Origin: Dictyostelium firmibasis | Taxonomy: Eukaryota > Evosea > Eumycetozoa > Dictyosteliales > Dictyosteliaceae | Assembly: GCA_036169595.1 (NCBI GenBank) | Contig: CM069768.1 | Coordinates: forward strand, 3,900,001 to 3,964,000 | Reading direction: 5' to 3' | Length of the DNA stretch: 64,000 nucleotides | In this document: one piece after another, positions 1 to 64,000 of the stretch | Position numbering within the stretch: the stretch's first letter is position 1 | Layout: the number at the start of each line of letters is the position of its first letter | Translations under genes and position numbers: made by a program | The notes under the pieces: generated by a model | The model's database searches: none | What the model was told of the DNA's origin: nothing | Seen by the model: only the letters and a program-made list of their open reading frames with translations

Positions 1-1053
1 AAAATGGATGCTTTAGTAAAAGGGTCATGGGATTTGTCTATGGGATGAGTTTGCAATTCCATAGGTTATTTAAAGTTGAGATTTTTTTTTTTCATATTTT
101 ATTGTATATATTTGTTTTGAGGCCGGATTTGATAGCTATTTTGTTGAGGGCAGTTTTGTCATATTCCATTTTTTGACATTTATTAGGATTTGATGATTGC
201 TTTCCCTTGTTTGGTGTTTGAAGGGTCCAATATGATTTTGAAAATCCATATCCACATGTTATGTAGTATCATGGATATGTAGTTCCTATAGAGTTGGGAT
301 TTATGAAGGTCGAAGTTTATTTTTCTTGTTCAAAAAAAAAAAAAAAAAAAAATAAAAAAAAGTTTGAAAAACAGACTCTAAATGGAGTTTTAACTTTACA
401 CCTGGGTGCAGAAAGTTAAAATTAGGTTGCAGTAAGAGAGCCTTGGTACTTTTGCAAAAACAAATGAAATTTATTCAATTGATATATTATTAAACCAAAA
501 TTTTGGAAAATATTTTTAAAACTTTTTGATGAAAAAAAGAAGTGTTTCTTTTTTTATTAGAGTCCATGTAAAAAAAAAAATAAAAGATTTTTGGTGATGT
601 TTTTGGAAAAGTGAGTCCCACTTCATAATTAGTTTATTTTGCTTATTTTTTTTTTAGAGACACTTCGATTTCATTTTGTTTTTATTTTTTTTTTTTTAAA
701 ATTTTTATTTTGTTTTTAATATATATCTATCAATTTTATTTTTTTTTTATTCATTAAATATTTTAATATACTTATATTTTTTTTATTACTTTATTATATA
801 TATTATTTATTTTTATTTTTATTTTTATTTTTTATTTTTTGTTTTTTATTTTTTATTTTATTTTTTTTTTTGTAAAGTTTGAAATTTTTTATTTTTTATT
901 TTTTTTATTTTTTATGACCCCACACACACACAAGACGAATAGTTAGAATATAGTTGGGTATAATAACAGTAATTGCAATAAAACCAACAATAACAAAATC
1001 AATAGTATTTTTAATAATAATAGTAATAATAATAGTAATAATTTCAATAAAGA
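1..1053. other. Left edge: unassigned sequence, then AT-rich spacer
   Basis: Bases 1 to about 440 are clearly less AT-rich than ordinary Dictyostelium spacer and could be the end of a gene or a degraded mobile element cut by the window edge. On the minus strand about 55 codons stay open near 110-280, but I recognise no domain. A perfect 10-bp hairpin lies at 388-421. Bases 440-1050 are poly-T and poly-A spacer leading into the CHMP7-like gene. No gene is called. Confidence 0.4.
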
Positions 1054-1407
1054 ATGAATAATGACAAAGAAATAAATTCAGAAAAGAGTAAAAGAGCAAT
1101 TAGCCATTTTAGTAATAAAAAAGAAATAAAAAATTCCGATAGAAGGGGAATACTATTTAGTAAATTACCTTCACAACAATTGAACCCCGATAGATATGAT
1201 AATTTAATGACATTTTGGAATAATTCATTAACAGATATTTCAAAATCATGTAATGTTTTAATTTTTACTCCAAAATTATTATCAACATATTTTACTGTTG
1301 AAAATGTTTCTCCAATTTATTTGCCTTTAATATTGGTAGGTTTTTTTTTTTATAACCACAACATCAAACAAAACATATTTTATATCTTTTCCATAAAATA
1401 AATATTC

Positions 1408-1479
<72 letters not shown>

Positions 1480-2655
1480 TAAAAATAAAAATAAAAGAAT
1501 GAAATGATAAAAACAAAATTTATAGTTAAATATGAAGAATATATTAAAGACTATGGATGGTCAAAATGGGTATGGACAAAGGTGGTAGTTCAACCATTTC
1601 AATATTATACAGGATTATCAACAACAAATACAGAAACAGATAAGAATGTTAAATTTATATTACCAGAGATGATAAAAGATAAAGCGGAACAATTATACCA
1701 ACATCAACTAAAGAATATGAACTCAACAACAGATAACATCATTTCATATATTAATTTGGAGAAATCAATAGGTGATTGGTTCATAACAAGAGAGGAATTA
1801 GATCTTTTATTATTAGTATTGGTTAGGGATTCAAAAGCATTGATTTTAACAAACAAATCAAACAAAAGTGGTCTTGAGGAAACAAAAGGTGTTAAATTTG
1901 CATTTGATGGTGAGAAAGTACAACCAATTCAAGAGACTGATTTCGGTATATTAAAATTACAAACAACTTATGAAACTTTAAAACAACAAGAGTCAAAACT
2001 ATTATCTGATATTGAAGAGATATCAAAAACCATTAAAGACTCTGTACGTATTAAACAAAAGAATCATGCATTGTTACAATTGAAAAAGAAGAAACTATTG
2101 GAATCGATACTAGAGAAAAGAGCAACTGCATCAACAAATATTCATGAGATTCTATTTTCAATTGAATCAGCAAAATCTAATAAACAAATCATTGAAACTC
2201 TATGTACTGGTGTTTCCACATTAAAAAAAATCAATGATGAGATTTCAGTCGATCAAGTTGATAGTATCCTTGATGACTATCAAGATGCAATAACAAATCA
2301 AAGAGAAATTGATGATGCAATGAAATCTGGTTTCAACAGTATTGAATCATTATCATCAGCTGATATAGATGAGGATCAATTAGAAAAAGAATTGGATCAA
2401 ATGTTGCAAGATCATTTAGCTCAAGAAAAAGAAGAAAAACAAAAACTAAAAGTAATTGAAAAAGAAAAAGAAAAAGAAAAACAACAACAACAATCACAAT
2501 ATAATCCAAATTTACCAATTCCATTAAAATCTGAAGAAGATGAATTATTAAAAGAATTAGAATCATTATCAGTTTCATCAAGTCTATTACCATCAAATCA
2601 GAAACAATCAAAAGAAGAAGAAGAAAATAAACAAAAAATTGGTGAATTAATTTAA
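1054..2655 (+). CDS. chmp7: CHMP7-like ESCRT-III protein
   Basis: The predicted product is a 479-residue ESCRT-III family protein that in other eukaryotes works in endosomal sorting and nuclear-envelope sealing. Two exons fit: 1054-1335 and 1498-2655, joined in phase 0 across an intron with a GTAGGT donor and a TAA-trinucleotide run. The N-terminal half, including WSKWVWTKVVVQPFQYYTG, resembles the winged-helix part of CHMP7. The C-terminal half (about residues 240-420) is a charged Snf7-type helical region, containing for example ILLFSIESAKSNKQ-like and DQVDSILDDYQDAI segments, followed by an acidic tail with Gln and Lys/Glu runs. The start is the first ATG after an upstream A-rich stretch. 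The Snf7 assignment is strong; choosing CHMP7 over other CHMPs rests on the long N-terminal extension. Confidence 0.82.
1408..1476. repeat. TAA trinucleotide tract in the chmp7 intron
   Basis: An almost pure TAA run of about 23 units fills the middle of the only intron of the CHMP7-like gene. It is non-coding here, but it is the same repeat class that encodes Asn tracts elsewhere in the window. Confidence 0.9.
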
Positions 2656-2705
2656 AAATTTTAAATTATTTACATATTTTTTTATTTTTTATTTTTATTT
2701 TTATT

Positions 2706-4260
2706 TTAATCTAATTTATTTAATAATTTTTTTGAAGATTTTAAATAATTTGATAAAATTGACCAAGGTGATAATTTTTTAATGATTAAAAACATTGAAG
2801 AAAAGAAATAAATATATCTTATCAATGAGATGATTTGAAAGTTTTGAGAGATGATTGAACTATTTGATTCTAAATAGAGTGTATAGATGATAAATGACCA
2901 TAATCTTGAATGTTCTAATAGTATTGCATACCATTTTCTATCGAAAATTGCACCAAATGAAGTTAAACCCATATAAACGAAAATAAAAGAACATGTTACA
3001 TTTGCAGAACCGATTTTATCTTCGAATAGAGAACGTAATGATAATGCTAAAAATGATGATAGGAAATAATGAATAAACAAATAAATATTTAAAGATGTCG
3101 ATAATGATGGTTTAATACGTTCTTTTTCATCTTTTTCAGTTGGTATTGGTATTGTTGATAGATCTCCAATTCTATTAGTATCACCTTTCTTCCAACCTGG
3201 TCCGTAGAAAATGGATTTTAACTTTTCTTTAATAGAAGAGTATTGTTTTTGTTTATCATAAATATCAAACCAATGATGAATTTGTGACCATGTTGGATCA
3301 TTTGATTCGAATTGATGTACTAATCCATAGTAAACACGTTCATTTTCAATATCTTCCTCTTGGAATGTTCCAAATATTCTATCCCAAATTATTAATGTTC
3401 CAGCATAGTTTTTATCTAAATATTTTGGATTACGACCATGATGAACTCTATGATGTGATGGTGTATTCATTATAAACTCAATTGGCCATGGTAATTTACC
3501 AATTAATTGAGTATGTATCCAAAATTGATTTATAGTATTAAATTGTTTATGAAATACATAAATACCTGGTGGAATAAAAAATCCAATTGGTAAAAATAAA
3601 ATCCATGAAAAATACATTTGAAATATACTCTGTCTCAATGCTGTTGTTAAATTATATTTATCACTTGAATGATGCGTAACATGTGTTGCCCACATAAAAT
3701 TAATTTCATGTGCAAATCTATGAAACCCTAAATAAATAAATAAATAAATAAATTCATAATGAAAATGTTTTTAATATGAATTTATTTATTTATTTATTTT
3801 AATTTTATTATTGTTATTTACTTACAATAATATACAAAATCAACAGCCAATAAACAAATTATCCAAGCAATTATTGAAGATTCAAATACATCAAAAAATC
3901 TATAATGTTTATATATATATACAGCACCAACAAATTCTATAGATGATAAAATTGTATAGGGTACAATTCTTTCCAAAACAACTGTTGATATACCAGTACC
4001 CATACTACTTAATGAATCACTAAGGGAATAATAATTCTTCTTCTTTTTAAAAAATACATTTATAACAAATTCAAGTAATATTGACAATATAAACAATGGA
4101 ATAAAGTCTGCTATATAATCATGAAAATAAACATCATCATCTAATAATGTAAATTCTACCTATTGATATTTATTTATTTATATAATAGGAATTAATTATT
4201 AAAAAATATTTTTTTTTTTGGAATTTTTAGATTTTTGGATTTTTTTTAATTCCATACCAT
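2706..4260 (-). CDS. Alkylglycerol monooxygenase-like (AGMO/TMEM195) fatty acid hydroxylase
   Basis: This is a predicted integral membrane di-iron hydroxylase that in animals cleaves ether lipids using tetrahydrobiopterin. Exons on the minus strand are 4260-4258 (the ATG alone), 4159-3826 and 3727-2706, giving 452 residues; human AGMO has 445. The second junction rebuilds a Trp in VYYWFHRFAHE. The three His boxes of the fatty-acid-hydroxylase superfamily are present: HRFAHE, THVTHH and SHHRVHH, together with the family phrase YNLTTALRQS. Several hydrophobic segments lie on both sides. The ATG-only first exon is inferred, because an in-frame stop sits directly before the acceptor at 4160 and ATG followed by GTATGG lies 100 bp upstream after an A-rich context. 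The catalytic part is secure; the first exon is moderately so. Confidence 0.85.
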
Positions 4261-5460
4261 TTTTTTTTTCTTTTTTTTTTTTTAAAAAAAAAAAAAAAAG
4301 TTTACAAATAAATATATATTATAAATAAACTTATTTTTTTTAATGAAAAGATAAAGTTTCGAATTTTTTTTTTTTTTTTTTATTGCAATTAAAAAAAATT
4401 TAAAAAAAAATGGGGTTTTAATGTTTAATTATTTTCAATAAAAAAAATAAAAAAAAAAATAAAAAAAAATATAAAAAAAATAAAAAAAATAAAAAAAAAA
4501 TATCTTTTTTATTTTTTTCACAAATTACAATAAAAAAAAAATCAATAACCAGCGTGTTATTATGTTATATTAGGTTATTAAAAGTGGTATTATTGCGATG
4601 AGCTAAGAGACAGAGTTTTTATTTTTTTTTAAAAAAAATAATGTGTCTATCTCTCTCTCTCTCTCCCCTCAATAAAAAAGAAATTTATACCACCACGCCC
4701 CAAAAGAAATAAAAGTTTTTTTCTATTTCTATCAAATTATAATTAAATTTAAATTTCCTACTCTAGGAAATAATTGCGAAATAATCTGTTTGATATCACC
4801 AATTTATTGTTGATGAATTGATACAAAGATATTTCGGTTATTTAAAAAAAAAAAAAACAAAAAAAAAAAAAAAAAAAAAATTTAGCAAAGAGAAAATCAT
4901 TATTTTTCAATTATATTTTTTTTTAGCACTATACTATATATACTAAAGTGAAATAATAAAAAATATTGAAACCAACTACTCAAAAATAAATAAAAAATAA
5001 AAAAATAAAAAAAAAGAATTGAACAATACTATTGTTATTTTTGTGTAAATAAAGTAATAAATATTTTATTATTAAATAATATTAATAATAAAAATAAAAA
5101 ATAATGAATGTTTTATTATTATTATAAAATATGCAAATACCAAAATTTGGTGTTTTTCTATTTTTAATATTTTAAATTTTATTTTTATTTTTATTTTTAT
5201 TTTTATTTTTATTTTTTATTCCTTTTAAAATTTAACTTTAAAAAAAAAAAATAATGATTCAAAGAAAAGCAAAGAGTATTGTTGAAGAAAAAAAAAAAAA
5301 AAAAACAATAAAAATCTGATTTGAGCACATTTTTCACAAATATTAGGTATGCTATTATTAATGTTAGTGATCCAATTTCATGTATAATCATTTTTTTAAA
5401 ATCAAGATCCAGTTGAAAATATATATATATATATTTATGTATATATATTATTGGTAAAGT
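4261..5460. other. AT-rich intergenic region without a recognised gene
   Basis: About 1.2 kb is dominated by A and T runs, short CT microsatellite (4642-4665) and interrupted TTTTA-type repeats (5170-5220). I see no open frame with codon bias, no tRNA and no structured RNA. It presumably holds the upstream region of the AGMO-like gene and the remains of the 3' flank of the hspG pseudogene. Confidence 0.6.
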
Positions 5461-5645
5461 TTTTCTTGTTGGTTGTGATAGTTAATAAACCATTTTTCAA
5501 ATTGAGTATCGATTGAATCCAATTCATATAAAACTTTTGTTAAATCTAAATGTCTCTTAAAATTACCAAATTATCTCTGAAATAAACTTTTTATCAGTGG
5601 TTTTGGTTTTATTTTCATCTTGTTTATTATCTGTAGTTGTGATAG

Positions 5646-5704
<59 letters not shown>

Positions 5705-6039
5705 ATCTATGATTTTGGTTTAACATCTTCTTCAAATTCTTCAATTGATGGTTCATCTTCTTTGTTATTCATAATTGTTGTTGCTGTTTAAATGTATTCT
5801 TTTTCTTTTCACCTTGAATGATGAGTATTGAATCTTTAATATTAATATCGATATCATTCTTTGAAATACCTGCCAACTCTGTTTCAATGATTAATTTATC
5901 ATATGTTATCGTTACATCCATTGATGGTATTGTGTTGATATTGTTTGTATTTGTTAATTAATTGAATAATTTTTTTACAAATTTCCAAAATATTATTATT
6001 ATTATTAATTGTATTTGCAGTATCAAAGAGTGTTTCCAT
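5461..6039 (-). pseudogene. Broken copy of an hspG small heat-shock gene
   Basis: This stretch aligns along its whole length with the intact hspG-type gene at 12283-12888 on the same strand. Reading from an ATG at 6039, the first 16 residues resemble the intact protein, but the frame is lost before the conserved IPSMDVT segment. That segment and the beta-strand region through [11 protein letters not shown] are still readable in another frame. A stop follows where the intact gene has a Gln run, a second stop follows the VKPKS segment, and a one-base insertion hits the C-terminal NGLLTITIN region. A TTG run at 5643-5703 replaces a Thr/Ala stretch. At least four lesions make a functional product unlikely. 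Confidence 0.85.
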
Positions 6040-7003
6040 TTTTATTAATTTATTTATTTTTAAATATATTATCTGTTTGGTTTATTTATTGTTTTATTTA
6101 TTTATATTAATATATATTAAATGAATTCTTTTTTTTTTTTCTTTTTTTTTTTTTCTTATTCATTTTAAAAGAATCCATTTGAATTATTATATAAAAAAAC
6201 ACCAAAGCTTTCAATTCCTTTTTCAGAAGGAGCAAGCCAACACTTCAAAATATATAATATAGATTTACTTTTTCATACATTCAAAAAGTTTTTGGGTAAA
6301 GATTTTAAAAAAGGAAACGATGACATTACACACATCATCAAAAACCTTTTGAATGATTTGGCTGGTTGAGACCGGTCAAGTAATTTTTCACCTGGTTGAT
6401 GATTTGTATATTGGATTGAATGAAATTTATTAATTGCAACCAATCCAATTCAAATATCATCCAATTCAAAAGATATTTAAAAGGTTTTTTATGACATCAC
6501 ACACATCAGATAGATTTTATGAATTATTGTTTTTGTTAATAATTGAAATCCAAAAAAAACTCACAAAAAAAAAAAAAAAATGGGAATGAAAAATAATTTT
6601 TTTTTTTTTTTATTTTATTATTATTTTAATTTTTTAAATATTTAATATTTTAAATTATTATATTGGCAATTAAAATTTCTATTTTTTTATTTTTATTTTT
6701 TATTTTTTATTATGATTCTTAAAAAATATTTAGCCCCAAAAAAAATCTAATAATTTGTATCAGTTAAACATTGGCACGAATTAATTAATTTTTTTTTTTT
6801 TTTTTGATTGTTTTGTTTGTGATTAAAAAAAAAAAAAAAAAATTAATTCGTGCCTATGTTGACACGAATCATTGGATTTTTTTTGTAAAAAAATCTTTTC
6901 AAAATCGATTATTTTTCATGAAAACGGGGCGAATAAAGGCACCAATCTCAAATTTTTCTAAAAAAAATCCTTTTCGATGGGTGCGTGTGTTGTGTTTTTG
7001 TAG

Positions 7004-7042
<39 letters not shown>

Positions 7043-7122
7043 TTTTTTTGTTGAACAACAAAATATTTGTTTTTTTATTTCTTTTTTTTTTTTGGGTTTT
7101 TGACATTTCTGAATTTAAAAAA
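6040..7122. other. Promoter side of hspG pseudogene with an orphan open segment and an inverted repeat
   Basis: Bases 6172-6369 stay open on the plus strand for 65 codons without an ATG (it reads NPFELLYKKTPKLSIPF and onward). This has the look of a displaced coding fragment, but I do not recognise it. An 18-bp direct repeat with one mismatch occurs at 6320-6337 and 6491-6508. Bases 6512-6534 match 22 of 23 positions of 13102-13124 upstream of the intact hspG gene. A 14-bp perfect inverted repeat bounds 6773-6854. The rest is homopolymer-rich spacer before the next gene. Confidence 0.5.
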
Positions 7123-7964
7123 ATGATTCTTCATAATTGTGCATTCCGACTTCTTTTAATATTTTCAATATTTTTAGGTTATTGTTTTTCTGTTAACCCT
7201 GTTTCCAATGAATATAATTGCTTGGTTAACTTGGTCGAGAATTTTAATCTTTTAAAATTCACAAAAGATAATTCAACAGGAGGGTACATTAATATATGTT
7301 CAACCACCGATATTGTTTGTTATGGAAATTATATTTCAAAGTAAGTTTATTTGTTTTTATTTGTTTGTTTTTATTTATTTGTTTTTATTTATTTATTTAA
7401 AAAAAAAAAAAAAAAAAAACAATAAATTTCAATAAAAAAAAGTAAAAAAATTACTTGACTTATCTATTGAAAAAAAGAAATAAATTAAAATAATATTATT
7501 TTATATATTTTTTTTATATTTTTTTTTGTATTTTTTTTTTTTTTTTTTTTTCTTAACAAATTTTTTTTGTTTTTTTCACTTTTTTTTTTTTCACCAAACT
7601 AATTTAAAGAAATATGGAGATGGTTATTAATTTTTTAATTTTTTATAAATCAGATTGGTTTTAAATGGTGGTGGGTCAGAAAATATATTATCGCCCTCTA
7701 ATTTTTCAGATTGTTTCCCTATGATGACCGAATTGTATGTTTTTTAAGCACTTTTTTTTTCCTTAAGTTATTTTTTCACTAATAGTAATAATAATAACAA
7801 AATTTTATGGTTAAAGAGTGGTGAATAATTTAAAAGTATCGCCCGATTTTATTTATTATAAATATTCAAATACTCAAACTATAAGGTATTCAAATATCAC
7901 TGGTATAGTAGGTGGAATCACCCAGCCACTGCCACCATATAGAGTAATGTAAATATTTACATTA

Positions 7965-8012
<48 letters not shown>

Positions 8013-11004
8013 TACCCTTATTTTTTTTAAAATAAAAAAAGTCAAATATTTTCAAATGATTTTAAAGATACAACATTCAGAATGGAATTTATTAACAAAC
8101 AAACATACTCGCTTGATTTTCAAAATGGACCATATCTTTACCTAAACTCTGATGGAGCAAATCTTGATAGAGCATCAATTTTAGCAAATTTTAATATATA
8201 TGCTCATAATTTAGTAGATTTGTCAAATTATAAATCATTTTCGACTGTTCAATTATTATTTTCTTCAACATTTAATTACTCAACAACACCACATATAAAG
8301 ACTATTACCACCAATCAGTTAATTATATATGATGATATCAACCCAGGTACTATTGATATTGATCAATTTTTGTTTGATGATACAAGAATAAACTACTTTT
8401 CTCTTGCTTCTAAATTGAAATCTCCTTCACAATATATTGATATGGCATCATTTAAAAATCATACCTATTCTACTTTTAGTTTATATCCAGGACCTTTGTT
8501 TCATATTAATGGTTCCATTCCATTAATTCCTCCAAAGAATCTTCAATTAAGTTTCTTTAGTGGAAACTTGACTGTTTTTCCAAACAATCTCCAATTAAGT
8601 CAATATGTTACAACCAATTTCCAAAATTCAATAAAAACCTCTCAATTTCCAAAATTTTTAGGTTCTGGTGGTTCTTATGATTTTAGAGGTTCTAGTTATA
8701 CTGGTACAATCGATGAATCATGGTGTACAACTGAGATAGCTATTTCTCCAGGAAATTTAACAGGGTATGAATGAAAAACTTTTTTTAAAATTTTTTTTTT
8801 ATTATTTTCATTAACTCCTTTAATTAACATTTAGAGAAATCCCATCCTGTTATGCCTGTTATTTTAATGTAACATCAATTAAAAGCTATTCAAAATTAAC
8901 AGCAAAATCAATGGCACAAAGATTTTATGGCAATAATTTTTCAAATTACAATATAAAATCATGTACAACATTTAGACCAAGAGTGGAGTTAATCAATGAT
9001 GGTGTTTTCAATAAAGTTATGGTAACTGGTAATGATATTGGGTTCGATGTTTCATTATGGATGATCAATTCAACAATCCAATTAAATAGTACAACATATG
9101 TTATTAATGAAAACGGTAAAAACTATACAGCAACAATGGTTGGTGATTCAGTAAATTTAAAAGATGTTGAATATTTCTCGGTTTTATTCACAATTCCAAA
9201 TAATGTACTCTACACATTCCCATCAAATTATAATATACCACCGATTTTAAAATCAGTTTTAGTTAAAAGTTCAGGTAATCAAATTCAAGTTAGTGGTACA
9301 CATTTCTCAAGTTATCTTGAATTTACAAGTCAACAAATCCAAATTGTCAATGTTGGTAATTGTTCAACAATTACAAGTAGCGATTTTTTCGGAGCACAAT
9401 GTACAATGGAAGGTGGTAAACTGTTATCAACCTCAAATTCTACAGTTCCATTATATATAATTACAATCGATAAAGATTCTTTCAATGTAAAGGCGTACAT
9501 AAAGATAGAAGCAAACTTTAATAATGACCAAGTTTGTCCAAATGATTGTTCAACATCAGTTGGTGTAAATTCAATTTGTGATTTAAGTTCAGGTACTTGT
9601 AAATGTTTACCAGGATTTTTTGGTAATGATTGTTTAGGAATTGAATGTAAAGCTCCAGGTTGTTTTGGCAACAGCTATTGTAATACCACCATTGGTCAAT
9701 GTGTTTGTAATTCATCGAGTCAAGGAAGTAATTGTTCATTACCATTCATTCAATGCCCAATCTATAATACACTACCATGTAATGGTGGTTCAAACACTTG
9801 TAATAATCAAACTGGTGTTTGTAATTGTGGTCCATCAAATCAAGGTGATGATTGCTCCCTCCCAGTAATTGAATGCGATCCGTCAGATTGCAATTCTAAC
9901 GGTGTATGTGATAGAATAAAGGGCCAATGTATTTGTAAAGAATATGTTTGGGCAGGTCCAACTTGCTTAATACCATACCATTATATAACATCTGTAATAC
10001 CATCAACAACGAAAGGTGGTGTTGCAAGTTTTATAGGATTCTTCGGTGATATTCATAATAATCTATCGATTACAATTGGTAATTTGCCATGTCTAATTTT
10101 ACATAATTCATCATCAATTATTAATTGTACTGCACCTGCTGGAGTTGGTAATAAAATTGTAATTGTCATTCAAAATAATATTACATATTCGTATGATAAA
10201 TATCAATATATAAATTTAAATAATCAAACTTGTCCTAATAAATGCTCAAATCAAGGTACATGCAATACAACAATAGGTCAATGCAAATGTAATAATGGGT
10301 TCAATGGGGTTGATTGTAGTGGTGTTATCAATACAGGTGGTGTTAATGGCGGAGGAGGTAGTAATAGCGATGGTGATAAAGGAGGTAATGGGAACCCAAC
10401 CACAGATACAGGAGTTGACCCAGGTAGTGGAAACACAACAATTACCAACCAAGAAATTAATTTCCAAATCTTTTTCAAATCATTATATGAAATTGATATC
10501 AATGGCAATATCGTTGAATCATATTCTCTTCAAAATTCTTGGACATCAAATTCAACAAGTGGTGAAAACGAAACTGTTTATACACTATCTCAAACAATTC
10601 GAAATAATTGTACAATAGTTTCAAAAATTGAAGAAATTACAAATAGAAATGGTAAAGAATTCACATTTGCAGATACAACATTTAATTTACAATATGGCTC
10701 AATTAAATTTAGCATAGGAATTTATAATTATAAATATAAAAATAATTTAAACACATTAAAATTAGAATTAGTTTCGTCAGTCGATCAATCGATTTCAGAT
10801 AATAACGAATGCAATAAAAAAGAAACATCATTGGATACAATCAATAATTTAGATGGTGAATCAACTTTCAACTACATTAAAATTTCAAAAAATAATAAAA
10901 TTTTAGAGGGAAGATTCATAAACAAACTAATTTCAGATGGAAAAGCAACATATTTATTAACATCAATGAAACCTGAAAGCAAAGATTCAATTTCAATTTC
11001 ATAA
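7123..11004 (+). CDS. ComC-family secreted protein with EGF-like and IPT/TIG domains; premature stop before TM
   Basis: Five exons fit: 7123-7340, 7654-7734, 7817-7948, 8081-8764 and 8835-11004. All junctions are in phase 2 and give 1094 residues. A signal peptide (MILHNCAFRLLLIFSIFLGYC) begins the protein. About residues 605-740 hold four EGF-like modules, about 745-825 an IPT/TIG-like domain, about 838-870 a fifth EGF module and about 900-1080 the domain typical of the ComC family (EIDINGNIVESYSL). A TAA at 11002-11004 ends translation. However, the same frame continues for 79 residues with YLPHCVNYCVVDPDFSVLL, a transmembrane helix and a basic tail ending at 11244, as in related receptors. 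Either the protein is secreted rather than anchored, or the gene is recently damaged. The first three exons are small, so their junctions are less certain. Confidence 0.75.
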
Positions 11005-11244
11005 TATTTACCACATTGCGTAAATTACTGTGTAGTTGATCCAGATTTCTCGGTTTTATTAAGCTCAGATTTTAAGAATCAATGCGACAACTCAAAAGAC
11101 GAAAGAAAAAGCTATATTATTCCAGTTGCTGTGGTTGTTAGTGTTGTCGGTGTTTCTTCAATTATTGCAGTTAGTTATTTAATTTATCGTAAGAAAGTTG
11201 TTGAAGGTCAACTATTAAAATTAAAAAAAATTAATATGCATTAA
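11005..11244 (+). pseudogene. Orphaned transmembrane tail of the ComC-family gene
   Basis: This segment is in the same frame as the preceding gene and directly follows its TAA. It encodes the membrane-proximal DPDFSVLL motif shared with the related gene at 31874-36883, a hydrophobic helix of about 22 residues (IIPVAVVVSVVGVSSIIAV) and a Lys-rich cytoplasmic tail ending in TAA at 11242-11244. It contains no further lesion, which suggests that the upstream stop is young, is read through, or is a base-calling error. Confidence 0.7.
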
Positions 11245-11245
11245 C

Positions 11246-11285
<40 letters not shown>

Positions 11286-11379
11286 CTTTTTATTTACAAT
11301 TATAATTATAATTTATACATTTAGAAATTAATTATAAAACTATTAATTAATTGATATATTTTTTGAATAATCAAAAAAC
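11245..11379. repeat. Short TAA tract and 3' spacer
   Basis: A TAA/ATA trinucleotide tract begins directly after the tail of the ComC-family gene (11245-11282), followed by AT-rich spacer. Nothing else is visible. Confidence 0.6.
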
Positions 11380-11860
11380 TATGCTTGATTGTTTATCATA
11401 CGGCAACTGATTGTCAAATGTTGAACACTAGATGGGATTAAATACTCTAGTAATAATTGATTAAAACCATCACCAAATGATAGTGATTTAAGAATGAACT
11501 ACCTTAATTAATAGGTCGTTGTGTAATGATGTCTATAATCTCTTTTAAGATATGGACATATTCTTGTAGTTCTATTGTTTGTTGAATTTCAACTAAACGT
11601 TGAGTATGAGAATGAAAAGAACACTCTCATTTATAGAAGATCAATTGATTGGCTGGATGAACTCTTTTCATTGATTAATACATAAACTTGAAGTATATTT
11701 CTAATACTGGTATACCTTTGTACTGCATATAATAGTTTTTGATTACCAATATCAACCAAATTCAATGATCCAATGATTTAAATGGTAATATATAATGGTT
11801 TACTATTAATTGTCATGTGAAATTAGGGACCTATCCTGTTGACTCACTTGTTTCACTTCA
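11380..11860 (-). pseudogene. FNIP-repeat gene remnant
   Basis: Read on the minus strand, about 11390-11510 gives LSFGDGFNQLLLEYLIPSS followed by VQHLTI. This is the hallmark FNIP repeat of a large Dictyostelium family (a SLSFG, FNQ, IPSSV and HLTI pattern). Further 5' on that strand, short open pieces such as QQTIELQEYVHILKEIID and LVDIGNQKLLYAVQRYTS are separated by stops and frame changes. No start codon or continuous frame remains, so this is a degraded gene copy. The FNIP match is clear; the identity of the rest is not. Confidence 0.65.
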
Positions 11861-11873
11861 AACACATTAATTT

Positions 11874-12006
11874 TTTTTTTTTTATTCCTTTTATGTATTA
11901 ATTAAATTTTTTTTTTTTTTTTTTTTGAAGATATTTTTTTAAAATTTTTTTATTTCAAAAAAGTAAACTCCAAAATTCTTTTATACATAAAAGGAATAAA
12001 AAAAAA
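11874..12006. repeat. Inverted repeat, at least 18 bp arms
   Basis: TTTATTCCTTTTATGTAT at 11881-11898 is exactly complementary to ATACATAAAAGGAATAAA at 11983-12000, and the flanking T and A runs extend the pairing. The arms are about 85 bp apart. It lies between the FNIP fossil and the 3' end of the hspG gene and could be a foldback or the ends of a small lost element. Confidence 0.75.
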
Positions 12007-12282
12007 GAGAAAAACGAATTTTTTTTTTTTTTTATTTTTTTTTTTTTTTAATCGATCTAAAAGTTTTAACAATGTCAAAAATAAATTAAATTTAATTTAT
12101 TTAATAAACATCATTAACATTAATAAAAAAAGTAATAAATAATTAAAAAAAAAAATTAATTTGCAAAAATTTGTGCTATTTTATTTAAGAGAATTTTTGA
12201 AAAATGATTATTTAAAAGTATTATAGAAAAATATTAATTTATTATATTATACATATTCATACTAAGTCTAGAAAGACCTAAT

Positions 12283-12888
12283 CTAATTAATATTAATTTT
12301 AATTGTATTTGAATAATCCGATTTCTTGTTGATTGTGATAGTTAATAAACCATTTTCAAATTGAGTATCGATTGAATTTAAATCCAATTGATATAAAACT
12401 TTTGTTAAATCTAAATATCTCTTAAAATTACCAAATGATCTCTCTGAAATAAACTTTTTATCAGTGGTTTTGGTTTTATTTTCATCTTGTTTATTTTCTG
12501 AGGTTGTAGCGGTTGTTGTTGACGATGGTTTTGGTTTAACATCTTCTTCAAATTCTTCAATTGATGGTTCATCTTCTTTGTTATTCAATGATGATAATTT
12601 TTCAAGTGATAATTGTTGTTGTTGTTGTTGTTGTTGTTTAAATGTATTCTTTTTCTTTTCGCCTTGAATAATGAGTATTGAATCTTTAATATTAATATCG
12701 ATATCATTCTTTGAAATACCTGCCAACTCTGTTTCAATGATTAATTTATCATTTGTCATCGTTACATCCATTGATGGTATTATGTTGATATTGTTTTTAT
12801 TAATTGAAAATTGTCTTTTACAACCTTCTAAATTATTAATATTATTATTATTATTAAGTGTATTTAAAATATCAAAGAGTGTTGCCAT
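12283..12888 (-). CDS. hspG-family small heat-shock protein (Hsp20)
   Basis: This single-exon gene encodes 201 residues. It belongs to the Dictyostelium hspG family of small heat-shock proteins, which act as ATP-independent chaperones. The alpha-crystallin domain is split. Residues about 38-80 ([21 protein letters not shown] and onward through IIQGEKKKN) supply the first strands. A Gln run and an acidic, Thr-rich insert follow, and residues about 148-190 ([21 protein letters not shown]) supply the C-terminal strands including the GLL motif. The start ATG follows a T/A-rich leader. A broken copy lies 6 kb away on the same strand. I cannot tell which hspG number it is. Confidence 0.88.
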
Positions 12889-13503
12889 TTCTATATTATT
12901 ATTTATTTATTTATTTTATTTATTTATTTATTTATTAATTAATGTGTTTGTTTTGTTTTTGTTTTAATGAAGAAAAAAGAAATGAATTGAAACTATTTAT
13001 ATTATTTTTTTTTTTTTTTTTTTTTATTTCAAAAATTCTTTTGTACTTTATTAAGTTATGATTCATCGTGACATGGGAATTTAATATACTATTTTCCACG
13101 AAGATTTTATGAATCATTGTTTTTATACTTTGTTTAGGTTTTCTTTGATTTTTTTTTTGAAAATAAATGAAAAAAAATTGAAAAATAGGCGAAATCTAAA
13201 GTAAATAATTAAAAAAAAAATAAAAATAAAAATAAAAAAATTAAAAAAAAAAATAAAAAAATAAAAAATAAAAAAAAAATAAAAAATAAAAAAAAAATTC
13301 TAAAGTGGAGGGGATAAAAAAAAAATAATAATAAAAAAGATAATAAAAAAAAAAAAAAAAATTCAGTGTATTAAATAAATTTTATATTATGCAGAAAAGT
13401 TTACAATTTTTTTATTTATTCTTAACTCTTCTATATTTAATTGTATATGTGAAAATTAAATTATCTTTTTGAAGGGAAAATCTTTCAACTAATTAATTAT
13501 GAG

Positions 13504-13538
<35 letters not shown>

Positions 13539-14879
13539 AATTAATGTTTGAAATTCAACAAAAAAAAAAAAAATAATGATCATTTTTTATTTTTTTTTTT
13601 TAAAAAAATTATTTTTTTTTAATATGTTTTCAGCGAAAAACATTCGAAAGAATTTAAGAACTCTGCAAATTTTATTTTAATTTTTTTTTTTTTTTTATAT
13701 TTTTTTTAAAAATTTTTAAAATTTTTTTTTTTTTCCAATTTTCTTAAAATTAAAAAAAAAAAAAAATTTTAATTTATTTTTATTTTCACATCTACTGTAT
13801 ATACACACAAAAAAGGTAACAATCTATTTATATATGTTTGTTTTGTTTTGTTTTGTTTTGTTTTTTTCAACACACAAAAAAATAATTAAAATTTTAAAAT
13901 AATAATTTATAAAAATTAATAAAATTTTATGTGGTGTGTGTGTGTATGTTTTTAATTTGAATAATAATAATAATAATTATTATATTTTTTTTTTCAATTT
14001 TTTTATTTTTATTATTTTTAAAAAAAAAAATTTTAATAATACACACTTATTATTTTTTTAAAAATTTATTTTTTAATTTTTTTTTTTTTTCATCACTATT
14101 TTTTTATAAAGTTTCTTTGATAATAATAATAATAATTTATAAATATATAAATATACATAAAAATATATCTAAATTTTTTTTTTTTTTTTTTTTTATTATT
14201 TTAAACAGTAGTGGGTATTATTTCTTTTTTATTGTATTATTTATTTATTTGTTTTTTTTTTTTTTTTATATTAATTTTTAAAAAATAAATTTTGTCATGT
14301 TTTATTATTCGTATTCTTTTTTGTTATTTTTTTATTCTTTAGTATATTTTATTTTATTTTATTTTTTATTTTTTATTGTATAACTGCGACAGGTAAACCA
14401 ACAAACACAAAAATTAGCAAGATCTAGATAAGAAGTTAAAGAACACCGGTCGTTGTGTAACTGTTTTTTTTTTTTATTTTTTTTTTATTTTTTTTTTAAA
14501 ATTTTTATTAATTTTAATTTTTTTAAAATTTTTTTTTTAAAGTTTTTTTTAATATATAAGTTTTTTTTTAAAAAAATTTTATTTTTATTTTCATTTAACT
14601 ACTTTATAAACACATACTAATTTTTTTTTTTTTTTTTTTTTTTTACTTCCCAAAGTTTAAAATTTTCAAAAAAAAATTTTTTTTCAATTACCATCAACTT
14701 CAAAAAATTTTCGTTTAAATATTTTTTTATCTTCTTGCGCCACTTCTGTACAATATTATTCATTCACACATTAAATAGTTTTTTCATATAAAATTTTATA
14801 CATATCTTTCTTTTTTTTTAAAAAAAAAATAAATTCACTCAAATATATATAACAAACAAATACTCATATAATAAATAAA
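12889..14879. other. Two-kilobase AT-rich spacer
   Basis: Homopolymer runs dominate. An upstream motif shared with the hspG pseudogene lies at 13102-13124 and is probably ancestral promoter sequence. Bases 14375-14465 are a short less AT-rich island (with a GCGACAGG and a CACCGGTCGTTG segment) of unknown meaning. I found no clear heat-shock element and no further gene. The 3' part is the promoter and leader of the A20/AN1 gene. Confidence 0.5.
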
Positions 14880-15383
14880 ATGGACTCTGGCGACTCAAAT
14901 ACCACACAACAACCAAATACCCCAACCCCTTGCTCAAAAGGATGTGGATTTTTTGGAAATCCACTTACAGAGAATATGTGTTCGAAATGTTTTCGTAACA
15001 AAAAAGAAGAAACAGTCCCAAACAATGACAATAATATAAATAGCACAAATAGTACCAATAAAAAAGATATTGAAATAAATAAACAAACAACCAATGCAGT
15101 TGTCGAAACTGCCAAACTTGCAGAAGTTGAGGAACCAACAACAACAGCTGAGGAGGAGAAGGAGAAGGATACCAAAAAAGTTCAAACCGATACTACCAAA
15201 TGTTTTAGTTGTAATAAAAAAGTTGGTTTATTAGGTTTCAAGTGTCGTTGTAGTTTTGTTTATTGTTCCACTCATAGATACTCAAACAAACACGATTGCT
15301 CTTTCGACTATAAATCCGCTGGTAAAGAACAACTCGCTAAAGATAATCCCACAGTTATGGCCAGTAAAATTAATAAAATCTAA
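14880..15383 (+). CDS. A20/AN1 zinc-finger protein (ZFAND5/6-like, plant SAP-like)
   Basis: This single-exon gene encodes 167 residues. An N-terminal A20-type finger (residues about 18-40, CSKGCGFFGNPLTENMCSKC, spacing C-x4-C-x11-C-x2-C) is followed by an acidic Thr/Glu/Lys linker. A C-terminal AN1 finger (about residues 108-150, with CFSCNKKVGLLGFKCRC and the YCSTHRYSNKHDC His/Cys ligands) completes the ZFAND5/6 architecture. Such proteins bind ubiquitin through A20 and link ubiquitylated cargo to stress responses and the proteasome. All ligands are present. The ATG follows an A-rich leader (AATAAA). Confidence 0.92.
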   Translation: MDSGDSNTTQQPNTPTPCSKGCGFFGNPLTENMCSKCFRNKKEETVPNNDNNINSTNSTNKKDIEINKQTTNAVVETAKLAEVEEPTTTAEEEKEKDTKKVQTDTTKCFSCNKKVGLLGFKCRCSFVYCSTHRYSNKHDCSFDYKSAGKEQLAKDNPTVMASKINKI

Positions 15384-16538
15384 ATAAAAGCAAATCATTC
15401 AATGATTTGCTATTATTAATAATTTTTTTTCTCTGTCACCAAAATGTTAATAATTAATTACAATAACTCCTTTCCCTTTTTTACAACAATAAACAATAAC
15501 CAATAACCAATAACCAATAACAATAATGATATAATAGCAGCAATCCATAAAATAATTTTCTAATTTAAAATAATTTTAATTTCATTTTATGTTTTAAATA
15601 AACGATGATGGTCTCAATAGGAAAAAAAAAAAAAAAAAAAAAAAAAAAACTATGTTTGCAAACTTTCTTTTTAATTTTTTTGAGAATTTTTTTCTAATTT
15701 TTTTTTTTTTTTTGCCACATCCAAATACCAAGGGTAATTAAATAGTTTCAATATGAAAATGGGATTATTCAACAGGTGTAATGGCTTGATTTATAAAAAA
15801 TAGCAAAAAATAAAAACCTTTTGTTTAAAAATGCCAAAAAAGGAAAAAAGGAAAAAATAAAAAAATAAAAAAATAAAAAAATAAAAAAAAAGAAAAAAAA
15901 TTAATAACAAACAATTTATTTTTTTTTTTTTTTTTTAATTTATTTAGCCATATATATATATAAGAGTTAAAAAGATTCCTCCAAAAATCGATGGCCCAAA
16001 ACAACATGGGATGATATTAAAGACGGTTTTAAGCAAGAAAAAAACAAGAGCACACATATATAAATCTTTTATTATTTATTTTATTTTTTTTTTTAAAATT
16101 TTTTTTATTTTATTTTATTTTACTTTATTTTATTTTGTTTTATTTTTTAGTTTTTTTTTTTTTTTTTTTTTTTAAGCTTAAATACGGACAAAGCATTAGA
16201 GTATATTCAGTGGCTTTTTTTTTTTATTTGAAAAAAAATTTTAAATAATTTTTTTTTAATTTTTTTTTTTTTTTTTTTTTTTTTCAATTAATTTTGATAC
16301 ACACACACATACACACACACACAAGGTATGCATCATCAGATGGCGGTTAACATGTTTGAATTAAATTTTATTTATTTTTAATTTTTTTTTAATTTTTTTT
16401 TTTTTTTTTTTTGAATAATAAACAATTGTTTTTTTCAATTTAATTTTCCCACCAAATAATTATTAATATAAATTAATTTTCATCCAATAAAAAATAAATA
16501 AATAAAAATAATAACAATAATAAATCAATTAACTAAAA
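15384..16538. other. AT-rich intergenic region
   Basis: This holds the 3' flank of the A20/AN1 gene, with a possible polyadenylation region near 15597, then poly-A and poly-T runs and a CA dinucleotide tract near 16300-16323. No gene, tRNA or convincing RNA fold is seen. The last 150 bp form the upstream region of the doublecortin gene. Confidence 0.55.
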
Positions 16539-17613
16539 ATGACATCCACCCCAGGTAAACCTAAAATGGAGAAATTTGGTCTTCAAACCGACAAATCTGC
16601 TCGTGTAATATTATTTAGAAATGGTGATAGATATCATGTTGAAGGAGTACAATGTATTGTTCATTCCTCTAAATTTAAAACATTTGATCAAGTATGTTTA
16701 TTTTTATTTTTTTTTATTAACTATTATTATTATTATTATTTTGATACTATTTTTTAAAAATAAAAAAAAATTTAAACTAATTTTTTTTTTTTTTTTTTTT
16801 ATAAAATAATTTATCGAAATTTTTTTTCTCTGAAAAAAAAAAAATTATTATCAATCCAAGTTAAAATTAGAATTTTCAAAAAAAGTTGGATTATTTACAG
16901 GAAATGTTCAAAAAGTTTATTCGATGGACAAAAAAAGAATTCAAGATGTAAATGAATTTATTGATGGACATCATTATATTTGTTGTGGTGCAGAACCATT
17001 GAATACAGAAGTAATACCAAAAGGTATTCAAGATATATTTGGCAAAGCAGAGGTTAGTAATAATGAAGATGGTGAACCAAAATCATCAAGCAAACCATTT
17101 GTTAGTAGTGTACCACCACCACCACCACCACCACCATCATCATCAACAACAACACCATCACTATCAACATCACCATCAGTTTCATCGCAACCACCAAAAA
17201 AACCAGTTGTATCAGCATATAAAGAGAGTGCAGTTCATTCAATCGATAAGTTTTCAGTTCAAACTGAGAAGGCAAAAGTTATAATGTGTTTTAGAAATGG
17301 TGATAAACATCATTCAGGTGAACGTGCAACAGTACACTCTACTAAATTTAAAACCTATGATCAATTAAAAGAACAACTTTCAAAACAAGTTAAACTACCA
17401 ACTGGCCCAGTTAGAAAATTATATTTACCATCTGGTAAACTCATTAAAACAATGGAGGAAATTATTGATGGTGAATATTATGTTTGTGCAGGTGGTGAAA
17501 CTTTAAGTCAAGAATTCTCTCCAACTTTATTAGAACATATTAAACAAAAGAAATTACAAGAACAACAACAATCCTTAGAACAACAAAAACCACAAGAACA
17601 AGAAATGTTTTAA
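16539..17613 (+). CDS. Doublecortin-domain protein with two DCX repeats
   Basis: Exons 16539-16691 and 16861-17613 join in phase 0 (GTATGT donor, CAAG acceptor) and encode 301 residues. Domain 1 (about residues 20-100) runs from ARVILFRNGDRYHVEG through FKTFDQLKLEFSKKVGLFTG to VNEFIDGHHYICCG. Domain 2 (about 155-245) repeats the same pattern with AKVIMCFRNGDKHHSGE, YDQLKEQLSKQVKLPTGPVR and DGEYYVCAGGE. A poly-Pro and Ser/Thr linker separates them and a Gln-rich tail follows. Tandem DCX domains bind microtubules and stabilise them, so a microtubule-associated role is likely. The missing start of domain 1 is restored only by splicing, which supports the intron. Confidence 0.92.
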
Positions 17614-17733
17614 AAAGAAAAAAATTGTAAAAATAAAAAATAAAAAACTTATTTGTAGAATTAGAGGAAAAAAAAAATTGTGCTCAAATGATTGATTCTT
17701 ATTTTTTTTAAATAAAAAGATTATTTATTATTT

Positions 17734-18717
17734 CTATTCACAATTGTGATAGTTTGAAGGATTGAAAATAATTTTAGGTTGATTGGAAGTTGAGGATGGT
17801 GATGATGAAGAACTCGGCAATTTAATTGATTTAATAGTACCATCATTTGTAGAGAAATAAATTTTACCATTTACTTGAACCATTGAAATAACATTTTCAT
17901 TAGAAATCAATTGAATAGTTTTACCACCACTCTTTGAGAAACCTTTAATTCCACTTGAATAAGAAAAATACATCATATCTTCATATACTAAGAAATCGGT
18001 TGTTGATTTAGCATTTTCATCATTACCAATTAATTCCAATTGATCTTTGGTACAATTGATACAATTAATATTACCTTTCAAGAATGTACCTTGATAAGTT
18101 GACATATAAATAATTGTCTTGTTTTCATTATCAAATGATAATCCATTAATGATTTGATCTTTATATAATTGGATTGATTGTTGAGAATCTGAAACATCTT
18201 CAGGTAGTTTATTTAATCTAAATATACCATATGCACCATAAATAAAGGTATTTCCATTAACTGTTGGAACAAATGGTGTATTATGAATATTAAAAACTTT
18301 TTTCAATGATGATGATGATGATGATGATGGTTTTAATATGCTGAATAATGGTTGACCAGCATTATTCATTCTAAAATAATATATATTTGATTTTGGTAAA
18401 TAACCAAAGAAAAGATTTATTGACATTGAATTACTACCACCATTCAAAACTTCACCATTAATATCTAATTTTCTTGAAATTTGACTACCACCTAATCCAA
18501 AAATTGGAATTTTATAAACACCAGAAACATATACTTGACTTTCATTCTTTGGGTCCGATGGTTTGCCTGCTATTAAAATATTACCCATACCATCATTTGA
18601 AATACCTGGGTAAACTTTAAAATTACACTTCTCTTTCTTATTTGATCTAGCTTCTGAAAATCCAATTACAATATTAAAAATTGTAAAAATTATTAATAAA
18701 AATTTTAAAAGTTTCAT
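17734..18717 (-). CDS. Predicted secreted protein, unknown function
   Basis: This single-exon gene encodes 327 residues. It starts with a clear signal peptide (MKLLKFLLIIFTIFNIVIGF, likely cleaved near residue 23). The mature part has short repeated beta-like phrases such as GNILIAGKP, QVYVSGVYKIP, NTFIYGAYGIFRLN, KTIIYMSTYQGTFLKG and GKIYFSTNDGTIKSI, about 40-50 residues apart. These suggest a beta-propeller, although I cannot assign a family. A CxxC pair (NCINCTK) and two Ser runs are present. There is no membrane anchor or ER-retention signal. It ends 120 bp from the 3' end of the doublecortin gene, so the two are convergent. Confidence 0.75.
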   Translation of the reverse strand: MKLLKFLLIIFTIFNIVIGFSEARSNKKEKCNFKVYPGISNDGMGNILIAGKPSDPKNESQVYVSGVYKIPIFGLGGSQISRKLDINGEVLNGGSNSMSINLFFGYLPKSNIYYFRMNNAGQPLFSILKPSSSSSSSLKKVFNIHNTPFVPTVNGNTFIYGAYGIFRLNKLPEDVSDSQQSIQLYKDQIINGLSFDNENKTIIYMSTYQGTFLKGNINCINCTKDQLELIGNDENAKSTTDFLVYEDMMYFSYSSGIKGFSKSGGKTIQLISNENVISMVQVNGKIYFSTNDGTIKSIKLPSSSSSPSSTSNQPKIIFNPSNYHNCE

Positions 18718-19136
18718 TATTAATATTAAATATATATATTTGTTTAAAATTTAATATTTAAATAAAAAATAAAAAAAAAACCTATTTTATAACCTTTTTT
18801 TTTTTTTTTAAATTTTTTTATTATTTTTTATAGATGATTTATGTCACCACATCACAACATAAAATGAAGAACATAAAGAGCATCAATAAAATATAGTAAT
18901 TACAATACAACAATTATAATAAAAAAAAAGTTTTAAATTTAAAAAATATATATAGATATTAATTCATTGATTTATATTATTATTACTATTATTATTATTA
19001 TTATTAATTAATATTAATTATTAGTTATAAATTATTTGAAAAAAAAATAATTATTTTATCTTTTATTTTTTTATATTTTTTTTTTTATTAATTAAATAAA
19101 AAAATTTTAAAAAAAAATAAATTTTATTATGTACTA
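18718..19136. other. Spacer between two minus-strand genes
   Basis: This AT-rich spacer holds the upstream region of the secreted-protein gene and the 3' flank of the NRAMP gene. A TTA trinucleotide tract lies near 18976-19008. Nothing else is recognised. Confidence 0.6.
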
Positions 19137-20876
19137 TTAATTAATATTATTATAGGACTGATTTGAATTAAATAAATTTTTAATTTTTTTAGTTATTGAT
19201 TTGAAATTTTCATGACCAATTGATAAATAAACTATGAAAATGAAATAGAAAAAGAAAGAGATTGCAACGATAGAAACCATCCAATTGGATTCAGAGATTT
19301 GCATTGAAAATGTAACGATTAAATAAATGTTGATAGCAATGATTAGGAGAGATAAAAATCTAACGAATTGATTATTTAACCAATGATTCTTAAATTTTGA
19401 ACCCATAATTTTCTCAGAGCTAGTGAATAATAATACTGGTACAACTGCAAATGGTAATTGAATACTTTGCAAAATATTTAACCATTGATCCAATGAGTCC
19501 AAATGAGAGGTTGATAGAATTGCCACGACCATAGCGGGAATAATTGCGGTACAACGTGTAATCAACAATCTTTTCCATGGCGCAATCTTTAACTTTAAGA
19601 AACCTTCCATTACAAACTGACCACTATAGGTACCGGTCATTGTTGAACATTGACCAGCACTAAACAAACCTATTGCCCAAATGTATTTGGCAACCTTGCC
19701 ATACTTTTCCATTAGGAAATCGGCTGCAGATGACAAACCAATCTCTTCGACATTTCCATAGAATCCCTTTGCAAATACAGATACCAATAGTAAATTAATA
19801 ATGAAAGAAATGATCAAAGCGAATGCAGACTCTAAACGATTGTATTTGTTTGCTATCTTTACTTGACTTTCACTCTTTCTATCGATCTCTCTAGATTGTA
19901 CCAAGGCACTATGTAAATAAATATTATGGGGCATAACAACTGCACCCAAAATACCAACTGCTTGTGAAATGTTACCCTTTGAACATAATGGAATGAATAC
20001 ACCCTTTACTACTTCAATTTGATCTGGTTTACTAATAACATATTCTACGCCAAATGAAATTGCCATAATGGCAATCAATGAACAAAAGAATGCCTCTAAC
20101 TTTCTAATGCCATATTTTTCTAAAAATAAAAATGTGAATGTATCTGCTGCTGTAAATAATACACCTGCCCATAGTGGTATATGGCCATTAGAAAGAATCT
20201 GCAATGCGATGGCTGTACCAATAACCTCTTGAATATCACTTCCGATAATGGCTAACTCTGTCATTAACCATAACAATAGTCTTGGTGCTTTTGGGTATTG
20301 TTCTCTGCAATGCTCTGCTAAATGTTTACCTGTCACAACTCCTAATCTAGAGGCTAGCATTTGTAACCAAAATCCAATAACTGTAGACCAAAACAATACC
20401 CATAATAATTGATATCCCGCCATTGCTCCCGCTTGAATATCACTCTCTAAATTACCAGGATCTAAATATGCAATACTCATTAAAAATCCTGGTCCTGTAA
20501 ATGCCCATAATGTTTTAAAATTTATCCATTTCTTAATTTTTTTTTAAAAAAAAAAAAAAGTTAACATTTATATATATATTTTTTTTTTAATAAACTTATT
20601 ACTTACAGAGTCTGGTTTATCAATATTTGGTATTTTGACTAAATATGATTTATTTTTTTGTTCTAAATCTTCTATTGGAATACCACTCTCTATAATTAAT
20701 GGGTTTTCTTCATCACCATTATTATTATTATTGTTATTATTATTGTTATTATTATTATTATTATTGTTATTGTTATTATTATTATTATTATTATTATTAA
20801 TATTATTATTATTGTTATTATCGTTTATATTATTTACTAGAGGAGTAGTTTCCTCATTTTCGATTCTGGGTGTCAT
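19137..20876 (-). CDS. nramp1: NRAMP divalent-metal transporter
   Basis: Exons 20876-20607 and 20531-19137 join in phase 0 (GTAAGT donor) and encode 554 residues. The protein is a proton-coupled Fe/Mn transporter. In Dictyostelium the Nramp1 protein acts on phagosomes and macropinosomes and affects resistance to intracellular bacteria. Metal-site motifs are intact: DPGNLES in TM1 and MPHNIYLHSALVQSRE in TM6. The TM2-TM4 region (LGVVTGKHLAEHC, ELAIIGSDIQEVIGTAIA) is very close to mammalian NRAMP1/2 rather than to the prokaryote/plant-like NrampB. The N-terminal cytosolic tail carries a long Asn run and a TTPLV acidic-type sorting-like sequence. The start is the first in-frame ATG; codons upstream stay open but contain no ATG. 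Confidence 0.88.
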
Positions 20877-22099
20877 ATTTTTATTACTTTCGTTTTTTTC
20901 GGTATTTAGTTCAATTAATTCAAACTCTTTCAAAATAATTGATGCCTCGGGGCTATATTTATTATTTTGGGTATCTATTTTTAAATGAAAAGGAATTATA
21001 TTTATTAGTTTATTATTTTATTAAATAATAAATAAATAAAATATAAAAAAAAAAAAAATTTTAAAAAAAAAAATGAAAAAAAATTATAAAATCTGTTAAA
21101 TGTTATAAAATAAAAAACCAATTAAAGAGTTGATATTATATTATAAAAGAATAAAAAAATAAAAGGATAAAGATAATATGAAAAAGGAAATAAAATAAAA
21201 AATTTTAAAAAAATAATTAAGTGTGGTATTAATAATTAAAATATTTTTAAAAATTATCACTTTCTTCCAAACAAGTTTTATTTGTTTTTTTTTTTTTTTT
21301 TTTTTTTTTTATCCATTTGGAAGTTTGTATACATAATATTTTTTTTAATATTTCATTTGTTTTGTGTTGAAAAATAAAAAAAAAAAAAATAAAAAAAAAA
21401 ACTCGTTTTTTTATCCTTTTAAAAGATAATAGGTTTTTGTGTTTAAAATTACAATTGTGTGTTTTAACTTACATCAACATAAAAGAATTTATGTTTTACT
21501 TAATAAAAGAAAAATAAAAATTAAAAAAAAATAAAAAAAAAATTTATTCAAATCTCTAAAACAAAAAAAAATAAAAAAAAAAATAAAAAAAAAAATAAAA
21601 AATTATAAAAAAAAAAAAAAAAAATAGAATTTTTTCACTTCCTGCTGATATTTTGGCATTGCGCTCATTCCACAAGATTAAGATGATTCGAAAGAGAACC
21701 CCCCTAATTGAATCCTGGTTAAAAATATAAATCAATATTTTTTTTTTTTTTGATATTTCCCACCGAACCCACTTCGTATATTCTTTCGATTACTTTAATA
21801 GGATAATTATTGCGTAATGCTTAAGATTAAGGTTGTAATGGAATAAAAAAAAAAACTAAGGCAGAAATGGAATTAATTTAGAATTTTAGGGTTAATAAAT
21901 TTTCTTCTATTTTTATTTATTTTTTTTTCGTCGATAATTCAAAATATCAAAAAAAAAATAAAAATGAAATGAAATTAATCGAAATGAAATTTTTTTAAAC
22001 TCATATTCATTAAAATAAATAAATAGTTAAATTAAATAATTTTTTTATTTTATTTTTATCTTTTTTTTTTTATTTTTATCTTTTTTTTTTTTTTTTTTT
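20877..22099. other. Spacer upstream of nramp1
   Basis: About 1.2 kb is mostly A and T runs. A less AT-rich patch near 21640-21880 (a GCTGATATTTTGGCATTGCG segment and neighbours) shows no reading frame I recognise. It is the divergent side of nramp1 and the 3' flank of the SSXT-Myb gene. No gene is called. Confidence 0.5.
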
Positions 22100-22316
22100 T
22101 TATACGTCTGGGGAAGGGATCGATGGGTTTTCATCAAAATTATTGCCCTCAATAGATAGACCTAAATTATTATTATTATTGCCATTATTAACAGGTGATC
22201 CAAATAACCCCATTCCAATCTCGTCATTTATTCCACTATTTGTATCAAACACGTTATTGAATTCATTATTATTATTTTCATTATTACTATTATTATTATT
22301 ATTACTATTATTATTT

Positions 22317-22366
<50 letters not shown>

Positions 22367-22379
22367 TTCATTATTATTA

Positions 22380-22416
<37 letters not shown>

Positions 22417-22552
22417 CATTATTATCATTATTATTTTTATTATTATTATTATTGCTATTGTTATTATTATCATTATCATTATCATTGTTGTTATTATCAT
22501 TATCATTATTAGTATTATTATTATTATTATTATTATTACTATTAGTAGTAGT

Positions 22553-22587
<35 letters not shown>

Positions 22588-25019
22588 GATCGTTATTATT
22601 GTTGACATTTTCTAAACTATTATTATCATTATTTGGAGGTGTAGTTTGAAATTGTTGAAATTTTTGTTGATCTTGTGGTTGTTGAAACTGTTGTTGTAAA
22701 GCTAATTGTTGTTCATTTGTAAATTGTGGTTGTTCTAAAGGTTGTTGTTGTGGAGTACCAACGGGTTGTTGTGGAGTACCAACAATTGGTAATTGTTGTT
22801 GTGGAGTGCTAACTTGAGTTGGTGGTTGAGATGAAGATGTAGAGGTTGCAGTGGTTGTTGCAGCTTCAGCTTTCTTTTGATTTTTTAAATAAGTATTTAC
22901 ATGGGTTCTAACTTGATGATGATTTCTAGTTTGAACGAATTTAGCTATGGCATGATATTCTTTGGCTCCATATTGTTGAACCGCTTCCAAGAATTTATTA
23001 TGTTCATCGGCTGTCCAATGAGATGTTTTCTCTTTATTTGCTTTTTTATCTTTTTTGTCTTTTTTATCTTTTTTAGATTCTTTTTCATCGTCATCTTTAT
23101 CTTTATCTTTTTTATCTTTTTTCTTTTCTTTCTCTTCTTTACCCATCGATGATGTGGTGGTGTTGGAATTGGACATATTTAAATTGGTACTAATTGGTGA
23201 AGTTGGTGAGATTGATGATAAAGCTGTTGTTGGTATACCATTAATCATCATTCCTTGATTGATTGGACTAGTTACACCATTCATTACTGCTGACATTGGT
23301 GATATCATTTCAAGTGATGGCGTAGGATTACCTACCATTCCCATTTGTTGTTGATGCATTTGTTGTATTTGATGTTGTTGTTGTTGTTGTTGTTGTGCTA
23401 TCATTTGATTTTGTTGTTCCAAGATAGAAACTAATTTTTGTTGTTGTCCTCTCAGTGTGAGTTGTTGATTATAATGATTTTGTTGAATTTGTTGATTATA
23501 GATTTGTTGTTGGGCAGGCGTTAAAGCCATATAATCCTTTGATTGTTTAATTTGATGTAATTGCAATTGCTGTTGAGTGACTTGTTGTTGCAGTTGCTGT
23601 TGGAATAACGTACCATGATAAGGTTGTGGTAAAAATCTAAGACTGTTGGCTTGAGCAATCTCATAACTGGCTATTTGATTTTGTAATCCTAGTAAAACAT
23701 TTGGATCGTAGGGTTCACTTTGCATCTTTTGTATACTTTGATTACATAAAATAATTTGTGAACTCAATGATACGACTTTATCATAAGTTTGTTGAAATTC
23801 TTGTTGAGTAATTGTTGGTTGTTGTGGTTGTTGTTGTGGTTGTTGTAGTGTTTGTGGTTGTTGCATACTTTGTGGCGTTTGTGGTTGAATACTTTGTTGT
23901 GGTGTTTGTGGTTGTTGAATACCTTGTTGTGGCGTTTGTGGTTGTTGAACATCAGTACTTTGTTGCAATGGATTTGGAACTTGTTGTTGCATATTTTGTT
24001 GTTGTAGTAATGCTTGCTGTTGTTTTAATACTGAGTGTTGTTGTACTAGATTTTGTTGTTGTTGTACTAGATTTTGTTGTTGTTGTTGTAGGTCTATGTA
24101 AAGCTTTTGATATTTCGAAACCTCAGCTTGTGGAACTTGTTGATTTTTTTTTTGATATCCTTGAACTTGATCTTTAGCCTGTGTTAATGAATGTGTTAAT
24201 TGTTGAATTGCATTTTGAATATTTTGAATGTTTTGCATGGTTTGAATCGATGATCCAGACGAATTCAACGATTGTGATGGTGATTGAATAGATTGTTGGT
24301 TTGGAATTGGTGATACTACACCACCACTAGCCCCAATTATATTGGTATTGGTATTGGTATTGGCATTGGTATTGGTATTAGTATTGGTATTGGTATTAGT
24401 ATTGGTATTGGTATTGGCATTGGTGTTGGTATTGGTATTAGTAGTGGTAGTAGCATTGGTATTTACTACTGAGGGTGTTGATGGAGTTGAAGGATTGTTT
24501 TGAGTAGGTGATGATTTTGCAATTTGTGGACTGTTTGGTGATAGAAATTGTCCTTGTTGTCCTTGACTATTATTGAAATTATTGTTATTTGGAGATGGAG
24601 ATGAAATTGAATGTTGAGTTGGTGGTGTATTAACTGATTGTAGTTGTTGTAATGCTTGTTGTTGTTTCTGTTGTTGATGTTTTTTAATTTATTGTTAGTA
24701 TTATGATATTTCTATTTCTTTCTGTTTTGTTTTATTTTATTTTATTTTATTTTATTTTATTTTATTTTATTTTATTTTATTTTATTTTATTTTATTTTAT
24801 TTTATTTTATTTTATTTTATTTTATTACTCACATGATAGTTTTGTTGATGGTCAGCTAGTGGAGCCAATAATAAAAGATTACTATGTAGTCTTTTTTGAA
24901 ATTGTTCACACTCTGATAGTTTACCTAAGTTTTGTTTTTCCCATATAGTTTGGATAATATGTCTGTTTTCTTCAATTTTCTACATATATAAATAGATTCA
25001 ATTAATATATGTTAATTTG

Positions 25020-25055
<36 letters not shown>

Positions 25056-25169
25056 AGGGAAATGAATATTTATATGTATACATACTGCTAACATTGAATG
25101 TTCAGTATTGGTTACATTGGTAGTGTTTGGTACTGTTTGTACGGCCAATGTATCGGATTGAGATTGCAT
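22100..25169 (-). CDS. SSXT (SS18/GIF-type) plus Myb/SANT-like domain protein
   Basis: Three exons fit: 25169-25086, 24979-24833 and 24667-22100, all phase 0, giving 932 residues. Residues about 29-75, encoded by exon 2, read KIEENRHIIQTIWEKQNLGK then SECEQFQKRLHSNLLLLAPLAD. This matches the SSXT domain of SS18 and plant GIF/AN3 co-activators (a HLIQ, NKGKxSECxQYQxxLHRNLxYLA pattern). Then come long Gln-rich regions, a Lys/Asp block, a Myb/SANT-like domain near residues 580-630 (HWTADEHNKFLEAVQQYG, ending RTHVNTYLKNQ), more Gln and a very long Asn-rich tail. It is likely a nuclear transcription or chromatin factor. It is annotated elsewhere, as far as I recall, as one of the Myb-like proteins, but I cannot confirm which. 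The SSXT exon is only visible after splicing. Confidence 0.82.
24730..24826. repeat. TTTTA pentanucleotide tandem repeat in an intron
   Basis: About 19 nearly perfect units of TTTTA fill intron 2 of the SSXT-Myb gene, directly after the donor on the coding (minus) strand. The array is probably length-variable between strains. Confidence 0.92.
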
Positions 25170-25690
25170 TTTTTTTGTATTTGTTTGTATGCTATTGTTG
25201 TTAAATATTTGGTTTTTTATAAATTATGTGAATTTAAATAAATACGATCAAATGAATATATGTATTGTTATTCATTTAAATGAATGCCCGCGCGCTTTTT
25301 TTTATTTTTTATTATTTTTTATTTTTCTGATTCTTTAGGGGGGTTTAATTTATTATCTGTTTTGGTGTATTTTTAACTTAGTTTGAAAAAAAAATAAAAT
25401 AAAAAAATTAAATTTTTTTAATTTTTTTTATAAATTTTTTTTTTATTTTTTTTCAAAATTTTCAATTTTTGTCAGATTGTTTCTTCAAAGATAGTTTGAA
25501 TATTTTGGTTGTTATTGTTGTCGTTTTTTTCATTGTTACGCTTATAAACATACATATAAATATTAAGGGATCTTTTTATTATATATAATATATAATATAC
25601 AAATACAATCAAAAAAATAACACCACACCATCATCACGATCTTCATAATAATACCAATAATAATAATAATATTATTTAAAATTTTAAAAG
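25170..25690. other. Shared upstream region of SSXT-Myb gene and pex16
   Basis: These 520 bp separate two divergent start codons. They hold a small GC island (CCCGCGCGC near 25287), which is rare in this genome, T runs and AT dinucleotide stretches. Promoters for both genes should lie here. No separate gene is seen. Confidence 0.55.
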
Positions 25691-26999
25691 ATGATGCCAA
25701 AACAACTAAAATCCGATATATTGATATTTTTATTAGAGAATAGTGATAATTTATCATTATTAAAATCATTGATTACATTTTTACCAGGTAGATATGGTGA
25801 TTCAGAACTATTTAGTGAAGGCCTTTATAGTGTGGCCAATATATTCCAATCATATTTAGATTATAGATCATCTGGAATACTCCTATCGAATAATATTGAT
25901 AAAACATCAAATGGTGAAAAAGTACCACCACCATATTATTTAACAACATTACGTTGGATTACAACCGTTCAAAACTTGGAATTGTTCTTTGAAATTTTTG
26001 CGTCAAAAAAAGAAGAACATAATAATAGTAATAACAACGATAATATTAAAAAGATTATAATATTTACAATTGAATTATTGAAAGCAATTTTACGTTTAAA
26101 ACTATTAAGTAAAACAAATGGAAATATGTTAGTACATCATTCATTTTATGTACCCTCAAAAGATGTAAAAGTAATACTTGAAAATAATCGAAAACAACAA
26201 AAACATTCTGTAAATAAAAGACCTGCTGTAACAATGTCAATAAATAGTAATAATAATAATAATATAAACAATAGTAATAATAATAATAATAATATAAATA
26301 ATAATAATGAAAATAATAATATAAATAATAATGGTTATAGTAATAATATTAATATTAATATTATAAATGATAATAATAATAGAAGAACATTATCAGATCA
26401 AATATTTGAACAACAACAAATTGTAAATGAAGAAAATAATTTATTTTATCAACAACAAAGAGAATTAGAACAAAACGAATCAACATTAATTAAATTATTA
26501 CCACCTTCACCACCAAAAGATTATAATACAAAAGTTATTGGTGAAGTTTTATTTATTTTTAGACCAGTTATTTATTGTATGCATATATAAAATATATATA
26601 CTATAAATTAATATAAATCTATTATTAATAAATTGTTTTTAATAATAATTATAATAATAAATAGGGGTTTCATATTGTATATTTGGCAAGAAATCATGGA
26701 AACCATGGTTTTTGTCATTGGTTACAGAATTATTAAGTAAATCATTTTCGGAATATGGAAATTTCAAACAGAAAATACTATTAACACAATTGGAGAGCAA
26801 AGAATTGAGTAGAAGAAGGAAATTATTTTTATTCTATTTAATTAGATCACCTTTTTATGAAAAGTTTATTGGTGATGGTTTATTGAACAAAGTTTTAAAC
26901 TTTTTCAAAAAGATACATATCTTTAAAACATTAATTGATATTTTAATTAATTATTTAAATGTCTATAGAACAAGATATTTTTATACCTCTGCTTCTTAA
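25691..26999 (+). CDS. pex16: Peroxisomal membrane biogenesis protein PEX16
   Basis: Exons 25691-26576 and 26665-26999 join in phase 1, rebuilding a Trp, and encode 406 residues. PEX16 is a peroxisomal/ER membrane protein that recruits PEX3 and membrane proteins to new peroxisomes. Family features are the N-terminal FLPGRYGDSELFSEGLYS segment, LTTLRWITTVQNLELFFE, and in the second exon the conserved FRPVIYWVSYCIFGKKSWKP then WFLSLVTELLS, and a basic SRRRKLFLFYLIRSPFYEKF stretch near the C-terminus. A low-complexity Asn insert (about residues 180-235) interrupts the middle. The intron call is well supported because the conserved block spans it. Confidence 0.9.
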
Positions 27000-27340
27000 T
27001 CATATTTTAATAAAAATAAAAAAAATTAAAAAAATAATACCAATTATTTACCATAGTCCGAAATGCATCAAAAAAAAAATAAAAAAAAATAAAAAAAAAA
27101 TTAACAAATTAACAAAAAAAATAATAATAAAAAATAAAATAATAATATTATTATTAACTTTAAAGGGTAGTTAATTTAAGGACAACTTAAAGCATTAAAT
27201 TGTTTATTTAAAATTTTTATACAGTGAGATTAATATATGGATTTATTTGAAAAATATCAGAAGTAGATAAAATGCAGTGAAGAAATAAATATTTAAAAAA
27301 AAAAACCATTAAAATAAATTTTAAATTATTTATATTTTGG
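27000..27340. other. Convergent 3' spacer
   Basis: A-rich 3' flank of pex16 followed by the 3' flank of the minus-strand winged-helix candidate. No feature is seen apart from homopolymers. Confidence 0.6.
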
Positions 27341-29562
<2,222 letters not shown>

Positions 29563-29579
29563 TTTATTATTATTTATTA

Positions 29580-29666
<87 letters not shown>

Positions 29667-31250
29667 ATTATTATTATTTAATTTATATATTTATTTTTGA
29701 ATATTATTAATTTTTTATATAAATAATAACTTTATTTCCTTTATTTTTTTTTACAAATAATAAAAATAAAATAAAAAAAAAAATTCTTTATAAAAGTAAA
29801 AAAAAAAAAAAAAAAAAAATTAGATTTAAAAAAAAAAAACTATATATTAAACTAACTCATTACTTCGTAATCTTATTTTTTGAGATTTAGTATGTGTTAA
29901 AGTGAATTTGTTTATTAGGAACATGGCTTTATATGTAAAAAATTGTATATAAGTGAATTTATATTAAATCTAATTTAAAAATAAATGTGAAATTTAAATG
30001 GGTGTGGTGGTTTTTTTTTTTTTTAGTTTAGTGGGGAAATATTGTAAATTGAATAAAAAAAAAAAAAAAAATAAAAATTAGAAAAAAATAAAAATTGTTC
30101 ACAAACAACAATTTTCAGTTGGATTTTTTTAATTGATTGATTTTCTTTTTTTATTTTAACTTCAACAATAGTCTATTTTTAGGAATTCTTTAATTTCTGG
30201 TTTTTTTTTTTCTTTTTATCGGGGTACAATTTGTGAAATGATGTTAAAATTAGAGAGTGACGAAATTGGATTTAGTGCTCCGATATAACATTTATCCAAT
30301 AATATTAATAATTTGTAAATCTATTTTTTTTAGATATATATTTGATTTACAATATATTAAGTTTTGTTTATATAAGGTAGAATCCTATTATTATAATGGT
30401 TATTTTTAGACCAATTTTTTGTATCTACAAAAAAGAAATGTGTGCTCTTTGGGGAAAACACTTTTTTTTTTTATTTTTATTTTTTCATTACATTTTTTTA
30501 AATAATTATTTTATTGGAAATTTAAGGTGATATAAATCTTTTTTTTAAGATATATTCTTAAAAATATATATTAATACAATATGTATATTTTTATATATAT
30601 ATATATCTATATTATTAATTGTTTAATTTTTTTTGAGATTTTTTGTTGAAAATCAATTTTGTTATATTTTTTTTTTTTTTTTTTTTTTTTTAAAGATTTT
30701 TTTTAGATATATATTACAATTAATATTAAATACTGTTTGGAAAAAAAAACCTTTGCTCACGTGACTTGTTCTATTTTTGGATTTTTTTTTTTTTTTTTTT
30801 TACCAAAATTGTATAATCTTCATTGTGATTTTACATATTTTTTATTTGTTGTTAATTTTTTTTTTTTTTTTTTTAAAAAAAGCTCAAAGATTTATAGAAC
30901 AAATCTTTATTTAAAGAATTCGTTGCAATACATTTAAATTTTACAAATCTTGATTAATTTTCATTTAATTTAATTAAAATAATAATTTTAATATAAATAA
31001 TTTTAAATATTTAATTATTTTTTTTTTTTGATTGATTTTTTTTTTTGAATTTTTGAATTTTTTTGAAATTTTTTTTTTGAATTTTTTTTTTTGAATTTTT
31101 TTTTTTTACCAATCGCACAAATGTTTTAAGTTAATTTTTATGTTGATCAATTTCCAATTTTTTTTTTTTTTTTTTTTTAATTTATTGGTGCCATTTAAAT
31201 TGGAATAAAAAAAAAAAAAAAACGTTTATATAAACAAGATACTTACTATT
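29563..31250. other. AT-rich intergenic region with a possible structured RNA
   Basis: A TTA tract at about 29580-29664 lies in the upstream leader of the minus-strand gene. The rest is homopolymer-rich. Bases 30217-30285 can fold with an 11-bp closing stem (9 Watson-Crick and 2 wobble pairs), reported as a finding. I see no protein-coding gene. Confidence 0.5.
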
Positions 31251-31280
31251 AATAAACTAAAAATGTTATTGTTTATGTTA

Positions 31281-31371
31281 AAAGGGTCATCAACCCTCCT
31301 CCTCCCCCTCATAGTTTTGAAACAGATCATTGACTCTCTCGGTTGGGTAAAGTCAATAAATAAACAATAAA
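31281..31371 (+). ncRNA. Two-hairpin element, copy 1
   Basis: GGGTCATCAACCC (31285-31297) forms a GGGT/ACCC hairpin. Further on, ATTGACT and AGTCAAT flank a second loop, both before an A-rich end. A second copy with the same two hairpins starts 125 bp downstream. Strand and transcription are unknown; plus is chosen only because the A-rich end and the following gene are on that side. It could equally be a DNA element. Confidence 0.4.
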
Positions 31372-31406
31372 GAAAAAAAAAAAAAAAATAAAACCTTTTT
31401 TTCGTT

Positions 31407-31490
31407 TCATGATAAAAGGGGCCATCAACCCCCCAAGTTTTAAACAGATCATTGACTCTTGGTCAGGTAGAGTCAATAAATAAAAAATAA
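31407..31490 (+). ncRNA. Two-hairpin element, copy 2
   Basis: This copy keeps the CATCAACCC, ACAGATCATTGACTC and GTCAATAAATA blocks of copy 1. Its first stem has changed to GGGG/CCCC and its second stem to TTGACTC/GAGTCAA, so both hairpins remain paired despite substitutions. The spacer between the hairpins is shorter. It precedes long A/T runs. Confidence 0.4.
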
Positions 31491-31527
31491 AAAATAAAAA
31501 ATAAAAAACAAAAAAATAAATGTTCGA

Positions 31528-31567
<40 letters not shown>

Positions 31568-31828
31568 CGAAATCCTGAAAATATCTATTTTTTCGTCCTA
31601 TTAAAAAAAAAAACTTAATTTGTTTTTTTCCAATGTTGTTTTAGATGATGATGGAGGTTTTTTTTAATTTTTTTTTTTTTTTCATTTTTTTTTTATTTTT
31701 TTTTATTTTTTTTTTATTTTTTTTTATTTTTTTTTTTATTTTTTTCCTTTCTATTATCCATGTGACCTTTAAATCAAATGCAATAGTTTTTTTTTTTTTT
31801 TATATTTTTTATTTTAAAGTGATTTATT

Positions 31829-31869
<41 letters not shown>

Positions 31870-31873
31870 GAGA

Positions 31874-32364
31874 ATGAAAATATTGTTATTTTTATTTTTA
31901 TTTTTATTTTTATTATTATCAATAAACTCAACATCAACAAATGATCAACCGATAAGAATATATGATTTATCATCATCATTTGATGATCAAAATAAGTATC
32001 CAAATTCATCTGAATCATTAACTTGTGATTTCATTTTTTATTTCTTATCAGTGGATGAATTAAAAACTGGTATTTCGTTTGTGTATAGTTCAAATTCACC
32101 ACACGCTGTATTTAGAGTACCAGAACTTAGTAATGGTAGTTCAGAAATCAATAGTTTTGAATTTTTAGGTGCTGAATTTGGTTATTTTGAATTTTCAATA
32201 ATTGTAACAGCAGGTAGTAAAAGTAGCACTATAGTTTATAAATTTTCATGTATAGGTAATGATATGATTGATTTCTTCTTTTTTTAAAACTATTGGCTTT
32301 TTATTTCATTCCGTTTCTTTTTTTTTTTTTCAAAAAACTTTTTTATAATAAAAAAAAAAAAACT

Positions 32365-32403
<39 letters not shown>

Positions 32404-32681
32404 AATACCAATAAATAATTTATCATATTCAGTATTTAATAGTAATCAAGAATTTAATCCATATAATAGATTTAGTTGGATATTAAAATTTGATGGTTTA
32501 TTATTTTCATTAAATAAATTAAAGTTTAATGAATCAAGTATAACGTATACAAAGATTGGTAGAAATATATTTGCTATTTCAAGTTTTTTAGTTCAAACAA
32601 ATCCTAAAAATATTTTTATTGATTTTCAACCAGGAAAACAATTACGTGTACAATTAGGAACCATTTTTTTAACAAGTAATG

Positions 32682-32719
<38 letters not shown>

Positions 32720-33133
32720 ATAATATTAATTTTATTTTAATTTTTTTAATTTAATAGTTAACAATAATAAAAATATAACATTAACTTTACACCCAAATAT
32801 AAATTCAATAGTTAGTGAGAAGGGAGTAGGATATGGACCATTATTTAAAATAAACTCATTTAGTATTTTTCCTTACTATTATATATACAATCCGAGTTCT
32901 CCATATTTTCAAAATACTATTTCACCAATATATGGATATCCTGGTTATTATACTTTCATTGGTCAAATTAAAGATTTAGATAATGGTAAAAACCTTACTT
33001 TAAAAACTTTAAATGGTTCTTCTTTTGTTGATGTCTCAACTATAAAATATAGTTTCATAGGTAGGTTTATCAATTTTCCCATTCACTTATGTTTATTTTT
33101 TCATCACTGAATACTAATAATAACAATAACAAC

Positions 33134-33203
<70 letters not shown>

Positions 33204-33976
33204 TTTTAGAAAAAAAACAAGGGAAATTTTCAACATCAATAATTACTAGTTACACTCAAACATTTCGAACATTTTTTACAATTTCATTTAAAAGTATAGG
33301 AGTATTTGATTACTCAACAAATGATTATTATTTAAATGGTTTAAATGTAATTTCATCATCATTTCCATTTGGTTTTTTAAATGGTACAAACAAAGGATAT
33401 AATTATGAAGCTACATTTATATTTTCACCAACAGCTTTATCTCCATTAGAATTTAAAATAAATTCTGAACCTCCAAAATCTATTATTACTATTGGTAATA
33501 ATCAAGGTATGTTTTTTTTCTTTCTTTCTTTTTTTTTTTTTTTTTTTTTTTTTTTTGGGAATATTTTCTAAATTTATAATAAATTGTATTACTAGGTTCA
33601 GGTCATCAAAAAATTTTATCATATGAAATATATCATTTATTTGAATTTAAATATATAATTAAAATAACTACAGATGCAACATTAAACAATCCTCCTGGGT
33701 ATATTAAAATTAATGGAATTTATTATTATGGTTTAGAAAAATGTACGTTTAATGATAATAACCATTCAAATTTTGAAATTATTGTAGATTTTTTATTAGG
33801 ATCTTTAGATGATGGTATAGAAATTTCAGATACGAGTGGGAAAAAATATATTTATACCACTTCATCATTTCATTCAATTTCTCCTCCATTAAAAATTAAT
33901 AATCCTTTCAACTTTGGTAACTATTTCTTTTTTTTTTTTTTTTTATTATTATTAATTTTTATTTATTTATTAATTT

Positions 33977-34023
<47 letters not shown>

Positions 34024-36883
34024 GATGTTGATATAAAAAAAATTGAAAATATTAGATTTTTATTTAATAATATTGATGTTAAAAATAAAAAAAAAGCAAA
34101 TATAATGTATTTCAGTTACACAGATTCAAATTTTATAATGAATAATAAAATTACATTTGCTTTACATTTAAGTGATAGAACATCATATATACCAGGTGAA
34201 CCAATTCAAGAAAATAAATTTTATTATTCAAAATGGAATTCAACACTTAAAATGTTTCAAATTGAATTTTTTGTAAATGGAAACTCAATGAATGGTATTG
34301 TTCCTTGGTTCTTAACCAATGGTAATTTAAATGAAAATAGTTTTCAAATTAGTAATTCATTTTTTCCTTTAGAAAATCAACTAATAATTTTTAATACAAG
34401 TATGTTTTTTTTTTTTGAAAAAAAAAAAAAAAAAAAAGAAAAAAAGTAATATTAATAATTATTATTAAAATAATAACAATTCTAAATTTTTATTTATTTA
34501 AAACTAATTTAATATATAGGTTATGATGGATATGGCCCAATTATAATTTCAATTCAACAATGGAATACATCGGATTCATTGATAGTAGCATTTGAAATTG
34601 AAGATTTAATTAATGGATTTAGTCATGGTGAAATTATAATAAGAGGTGAAATTGATAATTCAATTTATAAAATCAATCTATTGGAGTCTGATAGAAAATC
34701 TGGTAATAATAAAATGGGTCTATATGAATATTCTTTATTAATAAGAAATAATAGTAGTTTGAAATGTTATTCTCAACTTTATATTATTAATCAGGTGAAA
34801 CTATATGATACTCAAGGTAATAGAGCAATTTTTCAAGAATGGAATAAAGATGGTAGTTATTATTCAACAACCAATCCATTAATTAACTATTTATCAGCTT
34901 TCAATTCATTTTCATTTGATTGTGGTGACTATAATGATACAACACCACCTGAACTTTTATCATTCTCTGTTGAGAAATCACAAAACCAAAGAACCATTAC
35001 AGTTTTATTTGAAGCAAGAGATTTAGATAGTGGTTTAAAACCAAACCAATTTCCAACTTTATATGGTATTACACCAATACAGTCAATTAAAAATATACCA
35101 ACTATCATATCAATGAATGAAACAAATGTTAAATATAAATCAATAATCAATGTTCCAATTGGGTTGGGTAATATTTCAACACTTTACTTCTCAGTTTATG
35201 GTTTCATTAATAATGGTGGCCATTTTAGTGGTTTTTCATCAGATTATATTTCAAAACATTTCTCTACAGTAGGCATTGATATTAACTTTATGAGAGTTTT
35301 AGAGATTGATTCATCTAGTGATATAACATCTGATGGTGGTGAAATTTGGGTAATAGGTAGAGAATTTCACTCAAATCTTTTATTAAAAGTTAATTATTTA
35401 GATGGAAATTTAGGTTTCTTTCAATCTTTATCACCAATTATAACTTATTCAACTGCCTTATTATTTGAAGGAATTAGAAAAACAAATCATAGTTTTATTA
35501 TAAAATTAGTAGATTTTAATGGTATTGAATCAAATCAAATTTTAGTGGAACCAATAATTTTTAATTATGATAATGATGATAATAATAATAATGATAATAA
35601 TAGCGATAATAGTACTAGTAGTGAACCAACACTACCACCATCGAATCAAACAACACCAACACCAACACCGACAACAACACCAACAACAACACTAATACCA
35701 ACACTAACACCAACACTAACACCAACACCAACACCAACATCTACACCATTACCAACGAATCCACCACAACAATGTAAAGGTATACCGCAGTGTGGATCAC
35801 CAATAAATGGATATTGTTCAACGACTGGTTGCGTTTGTTATTCACCATATATAGGTTTGGATTGTTTATCGAAAACTATAGCTGTAGATCAACCAAATTT
35901 TAATTTAACAAGTCCAACCACTGAGATACCAGTTACACTATTACAAGGATCATCTGATGAAAATACAGCATTTTTTAAAACATTAATTGTAGTTTCATCA
36001 CTAAGAGAAATGGATATTAATGGTAAAGTTATTAAAACTTTTAAATTTGGTAAATGGAGTTATTTAAAGTTAGATTCACAAACTACTCAATATACAACCA
36101 CAATCAATGTTAAATCAATGGGTGATAATATGACAACACAAACTCAAGTAGTAACAGTATTACAATGGTTTCAAAATGAAGCTGTCATTGAATTTGCCAA
36201 TCAAAATATTTCAATGAATCCTTCAACAACCAAATTCACAATTTCAATCTCTAGCTATGAATTTGAAAGTCCATTAAATAATTTACAATTGATAATGGAT
36301 GCTTCAATCTCTACGACTCAAGATGATGATAAAGTTTGTTCCCTTAGAGAATTTGGTGAAACTAGTTCAGGCGATAATTCAAACTATATAAAAATTAAAG
36401 TTGATGATGTTTCACTCTATGGTAGATTCATAAGAAGAGCAATCGTAGACTCTTATATTAAAAGTGTTGATAATGTTTTATTGGACTCCTCTTTGAATGC
36501 ATTATCAAACCCATCAGAATTACAATCATTCATTGGTATAACTATTCCATATTTCACAGAATATGTTATAATTGATCCTGGTAATTATCATTTTATTATT
36601 TATATATATACCCAATACAAAATTATTAAAAATATATTTTTTTTTTATAGATTTTTCGGTTTTAGTTGATGATAACTCAGTTTCAAATGAAGAAAATTCA
36701 TTTTGTAAAAATATTAAACCAACAATATCATCAGCCCAACTGGCTGGTATTATAATTGGTTGTGTGTTATTTGCAATTATAATTACAATTATAGCAACCT
36801 ATTTTATAATCAAAAAAAGAAAAGATTCCAAAATTAATTCAACTGTCAACAATAAAATGGAAACTTTGGCTAGTGAAAAATAA
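31874..36883 (+). CDS. ComC-family single-pass surface protein with one EGF-like module
   Basis: Eight exons fit: 31874-32255, 32403-32675, 32758-33060, 33210-33506, 33596-33916, 34025-34399, 34520-36580 and 36651-36883. Every junction is phase 1 and the protein has 1414 residues. It has a Leu/Phe-rich signal peptide, a long ectodomain of repeated beta-type modules, a Thr/Pro-rich stalk (about residues 1020-1065), one EGF-like module (about 1068-1098, CKGIPQCGSPINGYCS and onward), the ComC-type domain (about 1125-1325, EMDINGKVIKTF), the DFSVL motif, a transmembrane helix (about 1366-1390) and a short basic cytoplasmic tail. Relatives act in cell-cell adhesion and signalling during development. 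It shares the C-terminal plan with the gene at 7123-11244 but here the anchor is intact. Confidence 0.87.
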
Positions 36884-37318
36884 AATATAAAATTTTGTAA
36901 AAAAAATAATAATAATAAATAAAAAATATTTATTTGTATATAGATATATCTTTTTATATTCTTTTACTTTTGTGATATAACAGTAATATGGTTTAAGACA
37001 CCGACTTTCAACCATTCCAGAACAATTAATGTACTCCATTATTTTCTCTGCATTATTCTTTAATCATTTTTCAAAAACTTTAAAAGAAAATTAAAATTAT
37101 TATTTTCTTGAACCTTTTACTTTTAATTTCTAATTTAAAAATTTATCACAAAAAAAAAAAAAAATTCCCACAACTTAAAAAAAAATTAAAAAAAAAAAAA
37201 AAATAAAAAAGACCGAAACCTTTGATGAAATTTTTCATTCCTTTTCTTTTTATGAATATCCGGTTTTGTTGTAATAAACTTTTCTCAGAATTATTACATT
37301 TAAAGATTAATAAAAAAA
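36884..37318. other. Spacer before the zinc-finger gene
   Basis: This holds the 3' flank of the ComC-family gene and the upstream region of the next gene. A single TCCCACAA (37166-37173) matches the DUSE box found upstream of Dictyostelium small RNA genes, but no recognisable RNA follows at the expected spacing. Confidence 0.5.
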
Positions 37319-39925
37319 ATGAGTAATTATTAAACAATCTAAATTATAAATATATATCACATGAGATTGATAATTAATAAACATTAAAAAAAAATATATA
37401 TATATATGTATAATATATTATCAATAGGTGAGGGAAAGAAAAAAAGAGCTATGGAAGGTGACCATAGAAGAAGAGAAGATATCATTGAAGATGACGATGA
37501 TGATGATATCCCAGAAAATGGAATTAAAGTATTCCCCGATGGTTCAACTTTTGAAAGGGCTTCAAAAGAAGAATTATCAAAAAGAAAGTATGTAACCACA
37601 ACAAAACCTATAATTTTTAATTATTAGTTAGTGATCATAACAATGATAATGACGATATGGTGAAAATTTTAATTATAGTATTTTTTTATTTCTAACTCTC
37701 AAATAATTAAATGCAATAGAATTTTTAAAATGAAACCAAGATCAACACCAACACCAACATCAATACCAATACCAACACCCACACCAACAGTACCAACAAC
37801 AGCATCAACATCGACATCAGTCACATCACCACCAGTTAAAGAAAATCCATTTTCAGCATTTTCATTCAACTTAAAACCAGCAGCAACATCAACCGCACAA
37901 CCAGCCACAACAAACCCATTTGCAGCATTTTCATTCAACCCAAAACCTGCATCAACCACCACAAATACTATTAATGCAGAAAATAACAATACAACTACAG
38001 AAAAAAAAACTGAAGAAACAAAATGGAAATGTGCATGTTGTGAGGCTGAACATGATGAAAAAGAATCAACTTGTACAGTTTGTATGGTACCAAGAGCAAA
38101 AGAGAAACCAAAAGAAACAAAATGGAAATGTGCATGTTGCGAAGCTGAACATGATGAAAAAGTAAACACTTGTACAGTTTGTATGGTACCAAGAGCAAAG
38201 AAAGATGATACTAAAAGAAATACTGACTCAGCACCACCAAAAGTTGATTCTGTATCATTATTCTCTGCAAAACCATCTGCATCATTATTTTCTGCACCAT
38301 CTACATCATTATTCTCTGCAACCAATAGCTCAAATTTATTCTCTGCACCACCACCATCATTATTTTCAACAAGCACACCCACAACAAATGCTTCAGATTT
38401 ATTGTTTAAACCACCTTCATTATTCTCATCATCAACACCAACCAATGCAACAAATTTATTTGGTACTACCAATACTACTTCCATAATCACTGAAGTAAAG
38501 AAAACCGAGAGTAAAGATGAAACAAAATGGAAATGTGCATGTTGTGAAGCTGAACATGATGAAAAAGAATCAACTTGTACAGTTTGTATGGTACCAAGAG
38601 CAAAAGAGAAACCAAAAGAAACAAAATGGAAATGTGCATGTTGCGAAGCTGAACATGATGAAAAAGAATCAACTTGTACAGTTTGTATGGTACCAAGAGC
38701 AAAAGAGAAACCAAAAGAAACAAAATGGAAATGTGCATGTTGCGAAGCTGAACATGATGAAAAAGTAAACACTTGTACAGTTTGTATGGTACCAAGAGCA
38801 AAGAAAGATGATACTAAAAGAAATACTGACTCAGCACCACCAAAAGTTGATTCTGTGTCATTATTCTCTGCAAAACCATCTGCATCATTATTTTCTACAC
38901 CATCCACATCATTATTCTCTGCAACCAATGGCTCAAATTTATTCTCTGCACCACCACCATCATTATTTTCAACAAACACAACAAATGCTTCAGATTTATT
39001 GTTTAAACCACCACCTTCATTATTCTCATCATCAACACCGACCAATGCAACAAATTTATTTGGTACTACCAATACTACCTCCATAGCCACCAAACCAACC
39101 GAAGTAAAGAAAACCGAGAGTAAAGATGAAACAAAATGGAAATGTGCATGTTGTGAAGCTGAACATGATGAAAAAGAATCAACTTGTACAGTTTGTATGG
39201 TACCAAGAGCAAAGAAGAAACTAGAAGAAATTAAATGGAAATGTGCATGTTGTGAAGCCGAACATGATGAAAAGGTAAACACTTGTACAGTTTGTATGGT
39301 ACCAAGAGCAAAGAAAGATGATACTAAAAAAAATACAATAACAGCACCACCAAAAGTTGATTCTGCATCATTATTCTCTACACCATCAGCATCACTATTC
39401 TCTGCAACCACTACAATTAATAATAACAATTCAAATTTATTCTCAAAACCACCACCATCATTATTTTCAACAAACTCAACCCCAACAAATTTATTTTCGG
39501 TCAAACCAGCAGAAGAAGAGAAAAAAAAAACTAATGAAAATCTATCAACAACAGTAGCAACAACAAAAAAAAATAATGATAAATGGATATGTGCATGTTG
39601 TGAACTTGAAAATGATTCTAAACTTAAAAGTTGTGATAATTGTATGGTACCTAGATTAAAGAAAAAAGAATCACCAAAAACTGATTCAACTGCATCATCA
39701 TCCTCATTATTTTCAGCACCAACAAATGGCTCAAATTTATTCTCTCAACCACCATCATTATTTTCCTCATCAAATTCAACAAACTTATTTGGTACTACTA
39801 CTGCCACCACTATAAAACCAAAAGAAGAGAAAAAGAACTTATGGAGATGTCCATGTTGTGAAACTGATAATAATGAAAAAGATAATAATTGTTCAGTTTG
39901 TGATGTACAAAAACCAAAAAAATAA
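37319..39925 (+). CDS. Nucleoporin-like protein with nine RanBP2-type zinc fingers
   Basis: Exons 37319-37322 (ATGA), 37428-37587 and 37720-39925 give 789 residues starting MSEGKKKRAMEGDHRRRED. An alternative start at 37406 is open but has a poorer context. After an acidic, Lys-rich N-terminus come nine zinc fingers of the pattern WxCxxC-x10-CxxC, seven of them nearly identical (TKWKCACCEAEHDEK and onward to CTVCMVPRAK). They are separated by spacers rich in LFS, NLFG, PSLFS and FSAF phrases. RanBP2-type fingers with FG/FS-rich spacers are typical of Nup153 and RanBP2, where the fingers bind Ran, so a nuclear pore role is inferred. The repeat arrays are recent tandem duplications of about 600 bp units. 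Confidence 0.82.
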
Positions 39926-40023
39926 ATAAAATAAAATAAACAAAAAATAATAATATCCACAAATTAAAAAAAGAAAAGAAAGTTTTTATTATTTTTTTTT
40001 TTTTGTAAAATCTATTGTAAATT

Positions 40024-42153
40024 TTATCTCGATAATAGTGATTCTAATAATTGATTAATACGTGGAACCATTTGTCTGTTATCTTCAATTAAACCAGCAC
40101 TAATGAAAGCATTATCAATAACTTGATCGATTACTAATTTAGCCACGGTTGGATTTGTTTCAATTTGTTGAATCAATTTCAAAATGATTGGATGACTCAT
40201 ATTGAACTCAACGATTTGTTTTGGAAGGTCTTGATGTTTACCAGGTTCCATCATTTTCAACATACGACGGAAGGAAGCAGATTCATGATCGATGATAATT
40301 GCTGGTGAAGAGATTGAACGATTTGTGGTTTTTGATTGTGATACTTTATCGGAGGCTGTTGTATCAACCCATGACAAGAATTTATTAATTTCATCTTCGG
40401 AGAGTGTTTCACTTCTCTTTTCTTGATTTAAATTTAAAAATTCTTCAGCTTCTTTTGATTCGACTGAAACTATTCTCTTTTCACCAAAATAACCAATATT
40501 TGAAAGGACAAATTCATCTACAGAGTTAAATAAGAAGATGACTTCAATATTTTTTAATTGGAATGGTTCATAGTATGGTGATGATTCAGCAACGGAACGA
40601 TTTGGTGCTGATAAGAAATAGATTTCATTTTGATTTGGTTTCATACGAGCTACATATTCATCCAATGATACTACACCAGTTGATGATGAATCTTTGTATG
40701 AAGATTCGAATCTTAAGAGTTTAGCGATTTCATCCTTCCAATTGAAATCGGTGATAACACCCTCCTTAAAGAAACCACCAAATTCTTCCATAAATTTATT
40801 GAATTTAATTGGATCTTTTGTAGACTCTTCCTTTAAATGTCTTAAGATTCTTTTGACTAAAACAGAGGAGAGTCTTTGAATTAAACCATTATCTTGTAAA
40901 TGTTCACGAGAAACATTTAATGGGATATCTTCACTATCTACTACACCACGTACAAAACGCATCCATTCTGGTAAGATACCCTTGGCTTTTTGTTGAATTA
41001 AAACTTTTCTGCTGAATAACGAAACGCCTGGTTCCATTTTACCCATACCATATTTCTCCATATGTTGTGATGGAATGTAAAAGAGTGAACGAATTGATAA
41101 TGGTGTATCGGCTGAGAAACTAATCTTGTAAGATGGAGTATCATATGATTTACTGAGGAATTGATAGAATTCTTTATGTTCATCATCTGTGATTGAATTC
41201 TTATTCAATGTCCACAATGGTCTAATTGTATTAACTGTAGAACCATTCAATAAAATTGGGAAACCAACGAAATTACTATACTTTTTAATGATATTTTCAA
41301 CGACTGTCATTTTGCTATATTCAAAAGAACTTGGTTTCAAATGAATGATAATCTTTGTACCACGTGATACACCCTCAGCTTCAGTGATTGAATAATTACC
41401 AGTACCATGACTCTCCCATAAATAACCTTTTGAACCAGGTAAAGCAGATTTTGTATAGATTTTAACGGTATGACCAACCATGAAACAACTGTAAAAACCA
41501 ACACCAAATTGACCGATAATTGATGCTTTGTCTGGATTTTCACCAAGGTTCTTAATGAAATCACCACTACCACTATAACCAATCTTACCGAGATTCTTTA
41601 TCATTTCGTCCCTTGTCATACCAATACCAGAGTCTTGAATAATTAAGGTCTTTTTTTCATCATCAGTTGAAATTTTAATTTCAAATGGAATCGATGAATC
41701 TTCAATAGATGATGCATTTGTTAATTGTGTGTGTCTAACTTTTTCAATTGCATCCGATGCATTTGAAATTAACTCTCTAATGAAAACTTCTTTTTCTGTA
41801 TATAAACTTTGTGCTACAATTTGTAAGATCTTTTGTGTTTCAGTTTGGAATGATAAATTCTCTGATAAACCAATGACTTTTTCAGATTCTTCTATCTTTT
41901 CCTGAACTTTAATTGCTTCATCTGGTGCAACTTCATCATCTTCTTCCTCTACCTTTGGTGGATTACTTGTAAAATATCTTTTATTTAAATCATTAAAACT
42001 AACAATGCTATTAACACTATTGTTATTGACTTGTTTAATTCCAATTACATTGGTGGTTGCTTTTAAAAAGCTTGAATTCAATAAACTACCTGTGGATCTA
42101 AGTAAATTATTTTTACCACTATTTAATATAACTTTACTGAGTGTTCTTTGCAT
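40024..42153 (-). CDS. trap1: Mitochondrial Hsp90, TRAP1
   Basis: This single-exon gene encodes 709 residues. The basic, Ser/Asn/Leu-rich N-terminus (MQRTLSKVILNSGKNNLL) is a likely mitochondrial presequence. ATP-binding GHKL motifs are intact: FIRELISNASDAIEKVRH, DSGIGMTRDEM and GQFGVGFYSCFMVG. The middle-domain catalytic region RGVVDSEDIPLNVSREHLQ is also present. The protein ends in LLESLLSR with no MEEVD, as expected of TRAP1 rather than cytosolic Hsp90. TRAP1 folds mitochondrial proteins and modulates respiration; in Dictyostelium it has been linked to growth and prestalk differentiation. Confidence 0.96.
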   Translation of the reverse strand: MQRTLSKVILNSGKNNLLRSTGSLLNSSFLKATTNVIGIKQVNNNSVNSIVSFNDLNKRYFTSNPPKVEEEDDEVAPDEAIKVQEKIEESEKVIGLSENLSFQTETQKILQIVAQSLYTEKEVFIRELISNASDAIEKVRHTQLTNASSIEDSSIPFEIKISTDDEKKTLIIQDSGIGMTRDEMIKNLGKIGYSGSGDFIKNLGENPDKASIIGQFGVGFYSCFMVGHTVKIYTKSALPGSKGYLWESHGTGNYSITEAEGVSRGTKIIIHLKPSSFEYSKMTVVENIIKKYSNFVGFPILLNGSTVNTIRPLWTLNKNSITDDEHKEFYQFLSKSYDTPSYKISFSADTPLSIRSLFYIPSQHMEKYGMGKMEPGVSLFSRKVLIQQKAKGILPEWMRFVRGVVDSEDIPLNVSREHLQDNGLIQRLSSVLVKRILRHLKEESTKDPIKFNKFMEEFGGFFKEGVITDFNWKDEIAKLLRFESSYKDSSSTGVVSLDEYVARMKPNQNEIYFLSAPNRSVAESSPYYEPFQLKNIEVIFLFNSVDEFVLSNIGYFGEKRIVSVESKEAEEFLNLNQEKRSETLSEDEINKFLSWVDTTASDKVSQSKTTNRSISSPAIIIDHESASFRRMLKMMEPGKHQDLPKQIVEFNMSHPIILKLIQQIETNPTVAKLVIDQVIDNAFISAGLIEDNRQMVPRINQLLESLLSR

Positions 42154-42831
42154 TTCTTTAAAAGTTTTAATTTAAAATAAAAATGAAAATAAATTGAAAT
42201 AAAAAGAAAAAAGAAAAAAAAAAAAAAAAGAAAAGAAAAAAAAAACTATATTTTTCGTTAGTTTGAAAAAAAAAAAAAAAAAAAAAAAAAATAAAAAAAA
42301 AAAAAAAAAAAATAATTTCGCAGTTAGTTTCATAAAAAAAAAAAAATTTAAATGAAATTTAGTTTACTACCCAACGAAGTTTTAATAAAATTTAAATAAT
42401 TGAATTACTACTATTTAATTTTTTTTTTTTAAAAAAATTTCCAAAAATGGCTAAAAAAAACTCAAGTTTTCATTTTTTTAATTTGGTTAACCCAGTGGCA
42501 AAGCTTGAAAAAAAAAAAGAAAAAAGAAAATGGGTTTTTTAAAATTGTTTAGAGTGCATTTAAAAAGATAATTGATTTTTTTTTTGAATTTATGAGTTTT
42601 GAGAATTAAATCAATAATAAAATTTAATAAAAACAAAATAAAATATACAAATCAAAAAAAAAAAAAAAAAAAAGTTATTTTTTGGATTTATATTAAAAAA
42701 AGGGTATTTTTTATTATAAGTTAATTTTTAGCTTCCAATAGGTGGGAAACAAAATGCCAATAAAGTCATAAATGACAGTATCAAACACTCCTATTAACCC
42801 AGTATTGGTGTATTAGAAACCAACAGTATCC
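42154..42831. other. Spacer between trap1 and rpl10a
   Basis: A-rich upstream region of trap1 and the 3' flank of the ribosomal protein gene. Nothing else is recognised. Confidence 0.6.
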
Positions 42832-43708
42832 TTAATAGACACGGTGAGATGGACCCATAGAGGTTTTGACGTATAAGGTCTTAATATTTTGCCATCCTTT
42901 CTTTAAGAGGGAGACTAAGAAATTAATTGATTGAATGATGTTGGTGGCAACTTCTCTTTCAGTTAATTCGATGTGACCGACAGCGACGGCTAAACATAAA
43001 ACTTTCTTAAGTTGGAATTTGACGGTTGATTTGACATCATTGATCTTAGTGGCCATATCTTCAGAGTGAGTAAGGAGGGTTGGGAATTTACCGACCTTGT
43101 TGAGACCTGGACCTAAGAGTTTTGGAACTTGACGTAAGATAGATTCAGAGGCTAAGAAAGCATCGTATTTCTTTGAGAGCTTCTTGATACCTTTCTTGTT
43201 CTTTGGACCGATTTTCTTTAAGGCTTCAATATCCATGAATTCAGCACCGATTTTAGTGGCTTCATCACAATGTTGTTGATCAGCAAAGACACAAACGCTT
43301 AATTTTGGTTTGGTGACAGTACCGATTTTGATTTGACCAGAGAAACGCTTATCTTTTTTGGTATCGTAATTCTTTAAGTTGATTTGGAGTTCAACAGTTT
43401 CTAAGAAACCTCTTTTGGATTCTTGTGCTTCTTTGAAGAGTTGGGAGACGATTGCTCTAACTTGGTCGCTTGAGATTTTGCTATTATTTTCAAAAAAATA
43501 ATAAAATAAAATTATTAATTATTTATTTTATTTTATTTTTATTTTTATTTATTAAATTTTATTTCTATATTTTTTTTTTATTATTATTCTTTTTATTTTC
43601 ATTGTAATTTTATTTTCATTTTTATTTTCATTTTTATTTTCATTTCAATTATTTTTATTTTGTTTGATTTTTGTTTAGAATAATCAAATATATAAATATT
43701 TACCTCAT
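42832..43708 (-). CDS. rpl10a: Ribosomal protein uL1 (L10a)
   Basis: Exons 43708-43704 (ATGAG) and 43480-42832 join to give 217 residues, the usual length for eukaryotic L10a. The reading begins [20 protein letters not shown] and contains the uL1 signature region around [20 protein letters not shown] and the conserved C-terminal [16 protein letters not shown]. The protein forms the L1 stalk of the 60S subunit that guides deacylated tRNA out of the E site. The intron directly after the second codon is typical of ribosomal protein genes. The putative snoRNA host transcript runs divergently from its upstream side. Confidence 0.96.
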
Positions 43709-43936
43709 TTTGAAATACCCTGTGTGTTTAAAAAACAATTGAAAAAGAAAAAAAAAAAAAAAATTTTGAATCACGAAAAAAAAAAAATTGAAAAAAAAAA
43801 AAAAAAAAAAAAAAAAATTAAAATAAATTTCCCAAAAAAAAATCTAAATTTTTTTTTTCCATATAAAATAATAATTGCCCGGTGTATTTCCTCAATCAAA
43901 TAAAAATAAAAAAATTAATATTTATTTTACATATGT

Positions 43937-43970
<34 letters not shown>

Positions 43971-44083
43971 GTAAAAAAATAAGAATTTTTATTTTTAAAC
44001 TTTTTTTTCCATTTTTTTTTTTTTTTTTTTACTAAAACTACAAATAATATTTTTTTTATTTTTTTATTTTAATTTTGAGAAAA

Positions 44084-44123
<40 letters not shown>

Positions 44124-44372
44124 TGTATTTTGGTATTGTGAATGGAAATAATAAAAAAAATTATATAAAATATGAATAAGAAAAATATGTTAATATTTAA
44201 TATTTGGACGAGACCGGGCAATAATTTTGAAAAATCACTCGTTTTTTTTTTTTTCATTTTTTTTTTTTTTTATTTTTTTTTTTTTCTTTTTTGTTAAAGA
44301 AATTTTTTTTTTTTTTTTTTATTTTCATTGTGCATTTTGGTTGCTTTTTTTTGTAAATATACACTATCCTTG
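43709..44372. other. Divergent upstream region of rpl10a and the snoRNA host transcript
   Basis: This is poly-A and poly-T rich. It probably holds the rpl10a promoter and the start of the plus-strand non-coding transcript that carries the three snoRNA-like copies. A possible first exon ends at 44372 with TTG before GTATGT. No coding frame is seen. Confidence 0.45.
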
Positions 44373-44436
44373 GTATGTCTTTAAAATAATTTTTTTATTT
44401 TTTTTTTATTACATCATCAAAAGAAAAGAGACACAA

Positions 44437-44529
44437 AAATAATTTAATGATGCATTCCTCAGCTCACACCGACCACGATGACGATGAAAAACTTTGTTCC
44501 TTATTTTTATTATCTGACAAAAATTATTT
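44437..44529 (+). ncRNA. Box C/D snoRNA-like gene, copy 1
   Basis: A C-like box ATGATGC (44447-44453) and a D box CTGA (44514-44517) lie 67 nt apart. They are enclosed by a 9-bp terminal stem, AAATAATTT (44437-44445) with AAATTATTT (44521-44529). An internal ACGATGA could be C' and an upstream CCGA or CTCA D'. The core differs from the other two copies at only three positions, while the flanks are unrelated. A short open frame starts at the C box, but perfect conservation without synonymous change argues for RNA. The target RNA is unknown. Confidence 0.72.
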
Positions 44530-44723
44530 CTCTCAACTTTTTGAAAAAAAAAAATATAAACAAAATAATTTTTATAATTCAATAATATTAATTTTTTTTT
44601 TTTTTTTTTTCCAGAGGTCCTTTTATTTTACAGTTTTCTTTTTTTCTTTTCTCTCTCTCTTCATTACCTAGTAAACTGATTAAATAGTTAAATGTATGTA
44701 GTATATTTATAGTTAACACATAG

Positions 44724-44851
44724 AATAGATTCAATGCCAATCATAAATTTTTAATGATGTATTCCTCAGCTCACACCGACCACGATGACGATGAAAAACT
44801 TTGTTCCTTATTTTTATTTGCTGACAAAAATTTATATGGCATTAATCTATT
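44724..44851 (+). ncRNA. Box C/D snoRNA-like gene, copy 2
   Basis: The C-like box is ATGATGT (44754-44760) and the D box CTGA (44821-44824), with the same 67-nt spacing. Its flanks pair in three blocks: 10 bp (44743-44752 with 44826-44835), 6 bp (44733-44738 with 44838-44843) and 7 bp (44724-44730 with 44845-44851). The core is identical to copy 3 over about 71 nt. The long flanking stem is unlike copies 1 and 3 in sequence but equivalent in position. Confidence 0.74.
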
Positions 44852-45057
44852 TAAATTTAATAGTTTTTTTTAACAACCAATACTAATAACTCTCTTTTTG
44901 AAACAGTCTTTTATTAGTTTTTTCTTATCCTTTTTTTTTCTTTTCTTCTTTTTTTTCTCTTCTATTTCCTTTTTTAATTTCTTTTTTCCAGTTATTATTT
45001 TTTTCTTTAATTGGTAAGTTTTTTTTATTATATCTATTGTATATATATTTATAATTG

Positions 45058-45165
45058 ATTTAAAAGGATAGTTTAATGATGTATTCCTCAGCTCACACCG
45101 ACCACGATGACGATGAAAAACTTTGTTCCTTATTTTTATTTGCTGACAAACTATCTCTTTTAAAT
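45058..45165 (+). ncRNA. Box C/D snoRNA-like gene, copy 3
   Basis: The C-like box ATGATGT (45076-45082) and D box CTGA (45143-45146) are again 67 nt apart. The terminal stem is GATAGTTT (45067-45074) with AAACTATC (45148-45155). It extends, past one unpaired base, by ATTTAAAAG (45058-45066) with CTTTTAAAT (45157-45165), 17 bp in all. The core matches copy 2 exactly. Confidence 0.74.
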
Positions 45166-45249
45166 GACATTAAAAAAAAAAAAAAAAAAAAAAAAAGAAA
45201 AATATTGGATGTCTTCTAACCCAGCTTTTTCTTTTTTTTTTATTTACAG

Positions 45250-45569
45250 ATAATTACAGGCCAACTTTGAAAAAAAAAATAAATAAATAAAATGATTATT
45301 GAGTTAATGTTACAAATAAAAAATATAATTGTTAGGTTTTTTTTTTTTTAAAAAAATATTTTATTTATTTTAGTTTTTTTTTTTTGTAATATTATTATTT
45401 TTATTGTCAATAGAAAAAAGAAAGAGATGGAGAAAAAATAAAAAAGTTTTCACAATTGGGTGTGATAAAAAATTGAGATTTGAAAGTTCGTGTATCTATT
45501 GAAAAACTATCGCCAACAAACCAATCAATTTATTATCTTCCAATTGTTTAATTATACTAAATAATAAAT
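45250..45569. other. 3' end of host transcript and convergent spacer
   Basis: A possible last host exon starts at 45250. The remainder is AT-rich and forms the 3' flank of the minus-strand Cys-rich gene. There is no other feature. Confidence 0.45.
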
Positions 45570-47218
45570 TTAATTTCTCTTTTGAGAGGCTGGTCTTTTT
45601 GCTTGACTTTTAGAGGCGGTTGCTTTCTTTTGAGCGGCTTGATTGGCAGCGTTTTGTCTAATACGAGCTTGTTGTCTTGCTTGGACTTCTTGTCTTTGGT
45701 GTTGTTGTTGTTGTTTTTGAGCATTGTTTAATTTATTTGCTTGTTGTTGTTGAGCGGCATTATGTTGAACTGGTTTGGCAGCTGGTTTAGCTTGTTGAGC
45801 AGCATGTTGAGCTGGTTTTGCAGCTGGTTTGGCGTGTTGTTGAGCAGCATTATGTTGAACTGGTTTGGCAGCTGGTTTGGCGTGTTGTTGAGCAGCATTA
45901 TGTTGAACTGGTTTAGCAGCTGGTTTGGCATGTTGTTGTTGAGCAGCATGTTGTTGAGCGGCATTATGTTGAACTGGTTTAGCAGCTGGTTTGGCGTGTT
46001 GTTGTTGGACAGTATGTTGAGCTGGTTTAGCATGTTGTTGTTGAGCTGCATGTTGTTGAGCAGCATTATGTTGAACTGGTTTTGCAGCTGGCTTGGCGTG
46101 TTGTTGTTGTTGTGCAGCATGTTGAGCTGGTTTGGCAGCTGGTTTGGCATGTTGTTGAGCAGAGTTATGTTGAGTTGGTTTAACATTACGATTGATTGGA
46201 ACAGCGTTACGTCTTAATGGGGAAATGACAGATGGTGGGACAATACATTGAGCATCACCATTTACCATGATACAAGTTTTACCGGTTTCACATTTCTTGA
46301 CGTCACAAGTGAGACGTTTTGGAATACAACCGTAACCAGCACCAACTCTAACACATTGATGTTCTTCGTCACAATATCTGTCACCGCAGTTATTATCTGG
46401 TTTTGGTGGAGCAACACATTGAGAACAGTTTTCAACTTTAACACATAATTGTGGTGGAACACAAGTCTCTAAGCCACATGAAAATGGTGCAGTACCATTT
46501 GAGAATAAACATTGAAGATAACCATTTACCATAATACAATATTCATTGTAGTTACAATGGAATAAACCACAATTTGCTTTTTTAAAAAGAAAAAAAAGAA
46601 AAAGAAAAAAAAAAAGAAAATATTTAAAGTGTTAATATAATTTTTGTTTTATAATAATTTTTTTTATATTTACCTTGACTATCAGCAACTGGATTATCAA
46701 GACAACCTAATACACCATGATCTAAAACACAAATTTGACCTTCTCTACAGAATGAACCACCACATTGTGGACCTTTATCATCTGGATAATATACACATCT
46801 CTCCCTTCCATCAAGTTTGGCACAATATTGACCATCTTTACAACATCCTGTACCACCACAATCTTTTTTGTGTTTATCTCCACCCGTCCAAATACCACCA
46901 CTATCACCACCACTTGGAGCAGCTGTATATTTATTTAGTTTGTTTTGAATTTTATTAGAGGAATTTTTTTTTTTTTTTAAAATATAAAATATTAAAATAA
47001 ATAGATTAAATTCAAAACTTACTTATAAGACCATTTGGTCTACAAATATAGTGACCATGTTTACTTTCACATGTTGAACCTGGTGGACAATAATGTGTTC
47101 CACATAATACACCTTGGTTACCGCTTCCCCAGCCACCACCATATTCTACGTTATCAACAGCAGCCCATGATGCACTGGCATAAAACACTAAAATTAGTGA
47201 TAATAAATATAATCTCAT
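45570..47218 (-). CDS. Secreted Cys-rich protein with His/Gln/Lys/Ala repeats
   Basis: Exons 47218-47023, 46922-46674 and 46576-45570 join in phase 1 and give 483 residues. A signal peptide (MRLYLLSLILVFYASASWA) is followed by at least seven Cys modules of the kind CGTHYCPPGSTCESKHGHYIC, CGGSFCREGQICVLDHGVLGC and CDVKKCETGKTCIMVNGDAQC. These resemble the follistatin-like modules of Dictyostelium spore-coat and extracellular-matrix proteins. From about residue 270 the protein is made of AKPAAKPVQHNAAQQH-type repeats with a basic, Gln-rich end. The repeats would be strongly charged and flexible. A structural role in the coat or matrix is inferred; the substrate or partner is unknown. G/T-rich boxes upstream fit developmental control. 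Confidence 0.85.
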
Positions 47219-47424
47219 TCTATATCCAATATTTTTTTCCTTTTTATTTTTTTATTTTTTTTTTTTCCTTAATATTTTAAAAAAAATTAAACTTATATTC
47301 AGATAATTGTAGTTATAATATATTATTTTATAATTGTTTTTTTATTTTTTTTTTAAATAAAAATTAGTATTTTAAAATATCATTGCTTTTTTTTTCCATT
47401 GATTTTTTTTTTTTAATAACCTTA

Positions 47425-47458
<34 letters not shown>

Positions 47459-48647
47459 TATATTATATTATTACTAGTTTAATGTTACTATATATATATA
47501 TATATTTTATTTAAAAAGAAAAAGAAAATTGTATTTATTATTATTTTAAAAAAAAAAAATAATAAAAACAAAATTTTAATTAAAATTGTTTGGAAAAAAA
47601 ATAAATTAAAAAAATTATTCAAAAAAAAATAATAAAACAAATTAATTATTGAATATAATATACAGTGTTATTGTGTGTGATTCATTCATCAAATACAAGA
47701 TCAATAATTTTCATATACAATTATTGTAGTCGTATTTGTATTTTTAAAGTGGGTGGGTGTTAGTGTTTGATTTTTTTTTTTTTTTTTTTTCGCTATTACT
47801 CTTTTCACTTAATATTTTTTGAAATAAAAAAACCAGAGTGGGTGGAAGTGTGTTTCATTATTATTTTGTAGACTATTCAATAATTTTAATTACCACCACC
47901 TTTATTGTTATTATTATTATATATTTTTTTTAGTGATTTATTTTATATTTATTTTTTTGAAATTATAGTTACAAATTACCCATACCCCCACCTTTCAAAC
48001 CCACTTTTTCATAATATGAAAATATAATAATATATTTTTTTGTATGAAAAATCATTGTTATAAAAATATATTCTTCAATATAAATGGGGTTATGTGTTGT
48101 TATTTGATCGACTACAACTTTTTTTTTTTTTATTATTTTTTATTATTTTTTTTTTTTTTATGAGAGTGTATGAATTAAATTAATAATTTATATTTTGAAA
48201 ATTTGTAAAAAGATAAAAATAAATTATTAATATGGGCACCAATCTAAATGAATTTTTTTTTTTTAATAATAAACCAATTACCACAAAAATTTTGGAGGAA
48301 AAAATATTGTAGTATGAAAATTAATTGTGTATCATTTTAAATTATATTTTTTTTTTTTTTTTTTGTAGTCAAATGACTGTTTAAGAACTTTTTTATTTTT
48401 AAAAAAAAATATATTAAAAATAAAAAAATAAGTTAGGGTACAATAAACACACAAACATATATATAAATTCACACTAACACTGATATTTACAAATTTCTTT
48501 TTTTTTTTTTTCTATAGAAGTAAATTTAATTAAAATTTTTTTTTTTAAATTTTTTTTTTTTTTGTACAAAAATTAATAATAATAACAATAAAAATTGGTT
48601 TATTTATTTTCCTATTACCACTAATTAAAAATTGATTATTTTTAAAA
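47219..48647. other. Upstream region of the Cys-rich gene, with G/T- and C/A-rich boxes
   Basis: This 1.4 kb spacer holds the upstream region of the Cys-rich gene and the 3' flank of lsm3. Near 47749-47763 (GTGGGTGGGTG), 47836-47853 (GTGGGTGGAAGTGTG) and 47978-48004 (ACCCATACCCCCACC, then ACCCAC) it carries G/T- or C/A-rich boxes that stand out in this AT background. No gene is seen. Confidence 0.5.
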
Positions 48648-49203
48648 TTACGAAGTTCTTAATGGTGGTGAAATTAAAATAACACCATCTCCACGAACAA
48701 AAAGCATCTTTATATTACGTTTAATATTCTTTTTTTATTTTTTTATTATTTTTTTTTTTTTGAAATAAATGTGTTAATAATAAAATTATGAATAAAATAT
48801 ATTGGTAAATAAAAAAGGAAAAAAAAAAAAAAACAAAAAAAAAAAAAAAAAAAATATTCTCATTTACTCTTATAATTTCTTCATCAGTTTCTTCATCTTT
48901 TTCAACTACTTTAATTGTTTCTTCAACATCTGATAAAATCATATTTAAATGTTGGTCATATGCCTATAATTTATTATAATTATTATTAAATTATTGTTAT
49001 TATTATTATTATTAATCGTTAATAAGCAAAGAATGAAGGGCTTCCCTCTTTTATTTTTATTTTCATTTTTGGTTAATTAATCTTACATGCAATTTCCCTC
49101 TTAATTCTCTATCTTGTCTCATTTTTACAAAAATTCTTTCATCTAAACTTAATCTAATTAAATCTAATGGTTCCTCAACTGATCCTTCTTCTCTTTTATC
49201 CAT
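48648..49203 (-). CDS. lsm3: LSM3, U6 snRNA-associated Sm-like protein
   Basis: Exons 49203-49087, 48963-48868 and 48728-48648 join in phase 0 to give 97 residues. The reading is [20 protein letters not shown], then [36 protein letters not shown] and [19 protein letters not shown]. It matches LSM3 throughout, including the Sm1 DQHLNMIL and Sm2 VRGDGVILI motifs. LSM3 is a subunit of the Lsm2-8 ring on U6 snRNA and the Lsm1-7 ring for mRNA decay. The gene was missed as a single frame because of its two introns. Confidence 0.95.
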
Positions 49204-49426
49204 ATTTCTTTGTATATATTATAAAAGATTTTTTTTATTTTCTGAAAAAAAACTTTTAAATATTATGGTGGTGAAAATACAATAAAAAATGCAATAATGA
49301 AAAAAAATTTTAAAAAATTTGTTTTTTTTTTTATTTTTTTATTTTTATTTTTTTTTTTTTCATTTTTTTTTATTTCGCCTCAAGACTTACCTGCCAACTC
49401 ATCAAATTATATTTATTTACAATATA

Positions 49427-49458
<32 letters not shown>

Positions 49459-49471
49459 CACTTTATTGGAG
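49204..49471. promoter_or_regulatory. Short divergent promoter region of lsm3 and apm4
   Basis: Only 268 bp separate the two start codons, and they hold T-rich stretches, a TA dinucleotide run near 49422-49458 and no other gene. The promoters must overlap or be shared. Confidence 0.6.
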
Positions 49472-51235
49472 ATGTTTTCACAATTCTTTATTTTGAACAA
49501 TAAAGGTGAAACTATAATCTTTAAAGATTGTATGTAATATCACCTATTTTATAAAAAAAAAAAAAAAAAAAACAGAAAAAAAAATCAAAAAAAAAAACCC
49601 CAAAAAAAAAATGTCCGACTAATATTAGTTTTTTTTTTTTTAATTATTTTTTTTTTTTTCCCAATTTAGATCGATTTGATATATCTAAAGATAGTAATGA
49701 AATTTTTTTTAAACATGTACAATCAATGAAATCTGAGATTACACCAGCATTTGTAAGTGAACTTTTCTTTTTTTTTTTTTTTTCCAAATAAAATAAGCAT
49801 TAATATTTTCCCAAAAAAAAAAAAAAAAAAAAAGAATATTGATGGTATAAATTATTTGTATATTAAAAAAAGAGAGATGTATTTTGTTTTTACAACTAGA
49901 TTATTAGTATCACCATCATTAGGATTTGAGTTATTAAATAGGGCATCAAAGATTATTCAAGATTATACAGCATCATTAACTGAAGAAGCTATTAGATTAA
50001 ATTTTATATTAATTTATGAATTATTGGATGAATTGATGGATTATGGTGTACCACAATCAACAGGTACAGAAACATTGAAAGCATTTGTATTTACACCACC
50101 AAAACAAATTAAAAGTAAAACTTTAGAATCTGATTCAATTATTGATAACTTTTTAAAAGCAACTAATAAAATATCAGTTCCACCAAAACAAGGTGTAAAA
50201 CCAATTCATTCTGGTAGCAATTCAAGTGGTGGAAGTAGTTTATCGACAGCAACAGTTTCAAAAGTTGTAAATAATATAGTAGATAGTATTAGTGGTGCAT
50301 CAACAAATTTACATAGTTCAAGTACAAGTGGTGAAGATGGTGAAAATGAAATTTATATTGATCTATGTGAAAGATTAACAGTGTTATACTCATCGAATGG
50401 TACAATATTAAGAAATGAAATCACAGGTAAAATTCAAATGAAAAGTTATTTAAGGGGTAATCCAGTATTATCATTAGGTTTAAGTTCAGAATTTACTTTT
50501 AAAACAATTGCAAATAGAGATGAATTAAATGAAAATGATAATGATAATCAACAATCTTCATCAATACCAACAAGTAATAAAACATCATTTACAGTGGATG
50601 ATTGTAGTTTTCATGAATGCGCAGGATCAGGTTTTCAAGCTAACAATGTCATCAATTTTAAACCACCTCAAGGTGATTTCACCTTATTGAAATATCGTAT
50701 TTCAAATAATAGTTATACACCATTTTTAGTTAAAACTAACTTGGAATCAACAGTTAGAAATAGATTTGATTTAGTTGTAACTATTCGTTCAAACTTTTCA
50801 AATAAAGTGGTACCAAATTTCATTTTCGTTTCAATTCCAGTACCAAAGTCAACTAAATCTTTAACTCATTCATTAGACTATGGTAGTCAAAATCAAAAGG
50901 TTGAATATAAACAATCCACTCAAGCTGGTAATCTTGTATTTTGGAGTATTAAAAAATTAAGAGGTGGTATGGAAACAATCCTAAGAATTCAAATACATGT
51001 TGATGGTGCGTCATCTTCTTCATCTACCACCACCCCAAATCAACCCCAAATAGATATGTCTTCAACTTTGAGAAAAGAAATTGGTCCAATAGGTCTAGAA
51101 TTCTCAATACCACAATTTAGTTGTAGTACATTACAAATTAAATTCTTAAAAATGTTGGGTTCAAATATTTCACCAATACGTTGGATTAGATATATAACTG
51201 ATTCAAAAAGTTTTGTATCAAGAATTAATAATTGA
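49472..51235 (+). CDS. apm4: AP-4 complex subunit mu
   Basis: Exons 49472-49529, 49670-49752 and 49835-51235 join (phases 1 and 0) to give 513 residues. The N-terminus MFSQFFILNNKGETIIFKDY matches the start of AP-4 mu, and the longin-like domain continues through INYLYIKKREMYFVFTTRL and LNFILIYELLDELMDYG. The mu homology domain begins near residue 240 (EIYIDLCERLTVLYSSNGTI) and ends with KMLGSNISPIRWIRYITDS. AP-4 sorts cargo at the trans-Golgi network. A Ser/Asn linker between the domains makes it longer than human AP4M1. Its 3' end lies 56 bp from that of the PCNA-like gene. Confidence 0.93.
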
Positions 51236-51291
51236 AAAAAAAAAATTGAAAAAAAATTCCCTTTTCTTTTTATTTTTATTCTATAATAATT

Positions 51292-52495
51292 TCATTCTAA
51301 TATTGGTGCTAAATAAAATTGAAAAGTACTAACTGAACTAATTGAACTTTTTATATAAATAAAAAAAAAAAAAAAAAAAAAATTATTAGTAATTTTATTT
51401 AAAAAAGTTTTATTGTAAAAAACCTTTACATACAAAACAATTATAAGAGGAAGATTTTCTCCAATTTGTAAAAAGCATTCTTTTATATTTATTTTCTTTG
51501 CAATATTATTTATTTTTAAAAAGTATTTATTTTTAAATTCTACAGAAATTTTTTTTTTACAAATTAAAAAAAATTCTTTTGTTTTCTAAATAAAATTATT
51601 ATTAGTAATTTATTTAATAAAAAAAAAAAGAAAAAAAATATTATTAATAATACCTTATTTTCTAAAACAATATCAGCATTAATTATTGAATCATCAATTT
51701 TAAAAAATAAATTATTTCTATCAACTTGAATCTTTAAATTTAAATCTTTGAATGATTTTAATTCATTACAAATTTCAGATAATAGTGTTGATGGCATTAA
51801 AACTTCACATTGATAATCAATATTATCATTTATTTCATATTTTTCTTTGATATCAGTATAAACTTCTGGTATATTATAATTTGAAATTGAACCATTTGAT
51901 TTTATAACTCTAATTATCATTTTATCTTCATTATATCCCAATAATATTGAATCAATTGAAGCCCTATTTATATTTTTAAAAATGTTATTAATTTGTTCAA
52001 CTTTAAAACATAGTAATATTTGTTTTTTACTTTTTTTTTTTTTTTTTTTCAATCATAATAAAAATTAATAACATTATATTTTAATTATTTTTTTTATACA
52101 TTTAAATTTATTCATACATATAAAATTCTTTAAAAAATGTTTTATTTAAATTTATATCAATATACAAAATTTGACTACCTAGATTTATAAAAAAAATTAT
52201 AAATTTTTTTTTTTTTTTTTTTTTTTTTAATAAAGGAATTAAAATTAAATTTGAAATTAAAATTAAAACTTACTATCAAAACCAAATATATGAAAACCAT
52301 TTTCTTCAATTTCAATTTGTATATTTTCTAAAAAATCATTAATAATATTAAATATTGAAATCAATATTAATGAATTAGTTGAATCACTATTTTTTTTTTT
52401 AAGGGGATAATAACCATTAATATGATTAATTTTTTTTTTTTCAATTATTTTCTAAAATATAAATACCTTGATGATTCGAAATTCATCATTACCAT
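51292..52495 (-). CDS. Divergent PCNA-like sliding clamp
   Basis: Six short exons fit on the minus strand: 52495-52467, 52386-52274, 52178-52118, 52029-51654, 51585-51434 and 51346-51292. All phases agree and the total is 261 residues, the length of PCNA. Segment order follows PCNA: IINDFLENIQIEIEENGFHI, FGFDSSQILYIDINL (PCNA MDSSHVSLVQLTL), then EINDNIDYQCEVLMPSTLLS (PCNA PEQEYSCVVKMPSGEFA), IGENLPLIIVF (PCNA SADVPLVVEY) and the C-terminal FYLAPILE (PCNA YYLAPKIE). Sequence identity looks low, so this is not the canonical PCNA but a paralog or fast-evolving clamp. A 9-1-1 subunit is the alternative, but the YLAP C-terminus favours PCNA. The exons are inferred by eye. Confidence 0.8.
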
Positions 52496-52599
52496 TATAT
52501 ATAAATATATTTTTTTTAATTTGTTAATGTGACTAAATATTTAATTATAAAAAAAAATATTTAATTTTAAAAAAAATATAAAAAAAAAAAATAGGTATG

Positions 52600-52640
<41 letters not shown>

Positions 52641-52846
52641 AATGGGTTAATTACTTATATAAGTAAAAAAGGTATGAAATGAAGATTTTATTATTAATAA
52701 TAATTTTTTTTTTCTAAGATATATTTTTACTATAAAATTTTTATTTTAATTTTTTTATTTTATTTTACAACTATTATTACATTTTTTGAATTATTATTTT
52801 AACAAACCTAAAAAACAGAAAATTAAAATTTTTATAATTAATAATA

Positions 52847-54078
52847 CTATTTTAATAAATTTAGTAATTGAAATTCTTGATTTTGAATTTGAGTATTTTG
52901 TAAATTTAATTTTTTTAAATTAGTACAATTATTTGGTTTAAAGATAATTTCATTAAAAGATTGAGAACCACCGAAATCTAAAGATTGTAGATAAAGGAAA
53001 TTTTCAGTTAAAATGATTTTTTCAAGAAATTGTACATTTTCAGCCTTTAATTCAATTAAATATTTCCATTTATTTAAATCTAAAGTTGATATTGATTCTT
53101 TAATTAATTTACAATTACTTATATCAATGAATTGTAAATAAGAACAATGTGTAAATTTTATATAATTATTTAAATTGATTAAAGATGATTGATAATATAA
53201 TTTAAATAATTCTGGTGAGTAAATTTGATATTCAACTAAATCCATTGCATTTGTAATTTTAATTGAATGTAAATTATAAGCAGTCAAAGATATTGTTTTT
53301 AAATTTTTACAATCAGTTATTTCTAATTTTGATAATGATGGTAACCTTAATTCAGCTAAATCTGAATGATTTGAGAAATCTGATAGATTTGAACAATTTA
53401 TTAATTTAATTTTTCTTAATACATTTAATGATTGAATAGTATTGAATAATTTATTGGTAAATACTGAAACACTATTTCTAATTACAATATTTCTAACATC
53501 ATTTGAATTTGATAAAATTTTGAATATGATCCTTTCAAATTTTGACCAAACTTCATTAGATAAATTATTATTTACATATTGTTCAATTATTATACTTGTA
53601 AAATTTAATAAAGATAATTTCTTCTCTTTTTCAAATGAACTTAATAATTTAAAACCAATATTTTCTTCATTAAATTCTTTAACCATTTTTAATTCATTAA
53701 TTATAATATTTAACTCATTCAATAATAATATTGAAGTTGGTAAATTTGTTGAAATATCAGTTTGTTTATAATATGCTTTCAATCTACTTTCATTTATTAA
53801 TGAAGATATTAGTGGTAATTCTTGACCAATCGTTGAATATTGATCAATTTTAATCTTTTCAAATTTATCAATTAATTGATGGTGATGTTGATGTTGTTGT
53901 TCTTTTTGTTGTTGTTGACTATTACGATTTACCCAATATCTATTAGATACAATTGGTTCAATAATTTCAAATAATTCCCAATGTGTTTTTATTTTATTAT
54001 TATTATTATCAATACCATTATTATTATTATCATTATTATTATTATTATTATTATCATTATTATTATTATTATTATTAA

Positions 54079-54121
<43 letters not shown>

Positions 54122-54646
54122 ATTTGGTGATATTGGTATAACTAATTTATTAAATTCATTTTTTAATCTAATTAATTTACAATATAATGATTTTATTAAA
54201 CCAATTGGTAATTGAATTTCAAAATTTGTATTATCATTACCAGTTTTAATAATTTCTTCATTTATATTTGTATTGGTAGTAGTATCATTAATTTTATAAT
54301 TTTTCATTGATCTATTAATTATTTGATGATTTGATTTATTTAATAATTGATTTGTTTTTTCATTAATTTCATTTATAGAATTTATCCAATCTTTTAAAAA
54401 CTTTAAAACATCTAATGATTTAATTTTATCAACTATTCTATCATCAACTTTATTATGCATTTGTTTTAATAAATATAATATTGAATTTGTTTGGTGTGAG
54501 AATTTAGTTGAACAAAACCAACCCTCTTTTAAAATTTGTGTTGAATTTGGTAAAAATGATAATTCATTATTAATTGATACAATTTTATATTTAGTTTTAT
54601 TATATATACTACTACCACTACTACTACTTCCACTACTACCACTACC

Positions 54647-54681
<35 letters not shown>

Positions 54682-55372
54682 AACCGTTTGAACTTGTACT
54701 TGTTATAGTATTACACTCCTCTTCATCATTATTGGTGGTAGTGGTGTTATTATCATTTATTGGTGTTAATATCAAATCATTAAAATCACAATTATATGGA
54801 TTAATTAACATTGTAGTAATAAATAATTTTGATAAATAATAGGAATCTAAATTATCTAATTTTCTCTCTGGGTCACCTTTTTTAATGACTTCATATAAAC
54901 TTTCACCTTTAATATGATTTTGAATTAACACTGGATAAATTAATGAATCTTTTACTTTAATTATTCCAAATTCTGAATGTGGTATTATATTTATATTATT
55001 ATTATTATTATTATTATTATTTTCTAAATTATTACCACCAAATAATAATTCAACAAAATTTAAAATTGATAATTCAATTGTTGGGAATCTTGGTTGAATT
55101 TTAATATATAATCCTTCTTTATTTTGATTTTGATTTTGATTTTGATGTTGATGTTGTTTAATTATTGGTCGAGTTTTTGAATGATAGGTATTTGATTTTT
55201 TATTTTTTTTTGTTTCAATCTCTGATAAATTTGAATACCATACTTTTGGTTCAACAATTCTTTTACCAACTGACAAAGTTTCAATTATATATCTATTACC
55301 AATATTATTATTTTCTGATTTTTGTTCTGGTAATAATTGATTGACTAATAATTTCCATTCTTCATTCCTCAT
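52847..55372 (-). CDS. LRR protein with a possible degenerate PI3K/actin-fragmin-kinase-like region
   Basis: This single-exon gene encodes 841 residues. The C-terminal third (about 640-840) is made of leucine-rich-repeat-like phrases such as LRKIKLINCSNLSDFSNHSD, LSKLEITDCKNLKTISL, YLQFIDISNCKLI and NLKKLNLQNTQIQNQ. The N-terminal third has a kinase-like flavour: YPVLIQNHIKGESLYEVIKK, then LFITTMLINPYNCDFNDLIL and later YKIVSINNELSFLPNS. In related amoebal proteins the corresponding phrase is closer to NPEDxxPxN and IDND, so catalytic acids seem lost here. Ser/Gly and Asn runs interrupt the middle. I cannot name a function; the kinase relation is a weak inference. Confidence 0.68.
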
Positions 55373-55526
55373 TTTTTTTTTTTTTTGTATTTTTGTATTT
55401 TTTTTTTTTTTGTAAGTTTTTTTTTTTTTTTTTTTTTTTGGTTTTAAATATTTAATGTGTTTTTTTTTTTTTGTTAATATAATATAAATATTTTTGTGAA
55501 TAAAAAAAAAAAAAAAAAAAAAAAAT

Positions 55527-55557
<31 letters not shown>

Positions 55558-55708
55558 AGAAGAGAAAAAAAAAAATTGGTGTTGATTGGGTTGTTTTTTG
55601 TTTGAAAATAAAAAATGAAAAAAAATAAAAAAAAAATAAAAAAAAATATAATCACCCAAACAATATGATATTGTTTTATCATTAATGATTAAGATCACGC
55701 CACAAATA

Positions 55709-55749
<41 letters not shown>

Positions 55750-56641
55750 CTTTTACCAATTCGAAAAATATTAATTTAAAACATTATTCAATTAAATCAA
55801 GTTGTTTAGGGAGGGGAATCAAGTTGTTTGGGTTTTGGTTTTTTTTATTTTTTTTATTTTTTTTTTATTTATTTATTTTTTTTATTTATTTTAAAATCAA
55901 AATTTTGTATTTATTTTTAGCACAGGAAAATTAAATGAAAGAAAAATCTTTTTTTATAAGAATTATCCACATAAAAAAAAAAAAACAAAAATAAACCAAA
56001 AAAAAAAAAATAAAAAAATAAAAAAAAAAAAATAAAAATTATAAAAAAAAAAAAAATAAAAATAAAAATAAAAATAAAAAAAAAAAAAAATGTAAATCGA
56101 ATCTATTCCAAAAGGTTTTTTTTATTTTTTTTTTAAAATTTTTTTTTATTTTCGATTATTTTTTGGAAAAGACCATCGAACAGTTTAGTGTTTTATTCTA
56201 GCTTTTAATATATATGTCGAGATGTGATTCTTTTTTAATACTATTTTTGAATTTTTTTTTTTTTTCAGTTGGGATATTTTCCACAAACTTTTATATATAT
56301 TTTTTTTAATTTATTTTTATTTAAAACCTTTTTTTTTTTTTTTTTTTTTTTTTTTATTTTTTTTTATTTTAATTTTTATTGTATTTTTTCTTTGCTTTTC
56401 AGATGTGTAAAATAGAAAAAGAAATATATTAAATAAATACCTCATAAAAAATAATAAAAAAATAAAAATCTTTTTTTTTTGTTCGTTTTTTTTATTATTT
56501 ATTTTATTCATTTATAAAAAAAACGAAAACAAAATTTATAATAATAATAATAATAATAATAATATTAAAAAAAAAAAAGAAAACGAAAACGAAATAAAAT
56601 AATAATAAAAAAAAAGAAAAGGAAAACAAAATTTTTTAAAA
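55373..56641. other. Divergent upstream region of the LRR and CLC genes
   Basis: About 1.3 kb of spacer between two divergent start codons, filled with poly-A and poly-T runs. A patch near 55795-55840 (GTTGTTTAGGGAGGGGAATC) and one near 56160-56225 are less AT-rich, without frames. No gene is called. Confidence 0.55.
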
Positions 56642-59319
<2,678 letters not shown>

Positions 59320-59435
59320 ATTAATCATTATTTCAAATATTTATCTTCTTCCCCTTCAATTAGCCCAAATAAAACATTTTTCTTAAACTCAAATACCTAA
59401 CTTAAAGCTTGGGTCATCGGTTTTTTTTTTTTTAA
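59320..59435. other. 3' flank of the CLC gene
   Basis: Short AT-rich downstream region with an AATAAA near 59369, ending in a T run that precedes the first copy of the 15-bp direct repeat. Confidence 0.5.
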
Positions 59436-59798
59436 ATTAATGATTATTGTATGACTTAAGTCTTAAACAATAATAAAGTTTATTTAGTAGGTTTTTTTTT
59501 TTTTTTTTTGCTTTTTTTAAGTGATTATTATTTTTTCTCCTGTGAAAATTTTTAATTTTGTAGTGTCTTCATCAAGGTAATGTTGAGGTTGAGGTGGGCT
59601 GTTAATAACGGCAATTTCGGCGTAGCCCATTAAGATGAGGTCTATGGGTGTCGAGGACGCGACCAAATCGTACTTTTGGTGGGAGAATGAAGATGGAGAA
59701 AGTAAAGGTGCGGTTTAAGGGACTTTTAGGGGTCGAGATGATAAGATTGACGGGCTGGCAAATACCTTTTTTTTTTTTTTTATATTAATGATTATTGT
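59436..59798 (-). mobile_element. Truncated LINE-like fossil (TRE3-type candidate) downstream of a tRNA gene
   Basis: Bases about 59510-59762 are far richer in G+C than their surroundings. On the minus strand they carry a 54-codon open stretch (GICQPVNLIISTPKSPLN and onward) before a stop, then a short tail ending in an 18-base poly-A (the T run at 59492-59509). A 15-bp direct repeat, ATTAATGATTATTGT, lies at 59436-59450 and 59784-59798. The 5' edge is about 110 bp downstream of the tRNA-Pro gene, inside the window that Dictyostelium TRE3 retrotransposons use. No domain is long enough to prove the family, and the T run next to the right repeat is not explained, so the class is inferred mainly from position. 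Confidence 0.5.
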
Positions 59799-59833
59799 GC
59801 GTTGTATAGAGCAATTTGTATTAGATTTTTTGA

Positions 59834-59844
59834 GGGTCGAACCC
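59834..59844 (-). promoter_or_regulatory. External B box downstream of tRNA-Pro
   Basis: The minus strand reads GGGTTCGACCC, a match to the RNA polymerase III B-box core, about 30 bp beyond the 3' end of the tRNA gene. External B boxes at this position are known downstream of many Dictyostelium tRNA genes and bind TFIIIC. The terminator T4 lies between the two. Confidence 0.75.
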
Positions 59845-59866
59845 ACGACCTTTGTTAATGGGAAAG

Positions 59867-59870
59867 AAAA
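59867..59870 (-). terminator. Pol III T4 terminator of tRNA-Pro
   Basis: Four T residues on the minus strand begin 4 nt after the discriminator base, which suffices for RNA polymerase III termination. Confidence 0.7.
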
Positions 59871-59873
59871 TAT

Positions 59874-59944
59874 GGGGAGATCCGAGAATCGAACTCAGGA
59901 CGCTACCACCCAAAGGTAGCATTATACCACTTAACTAATCTCCC
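59874..59944 (-). tRNA. tRNA-Pro (anticodon UGG)
   Basis: The minus strand folds into a complete cloverleaf. The acceptor stem is GGGAGAT with ATCTCCC (7 bp). The D arm is GTTA with TAAT. The anticodon stem CTACC/GGTAG encloses the loop TTTGGGT (anticodon TGG, G37 as in eukaryotic tRNA-Pro), and the T arm is CTGAG/CTCGG with the loop TTCGATT. Internal A box (TAGTTAAGTGG) and B box (GTTCGATTC) match consensus. There is no intron. Confidence 0.97.
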
Positions 59945-60571
59945 GTTTGATGAAAACTTAAAAAAAACAACAAGAATTTACATTTTGATTTTTAAAAATA
60001 TCCAAGTGAAAAAAACAAAATTTTCTTAAATCTCGTTATAAATGTAAAATAAACTAATATTAGAAGGACGTTCAACAATAATAAAAACTGAAACCAACTA
60101 ATATAAGAACTAATTTAAAGCAAACTTAAATTTTACAGAAGCAAGAGATGTGTCAATCAGTAAGAGGAAGAGATCCAATCTGGAGGTATTTTATAAAAAC
60201 ACTTCCAACTTAGACTGATAAAGACCGTGTGGAGAAATAGAAAAGATTATAAATTGGTCAGAAAATAATCTATAGATGATTTAATAAAATAATGACAAAT
60301 ATAACTAAATTTTGGTAAGCGATAGTCTATAAAATAATTTTATTGTAAAAATGATTGACAAGAAATGGTGAAATAAATATTTCAGATCCCATTATAAAAA
60401 ATATGTTGTTAAAATTTACTATTATTTTTAATTTTTAATTTTTTATTTTTTATTTTTCTATTTTTTTATTTTTATTTTTTTTTGGACAGATAATAATTAT
60501 GCTCTAATAAATATTACTATTATTTGATTATTATTATTATTATTTATTATCTATTATTTATTATTATTCGA
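59945..60571. other. Spacer upstream of tRNA-Pro
   Basis: Bases 60060-60400 are purine-biased on the plus strand and less homopolymeric than ordinary spacer. They might be a degraded mobile element, since the sites just upstream of tRNA genes attract TRE5-type insertions, but no frame or end structure supports this. The last part is the 3' flank of the CRT-like gene. Confidence 0.4.
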
Positions 60572-62256
60572 TTAAACATCACCATAGTTATTATTATTAG
60601 CAGCTCTGTATTTTGCTTCTGGTACAGCAATACCCAATTTACCAAAGAAAGAGTTTCTTAAGTGTGCTTGGCTCTTTGGCTCGATGAATTGTTTTTGAAC
60701 TGGCATGACATTATCCATACCTGCAGGACCATAGGAGGGTATAACCTTTACTTGACCACTAGCGGCAGCAGCATCTTTCTTTTGCTTAACCATAGAACCA
60801 ACACGATAACCACCGAGACCCACTAGAATAATCACTAAACCCGCGACTGACAATGGAGAGAATGGAGATACAGCAGCACCCATAATGAAAGGAATTGAGA
60901 AAGCAATGTTGGTCAATGGTAAACGAAGGGTATTGGCAATTGAATAAACGGTTGCACCTGCATGTTTCAATACTAACAAAATGAAAATATTATAAACGAT
61001 ATTGATACTCATATATAAAATAATGGCAATCCATGCATTGTGGCAATCGTCACAAATCAATGCTGCCTTTGGGTCGTAGGTACATGAGTTTACTGTGAAT
61101 GATTCAGTTCCATTTGGATAAGTATAATATGATGGTAAAATTGTATTAATACCGGCTAAACATTCTGCACCTTCTTTCATCTTGAAAAAAAAAAAAAAAA
61201 AAAAAAGTGAGAAGAGAAAAAAAGATGCATTAATAATTGAATACCATTAAAAAATAAAAACAATATGAAAACATACAAATGGTAAAATTTGATTAAATTT
61301 AATGGTGGCTGGTGGTGGTAACCAATTATTAATTGGGAAAAGGAAAATACCGAAAATTGATTGATACAACGAATCCCAATATTGTAAATACCAAACATCC
61401 ATATCATCTACGGCTTGGAAACTATTTAATAGAAATGTTAGTACTTTTTTTTTTTTAAAAAAAAAAGTGGTTGATTTTAACTTACCCAACAACCTTATAA
61501 ACATTTGAAAATGAACCAGGAATTACAGATAACAAATAAAAGAAATTCCAAAATGGTTTATTACCACCTGAACCACCAACTAAAGATGGGATCAAAGAGG
61601 TAATGACACCACCAATGATAACCAAAGCACCACCCAATTGAATAAATGAATAACGCTCCTTTAAGAAAAAGAAAGAAGTAATCATTGTGACTGGAATGAT
61701 AGCCTGATTCAATAATTGTTGTAATGGACCAGATGTTGAAACACCACCAATAACAACAAAGAAACCTGTAATTGCATCTAATGCACCCATAATTGCGAAT
61801 TTTCTAGTTGGAAAATCTCTTGTCTCTTTTGGAATATCATTTGTAAAGAAAATCTTATATGCTGTTACTGCTCCAAAAATTGGTACGTAACCAAAATTGG
61901 TCAATTGACTTTATTTTGTTTATTAAATTAATATAAATTTTCTTATTAAAAAAAAAAAAAAAATAGAAATTTTCAAAGAATTATGTTATTATTTATTTAT
62001 AGATAAATAGGTACCTGAGGAAAAATGCATAATTTGTAAATTTGTTCATAACTTTTTTTAATAAAACACTATTGATTACACCAGAGCAAACATATAAAAC
62101 TACATAAATTAAAATTGTGATTGTTTCTTTACTCATAGAATTTTTAATCTTTGAATACCATGGTACTGGCTCTACAATTTTTATGTTGGCTCCATTATTT
62201 TCATCACTATTAATTGATGATAAAAGTGGCTGCTTCTCTTTATCGTTATTACTCAT
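60572..62256 (-). CDS. CRT-like (chloroquine-resistance-transporter-like) drug/metabolite transporter
   Basis: Exons 62256-62015, 61908-61486, 61421-61277 and 61180-60572 join with consistent phases (2, 2, 0) and encode 472 residues. The protein follows the CRT plan. It has a cytosolic N-terminus, ten hydrophobic segments including FGYVPIFGAVTAYKIFF, GPLQQLLNQAIIPVTMITSF and LGGALVIIGGVITSLIPS, and a large lumenal loop with paired Cys (AECLAG, SCTYDPK, CDDCHNAW) before TM8. The C-terminal half, LKHAGATVYSIANTLRLPLT, closes the fold. Plasmodium PfCRT exports peptides and drugs from the digestive vacuole. Dictyostelium has three such genes (crtp1-3), thought to act in endolysosomes; I cannot say which this is. 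Confidence 0.9.
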
Positions 62257-63373
62257 TCTACTATATATATATGTATATATATGTTGTATTATGTATGTAA
62301 AGTATATTTATAATGAAAATTCCTTGTATTATATAATTTTTAATATCTATATACAACTATCGAGTTATTGATGGGTATGTTGTGTGTTTGTGATGAGTAT
62401 GTGTACAATTGATGTTTATGTTTTTGTTGTGTTGTTGTTGCTGTTGTTGTTGTTGTTGTTGTTGTTATCTTCACTTTTTTATAAGATCTGTTGCTGTTGT
62501 TTTTTTTATTATTTTGTTTTGTATGATTTTATTTTTTTATTTTTAGTGTTTATTTTTTTTTAAATAATAATAAAAAAAAACAAATTTAAATAAGAAAAAT
62601 AATGAGAAATAATGAAAAAAAAAAACTTGAATTGTGACGATAAGTTAACAAAGACAGATACAATTATATATGACTGCGAAAAATCAAAAGAAATTTTATT
62701 TTTTTTATTTTTTTTTTTTTTTTTGTTTTTTTTTTATTTTTTTATTTTTTTATTTTTTTTTTTTTTAGTTTTTTATTTAGTTTGAAAAAAATAAAAATTA
62801 AAAATAATTAAAAAAAAAAAAAAACGAATTTTGGTTGGTCAACAATTGGGAAAATAAAAAAATTCAATTTGCAAACCCAAAAAGAAATTTATATTGATAA
62901 CTTTTTATATTATTATTTTTTGTTTTAAAAAATAAAAAAAATTATTTTCATTTTATTTTATAATACCAATGATTAAATTATGAATTTATTTTAATTTATC
63001 CATAACGTTTTTAATATATCAAATAACTATAAAACTATCAAAATAGAAATCATTAAAATTAAGAAATAAATAACATTTTTTTTTATTAATTTATTTTTTT
63101 TAAAAAATATTTTTAAATATAATTTTTTTTTTTAAAAAAAAAAAAAATAAAAAATAAACAGATAGATTTATCAAAGAATTGAATATAAAGAATTTGTTTT
63201 TTTGTGTGGTGTTAAAAAACACCTTGTATTATTTCTTTTTTTTTTTTAGTTTTTTTTTTTTCTTTAGTTTTTTTTTTTTTTAGTTTTGTATATGTACATT
63301 TTTAATTTTTTTATAAAAAAAATTTTTTTTTTTCTTTTTTTTTTTTTTTTTATGACGATTAAATTTGATATGA
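62257..63373. other. Spacer between CRT-like gene and histone H4
   Basis: This holds the upstream region of the CRT-like gene (a TTG tract at about 62432-62466 and GT-rich stretches near 62370-62410) and the 3' flank of the histone gene. I see no animal-type histone stem-loop and no other gene. Confidence 0.5.
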
Positions 63374-63700
63374 TTAAGAGTTGAAACCGTATAAAGTTCT
63401 ACCTTGTCTTTTAAGGGCATATACAACATCCATAGCAGTTACAGTACGACGACCTGCATGTTCAGTGTATGCAACGGAATCACGAATAACATTTGTTAAG
63501 AAAGTACGTAATACATTTCTAGTTTCTTCGTAAATTGGGAAGGAAATACGTTTGACACCACCTCTACGAGCTAAACGACGAATGGCTGGTTTAGTAATAC
63601 CGTTGATGTGTTCCTTTTGGGTTTTCTTATGACGTTTGGCACCAACTTTACCACCAACTTTACCACCTGTCTTACCACCTCTTGATTGTGCTGAACTCAT
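63374..63700 (-). CDS. Histone H4
   Basis: This single-exon gene encodes 108 residues. The core from [19 protein letters not shown] through [22 protein letters not shown] is canonical H4. The N-terminal tail ([20 protein letters not shown], then [12 protein letters not shown]) is about five residues longer than in animals and yeast and lacks the usual SGRGKGGKGLGK spacing, although Lys before the basic patch is kept. D. discoideum has more than one H4 gene; I cannot assign a number. There is no intron, as usual for replication-type histones. Confidence 0.97.
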
Positions 63701-64000
63701 TGTTTTATTTTATATGTTTGTTTTATTGTGTATTGAAAAAAAAAAAAAAGTTTTGAAATAATAAATAAATATTTGGGTAAAAAAAAAAAAAATTTTTTTT
63801 AAATTCTATTTTTTTTTTTCATTTTTTTTTTTTTAACGGTGAAAAGTCAAAAATCCAAAAAAACAAAAAAACCCCATATAAAATTTTAAAAAACTTTCTT
63901 ATTTTAAATTGTAATTTTTTTTTTTTTTCAATTATGAATTTCTCAGAAAATAGTTTAGGTTAATAATAAATTTTTTTTTATTTCTTTTTTATTTTTTAAA
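63701..64000. other. Upstream region of histone H4
   Basis: AT-rich upstream region of the H4 gene up to the window edge. Nothing further is recognised. Confidence 0.6.

What the first reader, a model, noticed from the sequence alone, without database searches (positions are those of the whole stretch)
44373..45249. Three box C/D snoRNA-like genes, each in its own intron of a non-coding host transcript
A 71-nt core starting with an ATGATG[C/T] C-like box and ending in a CTGA D box occurs three times with identical 67-nt box spacing. Copies 2 and 3 are identical and copy 1 differs at three positions, while the surrounding sequence does not align. Each copy is followed by a splice-acceptor-like TTCCAG or TTTACAG and preceded by a GTATGT/GTAAGT-type donor, with short non-coding exons between. 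This is the SNHG/UHG layout of animals. It sits divergently next to rpl10a, a plausible place for a growth-controlled host. I know of no description of it, but I cannot search.
Basis: partly seen in the sequence, partly recalled or inferred. Interest (0 to 1): 0.82.

Follow-up and report, generated by a model that had tools for sequence, protein, structure and literature searches.

The report
Non-coding snoRNA host gene in Dictyostelium
Three copies of a known ribosome-modifying guide RNA each sit in their own predicted intron of what looks like a gene that makes no protein, a layout known from animals and fungi that I did not find described for social amoebae, and several other guide RNAs in the same genome look the same.

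Summary
The three copies are full-length matches to Rfam RF01561 (DdR11), a known Dictyostelium box C/D snoRNA; no others were found in the genome. D. discoideum CD11 is assigned to 26S Am3279, counterpart of yeast snR71 and human U29 (PMC8817022). So the snoRNA is not new. The host layout is well supported by sequence: each copy has a GTAAGT/GTATGT 57-71 nt upstream, a branch-like motif and AG downstream, and its own flanking stem; exons carry no ORF above 19 codons. It recurs: 8 of 9 Rfam-identified snoRNA copies examined have such a donor, and a genome-wide pattern scan plus reading of flanks brought the set to 17 C/D snoRNAs in nine loci, one per predicted intron. The D. discoideum paper places all its C/D snoRNA genes but CD38 in intergenic DNA. 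The assembly matches D. firmibasis. Splicing is unproven; no RNA data could be used.

The parts
44223..44372 (+). predicted host exon 1 (3' end at donor; transcription start unknown, placed somewhere in this stretch by assumption)
   Evidence: ends at GTATGT 44373; start positions 44223, 44260 and 44300 tried in the spliced models
44373..44614 (+). predicted intron 1 (242 nt)
   Evidence: GTATGT ... TTAAT 44588-44592 ... TTCCAG
44444..44519 (+). box C/D snoRNA DdR11 copy a
   Evidence: RF01561, 94.3 bits, gathering score 65
44615..44693 (+). predicted host exon 2, noncoding
44694..44906 (+). predicted intron 2 (213 nt; alternative acceptor 44991)
   Evidence: GTATGT ... TACTAAT 44881-44887 ... 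GAAACAG
44751..44826 (+). box C/D snoRNA DdR11 copy b
   Evidence: RF01561, 96.1 bits
44907..45013 (+). predicted host exon 3, 87% pyrimidine, noncoding
45014..45249 (+). predicted intron 3 (236 nt)
   Evidence: GTAAGT ... TTCTAAC ending 45220 ... TTTACAG
45073..45148 (+). box C/D snoRNA DdR11 copy c
   Evidence: RF01561, 96.1 bits
45250..45420 (+). predicted terminal exon 4 (3' end unknown, 45420 is an arbitrary limit)
   Evidence: the longest ATG-ORF of the spliced models, 19 codons, lies here
44213..44222 (+). ACCGGGCAAT, candidate promoter element of the host
   Evidence: 8 sites in the genome, 3 of them outside long open frames
43874..43883 (-). the same element upstream of rpl10a, facing the other way
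42832..43518 (-). rpl10a main exon frame (divergent neighbour)
   Evidence: PF00687, 170 bits

Best explanation
A dedicated snoRNA host gene of the UHG/SNHG type. RNA polymerase II (inferred) transcribes a short RNA divergently from rpl10a; its three introns are spliced, and each intron releases one DdR11 box C/D snoRNA. Within each intron the snoRNA ends are brought together by an intron-specific flanking stem, so that the C/D k-turn forms, snoRNP proteins bind and exonucleases trim to the mature ends (inferred from known biology). The spliced exons code for nothing. The mature RNA guides 2'-O-methylation of the 26S adenosine equivalent to yeast A2946 (D. discoideum Am3279). Three copies probably raise the dose of one guide. 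Shown here: snoRNA identity, splice-signal statistics, stems, lack of ORF, recurrence at other loci. Inferred: transcription, splicing, processing order, methylation in this species.
For: Rfam full-length hits. Published target of CD11; the guide upstream of the CCGA D'-like box pairs over 10 bp with a recalled yeast 25S fragment and N+5 falls on A2946. Three GTA[AT]GT in 1,071 bp, each 57-71 nt before a snoRNA, none on the other strand. 8 of 9 Rfam-identified snoRNA copies have GTANGT 46-74 nt before the C box; from the 25 GTANGT in 99,696 strand-bases about 0.02 per copy would be expected. Controls over 18 copies: sense downstream 0, antisense mirror 1 (DdR12), antisense upstream 1 (DdR10, whose GTACGT is its own reverse complement). 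CTAAY/TTAAC plus AG downstream in 14 of 17; dinucleotide shuffles mean 4.1, maximum 9, 0 of 300 reach 14; antisense mirror 3 of 17. Flanking stems: native mean -11.9 kcal/mol, permuted partners -4.4 with sd 0.66, 0 of 20,000 as low; 13 of 18 copies pair best with their own partner, DdR11 b and c among them. Longest ATG-ORF 19 codons in 18 of 18 spliced models.
Against: No RNA evidence. DdR11a has the weakest stem of the three (-7.3, rank 4 of 18) and only a TTAAT branch candidate. Diesend et al. place all their D. [quoted passage not shown] One control, DdR12, has no donor and carries CCCATAAA upstream, so not every snoRNA here is intronic. My attempt to train a splice model from coding introns was too noisy to use.
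Confidence: 0.88

Rival explanations
1. An unspliced intergenic polycistron: the three DdR11 units are cut from one precursor by an RNase III (DrnB) or other endonuclease acting on the flanking stems, as assumed for the D. discoideum clusters.
For: Published view of D. discoideum clusters as intergenic mono- or polycistrons; strong flanking stems would serve an endonuclease as well.
Against: It does not predict a consensus donor 46-74 nt before 8 of 9 copies found without a donor criterion, nor branch plus AG after 14 of 17. In D. discoideum, loss of DrnB left the methylation pattern at large unchanged (PMC8817022).
Confidence: 0.08
2. Three independently transcribed snoRNA genes, each with its own promoter.
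For: DdR12 in this genome may be such a gene, with CCCATAAA about 90 nt upstream (that this resembles the Dictyostelium upstream element is recalled).
Against: No CCCA[TC]AA upstream of the first donor at this locus or the other eight hosts (260 nt looked at, 184 in L047), and none seen in the 200 nt before copies b and c (read by eye).
Confidence: 0.02
3. The copies are a tandem duplication of one snoRNA and the splice-like motifs are chance in AT-rich DNA.
For: Copies b and c are identical; T-rich tracts ending in AG are common here (by eye).
Against: Donor hexamers are rare (0.18 per kb per strand); branch plus AG exceeds all 300 shuffles; the flanks differ between copies yet pair within each copy.
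Confidence: 0.02

Closest known systems
DdR11 / CD11 box C/D snoRNA (RF01561)
   Same: full-length sequence match, guide and boxes conserved; assigned target 26S Am3279 in D. discoideum (PMC8817022)
   Different: three copies here; the copy number in D. discoideum was not seen
UHG/SNHG1 and Drosophila Uhg genes
   Same: exons without ORF, one snoRNA per intron (Drosophila Uhg, PMC4430873 passages); human SNHG1 hosts SNORD29 (PMC7154078 passage), the counterpart of CD11
   Different: three copies of a single snoRNA, small and AT-rich gene; promoter class not established
Neurospora crassa UHG-like cluster hosts (PMC2780460)
   Same: noncoding hosts with canonical splice sites around C/D snoRNAs; snoRNA mainly 41-60 nt from the 5' splice site, against 43-71 nt for the eight Rfam-identified copies here
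   Different: splicing and alternative splicing shown there by RT-PCR, not testable here; snoRNA sets not compared
D. discoideum snoRNA clusters of Diesend 2022
   Same: clusters of two and three, equally spaced; DdR families 1, 2 and 13 occur in pairs here
   Different: described as intergenic, CD38 being the only intronic one; which D. discoideum clusters correspond was not seen (supplement)

Membership tests
box C/D snoRNA DdR11 | covariance-model match above curated threshold | tested here: met
   94.3-96.1 bits, threshold 65, 76 of 76 positions
box C/D snoRNA DdR11 | C and D boxes, ends brought together by a stem | tested here: met
   ATGATG/CTGA; flanking stems -7.3, -17.4, -16.5 kcal/mol; copy a weak
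box C/D snoRNA DdR11 | guide pairs with rRNA at N+5 | tested here: inconclusive
box C/D snoRNA DdR11 | fibrillarin-bound stable RNA | not testable with these tools
   no RNA data
UHG/SNHG host gene | one snoRNA per intron with canonical splice signals | tested here: met
   (sequence only)
UHG/SNHG host gene | exons without protein-coding capacity | tested here: met
   19 codons at most in 18 of 18 models
UHG/SNHG host gene | spliced transcript exists | not testable with these tools
   no RNA-seq reads available
UHG/SNHG host gene | 5'TOP or ribosomal-protein-type promoter | tested here: inconclusive
   ACCGGGCAAT shared with rpl10a and rplp1 but absent from three other acidic ribosomal protein loci, L034-L036; start site unknown

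The most novel reading that the evidence does not exclude
Noncoding snoRNA host genes are older than the split of Amoebozoa from animals and fungi. In this genome the predicted noncoding hosts carry counterparts of human U29 (DdR11), U31 (DdR13), U25 (DdR1) and U27 (L045 snoRNA 2), and all four lie in human SNHG1; a DdR13-type copy and DdR1 even share a host. The Dictyostelium hosts could be remnants of one ancestral UHG.
Probability: 0.08. Interest if true: 0.85.

Novelty: new member of a known kind. Interest (0 to 1): 0.6.

Why it matters
If splicing is confirmed, many box C/D snoRNAs of a dictyostelid would be made by splicing of dedicated noncoding genes, not from intergenic units as published for D. 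discoideum. It extends the UHG layout to Amoebozoa, would explain the regular spacing of the published clusters, supplies a set of likely noncoding genes to annotate, and points to a genetically tractable amoeba in which snoRNA hosts could be mutated.

Tried and rejected
Splice models trained by EM on coding-frame gaps: few and noisy introns, not used. Conserved LSU searches in the own genome: two patterns gave 0; a 120-nt query matched only 58 bases on C12, which I take to be the mitochondrial contig from its length. So the guide was tested only against recalled yeast sequence. Exact scan of viral contigs with a 25-nt word from the guide region: 0. ACCGGGCAAT as a general ribosomal-protein element: rejected, it is missing from L034, L035 and L036, which I read as rplp2, rplp0 and a second rplp1-like gene. 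Large DNA self-search (capped list): the listed matches elsewhere fall in T- or A-rich parts of the query and none covers a snoRNA core. Of the 52 pattern hits, all examined, 33 lie in open frames of 113 codons or more; the 15 accepted ones lie in frames of 0-99 codons, so the line was drawn after seeing the values; 4 others (L048, L052, L068, L074; 86, 35, 0 and 78 codons) were not accepted, by eye. Independent genes by CCCAYAA elements: none found at the nine hosts. Papers: PMC8817022 read in section 17 (parts 1 and 2 of 3) and section 30, otherwise passages; PMC11193728 section 11 and passages; PMC2780460, PMC12309372, PMC5295588, PMC6161686, PMC4430873, PMC7154078 passages only; Aspegren 2004 not held. 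That I found no description of the layout rests on searches of an open-access library, and on no supplementary file.

Full report
What the window is. The window lies in an assembly of 31,455,843 bases in 12 contigs. One figure does not match: the paper gives the smallest main contig as 3.9 Mbp and here it is 2.98 Mb. That paper annotated snoRNAs with Rfam (23 in all), so these copies may already be annotated as snoRNAs; I could not see the record.

The snoRNAs. Rfam finds DdR11 (RF01561) three times, 76 of 76 positions, 94.3 to 96.1 bits against a threshold of 65. A genome search found these three and no others (it scores only its best candidates). In D. discoideum CD11 is assigned to 26S Am3279, equivalent to yeast Am2946 (snR71), human Am4493 (U29) and Arabidopsis U29 (PMC8817022 Table 1; I assume CD and DdR numbers agree). 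The nuclear LSU of this genome was not found.

Splice signals at the locus. In 44230-45300 there are exactly three GTA[AT]GT on the + strand and none on the - strand, at 44373, 44694 and 45014, which is 71, 57 and 59 nt before the three snoRNAs; sampled noncoding DNA has 18 in 99,696 strand-bases. Downstream of copies b and c, TACTAAT and TTCTAAC lie 21 and 31 nt before the ends of CAG 44906 and CAG 45249; copy a has only TTAAT before CAG 44614. In 18 of 18 spliced models the longest ATG-ORF is 19 codons (starts and ends of the transcript are assumed).

Other snoRNAs of the same genome. As a control I looked for other Rfam snoRNAs, expecting no donors. DdR12, DdR13 (two copies) and DdR10 were found by family search (the DdR13 copies were below the cut-off in that search and above it), and DdR2 and DdR1 turned up beside the DdR13 copies. 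The control came out the other way: DdR13a, DdR2, DdR13b and DdR1 have GTAAGT or GTATGT and DdR10 has GTACGT upstream; only DdR12 has none, and it carries CCCATAAA instead. Counting DdR11, 8 of 9 copies found without any donor criterion have GTANGT 46-74 nt before the C box. Over 18 copies the control positions of the same call gave 0 (sense downstream), 1 (antisense mirror, DdR12) and 1 (antisense upstream, the self-complementary GTACGT of DdR10).

A genome-wide set. A pattern donor - 40-70 - ATGATG - 45-75 - CTGA gave 52 hits against 16 for the reversed pattern. All 52 were examined: 33 lie in open frames of at least 113 codons, 15 are snoRNA-like with open frames of 0-99 codons, and 4 others were not accepted. 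Two further snoRNAs were seen by eye in the fetched flanks (L045 snoRNA 2, with a GTAAGA donor, and L046 snoRNA 2). This gives 17 snoRNAs in nine loci: this window (3), L040 (2), L041 (2), L042 (1), L044 (1), L045 (3), L046 (2), L047 (1), L049 (2). Rfam supports DdR2 in L047 and SNORD36 in L046 above threshold and SNORD27 in L045 below it (35.2 against 52); the L044 and L049 units and the others of L045 and L046 have no match above threshold. Members found by the donor pattern cannot count for the donor statistic, but can for the next two tests.

Two tests not based on the donor. Downstream, CTAAY or TTAAC followed by AG is present in 14 of 17; dinucleotide shuffles give a mean of 4.1 and a maximum of 9 in 300, and the antisense mirror gives 3 of 17. 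The predicted introns of those 14 are 208-259 nt. The flanks of each snoRNA pair with each other: native mean -11.9 kcal/mol over 18 copies (DdR12 included), permuted partners -4.4 with sd 0.66, 0 of 20,000 permutations as low; 13 of 18 rank first with their own partner. DdR11 b and c have different but internally matching stems, which duplication alone would not give. The five that do not rank first: L046 snoRNA 2 (-3.9, rank 9), DdR12 (-4.5, rank 4), DdR11a (-7.3, rank 4), L045 snoRNA 1 (-11.1, rank 3), DdR10 (-8.9, rank 2).

Promoter. ACCGGGCAAT occurs 8 times in the genome (reversed control 4). Five are in open frames of 552 codons or more; the other three lie before rpl10a, before this host and before rplp1 (PF00428), all facing the gene. 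It is absent from L034, L035 and L036, the other PF00428 loci that I read as ribosomal, so it is suggestive of a shared divergent promoter, not proof of ribosomal-protein co-regulation. Four of nine hosts (L041, L044, L045, L049) carry TTTTACTTTTTT 102-138 nt before the first donor; for the longer TTTTTACTTTTTT the background is 5 in 351,596 strand-bases.

Against the literature. Diesend et al. [quoted passage not shown] Equal spacing and flanking stems are what a one-per-intron host would give. Whether D. discoideum itself has these introns I could not test: I had no access to its genome. Noncoding UHG-like hosts are known in animals and in Neurospora, where the 5' splice site is mainly 41-60 nt from the snoRNA (PMC2780460). 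So the kind is known; the amoebozoan member, and probably a class of them, is what appears new.

Parallel with human SNHG1. SNHG1 carries SNORD22 and SNORD25 to 31 (PMC7154078). By Table 1 of PMC8817022 CD11, CD13 and CD1 match U29, U31 and U25 at one target each, and L045 snoRNA 2 pairs with recalled 18S at A28, the U27 site. Four such counterparts in predicted noncoding hosts is a post-hoc count on few genes, and the DdR13-type copies could include DdR9; I rate common ancestry as unlikely but worth a test.

Verdict. Known snoRNA, real and apparently undescribed host organisation, strong on sequence statistics, unproven at the RNA level.

Noticed in passing
L049 (G000:C6:2831000-2832400): Two paralogous snoRNA-like units about 300 bp apart, each with GTAAGT upstream; no Rfam match above threshold or up to E 1.
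   Followed up: partly
L047 (G000:C5:875300-876500), about 245-335: First predicted intron (donor at 185) may hold another snoRNA with a divergent C box (AATGATTA) and an ATGA D box, flanked by a TATTTTTC/GAAAAATA stem; read by eye only, not counted.
   Followed up: no
L039 (G000:C3:1218816-1218884 region): DdR12 lacks a donor and has CCCATAAA about 90 nt upstream, so it may be independently transcribed.
   Followed up: partly
L041, L044, L045, L049: TTTTACTTTTTT 102-138 nt before the first predicted donor in four of nine hosts, a possible host promoter element.
   Followed up: partly
L023 near 3045: TTGCCCGG lies beside a sequence that resembles U6 snRNA (recalled).
   Followed up: no
window 37679-39925 +: Long frame with many near-identical zinc-finger-like repeats (WKCACCEAEHDEKESTCTVCMVPRAK), resembling RanBP2-type fingers (recalled).
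   Followed up: no
window 40024-42171 -: HSP90-family protein (PF00183, 309.6 bits).
   Followed up: partly
window 59874-59944 -: tRNA-Pro (TGG).
   Followed up: no
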